Shown piece by piece: positions 1 to 59,988 of a stretch of 59,988 nucleotides of DNA; the first letter of the stretch is position 1; each line of letters begins with the position of its first letter. The notes below the pieces were generated by a model. That model worked only from the letters and a program-made list of their open reading frames with translations, searched no databases and was not told the DNA's origin. The stretch comes from Eubacteriales bacterium (GTDB taxonomy: Bacteria > Bacillota > Clostridia > Lachnospirales > Lachnospiraceae). Location of the stretch: assembly GCA_030524135.1 (NCBI GenBank), contig JAUNHA010000008.1:1-59988 (forward strand). The letters run 5' to 3'. The position numbers and the translations under genes were made by a program.

Positions 1-1
1 G

Positions 2-196
2 AAATACTGTCTCTGCTATGAAGACGGAATTGATTTAAAACACATTCTGAGGGAAACGGGGGCAAACAGTATGATGTCCGGGCAGCAGCTTCTTTTTGCT
101 TTCCGGGAAGCGGTGAGCAGAAAACCGGTCGCACACTGCTTTGAGACGCCGGATCGAATCAGCGAACAGCATGAAATGAGCAGAATCGGGGGATAG
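2..196 (+). CDS. moaA: GTP 3',8-cyclase MoaA, C-terminal fragment
   Basis: This is the last 64 codons of a gene that begins before the window. It ends in MSRIGG, the C-terminal di-glycine tail typical of MoaA, the radical SAM enzyme for the first step of molybdopterin synthesis. The preceding stretch (KYCLCYEDGIDLKHILRE) fits the region after the second iron-sulfur cluster in MoaA, where a bound cysteine is followed by a D(L/I)K segment. The next gene, a MOSC-Mog fusion, starts 3 nt after the stop, so the two are surely co-transcribed, and the molybdenum context supports the call. The radical SAM domain itself is outside the window, so identification rests on the tail and the neighbours. Confidence 0.75.
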   Translation, partial: KYCLCYEDGIDLKHILRETGANSMMSGQQLLFAFREAVSRKPVAHCFETPDRISEQHEMSRIGG

Positions 197-199
197 AGA

Positions 200-1180
200 A
201 TGGAACAGGAAAAGCATGAAAAAAAGCAGAATAAGGGAGCGTTTGGAACCGTACGTGCCGTCTGCACCAGCACACATAAGGGAACGGAAAAAAAGCCCGT
301 AAAGGAGGGGGCGCTGTTTCGCGCCGCGCATGGGATCGAGGGAGATGCGCATGCGGGGAACTGGCACAGGCAGGTGAGCCTCTTAAGCTATGATAAGGTG
401 CAGGAATTCAATGCACGGGGAGGCGATGCAAAGGACGGAGCGTTTGGAGAAAATCTTCTGGTAGAGGGGATTGATTTCGGAGCGCTTCCCGTAGGGAGTA
501 TCTTAAGCTGCGGTGACGTGACGCTCCGGATCACGCAGATCGGGAAAGAATGCCATACACACTGTGCGATCTATCATCGCGTTGGGGACTGCATTATGCC
601 GCGTGAAGGTGTGTTTGCAGAGGTACTTACAGGCGGCAGGATCTGTCCCGGGGACAAAATGGAAGTAGCGCCTCCGGCGCCGGATGCCCCGTTTTCGGCG
701 GCGGTCGTGGTAATGAGCGATAAGGGTGCCGCGGGGGAACGGGAGGATCTGAGCGGCCCTGAGGCTGCCCGCATTCTGAAAGAGGCCGGTTTTGAGGTGA
801 TCGAACAGTTTGTGATCCCTGATGAGCCGGAGCTCATTAAAAAGGAACTCATCCGTCTTTCAGATCAGAGGCAGGCAAGCCTCATCATAACGAGCGGCGG
901 AACTGGCATGTCCATGAGGGATCAGACGCCGGAGGCGACGCTTGCCGTATGCGACAGAATTGTGCCGGGCATTGCAGAAGCGATCCGGGCAGGTTCCATG
1001 CAGATCACAAAGCGCGCAATGCTCTCAAGAGGTGTTTCGGCAATGCGCGGAAGAACGCTGATCGTCAATCTTCCGGGAAGCCCGAAGGCGGTGGCGGAGA
1101 GCCTTGAGTTGATATTACCGGTGCTTGGACACGGCCTTTCTCTTGTGCGGGGGACGGACGGGGAGTGCGCGAGAAGCTGA
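200..1180 (+). CDS. MOSC domain - molybdopterin adenylyltransferase (MogA/MoaB) fusion protein
   Basis: The protein has 326 aa and two domains. Residues about 15-156 form a MOSC domain, with HGIEGDAHAG (44-53), GAFGENLLVEG (80-90) and a CHTHC stretch (118-122) holding the conserved cysteine. MOSC domains handle molybdenum cofactor sulfur or ligand transfer. Residues about 165-315 are a MogA/MoaB domain with TSGGTG (231-236), a DQTPEA segment and LPGSPKA (291-297), the MPT- and ATP-binding loops of the enzyme that adenylylates molybdopterin before molybdate insertion. It follows moaA by 3 nt and precedes modA, so cofactor assembly and molybdate uptake are grouped. Function of the Mog half is well supported; the substrate of the MOSC half is unknown. 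Confidence 0.92.
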   Translation: MEQEKHEKKQNKGAFGTVRAVCTSTHKGTEKKPVKEGALFRAAHGIEGDAHAGNWHRQVSLLSYDKVQEFNARGGDAKDGAFGENLLVEGIDFGALPVGSILSCGDVTLRITQIGKECHTHCAIYHRVGDCIMPREGVFAEVLTGGRICPGDKMEVAPPAPDAPFSAAVVVMSDKGAAGEREDLSGPEAARILKEAGFEVIEQFVIPDEPELIKKELIRLSDQRQASLIITSGGTGMSMRDQTPEATLAVCDRIVPGIAEAIRAGSMQITKRAMLSRGVSAMRGRTLIVNLPGSPKAVAESLELILPVLGHGLSLVRGTDGECARS

Positions 1181-1272
1181 TCCTAAGAAGCATAATCCGA
1201 AATGAAAACAGCCTCAGGAGAAGTGCAAAAAAGTATTTAATCATAATGAAACAAATAAAGGAGAAATGGAAC

Positions 1273-2157
1273 ATGAAAAGAGGTTTAACAGCAGTGATAA
1301 TGGCAGCAGTGGCAGTTTCACTTTCCGCATGCGGAGGCAGTACGGCAGGAAGTACGGCCGCTTCATCCGCTGTACAGACAGATGCGGCAGACGCAGTGTC
1401 TTCGGAAACTGAGGCAGAAACGGAAGCAAATGAAGAGACACAGGCAGCGGCTGAAGGAAAGGTAACGCTTGCGGCAGCAGCCTCCCTGGAATATGCATTT
1501 ACAGAAAAACTGATTCCGGCATTCGAAGCAGCGAACCCGGGAATTACGGTGGAAGGAACCTATGATTCTTCAGGAAAGCTGCAGACCCAGATCGAGTCGG
1601 GACTGGACGCGGATATCTTTTTCTCGGCAGCCACAAAGCAAATGACTGCTTTGAATGAAGAGGGCTATGTCAGAGAGGATACGATCCTTAATTATCTGGA
1701 AAACAAAATCGTGCTGATCGTTCCGGCGGATTCGGAAAGCAGCCTCAGCTCGTTTGAAGACATTCCGAAGGCAGAGATGATCGCGATCGGAGATCCGGAA
1801 AGCGTTCCGGTTGGGCAGTATTCGAAGGAGGCGCTTACAAATCTCGGTATCTGGGATGGCATCCAGGATAAGGTAAGCCTTGGTACAAACGTGACGGAAG
1901 TCCTTAACTGGGTGGCGGAAGGTTCCGCAGACTGCGGAATCGTCTATGCGACGGATGCAGCCACAACAGACCGCGTAAGGGTCGTTGCCGAAGCACCTGA
2001 AGGTGCACTGAAGACACCGGTCGTTTATCCTGTTGCGCTTATGAAGCAGACTGAGGGCAAGGATGCTGCAGCGCAGAAATTCTTTGATTACATCACTTCG
2101 GACGAAGGCTTCGAAGTTTTTGCAGAGTATGGCTTTGCGGATTACAGGGGCAAATAA
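1273..2157 (+). CDS. modA: Molybdate ABC transporter substrate-binding lipoprotein ModA
   Basis: This is a 294-aa lipoprotein that captures molybdate (or tungstate) outside the membrane. The ATG at 1273 is chosen because AAAGGAG lies just upstream and the protein then opens with a signal peptide and lipobox LSAC, with lipidated Cys20. The reading frame is open further upstream to 1165 but that extension has no signal-like character. A Ser/Thr/Glu-rich linker (about 22-70) leads to a ModA-type domain starting KVTLAAAASLEYAF, with a YDSSGKLQTQI segment that corresponds to the oxyanion-binding region. modB follows 8 nt downstream. The 92-nt gap before it may hold its own promoter, but no convincing one was seen. 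Confidence 0.92.
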   Translation: MKRGLTAVIMAAVAVSLSACGGSTAGSTAASSAVQTDAADAVSSETEAETEANEETQAAAEGKVTLAAAASLEYAFTEKLIPAFEAANPGITVEGTYDSSGKLQTQIESGLDADIFFSAATKQMTALNEEGYVREDTILNYLENKIVLIVPADSESSLSSFEDIPKAEMIAIGDPESVPVGQYSKEALTNLGIWDGIQDKVSLGTNVTEVLNWVAEGSADCGIVYATDAATTDRVRVVAEAPEGALKTPVVYPVALMKQTEGKDAAAQKFFDYITSDEGFEVFAEYGFADYRGK

Positions 2158-2165
2158 ACAGAACT

Positions 2166-2837
2166 ATGGATTATTCACCGATTTGGATTTCTCTTAAAAC
2201 AACACTCTGTGCGACAGTCATCACCTTTATTCTGGGGATACTTGCCGCATGGGCTGTCGTGCGTATCCGAAACAGAAGACTGAAGGTACTCCTGGACGGA
2301 CTGCTTACGATTCCTCTTGTACTTCCTCCGACGACGGCAGGTTTTTTTCTCCTGTATCTGTTTGGGGTAAACCGTCCGATCGGTTCGTTTGTTCTCGAGG
2401 TATCCGGCTTCAAGATCGCGTTTTCATGGGCAGCAACCGTGATCGCCGCAGTCGTGATCGCATTTCCGCTTATGTACAGATCGGCGCGTTCCGGATTTGA
2501 AACAGTGGAACAGAATATGGTAGATGAGGCCAAGATGCTGGGACTTGGAAACCTGGGCATTCTTGTACATATTCTGGTGCCCTGCGCCTGGCCGTCGATT
2601 CTGTCAGGGCTGATCCTGTCGCTTACGCGCGGCATGGGAGAGTACGGGGCGACCGCCATGCTGGCGGGCAATATCGCCGGGAAAACGAGGACCTTGCCGC
2701 TTGCAGTTTATTCCGAGGTTGCTGCAGGGCATATGGACCGCGCCTGGGTATATGTTGCCGTCATTCTCTGTGTGGCGCTGTGGGCGGTGTGCCTTCTGAA
2801 TGTATTTACGGAAAAGGAAAGGCGGATTCGGTTGTGA
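2166..2837 (+). CDS. modB: Molybdate ABC transporter permease ModB
   Basis: A 223-aa integral membrane protein, the usual ModB length, with about five to six membrane segments. The ABC permease EAA loop is visible around residues 120-148 (EAKMLGLGNL through a PSILSG end), followed by the ModB-typical GMGEYGATAMLAGNI and TRTLPLAVY segments. It would form the channel for molybdate delivered by ModA. The partner ATPase ModC is not encoded next to it: the following gene is a small regulator that starts inside the modB stop codon (ATGA overlap at 2835-2839). Either a ModC lies elsewhere or a shared ATPase powers the transporter. Confidence 0.92.
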   Translation: MDYSPIWISLKTTLCATVITFILGILAAWAVVRIRNRRLKVLLDGLLTIPLVLPPTTAGFFLLYLFGVNRPIGSFVLEVSGFKIAFSWAATVIAAVVIAFPLMYRSARSGFETVEQNMVDEAKMLGLGNLGILVHILVPCAWPSILSGLILSLTRGMGEYGATAMLAGNIAGKTRTLPLAVYSEVAAGHMDRAWVYVAVILCVALWAVCLLNVFTEKERRIRL

Positions 2838-3187
2838 TGAAGGCGAAAATCAAGCTTGTGATTGAAAATGAAGAGCGCTTTTTCGGACCGGGCGTGGCGG
2901 AGCTTCTCAGTCTGATCGACAAATATGGTTCTATTCAGGCTGCCTGCAGTGATATGAATATGTCCTATTCAAAGGCGTGGAAGATGATAAAACGAGCCAA
3001 TGAAGCACTCGGTTTTTCCCTTCTTGCATCGAAAAACGGCGGAAAAGAAGGCGGGGAGAGCCGTCTTACAGAGGAAGGCAGACAGTTCCTGCGCTGTTAT
3101 AAGGACATGAAAGAAAGGCTTTGCATAGAAGCAGACAGGATGTTTCGGGAGTGTTTCGAAGCATATCTGGGCGATCATATAGTTTAA
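2837..3187 (+). CDS. ModE N-terminal-like winged-helix regulator
   Basis: A 116-aa protein made of one winged helix-turn-helix domain of the LysR/ModE N-terminal type: LLSLIDKYGSIQAACSDMNM is the helix-turn-helix start, followed by SYSKAWKMIKRANEALG, a recognition-helix segment very typical of ModE. Full ModE proteins carry C-terminal MOP domains that bind molybdate; these are absent, so it cannot sense molybdate through a MOP domain. The ATG at 2837 overlaps the modB stop by one base, which indicates translational coupling and makes this start preferable to upstream ones inside modB. It probably regulates the molybdenum genes, but that is inferred from position. A terminator hairpin follows. 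Confidence 0.85.
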   Translation: MKAKIKLVIENEERFFGPGVAELLSLIDKYGSIQAACSDMNMSYSKAWKMIKRANEALGFSLLASKNGGKEGGESRLTEEGRQFLRCYKDMKERLCIEADRMFRECFEAYLGDHIV

Positions 3188-3195
3188 TATCATTT

Positions 3196-3233
3196 AAGCA
3201 CTGTTTCAGCTTTGCCTGGAGCAGTGTTTTTTT
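3196..3233 (+). terminator. Rho-independent terminator of the molybdenum operon
   Basis: An 8-bp stem (3196-3203 with 3222-3229, one G-U pair) encloses an 18-nt loop and runs into seven T residues (3227-3233). It lies 8 nt after the stop of the ModE-like gene, so it ends the moaA-mod transcript. Confidence 0.7.
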
Positions 3234-3252
3234 ATAGTTGCTTAGAAAGTGA

Positions 3253-3282
3253 TTGACAGATAAAGCAAAGATTTGCTAATGT
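3253..3282 (+). promoter_or_regulatory. Candidate upstream promoter of the HigBA module
   Basis: TTGACA (3253-3258) and an extended -10 TGC-TAATGT (-10 hexamer 3277-3282) are separated by 18 nt. The -35 is perfect, the -10 weak apart from its TG extension. The 3279-3295 palindrome overlaps the -10. Confidence 0.4.
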
Positions 3283-3319
3283 ATGCATAATACATATAGG
3301 ATTTACTTTCTACCTATAT
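3279..3319 (+). promoter_or_regulatory. Two adjacent inverted repeats, candidate HigA operators
   Basis: The first palindrome is ATGTAT-N5-ATACAT (3279-3295). The second is ATATAGG-N12-CCTATAT (3294-3319) and begins where the first ends. HigA-type antitoxins bind short palindromes in their own promoter region, so these are reasonable operator candidates. This is inferred from symmetry and position only. Confidence 0.45.
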
Positions 3320-3360
3320 TCTTATCTCCATTTTTTACACATATCTTAAACATATCGTTA

Positions 3361-3389
3361 TTGACTTCTACTATTCAATAGGATAAATT
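3361..3389 (+). promoter_or_regulatory. Candidate proximal promoter of higB
   Basis: TTGACT (3361-3366), a 17-nt spacer and TAAATT (3384-3389). The predicted start of transcription, about 3395, is only a few bases before the higB ATG at 3402, giving a nearly leaderless message; the ribosome site of higB is indeed weak. Confidence 0.45.
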
Positions 3390-3401
3390 ATAGGTGAAAA
3401 T

Positions 3402-3746
3402 ATGACCAGAACGTTCATTCAAACCAGTGAATTCTCTAAAAACTGGGATCGTCTTGGCTTTGGTGATGAAGCTTTAAGACAGTTGGAACTCGAAATAATG
3501 CGACAGCCAATGGTGGGTAAGGTAATCCGGGGAACTGGAAGATTGCGTAAAATGAGATTTGCTTTTGAACATAAAGGTAAAAGCGGCAGTGTACGGGTAT
3601 GCTATGTAGATTTTGTTGTGCAAAGAATAGTATATTTAATTACTGTCTATTCCAAGAATGAAAAAGAGAATCTTTCCATAGCTGAACGCAATAATATTAA
3701 AAAAGCTATTGAACAGTTGGAAAATAATCTTTTAGAGGAGACATAA
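3402..3746 (+). CDS. higB: HigB/RelE-family toxin of a type II toxin-antitoxin system
   Basis: A 114-aa basic protein with the RelE/HigB fold: start MTRTFIQTSEFSKNWDRLGF, a core with GKVIRGTGRLRKMRF and YVDFVVQRIVYLITVYSKNEKENL, where the last strand and following Lys/Glu-rich helix are typical of the HigB-2/RelE-like group. Such toxins cleave mRNA at the ribosome. It is followed by the HTH antitoxin gene at 1 nt, toxin first, which is the hig order. The pair is AT-rich compared with its neighbours, a sign of transfer. Family membership is clear; activity and cleavage specificity are not shown by the sequence. Confidence 0.85.
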   Translation: MTRTFIQTSEFSKNWDRLGFGDEALRQLELEIMRQPMVGKVIRGTGRLRKMRFAFEHKGKSGSVRVCYVDFVVQRIVYLITVYSKNEKENLSIAERNNIKKAIEQLENNLLEET

Positions 3747-3747
3747 A

Positions 3748-4068
3748 ATGAGCAGCGTATATAACAGCATTATGGCAGGCCTTTCGGAAGCAATAGAAGA
3801 TGCGAGAAGCAAAGAGAAAAAATTAAATAAAAGAATCGTGACGATTATGCCGGTAAAAGAATATAATGCTGATAAGATTAAAGAGATTCGCAAAATGACC
3901 GGAATGTCACAACTGCTGTTTGCAGGATATCTGGGTGTATCCTGCAAAACAGTGGAAGCCTGGGAGTCGGGTGTTAACCGTCCCTCAGGCGCTGCTAGCC
4001 GTATTCTCAATATGATGGAGCTGAATCAGAATCTGACGAAAGATTTCCCGTTTGTTCAGATTAAGTAA
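3748..4068 (+). CDS. higA: HigA-family antitoxin with XRE helix-turn-helix
   Basis: A 106-aa protein with an N-terminal toxin-binding region (about 1-30) and an XRE-type DNA-binding domain (about 33-85) whose core reads MSQLLFAGYLGVSCKTVEAW and ends in ESGVNRPSG, the usual HTH_3 signature. It starts 1 nt after higB and would neutralise the toxin and repress the shared promoter, probably at the palindromes at 3279-3319. It ends 17 nt from the convergent MATE gene with no clear terminator between them. Confidence 0.88.
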   Translation: MSSVYNSIMAGLSEAIEDARSKEKKLNKRIVTIMPVKEYNADKIKEIRKMTGMSQLLFAGYLGVSCKTVEAWESGVNRPSGAASRILNMMELNQNLTKDFPFVQIK

Positions 4069-4085
4069 AACAGTGGGTGATGCGT

Positions 4086-5402
4086 CTAGTGTAAAACGCG
4101 CCTCATTGCATAGAGCCCAACCGCGTCCGCCAGTGCCCAGCCGATCGGGATCGCAAGCCAGATTCCGATCACGCCGATCTGTGCCGACAGCACATAGGCA
4201 AGCAGCACGCGCGTTCCGAGGGAGAGAACGGTAAGGATGACGGACATACCCGGTCGTTTAACCGCACGGAAATATCCGTACAGGAGAAACAGGCAGCCAA
4301 TGCCGATGTAACAAGCTCCTTCGACGCGAAGATATTGTACGCCGGCCGTGATTACATCCATTTCAGCTCTGCTTACGAAAATCTGCATGAGAGGAGCTGC
4401 AAAACAGAACACGATCAATGAGATTACAAGGCAGAAGACAGCGCTGATCAAAAAGGCATGTCTTGTGCCTTTTCTGATTCGTGCTTCATCCCCGGCTCCG
4501 TAGTTTTGAGCGGTAAAGGTGGAGTATGCATTCCCGAAATCCTGCACCGGCAGATAAGCGATGGTATCGATTTTTACTGCGGCTGCAAAGGCTGCCATGA
4601 TGACCGGACCGAAGCTGTTGACAAGTCCCTGTACCATGAGGATTCCAAAATTCATGACAGACTGCTGCAGGCAGGTGAGTGCAGACAGATTCCAGATCTC
4701 GGAGATCATTCTGCGACTTAGATGAAAGCTCTCTTTCCCGGGAAGGACCTCGCGGCAGTTATGCCATACGTAAATACAGATTCCGATACCGGAGAGATAC
4801 TGTGCAAGAACTGTTGCGAGGGCAGCGCCCTCAATCCCCCAGGAAAAGACAGCGACGAACAGCAGATCGAGAACGATATTCGTAACCGCCGATACCGCAA
4901 GAAAAATGAGTGGAACGGTGGAATTCCCGAGTGCGCGCAGAAGACACGCGCAGTAGTTATATAACGAGCTTGCAAGCAGTCCTGTAAAAATAATGAGAAG
5001 GTAGCTTTTCATACCCGGAAGGATTTCTGCAGGGACCCGCAGAAAAATAAGAATCAGATCAAGCCCGGGGTAAATGAGAAGGTTTATTATAATCGTGATT
5101 CCGAGAATCAGACAAAACGAATGCAAAACAGCAGAGCGCAGGGCTTCGGCATCCTTTTTCCCCTGATAAATGGAAAACAGAGCGCCGGAGCCCATGGAAA
5201 GTCCCAGAAATATGGATGTAAGAAAGGTCATCAGCGTATAGGCTGATCCAACCGCGGCAAGTGCGTTGCTCCCGATCACCCGTCCCACGATCAGCGTGTC
5301 TGTGACGTTATAGAGCTGCTGCAGGAGATTTCCAGCCATCATCGGAAGCGCAAACAGCAGCAGTGACCGGGAAATATTTCCTTTTGTCAGATCATGATAC
5401 AT
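4086..5402 (-). CDS. MATE family efflux transporter
   Basis: A 438-aa, twelve-helix membrane protein of the MATE family, sodium- or proton-driven exporters of drugs and metabolites. The opening (LTKGNISRSLLLFALPMMAGNLLQQLYN) followed by DTLIVGRVIGSNALAAVG is the standard MATE start, and the two halves show the family's internal repeat. It lies 24 nt downstream of the aldo/keto reductase on the minus strand, so the two are probably co-transcribed. Its own ribosome site is poor: the nearest AAAGGA is about 19 nt from the ATG. Substrate is unknown. Confidence 0.92.
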   Translation of the reverse strand: MYHDLTKGNISRSLLLFALPMMAGNLLQQLYNVTDTLIVGRVIGSNALAAVGSAYTLMTFLTSIFLGLSMGSGALFSIYQGKKDAEALRSAVLHSFCLILGITIIINLLIYPGLDLILIFLRVPAEILPGMKSYLLIIFTGLLASSLYNYCACLLRALGNSTVPLIFLAVSAVTNIVLDLLFVAVFSWGIEGAALATVLAQYLSGIGICIYVWHNCREVLPGKESFHLSRRMISEIWNLSALTCLQQSVMNFGILMVQGLVNSFGPVIMAAFAAAVKIDTIAYLPVQDFGNAYSTFTAQNYGAGDEARIRKGTRHAFLISAVFCLVISLIVFCFAAPLMQIFVSRAEMDVITAGVQYLRVEGACYIGIGCLFLLYGYFRAVKRPGMSVILTVLSLGTRVLLAYVLSAQIGVIGIWLAIPIGWALADAVGLYAMRRVLH

Positions 5403-5426
5403 AGTCTTTGTCTGTTCAATCCTTTA

Positions 5427-6560
5427 TTAATCTTCTTTATCTTCTTTTTCAAATTCTGCTGCCACGTCTTCCAGGAGCTTTCTGATCTCAAGATGCTGTG
5501 GGCAGGCCTTCTCGCATTTTCCGCAGCGGATACAGTCGGATGCCTTGCCGTGTCCGACCGTCAGTACGTTGTTATAATAATAGTCCTGATTCCAGCTGTT
5601 GTAGAGCTTTTTTGCATTCATACAGGCGAAGAGATCCGGAATGGCGATTTGCTTTGGACAGCCATCCGTGCAGTAGCGGCAGGCAGTACAGGGGATCAGG
5701 TTCTGAGCATGGAAGATATCCCGCACGCCGTCGATCGCTTTCTGCTCTGCTTCGGAGAGGGGATGGAAATCCTTCATATAGCTGACATTGTCCTGCATCT
5801 GCGCCATATTGCTCATGCCGGAGAGGACCATCTCAATGCCGTCGAAGCCGGCTGCATAGCGGATCGCAAAGCTCGCCTGACTGCCGGCATGGAGCTCATC
5901 TAACAGCGCAGCTGCTTTCTCCGGGAGATTTGCAAGCGCACCGCCGCGGACCGGCTCCATGACGATCACAGGCTTTCCGTGCTTCCGGCATACCTCGTAG
6001 CATTTCCGGCTTTCAACAGACGGATCCTCATAATCCACGTAGTTGAACTGGATCTGGACGACCTCGATCTGCGGATAGGCATTAAGAATTTCCTCGAGTA
6101 CGGCTGCCTTGTCATGGAAGGAAATGCCAAAGTGACGGATCTTTCCTTCCTCTTTGAGCTTCAGCGCTGTCTCGTAGGCATTGCAGCGCTTAAATTTCGC
6201 ATAGATCTCCGCATTCTGGGCGTGCATCAGATAGAAATCGAAATAATCGACGCCGCAGGCAGCAAGCTGTTTCTCAAACAAAGGGCGGATCTCCTCCCCG
6301 GTTTTAAAAAATGCGGTGGAAAGCTTGTCTGTAAGAAGATAGCTTTCGCGCGGGTGGCGGCTTGTCAGGCAGGTCTTAAGTGCGCCTTCACTTTGCCCGT
6401 TTACATACATGTGTGCCGTATCAAAATAACGAAAACCGTTTTCAAGGAAGTAATCCACCATTCGTGAAAACTCCTCCGTGTCAACGACCTCGCCGTTCAT
6501 TGGAAGCCGCATGCATCCGAAACCAAGCTTTTTTCCTGCATTTTCAAAAATATTTCCCAT
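5427..6560 (-). CDS. Aldo/keto reductase with C-terminal 2x[4Fe-4S] ferredoxin domain
   Basis: A 377-aa protein: an aldo/keto reductase barrel (about 1-275) with the AKR catalytic features FDTAHMY (Asp and Tyr), LLTDKLS (Lys) and LMHAQN (His), then a ferredoxin-like tail with two C-x2-C-x2-C-x3-C-P clusters (CTACRYCTDGCP and CIRCGKCEKACP). Proteins of this architecture are common in anaerobic Firmicutes; the tail probably links carbonyl reduction to ferredoxin-type electron carriers. The start at 6560 has AAGGAA at good spacing; the frame stays open upstream to 6728 but that part is not AKR-like. Substrate is not evident. Confidence 0.9.
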   Translation of the reverse strand: MGNIFENAGKKLGFGCMRLPMNGEVVDTEEFSRMVDYFLENGFRYFDTAHMYVNGQSEGALKTCLTSRHPRESYLLTDKLSTAFFKTGEEIRPLFEKQLAACGVDYFDFYLMHAQNAEIYAKFKRCNAYETALKLKEEGKIRHFGISFHDKAAVLEEILNAYPQIEVVQIQFNYVDYEDPSVESRKCYEVCRKHGKPVIVMEPVRGGALANLPEKAAALLDELHAGSQASFAIRYAAGFDGIEMVLSGMSNMAQMQDNVSYMKDFHPLSEAEQKAIDGVRDIFHAQNLIPCTACRYCTDGCPKQIAIPDLFACMNAKKLYNSWNQDYYYNNVLTVGHGKASDCIRCGKCEKACPQHLEIRKLLEDVAAEFEKEDKED

Positions 6561-6579
6561 ATTGTTCCTTTCCCTTAAG

Positions 6580-6608
6580 TTGACGAAGTGTCTGCAAACG
6601 CTTATACT
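6580..6608 (+). promoter_or_regulatory. Promoter of the aminotransferase gene
   Basis: TTGACG (6580-6585), a 17-nt spacer and TATACT (6603-6608): near-consensus for the vegetative sigma factor. The leader to the ATG at 6728 would be about 113 nt; no clear hairpin or T-box was seen in it. Confidence 0.65.
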
Positions 6609-6624
6609 AATGACATTTACAGAT

Positions 6625-6655
6625 ATTTTACCACTCAGGGTATACCTGTGGTCAA
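6625..6655 (-). promoter_or_regulatory. Candidate promoter of the aldo/keto reductase-MATE operon
   Basis: On the minus strand, TTGACC (6655-6650) and an extended -10 TGG-TAAAAT (hexamer 6630-6625) with a long 19-nt spacer. It sits in the divergent gap with the aminotransferase promoter and gives a leader of about 60 nt. Confidence 0.35.
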
Positions 6656-6727
6656 GAGCAAATTCCTGACGGCAGAAATTATCCGGATATATCTGTAGTT
6701 CAGGAAAAGCAGGAGGTAGACAGACCA

Positions 6728-7921
6728 ATGATCAGTGACAAAATGAAACCGCTTTTAAACAATAACTCCACGATCCGCGCAATGTTCGAAGAGGGCATGC
6801 GTTTAAGAAGCCTTGTGGGAGAGGAAAACGTATTTGATTTTTCGCTTGGGAATCCGAATGTTCCGGCGCCGAAGGCAGTCGGGGAGGCGATCAAGAAACT
6901 GGTGGATACGGTTGACCCGGTTACACTGCACGGCTATATGCCGAACGCAGGCTTTCCGGATGTGCGGGAGAAGCTTGCAGATCATCTTAACAGACTGCAT
7001 GGTACCTCATTTACGGGAAGAAATCTCATCATGACGGTCGGTGCAGCGAGCGGACTCAATATCCTTCTGCGCACACTGCTTAATGAAGGCGATGAAGTGA
7101 TCGTATTTACGCCGTATTTCATGGAGTATGGCGCTTATGCAAGGAATTACGGCGGAACCGTGCGTGAGGTGCCGACTGATCAGAAGACCTTCCTGCCGGA
7201 TATGGAAGCCTTTCGTGCCGCACTGAATGCACGCACGAAGGTCGTGATCATCAACACGCCAAATAATCCGACTGGCGTCATTTACGGAGAAGAAGTGCTG
7301 AAGGCACTCGCGGCAGCGCTAAAGGAGACGGAAGAAAAATACGGAACAGATATCGTCCTGCTTTCTGATGAGCCGTACCGTGAGCTTGCTTATGACGGCA
7401 CTCCCGTACCGTATGTGACGAAGTTTTATCACAACACCATTGTCTGCTACTCCTATTCAAAATCTCTCTCCCTCGCAGGAGAGCGTATCGGCTATCTGCT
7501 GATCCCGGATGAAGTGACGGATGCGCAGACGGTCATTGATGCGACCATTATCGCAAACCGTACAAGCGGTATGGTAAATGCGCCGGCACTCATGCAGAAG
7601 ACGGTTGCCGAGGTGGCGGATACGGATATCAGCGGGACTGTTTCCTATTATGACAGAAACCGCACATATCTTTATGATCATCTGACGCGGCTTGGATTTG
7701 ACTGCGTATACCCGGCAGGCGCGTTTTATCTCTGGATGAAGGCGCCGATCGAGGAGAAGGCGTTTGTGGAGCTGTGCAAAAAGCACTATGTGCTTGTCGT
7801 ACCGGGTTCATCATTCTCCGGTCCGGGCTGTGTGCGCATTGCCTACTGCGTATCCTACGAGCGTCTGTGCGGATCCATCCGCGCATGGGAGGAGATCGCA
7901 TCAGAAGTTTTTGCAAAATAA
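6728..7921 (+). CDS. Class I/II pyridoxal-phosphate aminotransferase (AspC/aromatic aminotransferase-like)
   Basis: A 397-aa fold-type I aminotransferase. Visible features are the substrate-side LGNPNVPAP, the cofactor-binding NTPNNPTG, DEPYRELAY with the Asp that holds the pyridine nitrogen, and SKSLSLAGERIGY containing the Schiff-base Lys at about residue 245. It begins behind AGGAGGT, has its own promoter, and lies directly before the attenuator of the aro operon. That position suggests it may perform the last transamination in Phe/Tyr synthesis, but the sequence alone cannot separate this from an aspartate or broad-specificity enzyme. Confidence 0.9.
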   Translation: MISDKMKPLLNNNSTIRAMFEEGMRLRSLVGEENVFDFSLGNPNVPAPKAVGEAIKKLVDTVDPVTLHGYMPNAGFPDVREKLADHLNRLHGTSFTGRNLIMTVGAASGLNILLRTLLNEGDEVIVFTPYFMEYGAYARNYGGTVREVPTDQKTFLPDMEAFRAALNARTKVVIINTPNNPTGVIYGEEVLKALAAALKETEEKYGTDIVLLSDEPYRELAYDGTPVPYVTKFYHNTIVCYSYSKSLSLAGERIGYLLIPDEVTDAQTVIDATIIANRTSGMVNAPALMQKTVAEVADTDISGTVSYYDRNRTYLYDHLTRLGFDCVYPAGAFYLWMKAPIEEKAFVELCKKHYVLVVPGSSFSGPGCVRIAYCVSYERLCGSIRAWEEIASEVFAK

Positions 7922-7932
7922 CAAAAAAACAC

Positions 7933-7961
7933 TTTACAGCGCTAAAATCTTGTGTTATGAT
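7933..7961 (+). promoter_or_regulatory. Promoter of the aro operon
   Basis: TTTACA (7933-7938), an exact 17-nt spacer and TATGAT (7956-7961) with a TG extension just upstream. Transcription should start near 7968, giving a leader of about 218 nt before aroF that contains the leader peptide and the attenuator. Confidence 0.75.
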
Positions 7962-7990
7962 ACAGCCTAAGAATTTGATTGGAGCATGAC

Positions 7991-8083
7991 ATGAGCAAAA
8001 TTGTAAATGCAGCAGCATATTACTTTTATTTTTACTTTACCTTTACAAACGGTAAGGTTTGTTCGTGTTTTGCTGCATATTAA
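7991..8083 (+). CDS. Phe/Tyr-rich leader peptide of the aro operon attenuator (30 aa)
   Basis: A 30-codon gene starting with ATG behind TTGGAG (7979-7984). Residues 10-18 read YYFYFYFTF, and the peptide holds five Tyr and five Phe in total, far above chance. It ends in AAY at the stop 8081-8083, inside the second segment of the attenuator. The first gene under its control makes DAHP, the precursor of Phe and Tyr, and tyrA and pheA are in the same operon, so the codon content matches the end products. The peptide itself probably has no function beyond ribosome stalling. Confidence 0.8.
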   Translation: MSKIVNAAAYYFYFYFTFTNGKVCSCFAAY

Positions 8084-8108
8084 AGACTCAAGCATTTTTC
8101 GTATACTG

Positions 8109-8144
8109 AGGCTTCGCGGGAAAACACCTGCGGAGCCTTTTTTT
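8109..8144 (+). terminator. Attenuator terminator before aroF
   Basis: A 12-bp stem (8109-8120 with 8127-8138, two wobble pairs) closes a 6-nt loop and is followed by a run of T to 8144. It lies 41 nt before the aroF start and 25 nt after the leader peptide stop, so it must be read through for the operon to be expressed. Confidence 0.85.
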
Positions 8145-8185
8145 ACGCCATCGAAACCAAAAAACCAAGCTGGAGGAAATGACCC

Positions 8186-9205
8186 ATGATACTCGTATTA
8201 AAGGAAAGCGCAAAAAAAGCAGAAGTAGATAATCTTATCACCTGGCTTCATGAACAGGGGCTCGATACACACCTTAGCAACGGTAAATATCAGACGATCC
8301 TCGGACTTGTCGGAGATACCTCTGTCGTAGATGAGGATCTGCTTTCAGGACTTGAGTTCGTAGAATCCGTAAAGCGTATCCGTGAACCGTTCAAGAACGC
8401 AAACCGTAAATTCCATCCGGATGATACGGTCATCGATATCTGCGGAAGCAAGCTTGGCGGTGAACACTTCCAGGTAATTGCTGGTCCGTGCTCTGTCGAA
8501 TCCGAGGAGCAGATCTGCACGATTGCTGAGGAAGTGAAAAAAGCAGGCGCAACAATGCTCCGCGGCGGCGCGTTCAAGCCGCGTACCTCCCCTTATGCAT
8601 TCCAGGGAATGCGCGCCGAGGGACTGAGACTGCTCCTTGAGGCAAAGAAAAAGACCGGACTTCCGATCGTGACCGAGATTATGTCCGCAAATCATCTGCC
8701 GCTGTTCGATGACGTTGACGTAATTCAGGTAGGCGCGAGAAACATGCAGAACTTCGAGCTTCTGAAGGAGCTTGGACATCTGAGAAAACCGATTCTTTTA
8801 AAGCGCGGTCTTGCAAATACCATACAGGAGCTCCTTATGAGCGCGGAGTATATCATGGCGGGCGGCAACGAGCAGGTCATTCTCTGCGAGCGCGGAATCA
8901 GAACCTTCGAAACCTATACGAGAAACACGCTTGATCTTTCTGCGATCCCCGTGATCAAGGAGCTGTCGCATCTTCCCGTCATCGTCGATCCGAGCCATGC
9001 GACCGGTATTGCGCGTATGGTTCGCCCGATGGCTCTGGCGGCGGCTGCAGCGGGAGCGGACGGACTGATCATCGAGGTACACAACGATCCGCCGCATGCC
9101 AAGTGCGACGGCCCGCAGTCCATCACGCCGGATGCGTTCGCATCTCTTACAGAGGAGCTGAACCGTATTCTTCCGGTCGTAAATAAGAAGCAGATCGGAG
9201 AATAA
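8186..9205 (+). CDS. aroF: 3-deoxy-7-phosphoheptulonate (DAHP) synthase, type I-beta
   Basis: A 339-aa enzyme that condenses phosphoenolpyruvate and erythrose 4-phosphate, the entry step of the shikimate pathway. An N-terminal ferredoxin-like regulatory domain (about 1-70; opening MILVLKESAKKAEVDNLI) is followed by the KDPG-aldolase-like barrel with AGPCSVES, GGAFKPRTSPYAFQG, KRGLANTIQE and DPSHATG. The N-terminal domain is the allosteric part in this subfamily, so feedback by Tyr or Phe is likely. First gene of the operon, behind the attenuator; tyrA starts 3 nt after its stop. Confidence 0.96.
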   Translation: MILVLKESAKKAEVDNLITWLHEQGLDTHLSNGKYQTILGLVGDTSVVDEDLLSGLEFVESVKRIREPFKNANRKFHPDDTVIDICGSKLGGEHFQVIAGPCSVESEEQICTIAEEVKKAGATMLRGGAFKPRTSPYAFQGMRAEGLRLLLEAKKKTGLPIVTEIMSANHLPLFDDVDVIQVGARNMQNFELLKELGHLRKPILLKRGLANTIQELLMSAEYIMAGGNEQVILCERGIRTFETYTRNTLDLSAIPVIKELSHLPVIVDPSHATGIARMVRPMALAAAAAGADGLIIEVHNDPPHAKCDGPQSITPDAFASLTEELNRILPVVNKKQIGE

Positions 9206-9208
9206 GAT

Positions 9209-10051
9209 ATGCAGATCGGCGTAGTCGGCCTGGGTCTGATCGGCGGATCCATGGCAAAGGCAATTAAAAAATACACTTCACACAGCGTTTTTGGCTGTGA
9301 TATGAATGAGGCCGTCCTTTCACAGGCGCTTGCCGACGGAAGCATTGACGGGCTTCTTACGGATGATGCGGTCTCAGACTGCGATATGCTGCTTGCCGCA
9401 CTTTATCCGGCGGCGGTCGTTTCTTACATACAGGAACACCTCGAACGGTTTTCTGCGGGTACGACCATTGTGGATCTCTGCGGCGTAAAGCGCGCGGTTA
9501 TGGAGCCGGTCGGGAAGCTTGCGCTTCCAGAGGGAGTGACCTACATAGGCGGACATCCCATGGCCGGTATGGAAAAAAGCGGCTACGCCAATGCAAAAGC
9601 AGAACTTTTTCAGGGCGCGTCCATGATCCTTGTACCGCAGGATGAAAAAAACACCGCCTTTTATGAAGCGGAGGAGTTTTTCCTTTCCCTTGGATTTGGA
9701 AGAGTCAAGGTCACGACGGCGCAGGAGCACGACCGGGTGATCGCGTTTACCTCACAGCTTGCACACGTTGTGTCGAGCGCCTATGTGCTGAGCCCGACCT
9801 CACTCGAACACTATGGATTTTCGGCGGGAAGCTATAAGGATATGACGCGTGTGGCAAGGCTCAATGAAACGATGTGGACGGAACTCTTCCTGGACAACCG
9901 TGAAGCACTTTCGGAAGAGCTCGACGGCATCATCGAACGTCTTTCCTTTTACCGGGAGGTGATCGCTGACGGCGACCGGGAAGCGCTTTTTGCAAAGCTC
10001 AGAGAGGGAAGAGAACGCAAGGAAGGAATTGACAGCTATGAGAACAGTTAA
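9209..10051 (+). CDS. tyrA: Prephenate dehydrogenase
   Basis: A 280-aa NAD(P)-dependent enzyme converting prephenate to 4-hydroxyphenylpyruvate for tyrosine. It opens with the Rossmann motif GVVGLGLIGGSMA and carries GGHPMAGMEKSG, the substrate-region His typical of TyrA, and QEHDRVIAFTSQLAH (second half). It is about 90 aa shorter than Bacillus TyrA because there is no C-terminal ACT domain, so direct Tyr feedback through ACT is not expected. Its end overlaps aroB by 14 nt. Confidence 0.93.
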   Translation: MQIGVVGLGLIGGSMAKAIKKYTSHSVFGCDMNEAVLSQALADGSIDGLLTDDAVSDCDMLLAALYPAAVVSYIQEHLERFSAGTTIVDLCGVKRAVMEPVGKLALPEGVTYIGGHPMAGMEKSGYANAKAELFQGASMILVPQDEKNTAFYEAEEFFLSLGFGRVKVTTAQEHDRVIAFTSQLAHVVSSAYVLSPTSLEHYGFSAGSYKDMTRVARLNETMWTELFLDNREALSEELDGIIERLSFYREVIADGDREALFAKLREGRERKEGIDSYENS

Positions 10052-11129
10052 GGTAGACGCGGGGAAAAGCTATGAAGTGCTGATCGGAAACGGGCTGCTT
10101 CCCGACACGGGAGCTCTCGTAAAGAAAGCTGTTCCCGGTGCAAAAAAAGCGGCTGTGATCACGGATGATATCGTGAATGATCTGTATGAAAAAACGGTAT
10201 CGGCTTCCTTAAGCTCCGCCGGCTTTGAGGTATGCAGTTTTGTTTTCCCGAACGGAGAGGCTTCAAAGAATGCGGCAACCTACATCAATATGCTCAATTT
10301 TCTTGCGGAAAACCGCCTTACGCGTACGGATGTCGTGATCGCGCTCGGCGGCGGCGTGACGGGAGACATGGCAGGCTTTGCGGCAGCGACCTATTTACGG
10401 GGAATCCGCTTCGTCCAGATCCCTACGACGCTGCTTGCGGCAGTGGATTCCTCCGTAGGCGGAAAGACCGGTATGGATCTTCCGGCGGGAAAAAACCTGG
10501 CCGGCGCCTTCTGGCAGCCGTCTCTTGTGATCTGTGACTGCAAGACGCTCGACACGCTGACACCGGAGATTTTCGCAGACGGGGTAGCGGAATCCGTCAA
10601 ATACGGAATTCTTGCATCGCGGCCGCTGTTTGAGCTCTTTGAGAGAGGCGATGTGAGGGAACGGCTTCCTGAAATGATCGAGGAATGCGTCTCCATCAAA
10701 CGTGATGTTGTCATGGAAGATGAATTCGACAACGGAAAAAGACAGCTTCTGAATCTTGGACATACGATCGGACATGCGATCGAGAAAAAAAGCGAGTTTG
10801 GAATCACGCACGGCCACGCGGTCGCGATCGGAACCGTCATTGCAGCCAATATTGCCGTAAGTCTCGGTATTCTGGCGGCGGAGGATGCCGAACGCATCCG
10901 GATGACGCTGTCGCGGCAGTCGCTTCCGACGGATACGGACTATGATCCGAAGGAGCTTGCGCAGATCGCGCTTTCGGATAAAAAACGCAGGGGCGATACC
11001 ATTACGCTTATTCTGCCGGAACAGATCGGAAGCTGCAGGCTGTACAAGGTGCCCGTTTCAGAGCTTTGCGGGCTTACAGAGCGGGGAATCAGGCGTATGC
11101 ACGATGTGCGTTCCGGAAGAAAGCAGTAA
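10038..11129 (+). CDS. aroB: 3-dehydroquinate synthase
   Basis: A 363-aa enzyme that cyclises DAHP to 3-dehydroquinate with NAD and a divalent metal. The ATG at 10038 is chosen for AAGGAAGGAA about 10 nt upstream and because MRTVKVDAGKSYEVLIGNG matches the AroB N-terminus; it lies inside the end of tyrA. Key segments are ALGGGVTGDMAGFAAATYLRG, DSSVGGKTG and the metal ligands in GVAESVKYG (Glu), LGHTIGHA (His) and HGHAVAIG (His). Length and motifs are normal for the family. Confidence 0.96.
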   Translation: MRTVKVDAGKSYEVLIGNGLLPDTGALVKKAVPGAKKAAVITDDIVNDLYEKTVSASLSSAGFEVCSFVFPNGEASKNAATYINMLNFLAENRLTRTDVVIALGGGVTGDMAGFAAATYLRGIRFVQIPTTLLAAVDSSVGGKTGMDLPAGKNLAGAFWQPSLVICDCKTLDTLTPEIFADGVAESVKYGILASRPLFELFERGDVRERLPEMIEECVSIKRDVVMEDEFDNGKRQLLNLGHTIGHAIEKKSEFGITHGHAVAIGTVIAANIAVSLGILAAEDAERIRMTLSRQSLPTDTDYDPKELAQIALSDKKRRGDTITLILPEQIGSCRLYKVPVSELCGLTERGIRRMHDVRSGRKQ

Positions 11130-11148
11130 ATACATAGAGGAGCAGCTT

Positions 11149-12405
11149 ATGGATATCGAAATACAGCCGCAGGCCTTACGGGGAACAGTTGAGGCGGTCT
11201 CATCAAAATCAGACGTACACCGCGCGCTGATCTGCGCGGCGCTCTCTGACCGGAAAACGGAGATTTCATGCAATCTGATGTCAAAGGACATCGAGGCGAC
11301 GGCACGCTGTCTGAACGCCGCGGGTGCCGGTATCGTTTATGAAAAAGCAGCCGGAAAACTGCTTGTTTCCCCTGTCGGAAGCAGTGCCCGGGAGGGCATG
11401 CGCGGGGACGACAGGGAGGAGGAGCTTTTCTGCGGCGAGAGCGGATCGACGCTCCGGTTTCTGATCCCGGTCATGGCAGCCCTTGGAAAGCCGGTCTGTT
11501 TTACCGGGGCAGGAGAGCTTCCGAACAGGCCGCTGTCAGCGCTTTTGTCGGTTCTTTCCGCGCATGGAATGGAGTTTGACGGGGAGAAACTTCCCCTCCG
11601 TATGCGGGGAAGGCTTGAACCGGGCGTTTATAGGCTTCCCGGCAATATCAGTTCCCAGTATATCACCGGATTGTTGCTTGCGTTTCCCCTGATGGAAGGG
11701 GCATCTGAGATCAGGCTTCTGACAGAACTGCAGTCGGCTGCCTACGTGGATATGACGCTTGATACGATGTCGCGTTTTGGAATAAACATTGACAGAACGG
11801 AAAATGGGTTCTACTATACATCCGGTACCTACCGGTCCCCGGAGCAGTATGCTGCGGACGGCGACTGGTCAAACGCCGCATTCTGGCTGTGTGCGGATCA
11901 TTTGCCGGGAAACGCGCTCGATGTCCGGGGGCTGCGCGGGCTTTCTGTGCAGGGAGACAGGGCGGTAGCAGAGATTTTAAAAAAGCATTTCCATAAGGAA
12001 CATGCAGAAAATACCCGCACGATTGACGTATCTGAAATTCCTGATCTGACGCCGGCGCTTGCCGCGCTTGCGGTCTGTACGCCGGGTACGACGGAATTTG
12101 TGAATGCAGAGCGGCTTCGTATTAAGGAGTGTGACCGCATCAGCGCGCTGCATGAACTGGCAGAAGCGCTGGGTGCCGGGGCTTCGGAGACGGCCTCGAG
12201 CCTTATCATTCATGGAAATGCGCGACCGGAGGGCGGCTGCAGCATAGACAGCCACAATGACCACCGGATCGCCATGGCGGCGGCGATCGCAGCCTCTGCC
12301 TGCAGGAATAACGTTATCATACGCGGGGCACAGGCGGTAGAAAAATCCTATCCGCATTTTTTCGAGGATTACAGGAAACTTGGAGGAAAAGCAGATGTCA
12401 TCTGA
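11149..12405 (+). CDS. aroA: 3-phosphoshikimate 1-carboxyvinyltransferase (EPSP synthase)
   Basis: A 418-aa enzyme transferring enolpyruvyl from PEP to shikimate 3-phosphate. Recognisable are SSKSDVHRALI (Lys, Ser and Arg of the substrate site, though the usual Pro-Gly before Lys is replaced), CGESGSTLRFLIPV, the SSQYITGLLLAFPL stretch, IKECDRI and NDHRIAMA. The start at 11149 follows TAGAGGAG; a longer frame begins inside aroB but lacks support. CGESGSTLRF is the form seen in clostridial enzymes rather than the Escherichia NAGTAMRP form. The end overlaps aroC by 11 nt. Confidence 0.94.
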   Translation: MDIEIQPQALRGTVEAVSSKSDVHRALICAALSDRKTEISCNLMSKDIEATARCLNAAGAGIVYEKAAGKLLVSPVGSSAREGMRGDDREEELFCGESGSTLRFLIPVMAALGKPVCFTGAGELPNRPLSALLSVLSAHGMEFDGEKLPLRMRGRLEPGVYRLPGNISSQYITGLLLAFPLMEGASEIRLLTELQSAAYVDMTLDTMSRFGINIDRTENGFYYTSGTYRSPEQYAADGDWSNAAFWLCADHLPGNALDVRGLRGLSVQGDRAVAEILKKHFHKEHAENTRTIDVSEIPDLTPALAALAVCTPGTTEFVNAERLRIKECDRISALHELAEALGAGASETASSLIIHGNARPEGGCSIDSHNDHRIAMAAAIAASACRNNVIIRGAQAVEKSYPHFFEDYRKLGGKADVI

Positions 12406-13537
12406 GTACGGAAAAAATATCAGGGTATCCATTTTCGGACAATCCCATTCGGAAGGGATCGGCGTCGTTATTGACGGCATCCCTGCAGGGGAACGCTTTG
12501 ACATGAAAAGAGTTCACGCTTTTATGAGGCGGCGCTCTGCCGTCGGAAAGGATTATTCGACGATGCGCAAGGAGGCGGATGAGCCGCATATTCTTTCCGG
12601 TCTTCTGGAAGACGGAGATTCCTATGTAAGCTGCGGTGCGCCGGTCTGCGCAGTGATCTATAATGCGGATACCCGCTCAAAGGATTACAGCAACTTAAAA
12701 GATGTGCCGAGACCGTCCCATGCGGACTATCCGGCTGCCGTCAAATACCGCGGGTTTCATGACATCCGCGGCGGCGGACATTTTTCCGGACGTCTGACGG
12801 CTCCGCTCTGCTTTGCAGGTGCGCTCTGCATCCAGATGCTCGAAAAGAGAGGGATTCATGTGGGTGCGCATATTGCAGCGATACACGGAGTTTTGGACCA
12901 TCCTTACGACGCGGTCAATCTTACGGCGGAGGAGGTTCATGCAGCCGGAGAAAAGGCTTTTCCGGTGAATGATGACCTTTCCGGCGAACGCATGCTTTCA
13001 GAGATCGGGGCGGCAAAAGCCGCAGTAGATTCTGTGGGCGGCATCGTGGAATGCGGCGTGACCGGACTTCCCTGCGGCCTTGGAGAACCGATGTTTGAGG
13101 GCGCGGAAAATAAAATCGCGCAGATCGTATTCGGAATTCCTGCGGTAAAAGGCATCGAATTCGGCGCAGGATTTGAAATGGCTGCCCGTTTTGGAAGCGA
13201 AAACAATGATCCGTTTGAGATGAAAAACGGCAGGGTTTCATCGAAAACAAATCATGCGGGCGGAATTCTCGGCGGTATTACCACAGGCATGCCGCTTATC
13301 TTCCGGGCTGCATTTAAGCCGACGGCATCCATTGCGAGAGCGCAGCAGTCCGTCTCCCTGTCCCGGAAAGAGGACGAGACGCTCGTCATTCACGGACGTC
13401 ATGATCCCTGCATCGTGCCGCGCGCGGTGCCCTGCGTAGAGGCAGCTGCGGCGATCGCCGTATATGACCTTTTGCGCGATGCGCTCAGCGAGGGATTTCT
13501 GTCTGATGAACAACAGCAGACAGAAACCGCGCAGTAA
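12395..13537 (+). CDS. aroC: Chorismate synthase
   Basis: A 380-aa FMN-dependent lyase producing chorismate, the last common step. GQSHSEGIGVVIDGIPAG near the N-terminus, RPSHADYPAAVKY, DIRGGGHFSGRLTA and GGITTGMPLIFRAAFKP are signature segments of AroC. The ATG at 12395 has GGAGGAAAA just upstream; both site and start lie within the end of aroA, so the two genes are translationally coupled. Normal length. Confidence 0.97.
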   Translation: MSSEYGKNIRVSIFGQSHSEGIGVVIDGIPAGERFDMKRVHAFMRRRSAVGKDYSTMRKEADEPHILSGLLEDGDSYVSCGAPVCAVIYNADTRSKDYSNLKDVPRPSHADYPAAVKYRGFHDIRGGGHFSGRLTAPLCFAGALCIQMLEKRGIHVGAHIAAIHGVLDHPYDAVNLTAEEVHAAGEKAFPVNDDLSGERMLSEIGAAKAAVDSVGGIVECGVTGLPCGLGEPMFEGAENKIAQIVFGIPAVKGIEFGAGFEMAARFGSENNDPFEMKNGRVSSKTNHAGGILGGITTGMPLIFRAAFKPTASIARAQQSVSLSRKEDETLVIHGRHDPCIVPRAVPCVEAAAAIAVYDLLRDALSEGFLSDEQQQTETAQ

Positions 13538-13611
13538 CAGGGCTGCATACCCGGAAATGATCGAAAGCAGTATTTCACAATATATTAAAACGCTAACAGG
13601 AGATAAAAGAA

Positions 13612-14754
13612 ATGGATTTACAGGAAGCAAGAAATCAGATCAATGCTGTGGATGAACAGCTGGTTTCACTTTTCAAAGAACGTATGGAGCTCTCTAAGGA
13701 GATCGGAGAGTTCAAGAAGGCAAATGGAATGCCGGTATTTGACAGAAGCCGTGAACGCGATGTCTTAAATCATGTCTGCGACCTCGCAGGTAAGGAATTT
13801 GAGAACTATGTACACGTACTTTACAATACGCTTCTGGATGTGAGCCGTGCTTACCAGAAACAGATCGTCGGAAGCCATTCGACGCTTGTACCGCGTATCC
13901 GGGAAGCAATGAAAACCACAGATCCGGTATTCCCGGGCCGTGCGCTTGTTGCATGTCAGGGTGTGGAAGGCGCATATTCCCAGAACGCCTGTGACAAGCT
14001 GTTCTCACTTCCGAGCATCATGTATTTCAACAGCTTCCAGGGTGTATTCCAGGCTGTGGAGAAGGGCTTCTGCAAGTATGGCATCCTGCCGATCGAAAAC
14101 AGTACGGCGGGTTCCGTCAATGAGGTTTACGATCTCATGAAAAAGCATAACTTTAGCATCGTACGCAGCATCAAGCTTCGCATCGATCACAATCTTCTTG
14201 CGAAGAAGGGAACGAAGCTGTCCGATATTAAGGAGATTTTTTCACACCAGCAGGCACTTGACCAGTGCAGTGAATTCCTGAAGAGCCTCAAGGATGTGAA
14301 GATTACCGTATGTGAAAATACGGCGGCTGCGGCAAAGTTCGTAGCGGAGAGCGACCGTACGGATATCGCAGCGATCTCCTCCAAGAACTGCGCAGGGCTT
14401 TACAGCCTGTCAGTGGTTTCCAATACAGTGCAGAACAATGACAACAACTACACGCGTTTCATCTGCATTTCCAAGGAAATGGAGATCTACCCGGGTGCTG
14501 ACAAGATCAGCCTGATGTTCTCCATTTCCCATAAGCCGGGCGCGCTCTACAACGTTGTATCCCGCTTCTCAAGCCTTGGACTTAACCTGACGAAGCTTGA
14601 GAGCCGTCCGATGCCGGGCAAGGATTTTGAGTTCATGTTCTATTTTGACCTGAACGCAAGCATCTATGATGAGAAGGTGCTTTCCCTGCTTGGAGAATTT
14701 GACGACGAGTTTGACCAGTTTACCTTCCTCGGCGCGTATTCCGAAATGATCTGA
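13612..14754 (+). CDS. pheA: Bifunctional chorismate mutase / prephenate dehydratase (P-protein)
   Basis: A 380-aa protein with three parts: a chorismate mutase of the AroQ type (about 1-85; RNQINAVDEQLVSLFKERM, with RSRERDVL further on), prephenate dehydratase (about 105-285; GVEGAYSQNA, PIENSTAGSVNEVYDL, and NNYTRF with the catalytic Thr), and a C-terminal ACT domain (about 295-375; SISHKPGALYNVVSRF, then LESRPMP). The ESRP segment is the Phe-binding site in this family, so feedback inhibition by Phe is expected, in contrast to the ACT-less TyrA here. AGGAGAT precedes the start. Confidence 0.95.
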   Translation: MDLQEARNQINAVDEQLVSLFKERMELSKEIGEFKKANGMPVFDRSRERDVLNHVCDLAGKEFENYVHVLYNTLLDVSRAYQKQIVGSHSTLVPRIREAMKTTDPVFPGRALVACQGVEGAYSQNACDKLFSLPSIMYFNSFQGVFQAVEKGFCKYGILPIENSTAGSVNEVYDLMKKHNFSIVRSIKLRIDHNLLAKKGTKLSDIKEIFSHQQALDQCSEFLKSLKDVKITVCENTAAAAKFVAESDRTDIAAISSKNCAGLYSLSVVSNTVQNNDNNYTRFICISKEMEIYPGADKISLMFSISHKPGALYNVVSRFSSLGLNLTKLESRPMPGKDFEFMFYFDLNASIYDEKVLSLLGEFDDEFDQFTFLGAYSEMI

Positions 14755-14783
14755 TCGCAGACGGATACAGACTGAATTTTACG

Positions 14784-14814
14784 GCGCCCGGAGTCCGGCA
14801 GAGGCCCCGGGTGC
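14784..14814 (+). other. GC-rich intercistronic hairpin between pheA and aroE-aroK
   Basis: An 8-bp stem (14784-14791 with 14807-14814, one G-U) with a 15-nt loop. Only three T residues follow, so it is at most a weak terminator and more likely slows decay or trims expression of the last two genes. Confidence 0.4.
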
Positions 14815-14838
14815 TTTCATACAGAAGGAGCGGCTTAC

Positions 14839-16173
14839 ATGCAGCAGAATGCAGACAGCAAAAAAGAATACGGACTGCTGGGAGAAAAGCTTTCACACAG
14901 TTTTTCTCCCATGATCCACAATAAGCTCGGGAATGGAAATTACGGACTGTTCGCAGTGGAGAAGACAGGGCTTGATGCCTTTATGAAGGAGCGCGGCTTT
15001 TCCGCGATCAATGTGACAATTCCCTATAAGCAGGCGGTGATGCCTTATCTTGCGCGGATCTCAGATACTGCGCGGGAGATCGGAAGCGTCAATACGATCG
15101 TGAAGGAAGCGGACGGAAGCCTTTCAGGCTATAATACCGATTTTTCAGGCATGCTTTATGCCATGCATGCGGCCGGGATTTCCTGTTCGGGGAAAAAGGT
15201 GCTGATTCTTGGCAGCGGCGGCACATCCCTGACAGCAAGAGCAGCGGCAAGGCGGAGCGGAGCGGCCGAAATCGTCGTTATATCCCGCAAGGGGGAGAAT
15301 AATTATGAAAACATCTCCAGTCACGCAGACGCGGAAGTGATCATCAATACGACTCCGGTCGGTATGTATCCGAACAATGGCGCGGCGCTGATCTCTCTTA
15401 AGAATTTTCCGCGGTGCGGCGGCGTATTCGACGTGATCTATAATCCGTTCCTGACACCGCTCCTGAAGGAGGCAAAGGCACTGGGAATACCGTATCAGAA
15501 CGGCCTCCCGATGCTTGTTGCACAGGCAAAGTATGCGCATGATCTGTTTTTTGGAAGGGTGACTGAGGAGTATGTACCGGAGACTGGTTCCGGGAAAGAA
15601 TGCGGGATTTCTGAGAGGAGCGAAACAGCTTCGGAAAGTGCAGTCATTGATGCAATCACGGCTTCCCTTTACGCGGAGCTTTCCAATATCGTACTGATCG
15701 GCATGCCTTCCGCAGGAAAGACCAGCGTCGGAAAAGCGCTGTCGGAGCTTCTTAACCGGCCGCTTGTTGATCTGGATACGGCGCTTGAGGAGACCTACGG
15801 ACAAAAGATCCCTGATATTTTTGCGAAGGAAGGCGAGGCAGGATTTCGGGATAAGGAAAGCGTGATCGCTGCGAGGTACGGGAAAGAACGCGGTCAGATC
15901 ATCGCCTGCGGCGGAGGTGTCGTGCTGCGGGAAGAAAATGCGGAGGTGCTTAAGCAGAACGGTTTTCTGGTATTTCTGGAGCGGGATCTCAGATGCCTTT
16001 CCACGGACGGAAGACCTTTATCGAAGGACTATGAGACGCTCTGCGCGATGTATGAAAAACGCCTGCCGCTTTACCGGAAATATGCGAACTGTACGGTCCC
16101 GAATGACGACAGTACAGCGCATGCCGCTGAGCGGATCCGGGATGCATTTGCTGCCTGGACCGGACAAAAGTAA
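14839..16173 (+). CDS. Shikimate dehydrogenase - shikimate kinase fusion
   Basis: A 444-aa fusion covering two shikimate-pathway steps. Residues about 1-255 are AroE: LLGEKLSHSFSPMIHNK binds shikimate, VTIPYKQAV contains the catalytic Lys, GYNTDFSGM the catalytic Asp region, and LGSGGTSLTARAAA the nucleotide loop. A charged Ser/Glu linker (about 255-275) leads to AroK (about 278-444) with P-loop GMPSAGKTSVGK, DLDTALEE and GGGVVLREEN. The two active sites act on consecutive steps (dehydroshikimate to shikimate to its 3-phosphate). Both domains look complete. RBS AGAAGGAG is upstream. Confidence 0.95.
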   Translation: MQQNADSKKEYGLLGEKLSHSFSPMIHNKLGNGNYGLFAVEKTGLDAFMKERGFSAINVTIPYKQAVMPYLARISDTAREIGSVNTIVKEADGSLSGYNTDFSGMLYAMHAAGISCSGKKVLILGSGGTSLTARAAARRSGAAEIVVISRKGENNYENISSHADAEVIINTTPVGMYPNNGAALISLKNFPRCGGVFDVIYNPFLTPLLKEAKALGIPYQNGLPMLVAQAKYAHDLFFGRVTEEYVPETGSGKECGISERSETASESAVIDAITASLYAELSNIVLIGMPSAGKTSVGKALSELLNRPLVDLDTALEETYGQKIPDIFAKEGEAGFRDKESVIAARYGKERGQIIACGGGVVLREENAEVLKQNGFLVFLERDLRCLSTDGRPLSKDYETLCAMYEKRLPLYRKYANCTVPNDDSTAHAAERIRDAFAAWTGQK

Positions 16174-16192
16174 ATCGAAAAGAGGAAGCGTT

Positions 16193-16636
16193 ATGAAATT
16201 TCTGATCATCAACGGACCGAACCTGAACATGTTGGGAATCCGCGAAAAGAATATTTACGGAAGTGAGACTTATGAGGGACTTCTTGCTTATATCCGTAAA
16301 ATCTGCGAACAGGAAGGCATCGAAGCCGAGTTTTACCAGTCGAATCATGAGGGAGATATCGTAGACCGCATTCAGGCGGCTTATGGGAATATTGACGGCA
16401 TCGTCATCAATCCGGCGGCATATACCCATACGAGTGTTGCGATTCTGGATGCGCTGAAGGCCGTGTCAATTCCAGCCTGTGAGGTGCATCTCTCCAATAT
16501 ATACGAACGCGAGGAATTCAGACATCATTCGTTTATCTCTGCAGCCTGTATCAAAACCTTTTACGGAATGGGGTTTGAAGGCTATAAGGAAGCGGTGCTG
16601 TGCCTGAAAAAATATATGGAAGAACAGTCTGGCTGA
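16193..16636 (+). CDS. aroQ: 3-dehydroquinate dehydratase, type II
   Basis: A 147-aa enzyme converting 3-dehydroquinate to 3-dehydroshikimate. It starts MKFLIINGPNLNMLGIREK, the type II signature with the catalytic Arg loop and then Tyr in NIYG; NPAAYTHTSVAI and EVHLSNIYEREEFRHHS complete the site. The ATG at 16193 follows AGAGGAAG; an upstream open frame belongs to a shadow of aroE-aroK. Last gene of the operon, ending 25 nt from a convergent LysR gene without a visible terminator. Confidence 0.96.
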   Translation: MKFLIINGPNLNMLGIREKNIYGSETYEGLLAYIRKICEQEGIEAEFYQSNHEGDIVDRIQAAYGNIDGIVINPAAYTHTSVAILDALKAVSIPACEVHLSNIYEREEFRHHSFISAACIKTFYGMGFEGYKEAVLCLKKYMEEQSG

Positions 16637-16661
16637 GGAAGCTACAGCACAAAAAAGATGG

Positions 16662-17540
16662 TTATTCCAAAGCTGAATGGGCTTCACGGATGAGCTTTAT
16701 GATCTGAGGCAGATATGGCGAGACCTGCCGGTTGCTCTGAGCAGCCAGTACATATGAAAACCTGCAATCAGGGAGGGGTTCAATCCTTAAATCAGGTTCC
16801 GGATGTAAGACAGCATTGCCGGGGAGAATAGAAACACCGGATAAGGAACGGACGAGCTCAGGGATATCCGCAGGATTTTCCAGAGACAGAGCATGTCTGC
16901 AGGGGTGTTTCAGATGCTGTCTGATGAGCTCCAGCTGACGTAGTTCAGAAAGCACAGAATACATACAGGAAATAACGGGAACGGGGATGACCTCGTTCTT
17001 TTTTGTATTTTTCAGGCAGCGGATCATGAAAAAATTCTCTTCACAGAGTGGATAATATGTAAGTCCGTCGGCCGGTGAATCCTGCCGGTTTAACTGATCA
17101 GACAAGATGGCAAGCTGAAGCTGACCGTTTGAGAGCAAAATCTTTAATCGTCTGGAAGACTGACGAACCAGCTGTATCCGTACCTGGGGGCAGTAAACGG
17201 CGATTTGTGCCAGCGCTTTCTTAAGCGCATGCGGAAGGACGGAAAAAGAAATACCGATGTCGATGCATATATCTGTCTGATTTTTGATGCGTCTGATCTG
17301 TTCTTCTGCCATTTTATCAATATGGATGATGTGATAAACGCTGTTCAGATAGATCTGTCCGGCTTCGGTTAATTCAAGAGCACCGCGACGACGGAGAAAC
17401 AAAGTAGTGCCCAGAATGTTTTCCAGCTGTGCGAGCTGCTGGCTTAAGGCGGATTGGGAGATAAAAAGGCGTTCAGCCGCTTTGGAAATATTCTTTTCTT
17501 CAGCAATGACTGTAAAATAGTTTAATTGTCTGATATCCAT
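16662..17540 (-). CDS. LysR-family transcriptional regulator
   Basis: A 292-aa LysR regulator: N-terminal winged HTH (about 1-60; MDIRQLNYFTVIAEEKNISKAAERLFIS) and a LysR substrate domain (about 90-290). It lies 11 nt downstream of a second LysR gene on the same strand, and this pair diverges from a transporter and an enolase-superfamily gene, which are its likely targets. The inducer is unknown. The C-terminal part is divergent (SLENPADIPELVRSLSGVSI), so the ligand may differ from that of its neighbour. Confidence 0.92.
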   Translation of the reverse strand: MDIRQLNYFTVIAEEKNISKAAERLFISQSALSQQLAQLENILGTTLFLRRRGALELTEAGQIYLNSVYHIIHIDKMAEEQIRRIKNQTDICIDIGISFSVLPHALKKALAQIAVYCPQVRIQLVRQSSRRLKILLSNGQLQLAILSDQLNRQDSPADGLTYYPLCEENFFMIRCLKNTKKNEVIPVPVISCMYSVLSELRQLELIRQHLKHPCRHALSLENPADIPELVRSLSGVSILPGNAVLHPEPDLRIEPLPDCRFSYVLAAQSNRQVSPYLPQIIKLIREAHSALE

Positions 17541-17551
17541 AGTTCACCTCT

Positions 17552-18448
17552 CTATTTCGCAGACAGCTGTGCCACCAAATATTGAAATGCGGGGCTGAAT
17601 TCCTGATCCTTCCGGCAAATGACACCCTGTGCGGCATAAACAGGCGGATCCAGAGAGCGTACATTCATATCCTGGCAAAACTGTTCCGTATAAAATGCAG
17701 GAAGAAAACCGATTCCCATACCCTTCCGGATCAGCTGCAGGATCACCTGGGGATTATTTGTTTCGTATATTATATTGGGGCGGAATCCTGCCTGGCGAAA
17801 CAGCTGGTCAATAGCGTGCCGGGCGCCTGTCCCCTGATTATAAAGTACATAAACGGCATCCCAGTATTTGCGGATATCTACACCGGTAATATTACCGTAT
17901 GAAAGCTGTTTTTCCGCCGTACCGGCAAGATAATCGGGCAGAATCAGAAAGATTTCTTCCAGCCATTTATGGCAGATATGAAACATTTTTTCATCTTTTT
18001 CTGTCAGACCGCCCAGCAGACAGTCCACTTTTCCCTCCAGAAGGAGACGTTTTCCATCCTGTGGATAGCAGTTATAGGTTTTCAGCCAAACATTTGGAAA
18101 ATGGCTGTGAAAATCAGAAAAGAGCCGCAAAATTACATCATCGCCGCGCTGAGGTGTCACGCCGAGGGTGATCTGCTCCGAATAGCCGGCTGTTCTGTTT
18201 TTGATTTCCTGTGCTGTAATTCTCTGTACTTCCAGGATTTCCCTTGCCGCTTCAATGTAAATCCTTCCTGCCTCAGTTGGCAGATAGGGAAATTGACTTC
18301 GGTCAAAGAGAGGGATTCCCAGTTCGGCTTCGTACTGATTCAGATAATTTGACAGAGCTACATGAGAGATACCGAGTTTTTTGGCAGCTTTACTGAAACT
18401 GCCCTCCCGTGCAATTGTCAGAATATAGTTAAGATAGCGGGTATTCAT
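17552..18448 (-). CDS. LysR-family transcriptional regulator
   Basis: A 298-aa LysR regulator with HTH (about 1-60; TRYLNYILTIAREGSFSKAA) and a substrate-binding domain that includes GMGIGFLPAFY near the C-terminus. The ATG at 18448 follows CAGGAG at ideal spacing, so it is preferred over an ATG 21 nt upstream. It faces the SLC13-type transporter across a 193-nt divergent region with overlapping promoters, the classical arrangement for a LysR protein that controls its neighbour. The tandem LysR gene may be co-transcribed. Confidence 0.93.
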   Translation of the reverse strand: MNTRYLNYILTIAREGSFSKAAKKLGISHVALSNYLNQYEAELGIPLFDRSQFPYLPTEAGRIYIEAAREILEVQRITAQEIKNRTAGYSEQITLGVTPQRGDDVILRLFSDFHSHFPNVWLKTYNCYPQDGKRLLLEGKVDCLLGGLTEKDEKMFHICHKWLEEIFLILPDYLAGTAEKQLSYGNITGVDIRKYWDAVYVLYNQGTGARHAIDQLFRQAGFRPNIIYETNNPQVILQLIRKGMGIGFLPAFYTEQFCQDMNVRSLDPPVYAAQGVICRKDQEFSPAFQYLVAQLSAK

Positions 18449-18496
18449 GTGTTTCTCCTGCATTCGCAACAGACATAACCTGTAATAATTACTTAT

Positions 18497-18525
18497 AATA
18501 TATTCAATTTCTATCTATTTGTCAA
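18497..18525 (-). promoter_or_regulatory. Promoter of the LysR pair
   Basis: On the minus strand TTGACA (18525-18520), a 17-nt spacer and TATATT (18502-18497). Its -35 overlaps the -35 of the divergent promoter almost exactly, so the two must compete or be jointly controlled. Confidence 0.7.
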
Positions 18526-18547
18526 AATTATAACGCTAAATTATAAT
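18519..18547 (+). promoter_or_regulatory. Promoter of the transporter-dehydratase operon with LysR-like palindrome
   Basis: TTGTCA (18519-18524), a 17-nt spacer and a perfect TATAAT (18542-18547). ATTATA (18527-18532) and TATAAT (18542-18547) form an inverted repeat with a 9-nt centre, of the size of a LysR binding box, placed over the promoter. Confidence 0.65.
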
Positions 18548-18576
18548 AAAACATAGATAAACGGCCGTACTATTTC

Positions 18577-18591
18577 ATGGAAACGAAAGGA
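18577..18591 (+). promoter_or_regulatory. Candidate catabolite-responsive (cre) site
   Basis: ATGGAAACGAAAGGA fits the CcpA consensus WTGNAANCGNWNNCW except at one position. It lies about 25 nt downstream of the expected transcription start of the transporter operon, where CcpA would act as a roadblock. Confidence 0.35.
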
Positions 18592-18641
18592 TAAGTCTGT
18601 ATATCAACAAATTATAAGAAGAACTTAAGGAGTAGGGAATA

Positions 18642-19913
18642 ATGAATGTACAGTTGATTATTACCATTGCCGTCATTGTCGGCATGATTATTGGCTTTAT
18701 GAGCGGAAAATTCAAGCTCGGTCTCGTTGCAATGAGTGCAACAACGCTTCTGTGCCTGACAGGCGTTCTGACATTTAATGAGGCTTATGCTTATTTTTCC
18801 AACAGCAATATCGTGATGCTGGGAGCGATCTTTATCCTGAGCGGAGCATTAAGCAAAACAAGCCTGGTTTTGAAATTGAGAGAATGGGTGCTGCGTCATT
18901 CGGGCAAAGGGCAGATGATTATTCTTGTATATCTGGTGATCTGCGCTGTGATGACAAATCTTTCTTCTCCTTTGGCTATTTTAAGTTTGCTGCTGCCGTT
19001 CATGACAGCTTTGGAGGATAACGAGAGCATTAAGCCGTCCCATATCCTGTATCCGGGTGCAGTTGTGGCGCATGCGTGCCAGGGGGCACTGCCGATCGGA
19101 ACTTTTTTCCTGATGATCAATGCCTTGCTTGAAGGAAATGGAGCAGCTCCGGATCAGATGCTGGGTGTTCTTGACTATGCCAAAGTGATTTTTATTCCGG
19201 GTGCAATCAGTGTATTGTACATGGCTTTTATCGGATGGAAAATGTTTCCGGCGACCAGTATTGATGGCAGCCACATGGGTGGCGGGAAACAGCAGGCAGA
19301 AGTTCTGAATCCGACTCAGGAAAAAATAGTATATTTCTTATTTATCCTGACTTTTGGCGGCATTCTTGTAAAGCAGTATCTACCGTTTGACATGACAGCG
19401 TTTACGGTAGCCGTGGATCTGATCCTACTGTATCTTGGCATTCTGGATATGAATGATGTGAAGAATTATATCAATCTGGATGCGCTGTTTATGATGGTAG
19501 GCGTCATGCCACTGGGCACGGCGATGCAGAAAACAGGAGCCGGAGATCTTGTAGCAGACTTTATTATGGGTCTGTTAGGCGGAGATCCAAGTCCGCTTGC
19601 AATTCTGATTGCATTTTATGTAGCGGCGGCATTGCTGACACAATTTATGAGCAATACGGCGACCGCAAATATTTTCTCAGCGCTCGCAATTGTGACAGCA
19701 ATTTCCCGGGGACTGGATCCGAGGCCCTTTGCCATCGCCATTTATGCAGGTGCGACTGCAGCCATGCTCAGTCCGATGAGTTCACCATCGGTTGCGATTG
19801 CTTTTGCAGCCGGACGATATAAAATCACGGATGTATTAAAATCCTGTATCCCGTTATGGATTGTTTACGGAGCTGCAGTTATTTTTATGGCGAATTTATT
19901 TTATCCGTTATAA
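18642..19913 (+). CDS. SLC13/DASS-type anion transporter
   Basis: A 423-aa membrane protein with about eleven helices. Family marks include NLSSPLAI in the first half, FMSNTATANIF in the second half (the SNT-type sodium and substrate motif of SLC13) and SSPSVAIAFAAGRYK near the end. Such proteins import di- or tricarboxylates or related anions with sodium. The dehydratase gene 31 nt downstream suggests the substrate is a sugar acid or hydroxy-dicarboxylate. TTAAGGAGT precedes the ATG. Family placement is good; substrate is inferred. Confidence 0.85.
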   Translation: MNVQLIITIAVIVGMIIGFMSGKFKLGLVAMSATTLLCLTGVLTFNEAYAYFSNSNIVMLGAIFILSGALSKTSLVLKLREWVLRHSGKGQMIILVYLVICAVMTNLSSPLAILSLLLPFMTALEDNESIKPSHILYPGAVVAHACQGALPIGTFFLMINALLEGNGAAPDQMLGVLDYAKVIFIPGAISVLYMAFIGWKMFPATSIDGSHMGGGKQQAEVLNPTQEKIVYFLFILTFGGILVKQYLPFDMTAFTVAVDLILLYLGILDMNDVKNYINLDALFMMVGVMPLGTAMQKTGAGDLVADFIMGLLGGDPSPLAILIAFYVAAALLTQFMSNTATANIFSALAIVTAISRGLDPRPFAIAIYAGATAAMLSPMSSPSVAIAFAAGRYKITDVLKSCIPLWIVYGAAVIFMANLFYPL

Positions 19914-19944
19914 ATGAATATATGATAATACTGGAGGAATGAAG

Positions 19945-21096
19945 ATGAAGATAACGAAATTAACGACATATTCGGTACATGCCAATCAGTTCCGGAATTT
20001 TAATTATGTAAGAGTAGACACGGACGAGGGGATTCATGGTGTGGGAGAACTTTTCTGTGTGGGTGCTGACAAGTGTGTGCTTGACATGGTAGAGTATGTA
20101 TCCGAGTGGGTGATCGGACAGAATGCGCTGGATCGTGAGCGGATTCAGAAACGAATTCTGAACTATTCAAGATTTCCGGGCGGTTCAGTGCTGTGCACGG
20201 TGGCGAGCGCTATTGATCTCGCATTGTGGGATATTGCAGGCAAGGCTGCCGGACTGCCGGTGTATCAGCTGTTGGGTGCGGTAAGAGATAAAGTACCTGT
20301 GTACTGTCACTCTTATGGAAAGGATGCGGAGGAATCTCTTGAGGCGTTGTACCCTAAGATGGAAAAGTATGGATATTTTGCTACGAAGATTCTGGTTCCG
20401 GAGCTTGGTTATCATCCGAATGGCCGTGCCGAAAAGGCTATTGCGGATATGTTTGAGGGCATGAGAAATAAACTGGGCGATGATTTTGAAATCGGAATCG
20501 ATATGGCGACAAAAATATATGAGCCGATTCAGGCGAAACGCTGCATACAGGCTATTGAACCATACAGACCGCTGTTTGCGGAAGAAGCGATCCGGCCGGA
20601 AAATGTAGAGAACTGGATGGAGGTGGCTGCTGATAAGAAAGTGCCGATTGCTACGGGCGAGCAGATTTTCACGCTCTGGGATTATGACCGTCTGCTTCGC
20701 TGCCATGCGGTAGATATTCTGCAGCCGGATATTCTCCTCGCCGGCGGTATTACCGGTATGAGTAAGATTGCTGCCATGGCTGAAGCATCCTTCAGGACTG
20801 TCAGTCCGCACAATCCTCTTAGCTCCCTGGCAAACTGTATTAATGTCCATTTCTGCATGAGTACCTACAATGTGTCTTATCTGGAGAATGATCCGCGGGA
20901 AGAGGGCCTGGATAAGGATATGTTTACTTCAGTCCTTCATGTAAAAGACGGTTTTATCACCCCGAATGACGAGCCAGGATGGGGTATGGATCTGAATTAT
21001 GAATTTATGGAAACAATGGAGCCGATCGTGTGGTCGAGAGTAAATCTGTCAAAACCGACCGCTTATACACTGAGCGGCGCACCACATATTATGTGA
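19945..21096 (+). CDS. Enolase-superfamily dehydratase (mandelate racemase/galactonate dehydratase-like)
   Basis: A 383-aa enzyme of the mandelate racemase branch. After the capping domain (about 1-125; VRVDTDEGIHGVGE) the barrel shows metal ligands in IGIDMAT (Asp), FAEEAIRPEN (Glu) and ATGEQIF (Glu), and an SPHNPL segment with a His at the end of the active site, as in galactonate and mannonate-type dehydratases. It removes water from a sugar acid. The ATG at 19945 has GGAGG 7 nt upstream; an ATG at 19939 would be too close to that site. The exact substrate cannot be read from the sequence. Confidence 0.85.
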   Translation: MKITKLTTYSVHANQFRNFNYVRVDTDEGIHGVGELFCVGADKCVLDMVEYVSEWVIGQNALDRERIQKRILNYSRFPGGSVLCTVASAIDLALWDIAGKAAGLPVYQLLGAVRDKVPVYCHSYGKDAEESLEALYPKMEKYGYFATKILVPELGYHPNGRAEKAIADMFEGMRNKLGDDFEIGIDMATKIYEPIQAKRCIQAIEPYRPLFAEEAIRPENVENWMEVAADKKVPIATGEQIFTLWDYDRLLRCHAVDILQPDILLAGGITGMSKIAAMAEASFRTVSPHNPLSSLANCINVHFCMSTYNVSYLENDPREEGLDKDMFTSVLHVKDGFITPNDEPGWGMDLNYEFMETMEPIVWSRVNLSKPTAYTLSGAPHIM

Positions 21097-21159
21097 TATC
21101 AGCCTTTCTGAAATAGGAATTCTGAGTTCAAACTTTAAGATTATAATATAAGCTGAACG

Positions 21160-21218
21160 TACCACAGGCGGTCAAAGCAATGCTGCATGGCAGTAACTTG
21201 TTTTGATCGCTTGTGGTA
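21160..21218 (+). repeat. Long imperfect inverted repeat (21-bp arms)
   Basis: Arms 21160-21180 and 21198-21218 pair over all 21 positions if three G-U pairs are allowed, with a 17-nt loop that has its own CTGC/GCAG inner stem. The transcript would form a very stable hairpin. No T-run follows, so it is not a standard terminator. It lies between the enolase-superfamily gene and the sensor kinase. Confidence 0.75.
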
Positions 21219-21303
21219 TATTTGTAGTATATTATACGTTAAACTGTAACCGGGACATTGTGTTAACTGACTGAACACCATAACCCGGAAGAAAGGAGAT
21301 AAA

Positions 21304-22617
21304 GTGCCAATTCCATCCGTTTCCATGCGATCTGCAAATATTGTGCTGGAGCTTTTCTGCATCCTTATCTGCCTGATCCTTGCCGTTTATCATTTTCTGA
21401 GTCTGAAGTCTTTCCGCGTGCAGAAGTGTTACTTCATCGGAATGCTGCTCGCCAATATCGGCATGATGCTCGGAGATATGACGGACTGGTTTTTTAACGG
21501 CGTGGACACGCCGCTTGCGCGGACGCTGGCACCGGTCGGAATGAGCCTTTTCTACGCTCTTTCCGGACCGCTTCTCCTCTTTCTGCTTGGGTATTTCCTC
21601 GTTTTTACGGAATGTGATGCACAGTCTGCAGGCGTGATCCGGGGTGTTGCCCGCATCCTCTGTGTGCTGCAGATCCTGTTTTCTGTTTTAACGATCTGGA
21701 CAGGATGGTATTTTTATTTTACGGAAGAAAATGTCTATGTGCGCGGGGAGCTGTTTCTTTTATCGCAGATGATACCGGTCGTTCTGTATCTGCTGGGATG
21801 CGCGGTTCTCTTTTACGGACGTTCAAAAATGGGAAAAGGCGACGGGCTTCTTCTCGTAAGCTATATTATCCTGCCCTGCGTCGCGCAGCTGCTTCAGGTC
21901 TTTTTCTACGGAGGGGCCTACCTTAACACAAGCATCACAGTCGTCCTGATCCTCGTGAATATCAATGTTCAGCGCGAACAGGAATTTGCAGAGGAAAAGG
22001 CGAAGAGGGAGCTTGCAGACATGCAGGTCAGCCTGATGCTGAGCCAGATAAAACCACATTTTCTTTATAACTCGCTGACAGCGATCCGTCAGCTCTGCGA
22101 TATCGACGCGGGTCAGGCAAAGGAATCGCTTTTGGATTTTTCCCGTTTCCTCCGGGCCAATATGAATTCTCTGGATACGACGGAACCGATCCCGTTTGAA
22201 CGGGAGCTTGAGCATGTAAGAAGCTATCTCAACCTCGAAAAACAGCGGTTTGGAGAGAAACTGCATGTGATATATGATATTCAGACGAGCAAATTTCTTC
22301 TGCCGACGCTGACGCTGCAGCCGATTGTGGAAAATGCTGTCAGACATGGAATCCTCAGACGGGAAGAGGGCGGAACGCTCCTCATCCATACGGAAGATGC
22401 AGAAGACGGATATCTGATCTGCGTCGAGGACGACGGCGTCGGGATGGAATATGCGGCAGAGAAGGATACGGACGGCAGAATAGGAATCGGGATGATCAAT
22501 GTAAAGAAGCGGCTCGAAACACAGTGCGGCGGGGACCTTTACGTCCACAGTGAAAGCGGAAGGACGCGGGTGATGATCTGGATTCCGAAGAAAAAGAAGC
22601 GGGAGAACAAAGTATGA
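21304..22617 (+). CDS. Membrane sensor histidine kinase, LytS/YehU type
   Basis: A 437-aa protein with six or seven membrane helices (about 10-230) and a His_kinase/HATPase module. The phospho-acceptor His is in QIKPHFLYNSLTAIRQL, the N-box is PIVENAVRHGI and the glycine-rich box is IGIGMINVKKRL. GTG at 21304 is used because AAAGGAG lies 6-7 nt upstream; the next ATG (21325) has no such site. The next gene, its response regulator, overlaps by 4 nt (ATGA). The membrane domain resembles no sensor domain I recognise, so the signal is unknown. Confidence 0.92.
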   Translation: MPIPSVSMRSANIVLELFCILICLILAVYHFLSLKSFRVQKCYFIGMLLANIGMMLGDMTDWFFNGVDTPLARTLAPVGMSLFYALSGPLLLFLLGYFLVFTECDAQSAGVIRGVARILCVLQILFSVLTIWTGWYFYFTEENVYVRGELFLLSQMIPVVLYLLGCAVLFYGRSKMGKGDGLLLVSYIILPCVAQLLQVFFYGGAYLNTSITVVLILVNINVQREQEFAEEKAKRELADMQVSLMLSQIKPHFLYNSLTAIRQLCDIDAGQAKESLLDFSRFLRANMNSLDTTEPIPFERELEHVRSYLNLEKQRFGEKLHVIYDIQTSKFLLPTLTLQPIVENAVRHGILRREEGGTLLIHTEDAEDGYLICVEDDGVGMEYAAEKDTDGRIGIGMINVKKRLETQCGGDLYVHSESGRTRVMIWIPKKKKRENKV

Positions 22618-23393
22618 GATTTTTAATCGTAGATGATGAAACGCTTGCGCTCCGGGACATCGCACAGACAGTGCGGGAGACGGCGCCGGACTGTGAACTC
22701 TTCGAATTTACCCGCCCTTCACAGGCCCTCCTTTTTGCAAAGGAAAATGCGCTGGACGTTGCTTTTCTGGACATAGAGCTCGGAAGCATGAACGGCATCA
22801 CGATGGCGAAAAAACTCAAATTTCTGCAGCCGAAGATCCATATTATCTTTGTGACGAGCTATGAGCAGTATGCGCTGGATGCCTTTTCCGTGCATGCCAC
22901 GGGTTATCTCTTAAAACCGGTCGCGGCGGAGGATATCCGGAGAGAGCTTACATTTCTCTATCAGGACAGTCTGCAAAACCGCATCAGGGTCCGGACCTTC
23001 GGCGGGTTTGACGTCTATGTCGATGGCAAACCGCTTGTCTTTAAACGTGCAAAATCGAAGGAGCTGCTGGCATTTCTGATCGACCGCAGGGGAAGCAGCG
23101 TCACGCTGAGAGCTGCAGCGGATGTGCTCTTCGAGGACGGACAGTACGATGTGAACCGCGGAAAGTACATGCAGACCATTTACGCAGAACTCCGGAGCAC
23201 ACTGCAGGCGGCACAGGCTGAACTGATGCTGGAAAAGCACCATAACAGCTATGCGGTAAACGTCAATGCCTTTGAGTGCGACAGCTACCGGTTTATGGAG
23301 GGGGATCCGATCGCCATCAACAATTACCGGCACGACTACATGATCTGCTACAGCTGGGCGGAGTATTCCATGGGCGAACTGGATCAGCTGTAA
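22614..23393 (+). CDS. Response regulator with SARP/BTAD-type winged-helix output
   Basis: A 259-aa regulator: receiver domain (about 1-120) with phospho-acceptor Asp in AFLDIELG, the switch Thr in VTSYEQYAL and Lys in LLKPV, then a winged-helix domain starting RVRTFGGFDVYVDGKPLVF and continuing KSKELLAFLIDRRGSSVT, the pattern of SARP-like activators. It overlaps the kinase gene by 4 nt, so the two are a cognate pair. Likely targets are the genes downstream, but no repeated operator was identified. Confidence 0.9.
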   Translation: MRFLIVDDETLALRDIAQTVRETAPDCELFEFTRPSQALLFAKENALDVAFLDIELGSMNGITMAKKLKFLQPKIHIIFVTSYEQYALDAFSVHATGYLLKPVAAEDIRRELTFLYQDSLQNRIRVRTFGGFDVYVDGKPLVFKRAKSKELLAFLIDRRGSSVTLRAAADVLFEDGQYDVNRGKYMQTIYAELRSTLQAAQAELMLEKHHNSYAVNVNAFECDSYRFMEGDPIAINNYRHDYMICYSWAEYSMGELDQL

Positions 23394-23412
23394 AACGGAA
23401 TGGAGCTTTGAA

Positions 23413-24822
23413 ATGAAACGGTCAGTTTATGAACCGCTTCCGGTGACGGAGGCGCTTTTGCAGAAGGCAGAGCAGTACGAAAAGGAGACGGAGAACCGTT
23501 TTCTTTCCGGTCTTGTCGTACTGCACATCAATCACTGTATGGAAAATTCCTTTGCATTCAGCGCGCTTCTTGAACGGTATTTTTATCACTGTGTTTTTGC
23601 AGGGGTGCCCTATAATGACACGATGCCGGAGGAGGACGAGGCCTTCCTTCACTGCACGGGACAGAGATTACCTGGCGACCGGTATTTCCTTTATGAGGGA
23701 GAAACCTGCTTTTATGAGGGAAGCGGAGATTTCCTCGGGATGACGGAAAGGCTGATCTGGCGGGCGCTTTCTGTGCAGGTCCTGCCGTTTCTGAAGGAGG
23801 GAAAGCGCCTCCTCATCATAGAAGACGGCGGTTATCATTATCCTGTGCTCGCCCGTTTTCTTTCGGCGTATCCGGAATATCAGGGACGGATCGCCGGCGC
23901 AGTTGAACAGACGGCATCGGGTACGCTCAGGATGCGCGCTGCCGGTGAGAAATGCGGATTCGGATATCCCTGCTGCAGCATTTCCCGGTCGGCACTTAAA
24001 ATGCGGATCGAATCCCGTTTTATCGGCCATCGAGTGACGGAGGAGCTCGCGTCCTTTCTATACAGTGCAAATGCGTTTCTGGATTTTCATGAAGTCCTGA
24101 TCCTCGGATACGGAATCGTAGGCAGGCAGGTCTCAATGGATCTTAAAAGCCGGTCATGCCGCATTACCGTGCGGGATACGGATGCGCGCATGGAAGCAGC
24201 GGCCAGACGCGACGGTTTTGCCACCGGGCTGTATCAGGTCTTTGATCGGGATCTCATCGTAATCGGATGCAGCGGAGCGGATTCGTTCCCAAAAGAACTT
24301 CTTTCAGCGTTTCTTCAGGGGAAAGCAAACAGGCTTTACCTGGCAAGCGCCTCGTCGCAGGACAGAGAGTTTGCAGAATTTCTGCGTATGGCAGGAGGCG
24401 GGGAAGCGCTCCCTGAGGGCGCGGTCCTTACGGTACGGGAGAAATCTGAATTTTATACCTGTTATGAAATCTCTGTGAAATCAAACAGGAAGGAAATCTA
24501 CCTGATCGCGGAGGGACTGCCGGTCAATTTCTACCGGAAAGGAGGCATCAGCCTGACGCACAGTGTGATCGACATTATTTTTGCGGATCTCCTTTCAGCC
24601 GGGCTTGCTTTTTCTTTTTATCCGGATATGAAAAACCAGCTGTGGCTTCTCGGAACCGGTGCATTCCGCCCGTTTGTCTCCGAAGAAGAAATCGCGTCGC
24701 TCTGGTACCGGTCTTACGGGCTTATTCCGGAGGACAGCGCGCTCCTTCCCGCGGGACATCCGGAAATGGAATACCTTACAGAGAAGATGCTGTCGGAGGG
24801 ATCATGGAGAAAAAACTGGTAA
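23413..24822 (+). CDS. S-adenosylhomocysteine-hydrolase-like protein with altered active site
   Basis: A 469-aa protein whose order of motifs follows S-adenosylhomocysteine hydrolase: LLIIEDGGYHYPVL for the ILDDGGDL segment, GAVEQTASGT for GxSEETTTG, GYGIVGRQVSMDL for the NAD loop GYGDVGKG, and LIAEGLPVNF for LAEGRLVNL. Several catalytic positions seem changed: the second Glu of EE is Gln, the Lys of the NDSVTKS region appears as Arg (SISRSA), and GGD is GGY. So the fold and NAD binding are likely, SAH hydrolysis is doubtful. It sits between a two-component system and a transporter-ATPase fusion, overlapping the latter by 19 nt. True role unknown. Confidence 0.6.
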   Translation: MKRSVYEPLPVTEALLQKAEQYEKETENRFLSGLVVLHINHCMENSFAFSALLERYFYHCVFAGVPYNDTMPEEDEAFLHCTGQRLPGDRYFLYEGETCFYEGSGDFLGMTERLIWRALSVQVLPFLKEGKRLLIIEDGGYHYPVLARFLSAYPEYQGRIAGAVEQTASGTLRMRAAGEKCGFGYPCCSISRSALKMRIESRFIGHRVTEELASFLYSANAFLDFHEVLILGYGIVGRQVSMDLKSRSCRITVRDTDARMEAAARRDGFATGLYQVFDRDLIVIGCSGADSFPKELLSAFLQGKANRLYLASASSQDREFAEFLRMAGGGEALPEGAVLTVREKSEFYTCYEISVKSNRKEIYLIAEGLPVNFYRKGGISLTHSVIDIIFADLLSAGLAFSFYPDMKNQLWLLGTGAFRPFVSEEEIASLWYRSYGLIPEDSALLPAGHPEMEYLTEKMLSEGSWRKNW

Positions 24823-26600
24823 GCATTACATTTTTCAAATTTTTTACGGCGGCACTGGCTGCTTCGGTTACCCTTTCGTTTCTGTCCATGACGGATCTGA
24901 TCATCGCGGGACATGCGGTAGGGGAAGTCGGGCTTTCCGCAGTCAGTCTGGCGCTGCCGCTAATGATGCTGGTACAGATTCTTTCGGCCCTCTTTGGCAT
25001 GGGCGGCGCGATTGTTTATTCCGAAAAGCTTGGCTCAGGAGATCTTGAGGGCTGTGCCAGGGTGTTCCGTACGGCAGTTTTCTGCGCGCTTGTTTTCAGT
25101 CTGTGCGTATCGTTTTCGGGGCTGTTCTTTGAGGCAGCGCTGGTCCGCATCCTTGGAGCAGGAACCGCAGCTGAGATCAGGGAGGCCACAGCCTATATCA
25201 GAACGCTTCTTCTCGGATATCCGTTCCTTGTCCTTTCCCCCATTCTCGTTACGTTTCTCAGAAATGACAGCCAGGTTTTTTACTCCATGCTCTGCGTCCT
25301 TTTTTGTGCATCTTTAAACGTGGTGCTGTCGCTCTTTCTTTGCGTCGGTCTTTCCTTTGGCATCGGGGGAATCGGAGCCGCAACCGTGTTTTCCCAGATG
25401 ATCTCCTGCCTGCTTTCCATTCGTGTGTTAGGCAAAAATGAACTGCTTCGAAGCTGCAAACGAAGGTCAGGTCCGTTTTCTGCAGCGGTTTTAAAGGAGC
25501 TTCTTACGCCGGGGTCTGCCGTTGCGCTCATTTTCTTTTGTCAGATGCTGTTAACGCTCTGCGTAAACCGGATCCTTGCGCCGGTTTCCGGTGCGGCTGT
25601 CTATGCGGTCGTAAAATATCTCATCAATTTTCTGTTTGCGCTCTTTGACGGCGTGACTGCTGCAATGCAGCCGATGCTCGGCATATATTACGGGGAGCGG
25701 GAGCTTAAGAATATCCGGTATACGGCTCGAAATTCCGCTTTCTGGATATTTCTTCTTGCAGGCATCATGTTCTTTCTGATGGAAGGCTTTGCCGCGCCGC
25801 TCTGTATGCTGTTTGGTGTGCAGAGTGCTTCACTTCTTGTGCTTTCGGAGACGGCGGTCCGGCTCATCGGTATCTCCTGTCTGGGTTCCGCAGCCGTTAC
25901 CTTCCTGAATGCTTTTTATCGTTCCACAGGCAGAGCAGGGATTTCAGTCAGACTGAGCCTGTGCGACAACCTCGTTTTTCCTCTTTTGGCGATCTGTTTC
26001 TATACCTATGCGCTCAAGCTTGGTGTGACCGGCGTTTTTCTGGGGCTTATGACAGCGCCTTTTCTCACGCTCATTCTCTGGGCCCTAAGCTGTCGGCCAA
26101 AAAAACGCGGCATCCTGCTCCTTGATCCCTCTGATTATCCCGAAGAGGAATCAGCTTTTCACTGCATCGTACCGGCGGAGCCGGAGGTGATCCGGAATCT
26201 CATGGAGGAGATGGAAGTCTTTGGAAAAGTGCAGGATATTCCCATGAAGACGCAGTATTATATGAGTCTTTGCGTGGAAGAGCTTCTTCTGAATGTGCTG
26301 GGGGTATCCAGAGCGCAAAGCGGAAAACGAAACGGGCGGGAACGAAAAGAGTATGCGGATATCAGAATCCTGAAAAAGCCTGATGGTACGGTATTGCTTC
26401 GCATCCGCGATACACTGACGGAGTGGTCCGGGGAATGGAAGCGGAGACAGAAGCTTTCAGAGATCCCGTCTGCCGGGGAGGAGACCGGGGTAAATGAGCT
26501 TGGGCTTGGAATCGTGCAGGCCGTCGCAGAGAACTATAGTTTAAAGCGCACGATTGGCTTTAATAATTTTTCCGTAACGCTTAAGGGAGGTTCGCGATGA
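24804..26600 (+). CDS. MATE-type transporter fused to an RsbW-like serine kinase/ATPase domain
   Basis: A 598-aa protein. Residues about 1-445 are a MATE transporter (start KKLVSITFFKFFTAALAASV, SMTDLIIAGHAVGEVGLSAV). Residues about 449-598 form a GHKL ATPase of the anti-sigma-factor RsbW/SpoIIAB type: N-box with Glu492-493 and Asn497 (CVEELLLNV) and glycine box LGLGIVQAVAENY (about 566-578). The ATG at 24804 has CGGAGGG upstream and lies within the end of the previous gene; the open frame further upstream is a shadow. It overlaps the phosphatase gene by 4 nt. A transporter joined to a partner-switching kinase suggests export that is sensed or gated by phosphorylation; this is inference. Confidence 0.85.
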   Translation: MEKKLVSITFFKFFTAALAASVTLSFLSMTDLIIAGHAVGEVGLSAVSLALPLMMLVQILSALFGMGGAIVYSEKLGSGDLEGCARVFRTAVFCALVFSLCVSFSGLFFEAALVRILGAGTAAEIREATAYIRTLLLGYPFLVLSPILVTFLRNDSQVFYSMLCVLFCASLNVVLSLFLCVGLSFGIGGIGAATVFSQMISCLLSIRVLGKNELLRSCKRRSGPFSAAVLKELLTPGSAVALIFFCQMLLTLCVNRILAPVSGAAVYAVVKYLINFLFALFDGVTAAMQPMLGIYYGERELKNIRYTARNSAFWIFLLAGIMFFLMEGFAAPLCMLFGVQSASLLVLSETAVRLIGISCLGSAAVTFLNAFYRSTGRAGISVRLSLCDNLVFPLLAICFYTYALKLGVTGVFLGLMTAPFLTLILWALSCRPKKRGILLLDPSDYPEEESAFHCIVPAEPEVIRNLMEEMEVFGKVQDIPMKTQYYMSLCVEELLLNVLGVSRAQSGKRNGRERKEYADIRILKKPDGTVLLRIRDTLTEWSGEWKRRQKLSEIPSAGEETGVNELGLGIVQAVAENYSLKRTIGFNNFSVTLKGGSR

Positions 26601-29140
26601 GGGATATTTTATGTGTATGGACAGACAGGCAGTGTCTGAAACGGATGCTGATCTCCGGGGCTCTGTTTTTGATTCTGGCCGCGCCGTTCCGCGCGCTCTT
26701 TAACCTGATACCGGGCGTAACGGAGATCAGGCCGGCAAATGTGCTTCCGGTCGTATTCGGCCTTTTGTGGGGGCCTGCGGGCGCATTTGGAACAGCGATC
26801 GCAAATGCCTTTTCCGATATTTTTGTTTCGCATTCACCTGTACGTGTCTGGGCGCCGGGTTTTTTTATCAACTTCTTCTTTTCCTATCTGCCGTGGAAGC
26901 TGTGGTACTGCCTTCCGGAGCTCGACGGCTGCGTGAAGACGCCTCGCCTTTCCAATGTCCGCCAGATCTTCAAATACATGTATATCTGTCTGATCGATTC
27001 GCTGGTCATAACGACCTGTCTGGGCTTTTTATTTGAAGTGCTCGGCTTTCAGCCCTTCCGTTCCTCCGTGCTGCTCCTGTTTTTCAACAACTTTGATTTT
27101 GCCATTGTCCTTGGCGTGCCGATGATACTCCTTTTGACGAGCAGGAAGGATGCGGGGCTCTGGCTTCCGTCCGGCATGGAGCGGCTTTCAGAACCTCCGC
27201 TAAGGGACAGCTCTGCTGAAAAAAAATCAAAAAACACACGTGCGCATATCTTTGATTCATCAGAGGCTGAGAATCCGGCGGGAAAGGCGGATACGGCCTG
27301 CGGGAGAATCGCGGACCGCGGGCTCTTTTTTATCCTGAGTACCGGGATCATATACGATCTGCTTTCCATCATCACAGGAATGAAAGCCGGAAAACGGATG
27401 GAGCTCATTTTCCTTTCGCTTTTTGCGCTTCTGCTTTTGTTCCAGTTCACAAGAAGGGAGCTGCCGCTGCTTCCGCATACGTCGGACAGTCTTCCAGGCA
27501 TGTCCATCCGCGGAAAGGTAATCGTCGGATTCCTGATGCTTGCAGTCGCTTTTGTACTCCTTACGGGTACGACGGCATTTCACGCGCTCTGGAGAGAGGG
27601 CGGAGACCGCAGAACGGTATGGCAGTATATTTATACGGTCGTGGGACTTGCGCTCAACCTCCTGTTTGCCGTGTCTCTGTTTTTCTTAAGCTTTGCAGAG
27701 CGGAATATCACAGGACCTCTGGAGGCGCTTACGAAGGCAGCAAAACGCTTTGCAGGCTTTGACCACAAAGAGGTGGAGAGAAACCGCACCTTTATTTCCG
27801 GCTTTTCCGCTGCACGTACGGGAGACGAGATCGAGGAGCTGTCCGTTTCATTCGGGCAGATGATGACGGACATCACGGACTATGTCGAAAATCTGGAAAA
27901 GATGACAAAGGAAAAAGAGCGGATCGGCGCTGAGCTTGCCGTTGCGACACAGATTCAGGCAGATATGCTGCCGCGGATCTTCCCGCCGTTCCCGGACCGG
28001 AGTGAGTTTGACATCTTTGCTTCCATGAACCCGGCAAAGGAGGTCGGGGGCGATTTTTATGATTTTTTTCTGGTAGACAAAGCGCATCTTGGCATCGTCA
28101 TCGCGGATGTATCCGGAAAAGGCGTGCCTGCCGCGCTCTTTATGGTCATCGCAAAGACGCTGATCAAAAATCATGCGCAGTTCGGAGCTTCCCCCGCGGA
28201 GATCTTCAGCATCACGAACAATCAGCTCTGCGAGGGAAATGAGGCGGGACTCTTTGTGACAGCCTGGCTTGGCATTCTGAATCTTGAGAACGGGGAGCTT
28301 CGCTATGTGAATGCCGGACACAATCCGCCGCTTTTAAAACACCGAGAAGGCGGATATTCCTATCTCAAATCTCCGGCGGGGTTTGTGCTTGCAGGCTTTG
28401 AAGACATCAGCTACAGGGAGTCTTCCCTGAAGCTCTCTGCGGGAGATATGCTTCTGCTCTATACGGACGGTGTGACGGAGGCGGAAAACCGCGCACAGGA
28501 ACAGTTCGGCGAGGAACGGCTCCTGAGGGTTGCAGTGGAAAGCGGACAGGATACGGCAAAACGGCTGATTTTTGCAGTACGGGAAGCGGTTTCCGCCTTT
28601 TCGGATGGCGCGGAGCAGTTTGACGACATTACACTTTTAGCGCTCAGATACCGTGGTGCGTCAGCGGAACCGGCGGGATCGGAGGAGGCGGCGGAATCAA
28701 AGGAGGAAGCCGGAGAGAAGGAAGAGAATATGCGCGCACTTACCGTGCCGGCAGATACCGGACGGCTTGATGAGGTGCAGTCGTTTGTGCGGGAGGCCCT
28801 TCTCGAAGCAAAGGTGGATGAGAGCAGTCTCTTTCCGATCGAAGTTGCCGTAGAGGAAATTTTTGTGAATATCGCAAATTATGCCTATGCGCCGGCGGGA
28901 GGAGATGTAGAGATCTGCTGCCGGACCAAAAAAGATCCGCTCTCAGCGATCATCCGCTTTTCTGACGCAGGGAAACCCTACAATCCCCTGGAAAAGCCGG
29001 ACCCGGATATCGAAGCGGGCGCAGAAGGAAGAGATATTGGAGGGCTTGGCATCTTTCTGACAAAAAAATACATGGACGATGTGCAGTATTCACATGAAAA
29101 CGGGAAGAATATCCTGATTTTACGGAAAAGGATACGGTGA
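26597..29140 (+). CDS. Membrane PP2C (SpoIIE-like) phosphatase with HAMP and C-terminal RsbW-like ATPase
   Basis: An 847-aa signalling protein. Residues about 1-195 form a membrane domain (with a LLWGPAGAFGTAIANAFSDI segment resembling ECF S-components), a further membrane region follows (about 245-370), then a HAMP linker (about 372-430). A SpoIIE/PP2C phosphatase (about 450-690) has metal Asps in VGGDFYDFF, IADVSGKG, LLYTDGVTEAEN and QFDDITLLA. An acidic linker leads to an RsbW-type ATPase (about 715-847; VAVEEIFVNIANYAY, GGLGIFLTKKY). Phosphatase and kinase for a STAS protein are thus in one chain; a STAS gene lies at 30348. The start overlaps the preceding stop (ATGA). Confidence 0.9.
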   Translation: MRDILCVWTDRQCLKRMLISGALFLILAAPFRALFNLIPGVTEIRPANVLPVVFGLLWGPAGAFGTAIANAFSDIFVSHSPVRVWAPGFFINFFFSYLPWKLWYCLPELDGCVKTPRLSNVRQIFKYMYICLIDSLVITTCLGFLFEVLGFQPFRSSVLLLFFNNFDFAIVLGVPMILLLTSRKDAGLWLPSGMERLSEPPLRDSSAEKKSKNTRAHIFDSSEAENPAGKADTACGRIADRGLFFILSTGIIYDLLSIITGMKAGKRMELIFLSLFALLLLFQFTRRELPLLPHTSDSLPGMSIRGKVIVGFLMLAVAFVLLTGTTAFHALWREGGDRRTVWQYIYTVVGLALNLLFAVSLFFLSFAERNITGPLEALTKAAKRFAGFDHKEVERNRTFISGFSAARTGDEIEELSVSFGQMMTDITDYVENLEKMTKEKERIGAELAVATQIQADMLPRIFPPFPDRSEFDIFASMNPAKEVGGDFYDFFLVDKAHLGIVIADVSGKGVPAALFMVIAKTLIKNHAQFGASPAEIFSITNNQLCEGNEAGLFVTAWLGILNLENGELRYVNAGHNPPLLKHREGGYSYLKSPAGFVLAGFEDISYRESSLKLSAGDMLLLYTDGVTEAENRAQEQFGEERLLRVAVESGQDTAKRLIFAVREAVSAFSDGAEQFDDITLLALRYRGASAEPAGSEEAAESKEEAGEKEENMRALTVPADTGRLDEVQSFVREALLEAKVDESSLFPIEVAVEEIFVNIANYAYAPAGGDVEICCRTKKDPLSAIIRFSDAGKPYNPLEKPDPDIEAGAEGRDIGGLGIFLTKKYMDDVQYSHENGKNILILRKRIR

Positions 29141-29224
29141 TGTTGTACTTTTGTAGTCTTCGCCCCGCTATGATGTAAAAAACAGAACAAAAACATATCG
29201 CACGGGAAGAAGAGGAGGGCGGGT

Positions 29225-30298
29225 ATGAAAAATCTGACAAGGGCGGAATATCAGCAGTATTTTGATGCCATTGAGCGTGAGAAAGAGGAGGAGCGGAAGA
29301 GAGAAGCGCTCACGGAACGGAATAAGAACACCCCGATTATATACGGAAGAAGTCAGGGCGGAAGCGAACTGCAGGGATTTGCGGCGACTGCTTCGATCGG
29401 AAAAAAGAATATCATGCGGTCTCTTCTTGCGAAGATGATCGAGTGCCCCGACGGAAAAATTCCTGATAATCTGCATATGATAGAAGATGAAAAGGAATTT
29501 CAAAGCCAGCCGGTCATACAGTTTCTTGAAAGCATCCGGATCAATGACAAGCCGCTTTTTGATACGCCGACCACGCAGTCTAATTATTATTCACGCACGC
29601 TGGTGGCATTTGACCGCATCGCACAGACTGTGATGGATGTCAGATCAAAGGATACGGTTTACTATCAGTATCCGGAAGAACGCACACAGGCGATCTACCC
29701 GGAGGGATTGCCGCTTGATCCTGTTCCCGTTCCAAAGGAGCCGCCCCGTTATAAGCGCTGGTTTCAGAGAATCGTCCCGTCATGGAAGGAAGAGATTCGA
29801 AAATATGAAGATGCCGTAAAGGCAGAGGAAGAGAGAAAAGCCTGGGCAGATCATGCGGAATATCAGAAAAAAAGCGCAAGGCTTGCCATGGTAAATAATA
29901 TCGATAAGCGATATGGCATCCCCTATTGCGAGCGGGCCTGGGATTATGATTTTGATTTTGAAGGGACTTATGCGGCACGTGTGGAGGCGATCAAGAACGG
30001 TACGGACAAAATCATGGATCCCCTGCATCTTGGCGTTACCCTGAACATGCCAAAACCAGCCCCTGAAAGTAAGGTACAGGATGTGAGACCGGAAGCTGCG
30101 GCAAAAGAGGAGCAGCTTAAAACAGACAGGGAGATGTCTCCCTCCAGGGTCAGCCTTGATGATCTTATGAGCGCGTCAAAGGATGATTCTTTTGCGGCGG
30201 AACAGAAAAAAGAGAAAGCCGGCAGGGAACGGGCACAGACGCTGCAAAGACCCGCACCCCAGGCCGATCTGAAAAAGCCGGCCGGAAAAGTACGCTGA
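29225..30298 (+). CDS. Hypothetical charged protein, 357 aa
   Basis: Not recognised. The protein is soluble, without signal peptide or membrane helix. An N-terminal charged helix (about 8-32, Glu/Arg/Lys-rich, probably coiled coil), a middle region (about 35-155) and a second charged helical part (about 180-225, starting RYKRWFQRIVPSWKEEIRKY) are followed by a conserved-looking block with YGIPYCERAWDYDFDFEG and a Lys/Glu/Pro-rich tail from about 270. It lies between the phosphatase and the STAS gene and upstream of the secretion locus. GGAGGGCGGGT before the ATG is a good ribosome site. A cytoplasmic adaptor or effector of either system would fit. Confidence 0.75.
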   Translation: MKNLTRAEYQQYFDAIEREKEEERKREALTERNKNTPIIYGRSQGGSELQGFAATASIGKKNIMRSLLAKMIECPDGKIPDNLHMIEDEKEFQSQPVIQFLESIRINDKPLFDTPTTQSNYYSRTLVAFDRIAQTVMDVRSKDTVYYQYPEERTQAIYPEGLPLDPVPVPKEPPRYKRWFQRIVPSWKEEIRKYEDAVKAEEERKAWADHAEYQKKSARLAMVNNIDKRYGIPYCERAWDYDFDFEGTYAARVEAIKNGTDKIMDPLHLGVTLNMPKPAPESKVQDVRPEAAAKEEQLKTDREMSPSRVSLDDLMSASKDDSFAAEQKKEKAGRERAQTLQRPAPQADLKKPAGKVR

Positions 30299-30347
30299 TG
30301 GAAAGCCTGTTTGATACTGCAGCAGTTATACGGAAGGAGTTTTAGAC

Positions 30348-30629
30348 ATGGAAGAACTCATTTATAAAACACCGAAGCGTTTTGACACGCCTTCCGCACC
30401 GGAGGTGGACGCGGCGATCAAAGAACTTCTGGGAGACGGATCGGTGTCGCTTGTGATCGATATGGCTGATACGGTCTACATCAGCTCTGTCGGTCTCAGA
30501 GTGCTGCTCGCGGCTCAGAAGACTGTAAACCGCGGCAGCGGAAGACTGCTTTTAAGAAATGTATGCGAGCAGGTCAGCGAAGTATTTGATATCACCGGCT
30601 TTTCGGGTTTTCTGCAGATCGAGGCATAA
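30348..30629 (+). CDS. STAS-domain anti-sigma factor antagonist
   Basis: A 93-aa single STAS domain, the usual size of SpoIIAA/RsbV proteins. [19 protein letters not shown] contains the phosphorylatable position, Ser47 by alignment with YIDSSGLG of SpoIIAA. It is the expected substrate of the RsbW-like kinase domains and the PP2C domain encoded just upstream. No sigma factor gene is present in the window, so the output of the switch is unknown. GGAAGGAG precedes the start. Confidence 0.92.
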
Positions 30630-30635
30630 GCTCTG

Positions 30636-31706
30636 ATGAGCGGAAAGAAGAAACCAAAAAAGCAGTCTGCCTTCGGATCCTTTATTGCGGAGCTTAAGAC
30701 AGCTTATTACGGGACGGTGCCGGCAGACAGAACTGAAGCGTCGACTGAGACAGCAGAAAAGCAGCTTTCCCATGAAACGGACGACAGCATGCCGGAAATC
30801 CGGAAGGACATCCGAAAGGAACGAAAACAGGAACGCGCTGTTTCGGAACCGCTTACCCGGCAGCAAAGGATATGGGTATTCCTTGCATCGCTTCTCCGGG
30901 CTGCGGGACCGCTTGCTCTGTATTTCCTGATGCCGGCGCTTACGATGACGCTCGGTTATATCATTGTCCATCCGGACATGACGGCACAGGAATTCTTTAC
31001 CTATGGCGGTAATTTTTATACGGCGCTCGGGATGTGCCTTACCATCTACATTCTGCACCGTATTTCCAGAAGACGGGGGAGCGCGCTTTTTGCTGACGCG
31101 GGGCTTTATCCCGAAACCGCAGGGGTTTTGAAAAGCGCGGGTTTTCTATTGATGGGCATCTGTGCCGCGGTTTTTGTGTCGGCGGCTTTGACGCTTCTGC
31201 CGCGGGTCGGCGCGATGAAACAATACAGCGATGCTTCGCAGCTTATGTTCCGCGGGAGAGACATACTGTTTACCGTGCTTACGATGGTCGTGACCGGTCC
31301 GCTTGCGGAGGAGATCGTGTTCCGCGGCTATATGCTGAACGGCTTGGTGGAGACCTATCCGCCAAAAAAGGCGGTCATTCTCTGCAGCCTGCTGTTTGCA
31401 CTCTGCCACGGCGAGCTTCTCTGGATCCTGTATGCCTTTTTCATGGGACTTCTGCTGGCCTACGTTGCGGTCAGGGAAGACAATATTTTCTACAGCATTC
31501 TTCTGCACATCGGATTTAATGCGCCGTCAGCCGTGACATGGCTGATCAGAAGCATTCCGGAGGCAGGAGCGGTTGCATTTGAGAACCGTTTTGTTATTGC
31601 GGGCTACGGGCTCGTCGCCTGTCTGGGATTTCTTCTCCTGCTGCGCACGTATCATGACGGCGGCTTTGAGAGAAAAAAGGATAAGGCATATAGCACCTTC
31701 ACTTAA
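30636..31706 (+). CDS. CPBP-family intramembrane protease (CAAX protease/Abi-like)
   Basis: A 356-aa protein with a long charged N-terminal tail (about 1-80) and about eight membrane helices. The CPBP active-site motifs are present: LAEEIVFRGYM (EExxxR), LFALCHGELLW (His) and LLHIGFNAPS (His and Asn). Members cleave or process membrane substrates, and some act in bacteriocin immunity or maturation. It starts 6 nt after the STAS gene and is followed 42 nt later by the VirD4-like gene, so it may belong to either unit. The charged N-terminal extension is unusual for the family. Confidence 0.88.
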   Translation: MSGKKKPKKQSAFGSFIAELKTAYYGTVPADRTEASTETAEKQLSHETDDSMPEIRKDIRKERKQERAVSEPLTRQQRIWVFLASLLRAAGPLALYFLMPALTMTLGYIIVHPDMTAQEFFTYGGNFYTALGMCLTIYILHRISRRRGSALFADAGLYPETAGVLKSAGFLLMGICAAVFVSAALTLLPRVGAMKQYSDASQLMFRGRDILFTVLTMVVTGPLAEEIVFRGYMLNGLVETYPPKKAVILCSLLFALCHGELLWILYAFFMGLLLAYVAVREDNIFYSILLHIGFNAPSAVTWLIRSIPEAGAVAFENRFVIAGYGLVACLGFLLLLRTYHDGGFERKKDKAYSTFT

Positions 31707-31748
31707 CGATACGAATGATAGCTTCCTGACTGCGGAGAGGGGAATTGT

Positions 31749-33806
31749 ATGAAGCTGATAAAAAAAGCGGCGCTTTACGGACTGATGTTTGTGCTTCTCA
31801 CAGCTGTATTCGGCGGTGTCACGGCAATGGCGCTTTTATTTTTAAAAAACGGAGGGGGTCCTTTTTTTGCCCCCTCGGTCTGGCTGTCGGTACAGACCTG
31901 GCTCTACGGGGCGATCGAAGCGGCGATCGTCGTACTTTTGTATCTTTTGTTCCAGAATAACACGGCGAAGAAATCAAAACGCATCCTGAAAGGAAAGGCG
32001 GAGCGCATTGAGGGCGCGCTTGAAAATTCCCGGTTTATGACGGATGAAGAAAAGGACGAGAATTTTCCGAAAAAGCATTTTAAAAAGCTTGCAGAGGAAA
32101 AGAAGGACGGCATCGCCCTGTATGCGGTCTACAACAGCAAAAAAAAGGATGTTGACATCAATCTTTCAGCTCCTGCGCACGGGCTGATCATCGGAGCGAC
32201 GGGCAGCGGTAAAACGACGACGTTCATCAATCCCGTCATTCAGATTCTGGGGCATACGAGCGCGGGCAGCTCCATCATCTGTACCGATCCGAAGGGGGAG
32301 CTTTTCCAGCTTCATTCCGGATTTCTCGAGCGGGCGGGATATAAGGTCATGGTGCTTGACCTCCGTGATCCCTACAGCTCTTTCCGCTGGAATCCGCTGG
32401 GGGATATTTATGACCGCTACCAGCGACATCTTCATTATGGAGATGATATTTTTGAACACAGGGACAGCGCTCCCGAAAGCGGTCTCGTCCTGAGAGACGC
32501 GCCGGAGGCATACGGCGAGGTCTGGTATGAGTTTGAGGGAAAGGCGTATTCCGAGGCGCGTGTTCTGATCAATTACATCCGGGTGGAGAAGCAGAAGATC
32601 TACGACGAGCTCTATGAGGACCTGAACGATCTCATCAGCGTGATCTGTCCGATCGAATCGCAGGATGATCCGGTCTGGGAGAAGGGCGCGCGCTCCATCA
32701 TTATGGCAACCTGCCTGGCAATGCTCGAAGACAGTGCAAACCCTGAGCTCGAGATGACAAAGGAAAAGTTCTGCTTTTACAACATCAACAAGGCGATCAG
32801 CAATTCAGAAAACGAGTTTGCGGCGCTTAAGGACTATTTCCGCGGGCGCGACAAGCTCTCGAAGGCGGTCGGCCTGTCAAGACAGGTGCTTTCCGCTGCG
32901 GATCAGACGCTTGCAAGCTATATGTCCATCGCATTTGACAAGCTTTCCATGTTCAACGACGAAGGCCTCTGTGCGCTTACCAGCGCGACGGATATCCGGC
33001 CTGAACAGATCGCGAATGAAAAGACGGCCTTGTTCCTGAAGATACCGGATGAGAAGGATACGCGCCATGCGCTTGCAGCCGTATTTATTCTCTGCATCTA
33101 TAAGGCGCTGATCAAGGTCGCGAGCGCGTCTGAATCGCTTTCGCTTCCGCGCAATGTATATTTTCTTCTCGATGAATTCGGCAACATGCCGCGCATTGAT
33201 AAATTTGACAAGATGATCACGGTAGGGCGCAGCCGCAAGATCTGGTTCCACATGGTCGTGCAGTCCTATTCACAGCTCAACAACGTCTACGGCGATACGA
33301 TCGCGGACATCATTAAGAGCAACTGCGGCATCAAGATGTTCATCGGATCAAATGATATCGCCACCTGCGAGGAGTTTTCAAAGCTCTGCGGAAACATGTC
33401 CGTGGCGACGACCAGCGTTTCGGGCTCGACCTCGGATACGAGCGGACAGATCAATTATTCAAGCCAGATTCAGGACAGACCGCTCATCTATCCGTCGGAG
33501 CTCATGAAGCTCAACAACAAGAAGGATACCGGAAATGCCATTATCGTAACCTTCGGAAATTATCCGCTGCGCACGAAGTTCACGCCGAGCTACAAGTGTC
33601 CGCTTTATGAGATGGGACAGATGGATCTTACGGTCCTCGACAACAATGTGTTCTTTGGTGAGGATGTCTTTTACGATCTGGACGAACGCAATTATCTTGT
33701 GCTCGACCAGCCGGATGAGAGCGCGGAGGCAGCGAAGGCCGGCGGAGGCATGACGGAAACCGGTCCGCAGGAGCATGAGGCTGCCGCCTTATCGGCACCG
33801 GGTTAA
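31749..33806 (+). CDS. VirD4/TraG-type coupling ATPase
   Basis: A 685-aa type IV coupling protein. Two N-terminal membrane helices (about 7-32 and 45-68), a VirD4/TraG core with Walker A GATGSGKTTT (about 149-158), DPKGELF, RWNPL, and Walker B VYFLLDEFGNM, then SRKIWFHMVVQSYSQLN, a stretch typical of TraG. It would receive substrates and feed them into the secretion channel. It is the first gene of the secretion locus. The length matches the Gram-positive TraG group. No relaxase gene accompanies it, so its substrate may be protein rather than nicked DNA, or the relaxase acts in trans. Confidence 0.93.
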   Translation: MKLIKKAALYGLMFVLLTAVFGGVTAMALLFLKNGGGPFFAPSVWLSVQTWLYGAIEAAIVVLLYLLFQNNTAKKSKRILKGKAERIEGALENSRFMTDEEKDENFPKKHFKKLAEEKKDGIALYAVYNSKKKDVDINLSAPAHGLIIGATGSGKTTTFINPVIQILGHTSAGSSIICTDPKGELFQLHSGFLERAGYKVMVLDLRDPYSSFRWNPLGDIYDRYQRHLHYGDDIFEHRDSAPESGLVLRDAPEAYGEVWYEFEGKAYSEARVLINYIRVEKQKIYDELYEDLNDLISVICPIESQDDPVWEKGARSIIMATCLAMLEDSANPELEMTKEKFCFYNINKAISNSENEFAALKDYFRGRDKLSKAVGLSRQVLSAADQTLASYMSIAFDKLSMFNDEGLCALTSATDIRPEQIANEKTALFLKIPDEKDTRHALAAVFILCIYKALIKVASASESLSLPRNVYFLLDEFGNMPRIDKFDKMITVGRSRKIWFHMVVQSYSQLNNVYGDTIADIIKSNCGIKMFIGSNDIATCEEFSKLCGNMSVATTSVSGSTSDTSGQINYSSQIQDRPLIYPSELMKLNNKKDTGNAIIVTFGNYPLRTKFTPSYKCPLYEMGQMDLTVLDNNVFFGEDVFYDLDERNYLVLDQPDESAEAAKAGGGMTETGPQEHEAAALSAPG

Positions 33807-33873
33807 AAGTCAGAACAGAAAAAGACGGAGCGGACAGGGAAGCTGATCTGCCCCGTCTGAGAGAGGAAATGAT

Positions 33874-35802
33874 ATGCAGAACGATATAAGGCTCCTTGCC
33901 GCGGCAGGCGGTACAACGGGCTATGAGCAGATCATGAATACACAGGGAAACCTGGTCGGGGGATCCGTGGTAAGCGACCGCTACCAGAGCACGTCCTCCC
34001 TCCGTGACAACTCGTCGGCTTCTGTCCGGCAGGAGAGCACAGGCGGAACCACTTCGGGAACGATCCGGCTGAGAGATACGGATCATTCGGAGGTGACCTC
34101 CGGCCCCGGCTATGAGGCGCGTGCGGATTTTGTGGATGATGCGCAGACTACGGGACCTTCCGTAAACACCGCGCGTATGTCCGAGCAGTACCATCAGGAT
34201 TACGGCATTTACGAGGAGAGCCTGAGCGATACCATCTTTTTCTATTCCACGGTATCAAACGGCAGCATAACGGATCAGGCGGTTTCTCTCGACATCCCGG
34301 CGGGCATCCGCTTTACGATGGAAAAGGACGGAACGGAAATACCCTACGCGAGCGGACAGAAGGTATCTGAATACGGGACCTATCTTCTGAAGCTCACCGC
34401 CATCGAAGACGAGAGTCTTCCTTTCAGTGAACAGACCGTGACGGAGGGCGTTTTCCGTTTCCGTATCATGGCGAAGGCGCCGGAGACGGAAACCGCGGAC
34501 AGCGGATTTTCAGGCGGTGTTACGGGCGTTACAGGCGGCACTGGCTATTATTCCAGCGGCGGAAGTACCTTTTTCGGCGGGACCGGAAGCAGCGGAAATA
34601 CAGGAAGTACCGGTATAGGAGACAGCATACAGTCGACGATCGACACGGCGCTTTCAGGCGGGCTCTCACAGGAGACGGAGACCGAAGCACAGACAGAAGC
34701 CGATACCAGAACCGATGCTTCTCAAACGGAAGCTGCGGAGACGGAGGAGAGCGGCGGTCCGGAAGACGGCGCATACGGCGATGTGATGGGAGAGGACGGC
34801 AGCATTGACGGTACCGCGCTTGATGAGGCGCTGAGCGGGGCGCTTGGCGAAGGCTACGGCGCGGAAACGCTTGAGGGCTATAACGACGAGACGGGACTTG
34901 CCTCAGCCTATGATCCCACGACGGGCTACTACCGGCATGAGCTGATCTCCGGTGAAGTTTTTTATACGGACGTGCCGAACGGCATGATCACAAATAATCC
35001 GGTCGTCCTGCTGACAAATGACAATCTGCCGTTTCGGGTTCTCCGGGACGGAGAGGAAATCGAATATCAGCAGGGAACGCCCATTTCCGAAGCAGGCAGC
35101 TATACGGTCTTTCCGCACGCTGAGGGGACGATCTATCTCTCTTCCTATGCGGATAAAAACGAGCCGCTCTTTCACTTTCGGGTCGTGACAGGACCGGTTA
35201 ATGATCTGGGTATCTTTACAGCGCCGGAAGGGGCAGTTCTTACCTCAGTCACGATCGGGCGAAGGAAGGAAGCCGTGACGGAAGAGACGGCAGAGAGCGC
35301 ACAGCGCGTGACGCTTCCCGGTGCGCCCGCTGCAGAGACAGAGCTTCGCTCAGGCGCGGCACAGCGTCCCGAACGGGAGGAGCTTACGCTTACGGAGGAC
35401 TGGTTTTATCTTGAGGATGAGGGAAGCTATACATTTTACATGGATACCGAAGCCGGGCCTTCGACCGTGACCATTGAAAAAGACGTGACCGCGCCGCTCT
35501 TTTATATCTCGGAGGAAAATAACAGGATCTCCTTTGTCTATGCGACACAGGATGCGGTGCGCGCGAGGGTTCTTTCGAACGGACGGGAAATCTACAGCGG
35601 TGCGCCGCTTTCAGAGATCAGCGATCCCGGCAGCTATACCTACGAGGTCTATGACAGCGCTGGAAACATGTCGGGTGCGGATGTATCCCTCTCATACCAC
35701 ATGAATACGGCGGCGATTCTCTTTATCATTATGATCCTGCTCTTTGCGGCGATCATCGTCGTGGCGGTAAAGCGCTTCCGGCAGAACATGCGCGTTGTAT
35801 AA
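33874..35802 (+). CDS. Type IV secretion locus protein with Ig-like blocks and C-terminal membrane anchor
   Basis: A 642-aa protein without a recognised family. Two blocks resemble each other: FFYSTVSNGSITDQAVSLDI (about 122-141) and VFYTDVPNGMITNNPVVLL (about 366-384), each followed by a 'dGteIpY/EY..G..iseyGtY' pattern, and separated by a Gly/Ser and Glu/Thr-rich linker (about 210-330). A third block ends in DPGSYTYEVYDSAGNMSG, then one membrane helix (about 612-633) and a short basic tail. The protein at 43391 has the same C-terminal layout. No N-terminal signal peptide is seen, which is odd for an apparently external protein. GAGAGGAAA precedes the ATG. Confidence 0.75.
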   Translation: MQNDIRLLAAAGGTTGYEQIMNTQGNLVGGSVVSDRYQSTSSLRDNSSASVRQESTGGTTSGTIRLRDTDHSEVTSGPGYEARADFVDDAQTTGPSVNTARMSEQYHQDYGIYEESLSDTIFFYSTVSNGSITDQAVSLDIPAGIRFTMEKDGTEIPYASGQKVSEYGTYLLKLTAIEDESLPFSEQTVTEGVFRFRIMAKAPETETADSGFSGGVTGVTGGTGYYSSGGSTFFGGTGSSGNTGSTGIGDSIQSTIDTALSGGLSQETETEAQTEADTRTDASQTEAAETEESGGPEDGAYGDVMGEDGSIDGTALDEALSGALGEGYGAETLEGYNDETGLASAYDPTTGYYRHELISGEVFYTDVPNGMITNNPVVLLTNDNLPFRVLRDGEEIEYQQGTPISEAGSYTVFPHAEGTIYLSSYADKNEPLFHFRVVTGPVNDLGIFTAPEGAVLTSVTIGRRKEAVTEETAESAQRVTLPGAPAAETELRSGAAQRPEREELTLTEDWFYLEDEGSYTFYMDTEAGPSTVTIEKDVTAPLFYISEENNRISFVYATQDAVRARVLSNGREIYSGAPLSEISDPGSYTYEVYDSAGNMSGADVSLSYHMNTAAILFIIMILLFAAIIVVAVKRFRQNMRVV

Positions 35803-35817
35803 CGGGAGGTGGCATGG

Positions 35818-37074
35818 ATGGAAGCTGTTTATCTGAACGGATTTATAAAATTACTTCAGGATATCCTGGGTACCCTCTTTGACGCGGTGCTTTCGCCGGT
35901 ACTGCGGGATGTGTTCAGCATACTCGTCAATATTTTCGGTGCGCTGATACAGGACATTCTGTCAGGCTTTCTGCTTCAGATCTGGATCATCTTTCTGAAG
36001 CTTGTAAACTTCATGGAGAGCATTTTCAACGTCTTTTCAGGCGTCAGCAATGTGGAAGTGAAGGACGTAAGCGGAAGGATACCGCTGCTCGAATATTTTT
36101 TCCGTCTGGAAACGGTGCAGCGGGTGTTTCTGGTCATCACGGCGATCGCCGTCATTCTGGCGTTTCTGACAACGCTTTTCGGTGTCATCAAATCGATGTC
36201 GGATATGGCGCTTGAAAACAAAAGCCCGCTCAGCGCGGTTTTAAAACAGGCGATGAAGGCTGCAATCAGTTTTCTTCTGATCCCGCTGACCTGCCTTTTT
36301 ATCCTGCAGATGACGACGCGCGTGATCGTTGTGGTAAACAGTGCCTTTTCCTACCAGCTTGAAAATACGACGCTTGGAGATACGCTGTTTTACTCGGTGG
36401 CATCTCCTGCGGGAAAATCAAATGCGGATTACAAAAGCTTTGAAGCCAACCAGAAATTCGAGGATGCGGATGCGGTAAAGCGAAGCTTTGACATCAGTGA
36501 ATTTAATTATTTTCAGGCTTATATCAGCTCGGTGGCTGTCGCGCTTATTCTGCTGGTCTCCATCCTGCAGTTTATCCAGCGCATAATTATGATCATCGTG
36601 CTGTATCTCGTTAGTCCGTTCTTTGTCTCTGCCATGCCGCTTGACGGCGGCGCAAAGTTCCGGGAGTGGAGAAATATGTTTGTTGCGCACATGCTCTCTG
36701 CCTTCGGCCCGATCATCAGCATGAAGCTGTATCTCATGCTCGTACCGATGATCGCGGGCGCTGAGATCGGCTTTGGCGTAAGCGGCACAGCCGAAGCCTG
36801 GATGAAGCTCTTTTTCATCATAGGCGGCGCATGGGCGGTATATAAGGCAAGACTGCTCATCATAAGCGTCCTCAATCCTGCAGCGGCGGGACATATGGCG
36901 CAGTCCGGCGTGCTCGGCGCAATGGTCGGCGGAAAGGTGATGGGAAAGCTGCATCAGGCGAAACATAGCTTTGCCGGCGGCGGATCCCGGGCAGCAGCAC
37001 AAAAGCCGCAGGGACAGCAGTCAGGCGGAGCTGATCAGTACAAAACACAGTCTCAGGCATACACCGGAAAATAA
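35818..37074 (+). CDS. VirB6/TrbL-like membrane protein of the secretion locus (copy 1)
   Basis: A 418-aa protein with about six membrane helices, ending in a soluble, Gln/Gly-rich tail (about 365-418). The hydrophobic core contains PFFVSAMPLDGGAKF and FIIGGAWAVYKARLL, which recur in the neighbouring gene, so the two are paralogs. The start MEAVYLNGFIKLLQDIL at ATG 35818 follows GGGAGG by 8 nt; a GTG at 35809 overlaps that site and is rejected. Position between the coupling protein and the VirB4-like ATPase and the topology fit the inner channel component VirB6/TrbL. Family assignment is by topology and context, not by a hallmark motif. Confidence 0.75.
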   Translation: MEAVYLNGFIKLLQDILGTLFDAVLSPVLRDVFSILVNIFGALIQDILSGFLLQIWIIFLKLVNFMESIFNVFSGVSNVEVKDVSGRIPLLEYFFRLETVQRVFLVITAIAVILAFLTTLFGVIKSMSDMALENKSPLSAVLKQAMKAAISFLLIPLTCLFILQMTTRVIVVVNSAFSYQLENTTLGDTLFYSVASPAGKSNADYKSFEANQKFEDADAVKRSFDISEFNYFQAYISSVAVALILLVSILQFIQRIIMIIVLYLVSPFFVSAMPLDGGAKFREWRNMFVAHMLSAFGPIISMKLYLMLVPMIAGAEIGFGVSGTAEAWMKLFFIIGGAWAVYKARLLIISVLNPAAAGHMAQSGVLGAMVGGKVMGKLHQAKHSFAGGGSRAAAQKPQGQQSGGADQYKTQSQAYTGK

Positions 37075-37091
37075 CGGAAAGGAGGACAGAC

Positions 37092-39377
37092 TTGGAAGTC
37101 GTATATCTCGGTATCATATCCAAAATATTCAATGCGATCTTCAACGCGATCCTTTCACCCGTTTTCAAGTTTCTGGCATCTCTTCTGGAAACGGTGCTGA
37201 GCTGGCTCTTTGACGCGGTTTTAAAGCCGCTTCTGATCAATGTTCTGCAGCCTTTGTTCACGGCGCTTCTTCAGCTCGTTGTAGATATACTGGCAGGCAT
37301 CATCTATTCACTTTATGCTGACTGTCTCAGCTTTGTGGACGCGCTGCAGAAGGCATTCAATATCTTTGCCGGCATCGATAAGGTGAGTTATGCAGGAAGC
37401 TCCGCGCAGTATTCTCTGTTAGAGCTTATTTTCCGTCTTCCTGCCATACAGAGAGCCATTCTGGTGCTGATCGCCATTGCCGTCGTTCTGCTTCTGCTCT
37501 TTGGAATTCTCGGTACGGTGCGTTCGATGGCGGAGCTTGACGGAGAGCAGCAGAGGCCGCTTTCGAGAGTGCTTTCCGGCGTGATGAAGGGCCTGTTCAA
37601 AATGTTTGCCATCCCCATGGTATGTCTGTTTGCCATTATGATGTCCAGCGTGATTCTCACCCAGACAAGCAAGGCGCTTGGCGGGAGTGAAAGTTCCCTT
37701 GCCCGTACGGTTTTTGTCGTTTCCTCACTCGATGCGAGCAATGTTGCCAGCTACAACATCAGCGGCAAGGTAAAGGGCTCGGGCAATGCGGAAAAAGTCG
37801 TGGATAACATCGGAATCGAGGATGAGATCCGGAAGGACTATTATAACGGGACCAAGGACTATGCGTCGAAATCCACGGTGGAGAAGAATTTTTATCTGGG
37901 ACAGTTCGACTATCTGATCGGCTTCGGCGCGGCGATCTTTCTGATCTTCATGCTTGCGATCTGTCTTCTGACGTTTATTACGCGTATCTTTGAGGTTATT
38001 ATCCTCTTTATGGTAGCGCCGTTTTTTGCTGCGGTCCAGCCGCTCGATGACGGTGAGCGCTTTAAGACCTGGCAGGATATGTTTGTGGCAAAGCTTTTTT
38101 CCGGCTACGGAGCGGTGGTCGCCATGCAGGTTTATATGCTCCTGTGTCCCGCAGTCATGAACGGCAGGATCACATTCGGCGAGGGAAGCGCAGAGGCAAA
38201 TTATCTGCTGAGGCTGATCTTCATTCTGGGCGGCGCATGGGCGGTCGTAAAGGCAGGACCTGCCATTACGCAGCTTCTTAATTATCAGGCAGGCGCATCG
38301 GAAACGGAGCATTCCGCCGCGGTGATGGCGGCAGGCGCGATGACGGGCGCTGCGATCGGCGCAGGCGCTATGGCGATCGGCAGTTCCGTTTCACAGAAAT
38401 ATCAGGGCATGAAGGCGAAGAAGCAGGAAGCGCTCCAGGCATCGGATCAGTCAATCGCAAACCGGATGAAGAAACAGGAAAAAATGCCGGGAAGCGGCGG
38501 TCCGGGTACGCCGAAGCCGGGAAGTGCCATCGGCAATACAGGGCCTAAGCCAAAGCCTCCGATCAGTCCGAAGATCGCAGAGAAGGCAAAGCAGCTTGAG
38601 AGGCAGGGGCTTCACGGAAGCAGTACGGGAACGCCGAAGGCTTCCAAGCCGGATTCAAAGGCTGCCGGGGGCAGAGTGCTCAAGACCCCGGCACAGGGAA
38701 AACGCACGGCCTCTTACCTTGGCGGCAGATTTTCCATGGGAACACTTCCGAACGGAAAGGAAACAGCAGGCTTCCATTTTGGAAATGTATTCAGGTCAGG
38801 AGTTGACGAGGACGGAAAGATCAGAACAAAGATATTCGGCTTCGGAAGCCGTGAGAGCGCAGACGGCAAGACGGACAAGATCTATACGCCCGTCGGGAGC
38901 TTAAAGCGTGATGCAGACGGCAAGCTGCATATTTCCAAGGTCAGGCTTGGAAAAGGCGTTCAGTTCAAGCGCGCCGAGCATGTTGTAAAGGATGCGGACG
39001 GCAGGGAACAGCGCGTCTTCGGCGATATGTATACAAAGGATTTTTCGCCCGCCGGCTACCATTCCAGGATGGATGAGCGTACGGGCAAGGTAGAGGTGAC
39101 CTCGTCGTACAAGTTCATGAAGGGCGTGCATCATTACGATTACAATGAAAACACCGGTTCCTATGAGCTGACGCACAAAGAGAATTTCGGCGTGCGGACC
39201 GAGTACGAGAAGCAGAAGGACGGCTCATATGAAACCGTGCGCAAGGTCGGAAACCTCACCCATGCCGAGTACACGAAGGATCAGGGCGGAGACCGCATCA
39301 CAAACCACATTGGCTACGGGCAGGAGATCCGCAGGGATAAAAAGGCGGAAAAGCGCGGAAAACGCGGCGATAAATAA
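37092..39377 (+). CDS. VirB6/TrbL-like membrane protein with long soluble tail (copy 2)
   Basis: A 761-aa paralog of the preceding gene. The TTG start at 37092 lies 6 nt after AAAGGAGG, and the N-terminus MEVVYLGIISKIFNAIFN parallels copy 1. Membrane core about 20-430, with PFFAAVQPLDDGERF and FILGGAWAVVKAGPA. The tail (about 440-761) is unique: a Lys/Gly/Pro-rich spacer, then a block with repeated short charged strands such as HYDYNENTGSYELTHKENFG and KQKDGSYETVRKVGNLTHAEY. These look like beta-strand repeats. The tail could be a gating or substrate-handling domain. Two tandem copies suggest a hetero-oligomeric channel. Confidence 0.75.
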   Translation: MEVVYLGIISKIFNAIFNAILSPVFKFLASLLETVLSWLFDAVLKPLLINVLQPLFTALLQLVVDILAGIIYSLYADCLSFVDALQKAFNIFAGIDKVSYAGSSAQYSLLELIFRLPAIQRAILVLIAIAVVLLLLFGILGTVRSMAELDGEQQRPLSRVLSGVMKGLFKMFAIPMVCLFAIMMSSVILTQTSKALGGSESSLARTVFVVSSLDASNVASYNISGKVKGSGNAEKVVDNIGIEDEIRKDYYNGTKDYASKSTVEKNFYLGQFDYLIGFGAAIFLIFMLAICLLTFITRIFEVIILFMVAPFFAAVQPLDDGERFKTWQDMFVAKLFSGYGAVVAMQVYMLLCPAVMNGRITFGEGSAEANYLLRLIFILGGAWAVVKAGPAITQLLNYQAGASETEHSAAVMAAGAMTGAAIGAGAMAIGSSVSQKYQGMKAKKQEALQASDQSIANRMKKQEKMPGSGGPGTPKPGSAIGNTGPKPKPPISPKIAEKAKQLERQGLHGSSTGTPKASKPDSKAAGGRVLKTPAQGKRTASYLGGRFSMGTLPNGKETAGFHFGNVFRSGVDEDGKIRTKIFGFGSRESADGKTDKIYTPVGSLKRDADGKLHISKVRLGKGVQFKRAEHVVKDADGREQRVFGDMYTKDFSPAGYHSRMDERTGKVEVTSSYKFMKGVHHYDYNENTGSYELTHKENFGVRTEYEKQKDGSYETVRKVGNLTHAEYTKDQGGDRITNHIGYGQEIRRDKKAEKRGKRGDK

Positions 39378-39456
39378 CAGCCGGAAGTGTAGATATCAGG
39401 CAGTTTGAGACAGTCTGTACAAATCAGGATTTTTGAGATCGGAGAACAGGAAACGC

Positions 39457-42255
39457 ATGAGAATCATACCAAAACGGACAAAGGTCAGAATGGAGCTCTT
39501 TAAGGGAATCGAGCTGATGGACGTGCTTGTGGGCAGTCTGGGAGCGGGCGTTGCCGTTTCGCTTCTGGTGTCAAATCTGCCGGGACATCTTTACCTTATG
39601 GTGCTCGTGTTGCTGATCACGGTGGCGCTCATCGTCCCGATCGACGACGATAAGGGATACCAGCTGTTATTCCATGTCCTGAAATATGCTGCAAGGCCGC
39701 GTATCTTCTACAAAAAGAGGACGCTTGAAAACAAGGCGGCAGAGAGCACAGAAACACAAACGGAAAAGGATAAGGATAAGGATAAGGGTAAGGAGAAGAA
39801 AGCGAAAAAGAAAAAGGCCGCAGTGCCCGGCATGCTATTTACGGTCGAGGATATCACGCCTTTTACGGAAATAGACGGGGATTTTATCCAGTACGGCAAG
39901 AGCTACAGCGCAGTCGTCATGCGCATTCCGTCCGTGGAGTTTCGCTTTTACAATGAAAGCAGGCAGAACAGCCTGATCGACCGCTGTCTTGCGTCCATTC
40001 TCAGGATGGCCGTGCAGGGCGAGACAATCAGCATGGTAAAGCTCGACCAGCCGGAAATCTACGACGAATTCATAGAAAATGAGAGCAGAAAGCTTGAGGA
40101 GCTTGAGGAAGCTTATCTGAACGGTCTTCTTACGGATGAGGAGCTGACAGTGCGCGTCGGCATTATCTATGACCGTATCGGTCAGCTGGAGGATCTGAAT
40201 TTCAGGAACAAGGTCTACCGTCCGGTGCATTACCTGATGTTCTGTCATAAGGACAGGAACCTGCTGGAAACGCAGCTTTCCGAGGCGATCAATACCTTTG
40301 CCGCCAATAATATCGACTGTAAGAAGATTTCGGGCGCGGAGCTTGCCATCTTCCTGAAATACGGCTACGGCATGCTCTTTAACGAACGGGAAGCATATCA
40401 GCTCAATCCGGATGAGTACCGCGACTGGATCATCCCGGACTGCATCCGTTTTACCTCGCGTACAGTACAGTTCGACGATCTTATTACCCACAACTTCCGG
40501 CTGCGCGATTATCCGACGCTTGTGGCAAATGCATGGGGCGCGCAGATGTTCAACGAAGTCGGAACGAAGGTCGTCCTCAAGATGACGCCGATCGACCGCT
40601 ATAAAGCGATCCGCCAGATCGACCGTTCCATCGATGAACTGCGGGAGCAGGAATCGAGCACGGGAAAGACGAGCCGTCTGATGGAGGTCGGCATGCACAT
40701 CGAGACCCTGTCAGAGGTGCTCAGGCTTCTGCAGGGCGAAAATGAGACGCTCTTTAACGTGGCGACCTACGTTACGGTAAACGATTATCAGCTCTCTGAA
40801 GAGATCAGGCGGGATCCGAAGGTAAAGCTGAAGAACAGCGCCTTTGCCTATAAGCGGAAGGTAAGGCGTGATCTTGCGGAGGACGGCTTCAAGGTGACGG
40901 ATATGATGCTGCAGCAGTTCGATGCCTACGGCTCCACGCAGCTTTCCGGCTATGATGCGTTCAAGCAGTATGCGCGCGGCATTCAGTCCGGTTCTGTCGC
41001 AGCCGCCTTTCCATACGTGATGTGCAGCTTAAGCGACAAAAACGGCGTTTACGTCGGAGAGGCTTCGGGGATCCCGGCATTCGTAAACTTCTTTCAGCGT
41101 GACCGGGAACGTGTAAACAGCAACATGGTCATCATCGGAAAGTCAGGCTCAGGTAAATCCTACGCGACAAAGACGATCCTCACACAGCTTGCGGCGGAGA
41201 ACAGCAAAATATTCATTCTCGATCCTGAGAATGAGTATACAAAGCTTGCGAAAAACATGCACGGCAAGATCATAGACGTCGGAAGTGCAAGCCAGGGGCG
41301 CTTAAATCCGTTCCACATCATTACGACGCTCTCCGATGAGGAGGGAGACGATGCGGGTGAAAGCGAGGGCGCGACCGGCTTCCATACGCATCTGCAGTTT
41401 CTTGAGGAATTCTACCGGCAGATCCTGCCCGGCATCGATGCGGATGCGCTCGAGTATCTGAATACGATGACCATCCGCATGTATGAACAGAAGGGCATTG
41501 ACGAGACGACGGATCTAAGTCAGCTTTCGGCCTCCGATTATCCGATCTTTGACGACCTTTACGAGAAGATCATCAATGATATCCAGACGAGTTCGGGCGA
41601 TTACATCAAAAACAACCTGAAGATTCTCCTGAACTATATCTCCAAATTTGCGGAGGGCGGCAGAAATGCGGCGCTCTGGAATGGAGAGGCAAGCATTACG
41701 ACGAATGAGAACTTTATCGTCTTCAATTTCCAGTCGCTGCTTGCCAACAAGAATAATATCATCGCGAACGGACAGATGCTCCTTGTGCTCAAATGGCTGG
41801 ACAATGAAATTATCAAGAACCGGGAATACAACATGAAGTACAAGGCGAACCGCAAGATCGTCGTGGTCATCGACGAGGCGCATGTCTTCATTGACAGCAA
41901 GTACCCGATCGCGCTGGATTTTATGTATCAGCTTGCAAAGCGTATCCGGAAATACAACGGTATGCAGATCGTCATCACCCAGAACATCAAGGACTTTGTC
42001 GGGACGGAGGAGCTTGCCAGAAAATCGACCGCGATCATCAATGCCAGCCAGTACAGCTTTATTTTCCCGCTTGCGCCGAACGACATGGAGGATCTCTGCA
42101 AACTCTATGAAAAATCAGGCGCGATCAACGAGAGCGAGCAGGACGACATCATCAACAACGGCAGAGGCCGCGCCTTTGTCATCACCTCACCCGCGCAGCG
42201 TACCTGCGTGGATATCGTGGCGGCAAACGGCGTGGAAGAGCTCTTTACGATGTAG
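39457..42255 (+). CDS. VirB4/TraC-type secretion ATPase
   Basis: A 932-aa ATPase. Two membrane helices at the N-terminus (about 20-65; PrgI/VirB3-like) are fused in front of the ATPase. A Lys/Asp-rich spacer (about 85-125) leads to the VirB4 N-domain and the C-terminal RecA-like domain with Walker A GKSGSGKSYATK (about 560), FILDPENEY, Walker B VVVIDEAH (about 805) and IVITQNIKDF. It powers pilus and channel assembly. The ATG at 39457 is chosen over TTG 39433 for its start MRIIPKRTKVRMELFKG and nearby GGAGA/AGGAAA. The fusion of VirB3-like helices to VirB4 is known in other systems. Confidence 0.92.
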   Translation: MRIIPKRTKVRMELFKGIELMDVLVGSLGAGVAVSLLVSNLPGHLYLMVLVLLITVALIVPIDDDKGYQLLFHVLKYAARPRIFYKKRTLENKAAESTETQTEKDKDKDKGKEKKAKKKKAAVPGMLFTVEDITPFTEIDGDFIQYGKSYSAVVMRIPSVEFRFYNESRQNSLIDRCLASILRMAVQGETISMVKLDQPEIYDEFIENESRKLEELEEAYLNGLLTDEELTVRVGIIYDRIGQLEDLNFRNKVYRPVHYLMFCHKDRNLLETQLSEAINTFAANNIDCKKISGAELAIFLKYGYGMLFNEREAYQLNPDEYRDWIIPDCIRFTSRTVQFDDLITHNFRLRDYPTLVANAWGAQMFNEVGTKVVLKMTPIDRYKAIRQIDRSIDELREQESSTGKTSRLMEVGMHIETLSEVLRLLQGENETLFNVATYVTVNDYQLSEEIRRDPKVKLKNSAFAYKRKVRRDLAEDGFKVTDMMLQQFDAYGSTQLSGYDAFKQYARGIQSGSVAAAFPYVMCSLSDKNGVYVGEASGIPAFVNFFQRDRERVNSNMVIIGKSGSGKSYATKTILTQLAAENSKIFILDPENEYTKLAKNMHGKIIDVGSASQGRLNPFHIITTLSDEEGDDAGESEGATGFHTHLQFLEEFYRQILPGIDADALEYLNTMTIRMYEQKGIDETTDLSQLSASDYPIFDDLYEKIINDIQTSSGDYIKNNLKILLNYISKFAEGGRNAALWNGEASITTNENFIVFNFQSLLANKNNIIANGQMLLVLKWLDNEIIKNREYNMKYKANRKIVVVIDEAHVFIDSKYPIALDFMYQLAKRIRKYNGMQIVITQNIKDFVGTEELARKSTAIINASQYSFIFPLAPNDMEDLCKLYEKSGAINESEQDDIINNGRGRAFVITSPAQRTCVDIVAANGVEELFTM

Positions 42256-42286
42256 GACTTACATGAGGCAGCTTTAAGAGGAGTAT

Positions 42287-43060
42287 ATGAAAATGACGGA
42301 ACAGAGAAAACGAAACAGCATACGCGCAGCAAGGCTGCTTCTGTCTCTCCTTGGCGCAGCGTTTCTTACGGGATGCGGCGGCGCTGATACGGAAGAGGTG
42401 CAGGATGCGCTTTCCGACGGCGTGATCACGGTCGGTATTCTCGATGGAGAAGACGCCTATGCGACAAAGACGGGAGATGTCTATGTGGGCATTGAGCCGG
42501 AAATCCTCGAGGAAGCAGGCGCGTCTTCGGGATGCACGGTCACCTACCGCGCGGCAGCGTCTTCGGCGGAACTCATGGCACTGCTTGACAGCGGTGAGAT
42601 CGAAGTCGCGGCGGGACGTCTTACCGAACAGGAAAGCTATACGGCGACGCATCTTTCTACCCGGAACTATGGAAAGAGCGGACTTTATCTTCTTGTGCCA
42701 AAGCATCTCTATACGGACAGCCTGGCAGGATTTTCAGAGGGAAACATCGGTATCTCCGGCAGCATTCCGGAGGCGATACTCTCCGGACTTCCGGGGATGG
42801 AGGCGCTGCAGCAGGCCGTCTATGATGACGCGGCGGCGCTTGCAGCTGATCTTGAAGGCGGCGTGATCAAAGCGGGGATCGTAACAGAACGCGAGGCACT
42901 TTCCGTGCTCCGAAGCGGTGCTTCGCTCCGCGCTGCGGAGCTTCGGAACAGTCCGAGACTGCCGGAGGTATTTTATCTGCCGAATACCGCAGAATATACG
43001 ACGCTCCGTTCGGAACTTAATACAGCGATCAACAGCTACCTGAATCGGCAGGAGGAGTAG
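42287..43060 (+). CDS. Solute-binding-like lipoprotein of the secretion locus
   Basis: A 257-aa lipoprotein: basic N-terminus, hydrophobic stretch and lipobox LTGC with Cys30. The remainder resembles an extracellular solute-binding domain of the amino-acid type (family 3): VITVGILDGEDAYATKTGD and YVGIEPEILEEAGASSGCTV, then DSGEIEVAAGRLT and a C-terminal LRSELNTAINSYL. It starts behind AAGAGGAG, 31 nt after virB4, with the next gene 1 nt downstream, so it belongs to the operon. A ligand-binding lipoprotein in a secretion operon is unexpected; it may sense a signal or serve as a structural scaffold. Confidence 0.75.
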   Translation: MKMTEQRKRNSIRAARLLLSLLGAAFLTGCGGADTEEVQDALSDGVITVGILDGEDAYATKTGDVYVGIEPEILEEAGASSGCTVTYRAAASSAELMALLDSGEIEVAAGRLTEQESYTATHLSTRNYGKSGLYLLVPKHLYTDSLAGFSEGNIGISGSIPEAILSGLPGMEALQQAVYDDAAALAADLEGGVIKAGIVTEREALSVLRSGASLRAAELRNSPRLPEVFYLPNTAEYTTLRSELNTAINSYLNRQEE

Positions 43061-43061
43061 T

Positions 43062-43394
43062 ATGGCATATTTTGACAGTCCGAAAAACAGAGCCATCTGG
43101 GAGCGGCGTCTGAGTGAGCTCCGGCAGGAACGGGAATACCGCAGGGAGACAGGGTTCAGACCGGTCGAGCGAAGCGAAGCGCCCGTACAGACCGAAGATA
43201 CGCCGTTTCGAAGGCGCATCAGCCTTCAGGAGCTTGAAAAGCAGGAGCTTGCGCGTATGGAGGAAAAGCGGGTCCGTATGGGCGAGCGGCTTCGGACCGC
43301 CGGAAAACAGAAGCGGGAGGACGAAGTAAGTCGTACTGCGCGTCCGCAGGAAAAGAAGTCTGAAACGCTTTCGCAAAAGGGGATGCAGCGATGA
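43062..43394 (+). CDS. Small charged hypothetical protein
   Basis: A 110-aa, Arg/Glu-rich, mostly helical soluble protein (SPKNRAIWERRLSELRQERE, then LEKQELARMEEKRVRMGERL). No known domain. It starts 1 nt after the lipoprotein gene and overlaps the next gene by 4 nt, so it is a real member of the operon rather than a chance frame. A cytoplasmic assembly factor is possible; nothing in the sequence settles this. Confidence 0.7.
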   Translation: MAYFDSPKNRAIWERRLSELRQEREYRRETGFRPVERSEAPVQTEDTPFRRRISLQELEKQELARMEEKRVRMGERLRTAGKQKREDEVSRTARPQEKKSETLSQKGMQR

Positions 43395-44677
43395 ATGCTG
43401 CAGGAGGGATTCAAAAATCCTATCGCTTCCGCTTCGTGCCGCGGTTCCTGTTTATCCTCTTTTGTGTCTTTGGAGGCATATTCCGTGCGCCCTTCGGGGC
43501 TTATGCGGCAGGCAGCGCCATAACGCCTGTCATGGCGGAGGAGGATGTCGGAAACGGTTACCGCTATGTCATACCCGGAATTGGAGAGTTTACCATAAAC
43601 GGACTCATGGGAGAGCGGTTTCAGGCGGCGGTCTTTGATCTTCCGGAGGGGCTCTCGCCTGTACTGTACCGGGACGGAGAAATCACGGATTTTTCAGACG
43701 GACTTGTGATCGATGAGGGCAGCTATGAGCTGTATCTGTACCGGGATGTGGCCCATGAGGGGGACTATGGCGTTTTTCCGTTTTCCGTGGACAGCACCTA
43801 TGAGAACTTTCTGGGGAATGCGGAACCGAAAGAGGTCGAACGTATAACGGATCCCTCGCTTACAGTCACTTATGATACGCAGTCCGGACGCTTCCGCTAT
43901 GAGCTGCCCGATGGAAAAGGCCTTACGTCCAATGTACCACTTGGCGGTTACTTTCGCGGCGAGGCAGTCCTCACGGCGGATGAGGGGCTTAATGTTTACC
44001 AGGTATACCGGGACGGCGTGCTTGCGGAAATCGGAGGAGAGCTCCGGTTTGACCGCGTGGGAAGCTATGAGATCGTGCTCAGGGACAATGAATTCGGTCT
44101 GGATGGAGACGTTAGCTATCAGCTTAACTTCTGTTTTACGCTCTATCTGGAACGGCGGATGAACCTCTCACACCTCAATACCCCGGCGGGCTTAAGCCTC
44201 ATTTCCGCGGCAAGGGACGACAGGCTCTTTACCCCGCGCGGGGATGATCTTCAGAGCGGGTTTCTGCATCTAACGGAGGACGGCACCTATCGGCTTCTCT
44301 ATGCAGACGCCAGGGGCATGCCCTGCTGGCAGATGGAGTTCGTGCGGGATACAAGACCGCCTGGCCTCATCTTCTCAGAGGAGATCGACGAACGTAAGCT
44401 CTCGGAGTCCGTACGCTTTACCATACCGGAACCTGACACAAAGCTTCGCATCTACAGAAACGGCGCCGAAGTCACGGCCTCACAGGACAGCATCGGCGTA
44501 AACGGTGTTTACCGCATCGAGGCAGAGGATGCTGCAGGAAATATGCAGGACTACAATTTTGAACTGCAGATCCGCTATGAGCTGTCCCCCGCATTCTTAT
44601 TGATAATTCCGCTCGCGCTCCTGCTGTTTGCAGGCGTCGGCATCATATACTACCGGCGGCACATGAGCGTTATCTAA
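43391..44677 (+). CDS. Secreted Ig-like protein with C-terminal membrane anchor, related to the 33874 gene product
   Basis: A 428-aa protein with a signal peptide (about 10-37, ending AYAAGS), a body of beta-rich blocks in which 'yrdGei..fsdG..i.eG.YeLY' patterns recur, and a C-terminal YRIEAEDAAGNMQDYNF block before one membrane helix (about 400-420) and a short basic tail. The 642-aa protein at 33874 ends in the same way (YEVYDSAGNMSG plus helix), so these are paralogs or share a domain. It would face the outside, anchored next to the channel. Starts within the preceding gene (ATGA). Confidence 0.75.
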   Translation: MNAAGGIQKSYRFRFVPRFLFILFCVFGGIFRAPFGAYAAGSAITPVMAEEDVGNGYRYVIPGIGEFTINGLMGERFQAAVFDLPEGLSPVLYRDGEITDFSDGLVIDEGSYELYLYRDVAHEGDYGVFPFSVDSTYENFLGNAEPKEVERITDPSLTVTYDTQSGRFRYELPDGKGLTSNVPLGGYFRGEAVLTADEGLNVYQVYRDGVLAEIGGELRFDRVGSYEIVLRDNEFGLDGDVSYQLNFCFTLYLERRMNLSHLNTPAGLSLISAARDDRLFTPRGDDLQSGFLHLTEDGTYRLLYADARGMPCWQMEFVRDTRPPGLIFSEEIDERKLSESVRFTIPEPDTKLRIYRNGAEVTASQDSIGVNGVYRIEAEDAAGNMQDYNFELQIRYELSPAFLLIIPLALLLFAGVGIIYYRRHMSVI

Positions 44678-44717
44678 GGAATTATATATTTATGAAAAAG
44701 CAAAAGGAGGTAAAAAC

Positions 44718-45047
44718 ATGTTTGAAACCATACTGTTGTCAGGAAGCAGCAATCCCTTCGCTTCAGCAGCCAGACCGATTGTCGAACTGATCAATATGGC
44801 GGCAGGACCGCTGCTCACGATCGTGGTGGCGCTCGGCGTGATCTACTGCATTCTGCTCGGCGTGAAGCTCGCAAAGGCGGAAGAGCCGCAGGAGCGTGAG
44901 AAGGCCAAGGGAGCGCTTAAAAATGCAATCATCGGTTTTGTGCTGATTTTCGTTCTGATCGCCGCGCTCAATGCGATGGTTAATCCGCTCATGAACTGGA
45001 TGAATAACAATTCATCAACGCAGATCGAGCTGAACACGGGCAAATAA
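44718..45047 (+). CDS. VirB2/TrbC-like pilin of the type IV secretion locus
   Basis: A 109-aa protein with two hydrophobic helices (about 25-48 and 68-92) separated by a charged loop with EEPQEREKAKGALKNAI, the layout of VirB2/TrbC-type pilins in Gram-positive systems. The SD is a perfect AAAGGAGGT at ideal spacing, the strongest in the locus, as expected for an abundant subunit. It is followed by a very stable hairpin at 45064-45103. No signal peptide of the usual kind is visible; the first helix may serve that role. Confidence 0.8.
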   Translation: MFETILLSGSSNPFASAARPIVELINMAAGPLLTIVVALGVIYCILLGVKLAKAEEPQEREKAKGALKNAIIGFVLIFVLIAALNAMVNPLMNWMNNNSSTQIELNTGK

Positions 45048-45063
45048 GAAAGGCAGGCTACCA

Positions 45064-45103
45064 GACAGTACGCGCCGCTTTGTCGACGGGCGGCGCGTCT
45101 GTC
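45064..45103 (+). terminator. Stable hairpin after the pilin gene (partial terminator or mRNA stabiliser)
   Basis: A GC-rich stem of 14 bp with one bulged T (45064-45078 with 45090-45103) and an 11-nt loop. Only ATTT follows, so complete termination is unlikely. It lies between the pilin gene and the 1284-aa lipoprotein gene and could raise pilin mRNA relative to the genes after it. Confidence 0.5.
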
Positions 45104-45132
45104 ATTTCAACCAGCAGGAAAGGAGACCGGAA

Positions 45133-48100
45133 GTGCGTTCTGTGAAAAATGCATTGCACAAGCTGCTTATCATGTCCTGTGCGTTTCTCACAGGCTGCAA
45201 TTCCATTATCTATAACGGAAATCTTCACTTTAAAAGCTTCGAGCCGGAGACGGTGCCGGGCGTTTCGGATTATATATCGGGAAAGCTGTATGAAACGTCT
45301 GCCGCAGAGGATTATGCCCGCTATGAGATCGCGGGCACGAATGCCTTTTATATCCTGCCGGAGCATGAAAACCGTCCGGACGAGATGCTTGATTTTAAGG
45401 TGCTCGATTATACGGAGGACGGAAGCTTTATTTATGCGTATCTCACGCCGGCTTACAAAATTACGTCAAACGGCCTGGCGGACGGAACGGGCAGGGAGGG
45501 AAGAGCGCCGGAAGAACGCGTGATGACAAACGGCGGCACCAGCACGAAAAATGCGCTCGTGCTCATGTCCTATACGCCGGAAACGCGCGCTTATAAGGTC
45601 TTTTACTCTGCCGCGGATTCGGTTTCATCCCACCGAATCCCGACGGATGAAGAAAAGGCATCGGGCGAATCGGCCGCGGCAGGCGCGGCGGAGCAGTCTC
45701 TCATGACAAACCGCCTGGTAAAGGTTAGCCATTATTTTATTTTCCACAACAATATCGCTTATGTCTATGATCAAAAAGGAAATGAGCTCCTGCATCATGA
45801 TTATTCCACGGTCATCAGCCAGGAGATCGACCGACTGAAACAAAAAGCGCGGGAGGCGCTAAAGAAAAACCATGAGGATGATGAAGTTGAGGAAAGCTTA
45901 AATTCTGCCAGTGCAGGCATCTCCGACGTGGTTATGGACGGCAATCACTATGTATATATTCCGATCACGGTGGAGCTTCCGGAAACCGGGGATACGGGGA
46001 GTACGGACAGCGGAGACGATGACTTTGACGTTGAGGAGGAAGAGCTTGCGCAGACGGTATATTCGAGCGTGGTTTCCTGCTATGACATGGACATCGGAGG
46101 ACGAGACAACCCGGTTCGCTTTGTCTCCTATAACCAGGTCTTTGACAGGCAGGTCGAGATCTGGAAGAGCTATGGAGATAAAAGTATATTCGAGGCGATG
46201 ATAAATCTGGTTATGGGCAAGCCCTCAATGGACAGCATCAAGCTTGGATTATACGGGGGAACACCTGATGATTTTACCGTATACCGTACGGAGGATCACA
46301 CGGGACTTAATATGGAGCTTGCCGGTGTTCCAAACATTCTGGAGCCGGAGCTCTGGTGGGTCTACAGCTCATCAGGATATGATAAGATCACACTGCGTCC
46401 GCATAATCTTAACTACGGATATGTAAGTGACCCGGAAAACACGCTGGAATTTCCACACCCTACTATGAACGATGCCTATTTTGAGCTTTTGGACAGTTCA
46501 GAGAAGAAGAAGGCCAAAACTGCGGAGCTCGTCAGTTTCTACTGGGGAGAAAACATGGTGAAATCGGAATTCAAGGTACGGTTCAGGGAAACAGTGGCAA
46601 GTATTTTTTCAGAAACGCTTGCCCGCATTGCCGCGAATAATGAAACAGTACGTAAGGCAGCGGGACTGGGTTCCAGAGGATATTACCTGATTCCCTGGCT
46701 TAAACCGGGGCAATATATCGGGGGATATGCAAACCGGCCGCCTTATACGCAGGCAAAGGGGGAGCTGGAAGCCCTCTATGCTTACCGCACCAGCCTCTAT
46801 CAGGGCTCCGGAAGCCTGCAGAAGGTCAGCCGCTATGCAAGTATTGAATTTCCAAACCGGTATAACTCTATCGATCATGCGCCTGTTCTCGAGCAGCGTC
46901 CCATTGCCTACGGAAGCGGAACGGCTTCAAGAACAATATACGCCGTAGAGAAAACCGGTGAGGATGAAGACGGAGAAGACATCTATGAATACGTGAAGAA
47001 GACAGAGGTTCTGGATCTGAGCAAATTCCCCATAGCCTATCAGCTGGTATTTCCGGAGGGAACCCGCGTGACCTGGGTGGAATCCTATGATACGGATGAA
47101 ATGGTTACGGCATCCGGCGATCTGGGCGTTTTGTTCTACACGGATATGGAGGCGGACAGTACAGCGCAGGATGCAAAGTGCAAAATCCGGTATAACAACG
47201 GGGAAAGCGCAGATGCCCTTTCAGATTCCAATGTGCCAGGTCAGGCTATGGACGCAGGCGTGCTCTATTACGACGGGAGCGCGGGGGAAACGGAGATGAC
47301 TGTCTTCGTAACGGATCAGGGCGTCAAATTTTACTGGCGGAACGGGGAGAGCTATAGCGGCGGAAAAACTCTGTATCTGACGCTTGAAAGCCTTGCACAG
47401 GCTGTATCCGGATATGGCCTTACGAAGACCGGCGGCAGTTCGCTTACGGAAGATGCCAGTGCATCGGGGCAGATCAGCGTCGGGAAGGAGCAGGATGCCA
47501 TCATTAACCAAAGATCGGAATCGGGAAGCTCTTCGGATTCCTATACGGTATCCGGCTTCACGCTCCTCAATGACCGGGATGTGATCGTTTCCTCGCTGAC
47601 GGGAGGAATTCGTCTTTTAAATACGGATAATTCGCTCTCGATCTCTCTGAAAACGGGTGCATACTACAGCGCTTTCTCCTATGAAAAGAACGGAAGCAGA
47701 CGGTTTATGGTCGTAGGCTTTGATACGGAGGAATACGCCTACAAGCCGGGGGATATTGCCATGGCAAAGTGCTACGACATGGATCTGGAAGCGGAAAATG
47801 CAAGGCTTGAATCGGAGGCATTGATCGCTGAGCTGGACCGTCTTTCGGACGGATATCTGACACGGACACACAGGCTTCAGTATAACGAGAGCACAAAAGC
47901 CTATGAGATCGTGCAGCCGACCGATGCTGAAAAGAAGGAAAATGAGAGAGCGATAAAGCTCTTTTACGGAACAACAGAGGCGCAGAATACAGAGCTTTCC
48001 GCCCTCGCGCGGGAGTATGGCTTTGCGGCACCGTCGGAGGAAACAAAGGAGCATGCACGGGAGCTCAGGGAAAAACGGCTTTTGCAGCGGGAAAAGCTGA

Positions 48101-48987
48101 CAGAGTTTTACCGCCTTGCAGGTCTTTCGGGCATCACCGGACTTCCAACGGAGGCATGGCTTCTTGAAGAAGAGGGAATGCTGATCAGCGCGAACTATGT
48201 GGATTCGCTGGAGAACATTCTCGTGGATATCAGACTGTCTAACGCGGCGATCTCAGCGATGCCTGCAGAAAAACAGGCGGAGTACCGCGCATACCAGACA
48301 CAGAAGGCGGCGGCGCTTAAGCTCAACGACAGGACCGGCATACAGTCTCCGGGCGGCGTCTCCGGCCTCGAAGAGGGAAGCGACGTCACGGCGGAACAGA
48401 TGCTTTCAAGCATGCAGCAGGCATACGGGCTTACGCTCGACGAGCTTTCCGCGATCGAAAACATGTCCTGCTATGATACAGTGCTTTCAGAGATCCGAAC
48501 AGCTTATGAGGAAGCGGCCGGGGAAGAAAGCAGCACGGAACCCCCGGACAATGAAGAGGCGTTTAGTGATTATCTTCGATTCATGCTGCTTGCCATCAGC
48601 CCGGACAGCGCGGTGAACCATCAGCTTAAGGGCATCTCGGAGTTCTGTGCGCTTAGCGGAATCGATGAGACGTTAACCGATACGGACGCGCTTTTAGAGC
48701 GTATTACGACGTTCAGCCGGGTACGGGAGCTGAAGGAGCTTATGGTGGAGCTGAAGCTCGGCACAGCCGCTTACCAGAGCAGCAGCTACAGGAAAGAATT
48801 TTCCGAATATCAGGAACAGAGCTTTTCTACTGAGGCGGAAAAGATGGAACGCTTCGAGAACGCCGGTTTCTATGAGATTATAAGGCAGATCGAGGAACAG
48901 GCGGAGCCGCAGCTTCAGAATACGACGTTTGAGCAGAAGCTGAGAGATATCCTGGGACTTTGCACGGAGGGAATCATTCTCGATTAG
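45133..48987 (+). CDS. Giant secretion-locus lipoprotein, 1284 aa
   Basis: Starts with GTG behind AAAGGAG. The N-terminus ends in lipobox LTGC with Cys22, so it is a lipoprotein exposed on the surface. No known domain was recognised. About 1-900 seems beta-rich, with an acidic insert (about 285-310) and Ser/Gly stretches; VSGFTLLNDRDVIVSSLTGG with GIRLLNTDNSLSI (about 810-850) is reminiscent of a beta-propeller strand. Residues about 900-1284 are alpha-helical with many Glu/Leu heptads (LESEALIAELDRLSDGYLTR, REKRLLQREKLTEFYRLA). Its size and position after the pilin suggest an external part of the machine or a surface adhesin. Confidence 0.85.
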   Translation: MRSVKNALHKLLIMSCAFLTGCNSIIYNGNLHFKSFEPETVPGVSDYISGKLYETSAAEDYARYEIAGTNAFYILPEHENRPDEMLDFKVLDYTEDGSFIYAYLTPAYKITSNGLADGTGREGRAPEERVMTNGGTSTKNALVLMSYTPETRAYKVFYSAADSVSSHRIPTDEEKASGESAAAGAAEQSLMTNRLVKVSHYFIFHNNIAYVYDQKGNELLHHDYSTVISQEIDRLKQKAREALKKNHEDDEVEESLNSASAGISDVVMDGNHYVYIPITVELPETGDTGSTDSGDDDFDVEEEELAQTVYSSVVSCYDMDIGGRDNPVRFVSYNQVFDRQVEIWKSYGDKSIFEAMINLVMGKPSMDSIKLGLYGGTPDDFTVYRTEDHTGLNMELAGVPNILEPELWWVYSSSGYDKITLRPHNLNYGYVSDPENTLEFPHPTMNDAYFELLDSSEKKKAKTAELVSFYWGENMVKSEFKVRFRETVASIFSETLARIAANNETVRKAAGLGSRGYYLIPWLKPGQYIGGYANRPPYTQAKGELEALYAYRTSLYQGSGSLQKVSRYASIEFPNRYNSIDHAPVLEQRPIAYGSGTASRTIYAVEKTGEDEDGEDIYEYVKKTEVLDLSKFPIAYQLVFPEGTRVTWVESYDTDEMVTASGDLGVLFYTDMEADSTAQDAKCKIRYNNGESADALSDSNVPGQAMDAGVLYYDGSAGETEMTVFVTDQGVKFYWRNGESYSGGKTLYLTLESLAQAVSGYGLTKTGGSSLTEDASASGQISVGKEQDAIINQRSESGSSSDSYTVSGFTLLNDRDVIVSSLTGGIRLLNTDNSLSISLKTGAYYSAFSYEKNGSRRFMVVGFDTEEYAYKPGDIAMAKCYDMDLEAENARLESEALIAELDRLSDGYLTRTHRLQYNESTKAYEIVQPTDAEKKENERAIKLFYGTTEAQNTELSALAREYGFAAPSEETKEHARELREKRLLQREKLTEFYRLAGLSGITGLPTEAWLLEEEGMLISANYVDSLENILVDIRLSNAAISAMPAEKQAEYRAYQTQKAAALKLNDRTGIQSPGGVSGLEEGSDVTAEQMLSSMQQAYGLTLDELSAIENMSCYDTVLSEIRTAYEEAAGEESSTEPPDNEEAFSDYLRFMLLAISPDSAVNHQLKGISEFCALSGIDETLTDTDALLERITTFSRVRELKELMVELKLGTAAYQSSSYRKEFSEYQEQSFSTEAEKMERFENAGFYEIIRQIEEQAEPQLQNTTFEQKLRDILGLCTEGIILD

Positions 48988-48999
48988 GAGGAAACGATC

Positions 49000-49755
49000 A
49001 TGGAAAGAAATAAGGAAAAGAATAACGGCATGCAGACAGAAGGGGTACAGGGGAAAAGGACGGTCAGAACACGCAGGTTCGTGCCGCTTTTTATACTTTG
49101 CCTGCTGCTGACCGCGGTTCCGTTTTCCGCATTTGGCGCGGGATGGATACAATCCGGAAGCGCATGGCGCTATCAGAATGAGGACGGAAGCTACGCGGCG
49201 GACGCCTTTACGCCGGATGGGTATTATATAGACGGCGGCGGACTGTGGTACGACTATGTCGAGATACTTGGTCTGCGCGTTAAAAATCACAATTATTTTC
49301 TGACCTCGTCGACGGCAGGCAGCCTTACGGGCTGGCGGGAGGATCTGGACCTCATCCTGACAAAGATCGATCAGGACTGCGGGGAGGTCCGGGATTTCCT
49401 GATCGAGGACAATGCCGTCACCTACGTCCGCCTTCTGGACGGTCAGGAGGAGCAGGAGCTGTTCCGTCTGGAAAAGGATATGGCAACGGACGGCTATCAG
49501 CTCACATTGAAAACACCGCTCACAAAGGCGACGGGCTCCCGGCTTCGCGCAAGCTACTATGACTATCAGGTGCTGTACGCCCTGTTATCAAAGGTAAGCC
49601 GCACCGGCGCAATGCTTTCCGATGCTATCTATTCGAGCTGGGAGGAAAAGAATGCATACGGACTGAAGGTCGGTGAATGGATCGCAGTCGGCGACAGCCT
49701 CGTGAGTTATGAAGCGGCGAACCGCGCAGGGATCTACCGGTTTCGTCCGCGCTGA
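49000..49755 (+). CDS. Secreted protein with a cell-wall-binding-like repeat
   Basis: A 251-aa protein. A basic N-terminal tail (about 1-26) precedes a signal peptide (about 27-47, ending AFGAG). Immediately after it, WIQSGSAWRYQNEDGSYA and DGYYIDGGGLWYD (about 49-83) look like a single choline-binding-type (CW_binding) repeat; the rest (about 95-251) is not recognised and carries no catalytic motif I can name. It starts 12 nt after the giant lipoprotein gene. It may tie the machine to wall polymers. Confidence 0.75.
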   Translation: MERNKEKNNGMQTEGVQGKRTVRTRRFVPLFILCLLLTAVPFSAFGAGWIQSGSAWRYQNEDGSYAADAFTPDGYYIDGGGLWYDYVEILGLRVKNHNYFLTSSTAGSLTGWREDLDLILTKIDQDCGEVRDFLIEDNAVTYVRLLDGQEEQELFRLEKDMATDGYQLTLKTPLTKATGSRLRASYYDYQVLYALLSKVSRTGAMLSDAIYSSWEEKNAYGLKVGEWIAVGDSLVSYEAANRAGIYRFRPR

Positions 49756-49797
49756 TGCGGGGATTTCTGCTGCCGGTCATTGAAGAAAGGAGCGTTC

Positions 49798-50517
49798 ATG
49801 CCGGAATTCACTCAGGATATAAATGAAGAGAAGAATGAAGATACAAATGAGGAGCCGAAAGAAGAGTCGAAAGAAGAGAAGGACAGCTTTCAGGAGGAAT
49901 ACAGACGTCAGCTTACCTATATGCAGCTGATGCGGCAGCAGTGCGTCCTGAATCAGCGTCTTAACGATATCTATATGAACCGGACGCCGGTACAGCGGTT
50001 TTCACATGCCTTAAAGCAGTTCATCGAGGTCATGCAGAAGGAAAAACCCATGGAAAAGCAGCGGCAGCTTCGGAGCATCGATCCGAAGTTCCTTCCGCCC
50101 GAACGCATGGACATGCCGCTTTCCGAGGAGGCGCTCTGTGCGGTCAAGGCTTTTATTCTGCAGGACCACTGGAAGAAGCATCCTGAGGCGATCCGGGAGC
50201 TGACAGAGGAACGAATCGGGTATATGATGGAAGATTTTGACAGTCTTATTGCGCACGCGAATGAGAACGAGCTGTTCCGTAAATCTCTGCGCGGCTTTAT
50301 GTGCGGTACGGAGGCCTGTCCGGCAGAGTTTCTTGCAGACGGAAGCCTCTGCTTAAAGGTGCAGGCAAAAGAGCTCTCGCTCCGGAAGAAAGAGCCGTTC
50401 CCGCAAAAAGAAGGGGTGCCCCTGCAGCAAGAAACGCATCCCCGACAGAAAGAAATCTCTCCCATCCAAAAAGGAACGAAAAAGAGCAGTATCCGTCATA
50501 CGGAAAAGTTTGACTGA
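49798..50517 (+). CDS. Hypothetical Glu-rich protein at the end of the secretion locus
   Basis: A 239-aa soluble protein. The ATG at 49798 is 5-6 nt after GAAAGGAG; an in-frame TTG at 49780 would precede that site. The N-terminal 35 residues are very acidic, the middle (about 35-190) is helical with no recognised family, and the last 40 are Lys/Gln/Pro-rich (KKEPFPQKEGVPLQQETHP). No signal peptide or membrane helix. It is the last gene of the locus; the promoter of the miaB operon overlaps its stop codon. A chaperone or substrate would fit, without direct evidence. Confidence 0.7.
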   Translation: MPEFTQDINEEKNEDTNEEPKEESKEEKDSFQEEYRRQLTYMQLMRQQCVLNQRLNDIYMNRTPVQRFSHALKQFIEVMQKEKPMEKQRQLRSIDPKFLPPERMDMPLSEEALCAVKAFILQDHWKKHPEAIRELTEERIGYMMEDFDSLIAHANENELFRKSLRGFMCGTEACPAEFLADGSLCLKVQAKELSLRKKEPFPQKEGVPLQQETHPRQKEISPIQKGTKKSSIRHTEKFD

Positions 50518-50538
50518 TCCCAAGATAAATGCTAGAAT
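50510..50538 (+). promoter_or_regulatory. Promoter of the miaB-mutS-mutL-miaA operon
   Basis: TTGACT (50510-50515), an exact 17-nt spacer and TAGAAT (50533-50538) with a TG extension. The -35 lies across the last codons of the preceding gene. Expected transcription start about 50545, leader about 80 nt. Confidence 0.7.
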
Positions 50539-50556
50539 GATATCCGAATTTGTATT

Positions 50557-50586
50557 ACCCCCAACCGAATTTACCGTGTTGGGGGT
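50557..50586 (+). other. GC-rich hairpin in the miaB leader
   Basis: A perfect 9-bp stem (50557-50565 with 50578-50586) with a 12-nt loop, followed by CGTTTG rather than a full T-run. It would end or protect transcripts of the secretion locus, but since the miaB promoter lies upstream it is also part of the miaB leader. Confidence 0.55.
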
Positions 50587-50625
50587 CGTTTGAGTAGTGA
50601 CAGAACCTGACAGGAGCGAACAGAA

Positions 50626-52179
50626 TTGAATTCAGCTGAGTTATATGATATTTTTCAGGCTGCCCCGGCGGAGGAGCCTGCCAGACAGTATTATTTTATT
50701 GAGCACCTGAGCGTCCTTCTGAAGGAGCACTTTGACGCGCTTTTGGAATCGGGAGAGGCAGAGAGGCGGTATGGAACCGACGGACTTTCCCGGATGCGCG
50801 CGGAAAAGCGCTATGCGACCTGCAGCGTCGTTACCTTCGGATGCCAGATGAATGCGAGAGACAGCGAGAAGATCCTCGGCACGCTTTTATCTGCCGGCTT
50901 TTCGGAAGCAGAGGATGCGGAGCAGGCGGACTTTGTGCTGTTTAATACCTGTACGGTCCGGGAAAATGCGAACGAGCACCTCTACGGACGCCTCGGGCGT
51001 CTCAAGCAGCCGAAAAAGGCGAAGCCCGATATGATCGTCGCGATCTGCGGCTGCATGATGCAGGAGGAGGACGAGGTCATAAAGGTTCAGGAAAAATATC
51101 CCTACGTGGATATTATTTTTGGTACGCACAATGTATACAGCCTTGCGGAGCTTCTGTTCCGTCTTTATATGAACCGGGCGGACGTGCGGAAAAAGAAGGC
51201 GAAGGAACGCCGCGTCATCGATGTGCGGGAGGAAGCGGACCGGATCGTGGAGGAGCTTCCGAACGCAAGGAAGTATGCGTTTAAGCAGGGCGTCAACATT
51301 TCCTTTGGCTGCAACAACTTCTGTACCTACTGCATCGTGCCGTATGTGCGGGGAAGGGAGAGAAGCAGAAGGTCTGAGGACATCCTTGCGGAGATCAGGA
51401 AGCTGTCACGCGAAGGCGTCGTTGAGATCATGCTGCTCGGACAGAATGTCAATTCCTACGGAAATGACGATCCGGATGAGATCAGCTTTCCGGAGCTTCT
51501 CAGGCGCGTCTGCCGCATCGACGGCATCGAACGCGTGCGCTTTATGACGCCCCATCCGAAGGATCTGTCAGACGATCTGATCACGGTGATGGCGGAGGAG
51601 CCGAAGATCTGCAGGCACCTGCACCTTCCGGTGCAGTCCGGCTCAAGCCGCATCCTGAAGGCGATGAACCGCCGCTATACAAAAGAAAACTACCTGACGC
51701 TCGTAAAAAAGATCCGGGAGCGCGTGCCTGAGGTAAGCCTTACCACCGATATTATCGTAGGCTTCCCGGGCGAGACGGAAGCGGATTTTGAAGATACGAT
51801 CGACGTTGTCAAAGAGGCGCGCTATGATTCCGCCTATACCTTTATCTATTCAAAGCGCACGGGCACGCCTGCCGCAAGGATGGAGGACCAGGTCCCGGAG
51901 GAGGTTGTAAAGGAGCGCTTTGCAAGGCTTCTTTCCGTTATCGATGAGATCTCAGCGGAAGAGAGCGGAAAGGACGCCGGGAAGATCATGGACGTCCTCG
52001 TGGAAGACCGTGACGAGGGACGGGAGGGCTTCCTTACGGGACGCCTTTCCAACAATGTGCTCGTGCATTTTCCGGGAAAGCCGTCGCTGATCGGAAAAAT
52101 TGTAAATGTAAAGCTTACAGAGGCAAAGGGCTTTTATTATATCGGTGAACTTGCAGACGGGGAGGTAACGAATGGCTGA
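50626..52179 (+). CDS. miaB: tRNA-2-methylthio-N6-isopentenyladenosine synthase MiaB
   Basis: A 517-aa radical SAM methylthiotransferase that adds a methylthio group to i6A37 in tRNA. After a Firmicutes-type N-terminal extension (about 1-62), the UPF0004 domain has VVTFGCQMNARDSEKI, NTCTVRENA and CGCMMQ (three cluster Cys); the radical SAM motif is CNNFCTYCIVPYVRG, and a TRAM domain closes the protein (about 445-510). The TTG at 50626 has CAGGAG 9 nt upstream. MiaA, which makes its substrate, is in the same operon. It overlaps mutS by 8 nt. Confidence 0.95.
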   Translation: MNSAELYDIFQAAPAEEPARQYYFIEHLSVLLKEHFDALLESGEAERRYGTDGLSRMRAEKRYATCSVVTFGCQMNARDSEKILGTLLSAGFSEAEDAEQADFVLFNTCTVRENANEHLYGRLGRLKQPKKAKPDMIVAICGCMMQEEDEVIKVQEKYPYVDIIFGTHNVYSLAELLFRLYMNRADVRKKKAKERRVIDVREEADRIVEELPNARKYAFKQGVNISFGCNNFCTYCIVPYVRGRERSRRSEDILAEIRKLSREGVVEIMLLGQNVNSYGNDDPDEISFPELLRRVCRIDGIERVRFMTPHPKDLSDDLITVMAEEPKICRHLHLPVQSGSSRILKAMNRRYTKENYLTLVKKIRERVPEVSLTTDIIVGFPGETEADFEDTIDVVKEARYDSAYTFIYSKRTGTPAARMEDQVPEEVVKERFARLLSVIDEISAEESGKDAGKIMDVLVEDRDEGREGFLTGRLSNNVLVHFPGKPSLIGKIVNVKLTEAKGFYYIGELADGEVTNG

Positions 52180-54811
52180 TAAGCATACGGAAGAAAAGCT
52201 TTCCCCCATGATGGCGCATTATCTCGAGACGAAGAAGCAGCATCCGGACTGCATCCTGTTTTACAGGCTGGGTGACTTTTACGAGATGTTTTTTGAGGAC
52301 GCGAAGACCGCGGCGGAAGAGCTTGAGCTCGTGCTCACGGGCAAGGACTGCGGGCTTTCCGAGCGCGCGCCGATGTGCGGCATACCCTATCACGCGGCGG
52401 AAAACTACATCACGCGGCTAGTGAAAAAGGGATACAAGGTCGCGATCGCGGAGCAGGTCGAGGACCCGAAGCAGGCAAAGGGACTTGTCAAAAGAGAGGT
52501 CATCCGGATCGTGACGCCCGGAACAATTACAGCGGACGAAGCGCTCGAAGAGGCAAAAAACAACTACCTCATGGCGATCGCCTATGTCTGCAATACCTTC
52601 GGCATTTCAACGCTCGATATCAGTACCGGGGATTTTTATCTCACGCAGGTATCCGAGCTTAAGGATCTCTATGATGAGATCAGCCGCTTTGCGCCGTCCG
52701 AGATCATCTGCAATGACGAATTCCTGTTCTCCGGGGCGGACATCGACGGAATAAAGTACCGTTTTCACATCGTGCTCAATCCCGCGCCGCGCCATTATTT
52801 TGACGAGGCACAGGACCGAAAGCTCTTAAAAGAGCATTTCAGGGCGGATCTATCGGGGCTCGGACTATCGGATTATTTTGCGGGCGTGATCGCCGCGGGC
52901 GCGGCGCTCCGCTATGTGTATGATACGCAGTTCTCAACGGTCAGCCACATTACGGATATCAAGCCCTATCAGGTCGGGGAATATATGATCCTCGATTCTT
53001 CTACGGTCCGCAACCTGGAGCTTCTGGAGACGCTTCGGGAAAAGGAAAAGCGGGGAAGTCTTCTGTGGGTGCTCGATAAGACAAAGACCGCTATGGGCGC
53101 GCGCCTTATGCGCAGCATCATCATGGAGCCGCTGCTTTCAAGGGCTGCGATTCTGAAACGTCAGGACGCCGTGGCAGAGCTCAGCGAGCGCTTCATCGAC
53201 AGGGAGGAGATCATCGAATATCTGCGCCCGGTCTATGATCTTGAGCGACTCCTCTCGAGAATCAGCACGCAGTCTGCAAATCCGCGCGATCTCCTTGCGT
53301 TTTTGCAGTCGATCCAGATGACGCCGGCGGTAAAGACCGCGCTCGGCACATTTGAAGCGCCGCTTCTTAAGGAAATCCGGGAAGGTCTTGACGAGCTTCC
53401 GGAGCTTTCCGACCTGATCAGTCGCGCCATCAATGAGGATGCGCCGGTTTCCGTGCGGGACGGCGGCATGATAAAGCGCGGATATTCGGAGGAGGCAGAC
53501 CGGCTCTTCGCCGCAAAGACGGAGGGAAAGGACTGGCTTCTCAAGCTCGAGCAGGAGGAGCGGGAGCAAACCGGTATCCGCACCTTAAAGATCAAATTCA
53601 ACAAAGTCTTCGGCTACTGTATCGAGGTGAGCAACTCCTTTAAAAACAGTGTGCCGGATTATTATATCAGAAAGCAGACGCTCAGCACGGGAGAGCGCTA
53701 TACGACGGACCGCCTCGAGGAGCTCGCGCAAACCATACTCGGCGCGGAGGAAAAGCTCAAGGCGCTCGAATATGATCTGTTCTGCGGGGTAAGAGACCGG
53801 ATCGGAGAGGAGGCTGCGCGCATTCACCGGCTTTCAAAGTCCCTGGCTCTCCTTGATGTGATCTGCTCGCTTTCTGTCGTGGCGCTCCGCAATAACTATG
53901 TAAAACCTTCGATCGGGGAAAAGGGCGTGATCGACATTAAGGACGGCAGACATCCTGTTGTGGAGCTCATGATCTCTGAAGGACAGTTCGTGGCAAATGA
54001 TACGCTCCTGAACGACGATAAAGACCGGATCAGCATCATCACGGGCCCGAATATGGCCGGAAAATCTACCTATATGCGTCAGGTGGCGCTCATCGTGCTC
54101 ATGGCGCAGATCGGCTCCTTTGTCCCGGCAAAGAGCGCAAATATCTGCATCTGCGACCGCATCTTCACGCGCGTCGGCGCATCGGATGACCTTGCGAGCG
54201 GTCAGTCCACCTTTATGGTCGAGATGACGGAGGTCGCAAATATCCTCCGGAATGCGACAAAGGACAGCCTCCTCATCCTTGATGAGATCGGACGCGGAAC
54301 CTCGACCTTTGACGGTCTTTCGATCGCCTGGTCCGTCGTCGAATACATCGCGGACCGCGGCATGATCGGCGCGAAGACGCTGTTTGCAACGCATTATCAT
54401 GAGCTCACGGAGCTTGAGGGAAAGATCGACGGCGTGCACAACTATTGCATCGCCGTAAAGGAAAATGACGACGACCTCGTCTTTTTAAGAAAGATCATTC
54501 CGGGCGGCGCGGACAAGTCCTATGGTATCGCCGTGGCAAAGCTCGCAGGCGTGCCGCTTCCCGTGATCGGACGCGCAAACGAGATCGCGGACGAGCTCTC
54601 GGATGCGGACATCACAAAGGCTGCAGCAAAGCTCGGCACGAAAAAGGCGGGAGAGGCTTCCGGGAAGCTTCGCGTCAATCTTTCAAAGGACGAGTTCAAA
54701 AAACAGCAGGAGGTGATCTCTGCGCTCTCGAAAAAAGACGTGCAGGGGCTTACGCCGATCGAGGCGCTTTTGTTTATCAATGAGCTGCAGGAGAAGCTGA
54801 AGGAATCATGA
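52172..54811 (+). CDS. mutS: DNA mismatch repair protein MutS
   Basis: An 879-aa mismatch sensor. The N-terminal mismatch-binding domain shows RLGDFYEMFFEDA, with the Phe-x-Glu wedge; the C-terminal ATPase has Walker A GPNMAGKSTYMRQ, the ABC-type stretch DDLASGQSTFMVEM, Walker B LLILDEIGRGTSTFDG and the helix FATHYHEL. Length and domain order are those of full MutS1. It is translated from within the miaB end and overlaps mutL by 4 nt, the normal Firmicutes arrangement. Confidence 0.98.
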   Translation: MADKHTEEKLSPMMAHYLETKKQHPDCILFYRLGDFYEMFFEDAKTAAEELELVLTGKDCGLSERAPMCGIPYHAAENYITRLVKKGYKVAIAEQVEDPKQAKGLVKREVIRIVTPGTITADEALEEAKNNYLMAIAYVCNTFGISTLDISTGDFYLTQVSELKDLYDEISRFAPSEIICNDEFLFSGADIDGIKYRFHIVLNPAPRHYFDEAQDRKLLKEHFRADLSGLGLSDYFAGVIAAGAALRYVYDTQFSTVSHITDIKPYQVGEYMILDSSTVRNLELLETLREKEKRGSLLWVLDKTKTAMGARLMRSIIMEPLLSRAAILKRQDAVAELSERFIDREEIIEYLRPVYDLERLLSRISTQSANPRDLLAFLQSIQMTPAVKTALGTFEAPLLKEIREGLDELPELSDLISRAINEDAPVSVRDGGMIKRGYSEEADRLFAAKTEGKDWLLKLEQEEREQTGIRTLKIKFNKVFGYCIEVSNSFKNSVPDYYIRKQTLSTGERYTTDRLEELAQTILGAEEKLKALEYDLFCGVRDRIGEEAARIHRLSKSLALLDVICSLSVVALRNNYVKPSIGEKGVIDIKDGRHPVVELMISEGQFVANDTLLNDDKDRISIITGPNMAGKSTYMRQVALIVLMAQIGSFVPAKSANICICDRIFTRVGASDDLASGQSTFMVEMTEVANILRNATKDSLLILDEIGRGTSTFDGLSIAWSVVEYIADRGMIGAKTLFATHYHELTELEGKIDGVHNYCIAVKENDDDLVFLRKIIPGGADKSYGIAVAKLAGVPLPVIGRANEIADELSDADITKAAAKLGTKKAGEASGKLRVNLSKDEFKKQQEVISALSKKDVQGLTPIEALLFINELQEKLKES

Positions 54812-56958
54812 TAAATATTCTCAGTAAGGAGACAATTGATAAGATCGCGGCGGGCGAGGTCATAGAGCGCCCGGAAAATGTGGTGAAGGAGCTTCTGGAA
54901 AATGCCGTGGACAGCGGCGCTGCCGGGATCTCCGTTGAGATCCGCGAAGGCGGACTGTCCCTGATCCGCGTGACGGACAACGGCTGCGGTATCTCAAAAG
55001 AGGATATCCCGCTTGCTTTTCTGCGCCATGCGACCTCAAAGCTTAAGACAGCGGATGATCTCTACCGCGTGAGCACGATGGGATTTCGCGGCGAGGCGCT
55101 TGCGTCGATCTGCGGTGTCTCCGAGGTGGAAATGATCACGAAGGAAGCGGATTCCATGTTCGGCTGCCGCTATGAGATAAACGGCGGTGTGGAAAAGGGG
55201 CTTGCCGAGGTCGGTGCGCCGGAGGGCACGACGATCGTGGTGCGGAATCTCTTTTTCAACGTCCCTGCCCGGAAGAAGTTCCTGAAATCCGGCAAGACGG
55301 AGGCCGCCCGCATCGCGGATATCGTGGAAAAAACAGCACTTTCGCACCCGGAGCGGAGCTTCCGCCTCGTATCGGACGGGAGAAACCTCCTGCATACGGC
55401 AGGAAGCGGCAGGCTTAAGGACGTCATCTTTTCCATTTACGGAAGAGAGATCTCCGACAATCTGATCGAGCTTTCCGGGGCTGGCAGCTTAAATAAAATG
55501 AATGCAGGGAACACGCATGAAAAGGAAGAATGGAGCAGCGATGCCGCACCTTCTCCCGTGATGGTTACGGGCTATATCGGAAAACCCGTCGTCGCGCGTT
55601 CTCGGCGTGATTTCGAGGTGTACTTTGTAAACGGGCGTTATATCAAGTCGCAGATCATCGAGCGCGCGATCGAGGATGCCTACAAGCCGTTTATGATGCT
55701 GCATAAATTTCCGTTTGTCATGCTGAATTTAACGATCGATCCGGAGCGCGTGGACGTAAACGTACATCCGAAGAAGATGGAGGTGCGCTTCTCGGATGGG
55801 GAGGCAGTCTATGAGGCTGTGTATCAGACCGTGTCCAATGCGCTTATGGGAAGGGAGCTCATTACCGCAATCACGCCGGATCCGGAACGTATCGAACGCC
55901 CGACCCGCGGGATCGGTGCGCTGCCTGTAGAAAAAGAGCAGCGCGTGGAGCCTTTTGAGCAGCGGCGGGAAACTGTGCAGAAGCAGGAAGCTGAACTGCG
56001 GCCGCAATCTGTGCAGAAAGCGGAAGCTGCGGAGAAACCTGAAGCTGGGCATAAGCAGGAAACGAATGCGGAGCCTGCGGCAGGCACCCGGTATATGGAT
56101 ATCCACAAGGCATGGAGCCTTGGAGGCGTAGCTGAGGGCAGTGGCAGTTATCCGTCTCAGAAGACTCCTGTTTCTTCCGGAAAATTTGAACAGGCAGAAC
56201 TCTTTGAGCAGAAGAAAGAGCTTTTTTCAAAGCCTGAAACAGCCGAAAAACAAACTTCAGCAGAAGAGCAGGTTCCCTCTGAAGCTGGCGTTTCGGCGGA
56301 AAAAACTGACCAATTGCAAAAGCAGGTTTTGTCTGAACGAGAGGAAACGCCTCGGCAGTTTCTCTCAGAGTCATCAGTTCCGCAGTTTCGCATGATCGGA
56401 CAGGTGTTCAAGACCTACTGGCTCATTGAATTTGCTGACAAGCTCTATATCATCGACCAGCATGCGGCGCATGAAAAGGTCAATTACGAACGCACCATGC
56501 GGGAGCTCAAGGAAAAGACGATCGAAGGTCAGATGATCCTGCCGCCGATCCAGCTTTCCTTAAGCGTAAGCGAAGCGCTGCTCCTTCGGAAATATATGGA
56601 TATCTTTACTGAGCTTGGTTACGAGATCGACGAGAACGGAGACCGGGATTTCCTGGTTCGTGCTGTCCCTGCAAATCTCTACTCCATCGCCTCGAAGGAG
56701 CTTCTGATGGAACTCATCGACGGACTGTCTGAGGACCACGGACAGAAAACTGCGCCCGATATCCTGAGAGACCGCATTGCGAGCATGTCCTGCAAGGCGG
56801 CTGTCAAGGGAAACCGGGATCTCTCGGAAGAGGAGATGAAGGCGCTCATCGGAGAGCTGCTGACGCTTGAAAATCCGTATGCCTGTCCGCACGGAAGGCC
56901 GACGATCATCAGCATGAGCAAGTATGAGCTCGACCGGAAGTTTAAACGGATCGTGTAA
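54808..56958 (+). CDS. mutL: DNA mismatch repair endonuclease MutL
   Basis: A 716-aa protein. The GHKL ATPase (about 1-330) has ENAVDSGA (N-box), DNGCGI and GFRGEALASI. A long low-complexity linker (about 360-515, Gln/Lys/Glu/Pro/Ala repeats) leads to the C-terminal dimer and nuclease domain with the metal motif DQHAAHEKVNYE (DQHA-x2-E-x4-E), SCKAAVKGN and CPHGRP, so the endonuclease site is intact. ATGA overlap with mutS gives coupling. The linker is longer than that in Bacillus MutL (total length there about 627). Confidence 0.97.
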   Translation: MINILSKETIDKIAAGEVIERPENVVKELLENAVDSGAAGISVEIREGGLSLIRVTDNGCGISKEDIPLAFLRHATSKLKTADDLYRVSTMGFRGEALASICGVSEVEMITKEADSMFGCRYEINGGVEKGLAEVGAPEGTTIVVRNLFFNVPARKKFLKSGKTEAARIADIVEKTALSHPERSFRLVSDGRNLLHTAGSGRLKDVIFSIYGREISDNLIELSGAGSLNKMNAGNTHEKEEWSSDAAPSPVMVTGYIGKPVVARSRRDFEVYFVNGRYIKSQIIERAIEDAYKPFMMLHKFPFVMLNLTIDPERVDVNVHPKKMEVRFSDGEAVYEAVYQTVSNALMGRELITAITPDPERIERPTRGIGALPVEKEQRVEPFEQRRETVQKQEAELRPQSVQKAEAAEKPEAGHKQETNAEPAAGTRYMDIHKAWSLGGVAEGSGSYPSQKTPVSSGKFEQAELFEQKKELFSKPETAEKQTSAEEQVPSEAGVSAEKTDQLQKQVLSEREETPRQFLSESSVPQFRMIGQVFKTYWLIEFADKLYIIDQHAAHEKVNYERTMRELKEKTIEGQMILPPIQLSLSVSEALLLRKYMDIFTELGYEIDENGDRDFLVRAVPANLYSIASKELLMELIDGLSEDHGQKTAPDILRDRIASMSCKAAVKGNRDLSEEEMKALIGELLTLENPYACPHGRPTIISMSKYELDRKFKRIV

Positions 56959-57020
56959 TGTATGATGTTTTCTGCCGGAAGTAAATAAAATTGAAGGCGG
57001 AATGCAAGGAAACCGAACGT

Positions 57021-57998
57021 ATGGAACAAAGAAAAGAAAAACCAAAGCTCGTCATCATCGCGGGACCAACTGCGGTCGGGAAAACAAGCGCTGCGGTACG
57101 GCTTGCACAGAAGATCGGCGGCGAGGTCGTATCCGCCGACAGCATGCAGGTCTACCGCGGCATGGATATCGGCACGGCAAAGGTGACAGAGGAAGAGATG
57201 CAGGGCATCCCGCACCATCTGATCGATATCATCGAACCGGAAGAAGACTATAATGTCGTGCGCTTTCAGGCAATGGCAAAAGCCGCGATCACGGATATTA
57301 TTTCGCGCGGGAAGATCCCGATCCTCTGCGGCGGCACGGGCTTTTATATCCAGGCGCTCCTCTATGAGATCGATTTTACCAAAGAGGAAAACGCGGGAGA
57401 CGAGGCGCTTCGGGATACGCTTCTTGCAGAAGCAAAGGAGGAAGCGGCGCGGCGCGGGGATACGGACGGCGGCGCGGCATATCTGCATGCACAGCTTGCC
57501 TCGGTCGATCCGGAGGCTGCCGCAGCCATTCCTCCCGCAAATATGAAGCGTGTACTGCGCGCGCTGGAGTTCTACCGGCTGCATGGCAAGAAGATCTCCG
57601 ACCACAATGCAGAGCAGGCAGAGCGGAAACAGAATGCGCCGTACGACTATCGTTTCTTTGTTCTTACGGATGACCGGAAAAAGCTTTATGAGCGCATTGA
57701 TAAGCGTGTCGACCTTATGATGGAGGCAGGGCTTCTTCGGGAAGCAGAAGCGCTTCGGGCGCGCGGCATCCCGTCAAACGCTACGTCCATGCAGGGAATC
57801 GGCTACCGGGAGCTCATGCGGTATTTTAACAGTGAATATACGTTGGATGAGGCTGTCAGCGCCATCAAGCAGAATTCAAGACACTACGCAAAACGTCAGC
57901 TCACGTGGTTCCGCCGGGAGGAGAACGTCATCTGGATCGATATCGGAGAGACGGAGAATGTGCTGGCGGAGATGGAAAAGTATCTTTGGAAGGAATAG
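57021..57998 (+). CDS. miaA: tRNA dimethylallyltransferase MiaA
   Basis: A 325-aa enzyme attaching a dimethylallyl group to A37 of tRNAs that read UNN codons. P-loop GPTAVGKTSAA, SADSMQVYRGMDIGTAK, GGTGFYIQAL and a C-terminal KRQLTWFRR are signatures. The ATG at 57021 has AAGGAA 10 nt upstream; a TTG at 56991 has no such site. Its product is the substrate of MiaB from the same operon. Confidence 0.97.
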   Translation: MEQRKEKPKLVIIAGPTAVGKTSAAVRLAQKIGGEVVSADSMQVYRGMDIGTAKVTEEEMQGIPHHLIDIIEPEEDYNVVRFQAMAKAAITDIISRGKIPILCGGTGFYIQALLYEIDFTKEENAGDEALRDTLLAEAKEEAARRGDTDGGAAYLHAQLASVDPEAAAAIPPANMKRVLRALEFYRLHGKKISDHNAEQAERKQNAPYDYRFFVLTDDRKKLYERIDKRVDLMMEAGLLREAEALRARGIPSNATSMQGIGYRELMRYFNSEYTLDEAVSAIKQNSRHYAKRQLTWFRREENVIWIDIGETENVLAEMEKYLWKE

Positions 57999-58004
57999 AA
58001 GATC

Positions 58005-59303
58005 ATGTCAGAAATAAAGGAAAATATTTACAGAGACTTTGGAATATGTGACGAGGTATATGCGTACTGCAGCCGGATCGCAGATGAGCTTTCGCCGCGG
58101 TTTCAGAAGATCGATGAGATCGCGGAATACAACCAGGCGAAGGTCGTAAGAGCCATGCAGGAAGCAAGAGTCTCGGAAGAGTGCCTGAACGGCACGACGG
58201 GCTACGGATACAATGATATCGGAAGAGACACGCTTGAGGCTGTATATGCGAAGGCATTCCACGCAGAGGACGCACTCGTGCGCAGCCAGATCGTATGCGG
58301 GACGCATGCGCTTGCAACGGCACTGTTTGGCAACACCCGTCCCGGCGATGAGATCTTTTCTCCGGTCGGACTTCCCTATGATACGCTGCAGGAGGTGATC
58401 GGCATCCGCGAATCCGCCGGTTCCCTGAAGGAGTACGGCATCAGTTTCAATTATGTAGATCTGCTGCCGGACGGCTCCTTTGACTATGAGGGCATCCGCA
58501 ATGGAATCAACGAGAGAACGAAGCTTGTGACCATTCAGCGCAGCCGCGGCTATGCGAGCAGACATACGCTGTCTGTGGCAGAGATCGGGGATCTTATCCG
58601 TTTTATCAGGGAGATCAAGAAAGACGTCACGGTTATGGTCGATAACTGCTACGGAGAATTCATTGAGACGATCGAGCCGATCGATGTCGGAGCGGATATG
58701 ATCGTGGGCTCCCTCATCAAGAATCCGGGCGGCGGCATCGCGCCGGTAGGAGGCTATATTGCCGGGACAAAAAAATGCATAGAGAACGCTGCAAGCCGAC
58801 TGACAGCGCCGGGGCTTCTGAAGGAAGTCGGACCTTCCCTCGGGAATAATCGCCTTCTGTATCAGGGATTTTTCATGGCGCCGCATGTGGCGGCATCCGC
58901 GGAGAAGGGCGCGATCTTTGCAGCAAATATCTATGAGCGCCTGGGCTTTGAGGTCGCACCGAACAGCACAGAGCCGCGCGAGGATATCATTCAGGCGATC
59001 ACCTTCCACGATCCGCAGGGCGTGATCTCATTTTCAAAGGGAATCCAGAAGGCAGCACCGGTAGAGGCGTATGTTACGCCGGAACCGACGCAGATGCCCG
59101 GCTACAGTGACGAGGTCATCATGGCCGCGGGCTGCTTTATCGCGGGCTCGTCCATCGAGCTTTCCTGCGACGGACCAATCAGAGAGCCGTATACGGTATA
59201 TTTCCAGGGCGGTCTCACCTGGTATCACGCGAAATTCGGCATCATGATGTCGCTGCAGCAGATGATAGAAGACGGGTTTGTGAAGAAGGAGCAGCTGGTT
59301 TGA
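58005..59303 (+). CDS. Methionine gamma-lyase-like PLP enzyme (aluminium resistance protein family)
   Basis: A 432-aa PLP-dependent protein of the family found next to miaA/hfq/mutL in many Firmicutes. GTTGYGYNDIGRDTLE, VCGTHALATALFG (cofactor phosphate region), MVDNCYGEF (Asp for the pyridine nitrogen) and GSLIKNPGGG with the likely Schiff-base Lys are visible. Its metabolic role is not settled: the family is named both as methionine gamma-lyase-like and as aluminium resistance protein. It starts 6 nt after miaA, and its stop codon lies inside the -35 of the hicA promoter. Confidence 0.9.
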   Translation: MSEIKENIYRDFGICDEVYAYCSRIADELSPRFQKIDEIAEYNQAKVVRAMQEARVSEECLNGTTGYGYNDIGRDTLEAVYAKAFHAEDALVRSQIVCGTHALATALFGNTRPGDEIFSPVGLPYDTLQEVIGIRESAGSLKEYGISFNYVDLLPDGSFDYEGIRNGINERTKLVTIQRSRGYASRHTLSVAEIGDLIRFIREIKKDVTVMVDNCYGEFIETIEPIDVGADMIVGSLIKNPGGGIAPVGGYIAGTKKCIENAASRLTAPGLLKEVGPSLGNNRLLYQGFFMAPHVAASAEKGAIFAANIYERLGFEVAPNSTEPREDIIQAITFHDPQGVISFSKGIQKAAPVEAYVTPEPTQMPGYSDEVIMAAGCFIAGSSIELSCDGPIREPYTVYFQGGLTWYHAKFGIMMSLQQMIEDGFVKKEQLV

Positions 59304-59328
59304 CAAATATAAAAATATTTGTTATATT
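59300..59328 (+). promoter_or_regulatory. hicAB promoter with internal perfect palindrome
   Basis: TTGACA (59300-59305), a 17-nt spacer and TATATT (59323-59328). A perfect inverted repeat ACAAATAT-AAAA-ATATTTGT (59303-59322) fills the spacer and touches both elements, an ideal place for HicB-mediated autorepression. Confidence 0.75.
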
Positions 59329-59348
59329 AACTATTGAAAGGGGTTGAA

Positions 59349-59549
59349 ATGCCAAAGAGTTATTCTTCAAGAGAAATACTCAAGTTATTAAAGGCAGATG
59401 GCTGGTATGAAGTTAATGTTGTTGGAAGCCATCACCAGTTTAAACACCCGGTTAAATCGGGGAGAGTGACTTTAAAGCATCCTGATAAAGATATTCCCAG
59501 GAAAACGCTCGATAGCATTGAACGTCAATCAGGTTTATTGTTCCGCTAA
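59349..59549 (+). CDS. hicA: HicA-family toxin
   Basis: A 66-aa toxin with a double-stranded RNA-binding-like fold: MPKSYSSREILKLLKADGW, then VGSHHQFKHP with the catalytic His in the GSHH element, GRVTLKHPDKDIPRKTLDSI. HicA cleaves mRNA. The ATG at 59349 follows AAAGGGG at 5 nt; a TTG at 59334 lies before that site and is rejected. It has its own promoter and is followed 49 nt later by hicB. AT-rich, so probably acquired. Confidence 0.92.
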   Translation: MPKSYSSREILKLLKADGWYEVNVVGSHHQFKHPVKSGRVTLKHPDKDIPRKTLDSIERQSGLLFR

Positions 59550-59598
59550 TTAGAGACTTTTTACATTCCATATAATTTTATTATAGGAGCACTAAATT

Positions 59599-59988
59599 AT
59601 GAAAAAAATGAAAGATAGATATTTTTATCCTGCAGTTTTTACTTATGAAGAAGGACATGAGATTGCCGTCGTATTCCCTGATTTGGATGTTGCCACAAGT
59701 GGCATTGATGAGGATGATGCCCTTTTGTCGGCTAGAGAGCTACTCGGATGTGTACTTGCCGGCTTGGAAGAAGATGGAGATACTCTACCGACACCGTCAG
59801 CCCTTACAGAGCTTTCAATTGAAAAAAATGAGCGCACCGTTCTGATTGATGTTTATATGCCACCGGTTAGATTAGCGCAGCGCAATCGTTCTGTTAATCG
59901 GACTGTAACGCTTCCGGCATGGCTTAATGCAAGGGCATTAGGCGAAGGTATTAATTTTTCACAGGTCCTTCAGGAGGCTTTGAAAAAG
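59599..59988 (+). CDS. hicB: HicB-family antitoxin (partial, runs off the window)
   Basis: 130 codons are visible without a stop. The N-terminal HicB fold (FYPAVFTYEEGHEIAVVFPD, with the usual LDVATSGIDEDDALLSA) binds the toxin; the C-terminal NRTVTLPAWLNARALGEG and INFSQVLQEALKK form a ribbon-helix-helix DNA-binding domain, expected to bind the palindrome at 59303-59322. TTATAGGAG precedes the ATG at 59599. Probably only a few residues are missing. Confidence 0.9.
   Translation, partial: MKKMKDRYFYPAVFTYEEGHEIAVVFPDLDVATSGIDEDDALLSARELLGCVLAGLEEDGDTLPTPSALTELSIEKNERTVLIDVYMPPVRLAQRNRSVNRTVTLPAWLNARALGEGINFSQVLQEALKK

Follow-up and report, generated by a model that had tools for sequence, protein, structure and literature searches.

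A putative Phe/Tyr leader-peptide attenuator before the shikimate operon of a Lachnospiraceae bacterium and its occurrence upstream of aroF in Clostridia

Introduction

Attenuation of transcription by a translated leader peptide is a classical control mechanism. One of its representatives, the Phe_leader (RF01859) of enterobacterial background, combines a Phe-rich leader peptide with terminator/antiterminator logic. The T-box (RF00230), which senses uncharged tRNA and requires no leader peptide, stands before aroF in other Clostridia. Within the Firmicutes, His leader peptides have been described (PMC2965389, PMC9413887), as has a Leu leader peptide of the Staphylococcus aureus ilv-leu genes, which has mutant support (PMC5794164). 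The nearest published description found, to judge from the accessible part of the text, is the uORFC-13-1 motif, with 24 representatives in Acholeplasma and environmental DNA located upstream of aroF, where a short ORF with at least one Phe codon adjoins an intrinsic terminator and for which attenuation has been proposed (PMC8632094).

Here, a candidate leader upstream of aroF is compared with these systems, using a window of 59,988 nucleotides (the whole stretch of DNA analyzed, from a Lachnospiraceae genome, G000). No Rfam family reaches its cut-off in a scan of the whole window, and a low-threshold scan of the leader gives six matches, all sub-threshold. Of these, Phe_leader has the lowest E-value (1.9), its 17.2 bits falling short of the cut-off of 55; the window leader would thus work in a Phe_leader-like manner, yet falls outside that Rfam family, from which it also differs in having Tyr codons and in its predicted control of a whole shikimate operon. 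NCBIfam gave no match for the 23 of 24 leader peptides scanned, and Pfam, for the same number, gave no leader family but one weak match of a single leader to an unrelated viral family. The Firmicute His and Leu leaders share the mechanism proposed here but, as far as their accessible descriptions go, concern other amino acids, genes and lineages, and the Leu case is backed by mutants, whereas the case made here is drawn from sequence (PMC2965389, PMC9413887, PMC5794164). The uORFC-13-1 motif resembles the window leader in its position and in its short ORF with Phe codon(s) beside a terminator, and is set apart by description only, since the text available mentions neither a Tyr/Phe run, nor a shikimate operon, nor Clostridia (PMC8632094). 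The view of an earlier note on this DNA, that the mechanism is classical in proteobacteria while Firmicutes generally use T-boxes or TRAP for aromatic genes, needs qualifying, as the His, Leu and uORFC-13-1 leaders had already been described in the sources available; searches of the open-licence PMC literature yielded no account of a clostridial aroF preceded by a Phe/Tyr leader.

Results

Organization of the Leader Region and the Shikimate Operon

The leader region follows an aminotransferase gene (6728-7921), and its short ORF lies between a promoter-like site and a terminator located about 40 bases before aroF (Table 1). Re-inspection of the sequence bore out the promoter and the 30-codon Phe/Tyr peptide seen in the earlier note, as well as its coordinates for the alternating segments. 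The stop codon of the peptide, which the note had placed inside segment 2, actually lies a few bases past it, at 8081-8083; the modelled footprint of a ribosome at this stop covers 8064-8093, which takes in segment 2 completely and leaves the terminator free. Positions 8071-8078 are the exact reverse complement of 8007-8014, and 8065-8076 (GTGTTTTGCTGC) can pair with 8116-8127 (GCGGGAAAACAC), with 11 of the 12 positions matched. The fold of the leader RNA lies 6.9 standard deviations below those of its own shuffles. Taken alone, promoter matches (2 found, 1.5 expected) and terminator matches (1 found, 1.0 expected) do not exceed what chance predicts for a stretch of 1 kb, and the support for both comes from conservation; the promoter-like site is kept in the genus alignment, as judged by eye.

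Table 1. Features of the aroF leader region and of the operon behind it (positions in the window).
Feature	Positions	Strand	Basis
Promoter-like site TTTACA-17-TATGAT, TG before the -10	7933..7961	+	10 of 12 consensus positions matched
Shine-Dalgarno (SD) GGAG of the leader	7981..7984	+	Sequence
Leader ORF MSKIVNAAAYYFYFYFTFTNGKVCSCFAAY	7991..8083	+	ATG 7991, TAA 8083; 30 codons and stop; counterparts in relatives
Segment 1 ATGCAGCAGCATA	8007..8019	+	Pairing with 8071-8078; block kept in genus alignment
Control codons 10-18 (Tyr10-Phe18), Tyr/Phe and one Thr	8018..8044	+	Leader reading frame
Small hairpin ACTTTACC/GGTAAGGT across the last control codons	8034..8058	+	Minimum free energy fold; conservation by eye
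Segment 2	8065..8078	+	Pairing tests and genus alignment
Segment 3, within terminator 5' arm and loop, complementary to segment 2	8116..8127	+	Pairing tests
Intrinsic terminator, stem 8108-8139 of 13 pairs, then T-run	8108..8144	+	Terminator search; counterparts in relatives
aroF, DAHP synthase	8186..9205	+	NCBIfam NF006421, TIGR01361
tyrA, prephenate dehydrogenase	9209..10051	+	Family scores under curated cut-offs
aroB (inferred start)	10038..11129	+	TIGR01357
aroA (inferred start)	11149..12405	+	TIGR01356
aroC (inferred start)	12395..13537	+	TIGR00033
pheA, chorismate mutase-prephenate dehydratase	13612..14754	+	TIGR01805 above cut-off for mutase part
aroE/aroK fusion, single ORF	14839..16173	+	Family scores under curated cut-offs
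aroQ, type II dehydroquinase	16190..16636	+	TIGR01088

All eight ORFs from aroF to aroQ are encoded on one strand. The dehydratase part of PheA is matched by its models at 1e-60 or better, yet under their cut-offs, and in the aroE/aroK fusion the shikimate dehydrogenase models match residues 7-243 and the shikimate kinase models residues 280-441. The gene context was counted in the 37 leader loci among L034-L113 with at least 9 kb downstream. Genes found behind aroF were tyrA (28 loci), aroB (28), aroA (29), aroC (31), pheA (29), aroE (25) and aroQ (21), the aroK query yielding no separate matches. The complete order tyrA-aroB-aroA-aroC-pheA-aroE-aroQ occurs in 15 of these loci and none of these genes in 4. 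With tyrA in 28 of the 37 and the full order in 15, a leader ahead of a shikimate operon is common, which agrees with the whole-operon context that had been proposed for the window.

Recurrence of the Leader Upstream of aroF

In a genus sample of 25 genomes (20 with AroF and 5 without a match), a leader arranged in this way lies ahead of aroF in 16 of the 17 loci examined besides the window, being weak in L015 and absent from L027 (L032 and L033 stand outside this count). A first sample of 110 aroF loci consisted of 30 read from 61 genomes and the best 80 from a named genome collection; 69 of these have, ahead of aroF, an ORF in which 7 or more of 12 codons stand for Phe/Tyr, versus 12 of 2200 dinucleotide shuffles. 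Among the best 80 named loci plus the window, and considering genes with free upstream space, such an ORF precedes 40 of 53 aroF genes and 4 of 266 other genes. The first leader set (n = 82) comprised 77 leaders in which 6 or more of 12 codons stand for Phe/Tyr, together with L015, L019, L049, L066 and L075, which were added by eye.

A class-wide survey, restricted to the matches listed in 196 genomes, revealed a Phe/Tyr-rich ORF before aroF in 60 of 128 loci. These 128 were taken from 150 listed places; two (L002, L014) already belonged to the first set, and the 20 left out included partial loci, loci near contig ends and second copies. Cultured relatives that carry the leader include Anaerotignum neopropionicum (L107), Sporobacter termitidis (L070) and Angelakisella massiliensis (L035). 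The class-survey leaders span 24 family codes by hand count, or 25 if L237 is counted, a GTG frame without a terminator that is probably a false leader. Across the survey, AroF identity lies between about 72 and 52%. In the upstream regions of relatives, which the earlier note had singled out as the place to look, the leader codons are kept and the segments are kept and covary, as seen in the genus alignment, the class survey and the partner-swap test described below.

On a FastTree phylogeny of 131 AroF proteins, leader presence requires at least 26 changes, 12 of them forced by well-supported branches, a count in which T-box loci, and perhaps leaders that were overlooked, fall under the state "none". 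Shuffled states require 31.6 changes on average, and 5 of 500 shuffles are as low as 26; leader presence is only weakly clustered on the tree.

Beyond the Clostridia, plasmid pTS2 of a Treponema saccharophilum isolate carries an aroF preceded by a Phe/Tyr-rich ORF (6 in 12 codons) and by a terminator recognized by eye. This ORF (MKNTFRTTGEYYSSTTLAYSYYAGYFCF..., at L249:8390-8520) has no other shikimate gene adjoining in the annotation. Leaders also occur in bins named Treponema (L073, L093), Lentisphaerae (L056, L081), Victivallales (L112) and Thermoguttaceae (L063), names that are possibly wrong, and are absent at the aroF of the other Treponema- or Spirochaetia-named bins L039, L043, L053 and L094, to which the same caution applies. 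A leader was looked for, and not found, at the aroF carried on a plasmid record of Collinsella aerofaciens.

Covariation of the Alternative Pairings

Behind 57 of the 60 class-set leaders lies a terminator with an energy of -10 kcal/mol or lower, at a median of 35 bases from the stop codon; shuffling of the downstream region leaves 2 of 180. The pairing tests covered 75 of the 82 first-set leaders, those with a usable terminator call; of the seven others, L028, L067, L080 and L090 had no good terminator, and in L041, L047 and L066 it was called across the control codons. Complementarity of segment 2 to the arm and loop of the terminator attains p<=0.05 in 54 of the 75 first-set and 42 of the 57 class-set leaders, while taken singly the remaining 21 and 15, respectively, are not above shuffles at that level.

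The strongest evidence for the predicted alternative pairings is a partner-swap test, in which every segment 2 was paired with the terminator arms of all species, and every segment 1 with the segment 2 of all species, identical leaders being counted once. Over 74 loci, the 2:3 pairing averages -17.96 kcal/mol with the own partner versus -13.07 with those of others, and the 1:2 pairing -18.03 versus -13.08, none of 20000 permutations being as low in either case. The own-partner advantage for the pairings of segment 2 amounts to about 14-15 standard deviations, and an excess of -4.8 shrinks to values between -0.3 and -0.5 once segment 2 is shuffled. Tested in the same way, again with identical leaders counted once, the codon region against segment 2 gives z -12.8 (73 loci).

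Of the 44 loci that share an anchor, 34-41 form pairs at positions 7 and 9-12 of the antiterminator, where a single position shows as many as six pair types. This anchor was picked by best score, which favors the observed pairing over shuffles; the 74-locus partner-swap re-optimizes all partners and is free of that bias. In L005-L007, segment 2 lacks one T and segment 3 at the same time lacks one A, as seen by eye. The mutually exclusive 1:2, 2:3 and 3:4 pairings are kept by covariation across leader loci.

Control Codons and the Leader Peptide

Both Phe and Tyr codons occur in all 75 analyzed control windows (291 and 285 in total), which had been selected for the sum of Phe and Tyr and not for the presence of both. 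This lends support to the joint sensing of Phe and Tyr that had been proposed from the window sequence. By eye, all differences among the control codons of L002-L007 are synonymous; L008-L013 have Phe and Tyr exchanged.

A second group of leaders (L019, L023, L045, L100, L179, L185 and others) shares a longer common peptide motif, approximately SWGYFYFSAGYFCCKK. Many of its members carry a Trp codon.

In TnaC the nascent chain itself stops the ribosome, and an arrest peptide of this kind, perhaps with a bound aromatic ligand, might halt the ribosome here in place of codon starvation. Conservation beyond Phe/Tyr in the motif of the second group would be in keeping with such a role. Yet outside the Phe/Tyr run the leaders align poorly (mean column identity 28% over 24 leaders), Phe and Tyr are exchanged among relatives, and segment 2 is conserved as RNA, its frame being read FAA in some species and VCC in others. 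Arrest by the nascent chain is accordingly judged improbable, and starvation at the control codons is retained as the preferred reading.

Modelled Switching and Pairing of the Leader Start Region

Switching was modelled in the 75 loci with ribosome footprints on transcripts reaching the terminator loop, as the mean number of 2:3 pairs. For a ribosome stalled at the control codons, 14.8 pairs are predicted if the 5' end is masked as well and 13.1 if only the footprint is masked; a ribosome at the stop leaves 4.3 and the absence of a ribosome 7.7. In this model, the stall with 5' mask exceeds the stop state in 72 of 75 loci and the opposite is seen in 2. After shuffling of segment 2 the stalled state still yields 9.0 pairs, so part of the modelled switch is trivial; at least 10 pairs are reached by 70 of the 75 real leaders versus 37% of shuffles. 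For the full window leader at equilibrium, the terminator has a probability of 0.98-0.99 in each modelled state, which implies that a switch must act during transcription.

The window (L002) and its relatives L003 and L004 complicate this picture. With only the stalled footprint masked, they give 3.5-5.9 pairs and no switch (in the window, a 2:3 probability of 0.00), because the free SD/start region captures segment 2, whereas with the 5' tail masked they reach 14.5-16.5 modelled pairs. Positions 7977-8005 of the window, which hold the SD and start, can pair with 8065-8083, and the same is true in its two nearest relatives. Masking of the 5' end could come from a second, initiating ribosome behind the stalled one.

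These pairings raise the alternative that access of the first ribosome, gated by pairing of segment 2 with the leader ribosome binding site, decides the outcome in place of starvation codons. In partner-swap over 73 loci the SD/start region does prefer its own segment 2 (z -4.2, 0 of 10000 permutations; largest in L002, with an excess above 4 kcal/mol in 15 of the 73), and the region further upstream shows no own-partner excess (z -1.0). The signal of the codon region is far stronger, though, and such a gate would leave the Phe/Tyr codons without explanation. As a replacement for attenuation it thus seems a poor candidate, but it may act in addition to it: pairing of the SD/start region with segment 2 may be a second lock that shuts an untranslated leader. 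In the clade of the window, this pairing is the least expected feature of the system.

T-boxes and Tryptophan Synthesis

Before aroF, a T-box scores above the Rfam cut-off in 8 of 12 motif-picked loci of Clostridia, and in 0 of 8 leader loci. The T-box was found in the place of the leader in L021, L173, L174, L177, L220, L235, L236 and L238. The host genome contains 7 T-box matches, 2 of them above cut-off and none on the contig of the window; the genes adjoining these matches, by eye, are presumably thrS and transporters. One T-box-like match below cut-off (L118, G000:C42:34244-34515) is followed by a gene that resembles those for TrpX-type ABC substrate-binding proteins, and which would fit Trp import.

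A T-box or other aptamer binding tRNA or a ligand directly, with the ORF being incidental, could be suspected from the T-boxes of other Clostridia, but the T-box score before the window aroF is below the gathering cut-off, as is every other Rfam family in the window, and the eight leader loci examined have none before aroF; this explanation is very hard to sustain. Equally remote is a plain terminator beside an ORF that arose by chance or serves as a decoy, or an attenuator under the control of an RNA-binding protein: in its favor, promoter and terminator matches taken alone are at chance level, but ORF, terminator and both alternative pairings co-occur across 24 family codes.

In the host genome (92% complete), neither an anthranilate synthase component I domain (PF04715) nor trpC (PF00218) was found, and the host is thus probably unable to make Trp. 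The window leader has no Trp codon. Among 78 genomes, a Trp codon occurs in the leader in 14 of 20 with trpC versus 19 of 58 without (Fisher p 0.008), with W labels set by hand, kinship ignored and the W of G116 lying outside the control run. A tracking of trpC by the Trp codons of leaders is a lead only.

Discussion

The leader of the window is very probably an attenuator of transcription through which the ribosome senses charged tRNA-Phe and tRNA-Tyr, as the earlier note had read it; conserved codons, covarying segments, operon context and the terminator after nearly all class-set leaders argue for this. Its parts, their conservation, the covarying alternative pairings and the geometry are established by comparison of sequences, from which we infer the stall, the readthrough and their tie to tRNA charging.

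The leader would be transcribed from the promoter and translated as the RNA emerges. If Phe or Tyr is scarce, the ribosome would stall in codons 10-18 and mask segment 1, leaving segment 2 to pair with segment 3; this would spoil the terminator, and RNA polymerase would continue into aroF-tyrA-aroB-aroA-aroC-pheA-aroE/K-aroQ. If both are abundant, the ribosome would reach the stop just beyond segment 2 and cover that segment, the terminator would form and the transcript would end near 8144. In an untranslated leader, 1:2 pairing would form, and the terminator would win as well.

On the comparisons made here, the Phe/Tyr leader before aroF appears to be a widespread, new example of classical ribosome-mediated attenuation. 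A wider proposal is possible, although we lean slightly against it as a whole: dual Phe/Tyr leader attenuators would form one family and be the commonest aroF control in the class Clostridia, ahead of T-boxes, with which they would have been repeatedly swapped; they would have been carried with aroF into other phyla (the Treponema isolate, the Lentisphaerae bins); their codons would follow the pathway of the host, with Trp codons where Trp is made; and the clade of the window would have added a second lock, between segment 2 and the leader ribosome binding site.

With this leader, the step by which Clostridia enter aromatic amino acid synthesis gains a testable control. The occurrence of leader peptides and T-boxes before one and the same gene in related lineages offers a natural system for the replacement of one tRNA sensor by another, and the covarying leader set could seed an Rfam-type model, letting peptides that are now unannotated be named.
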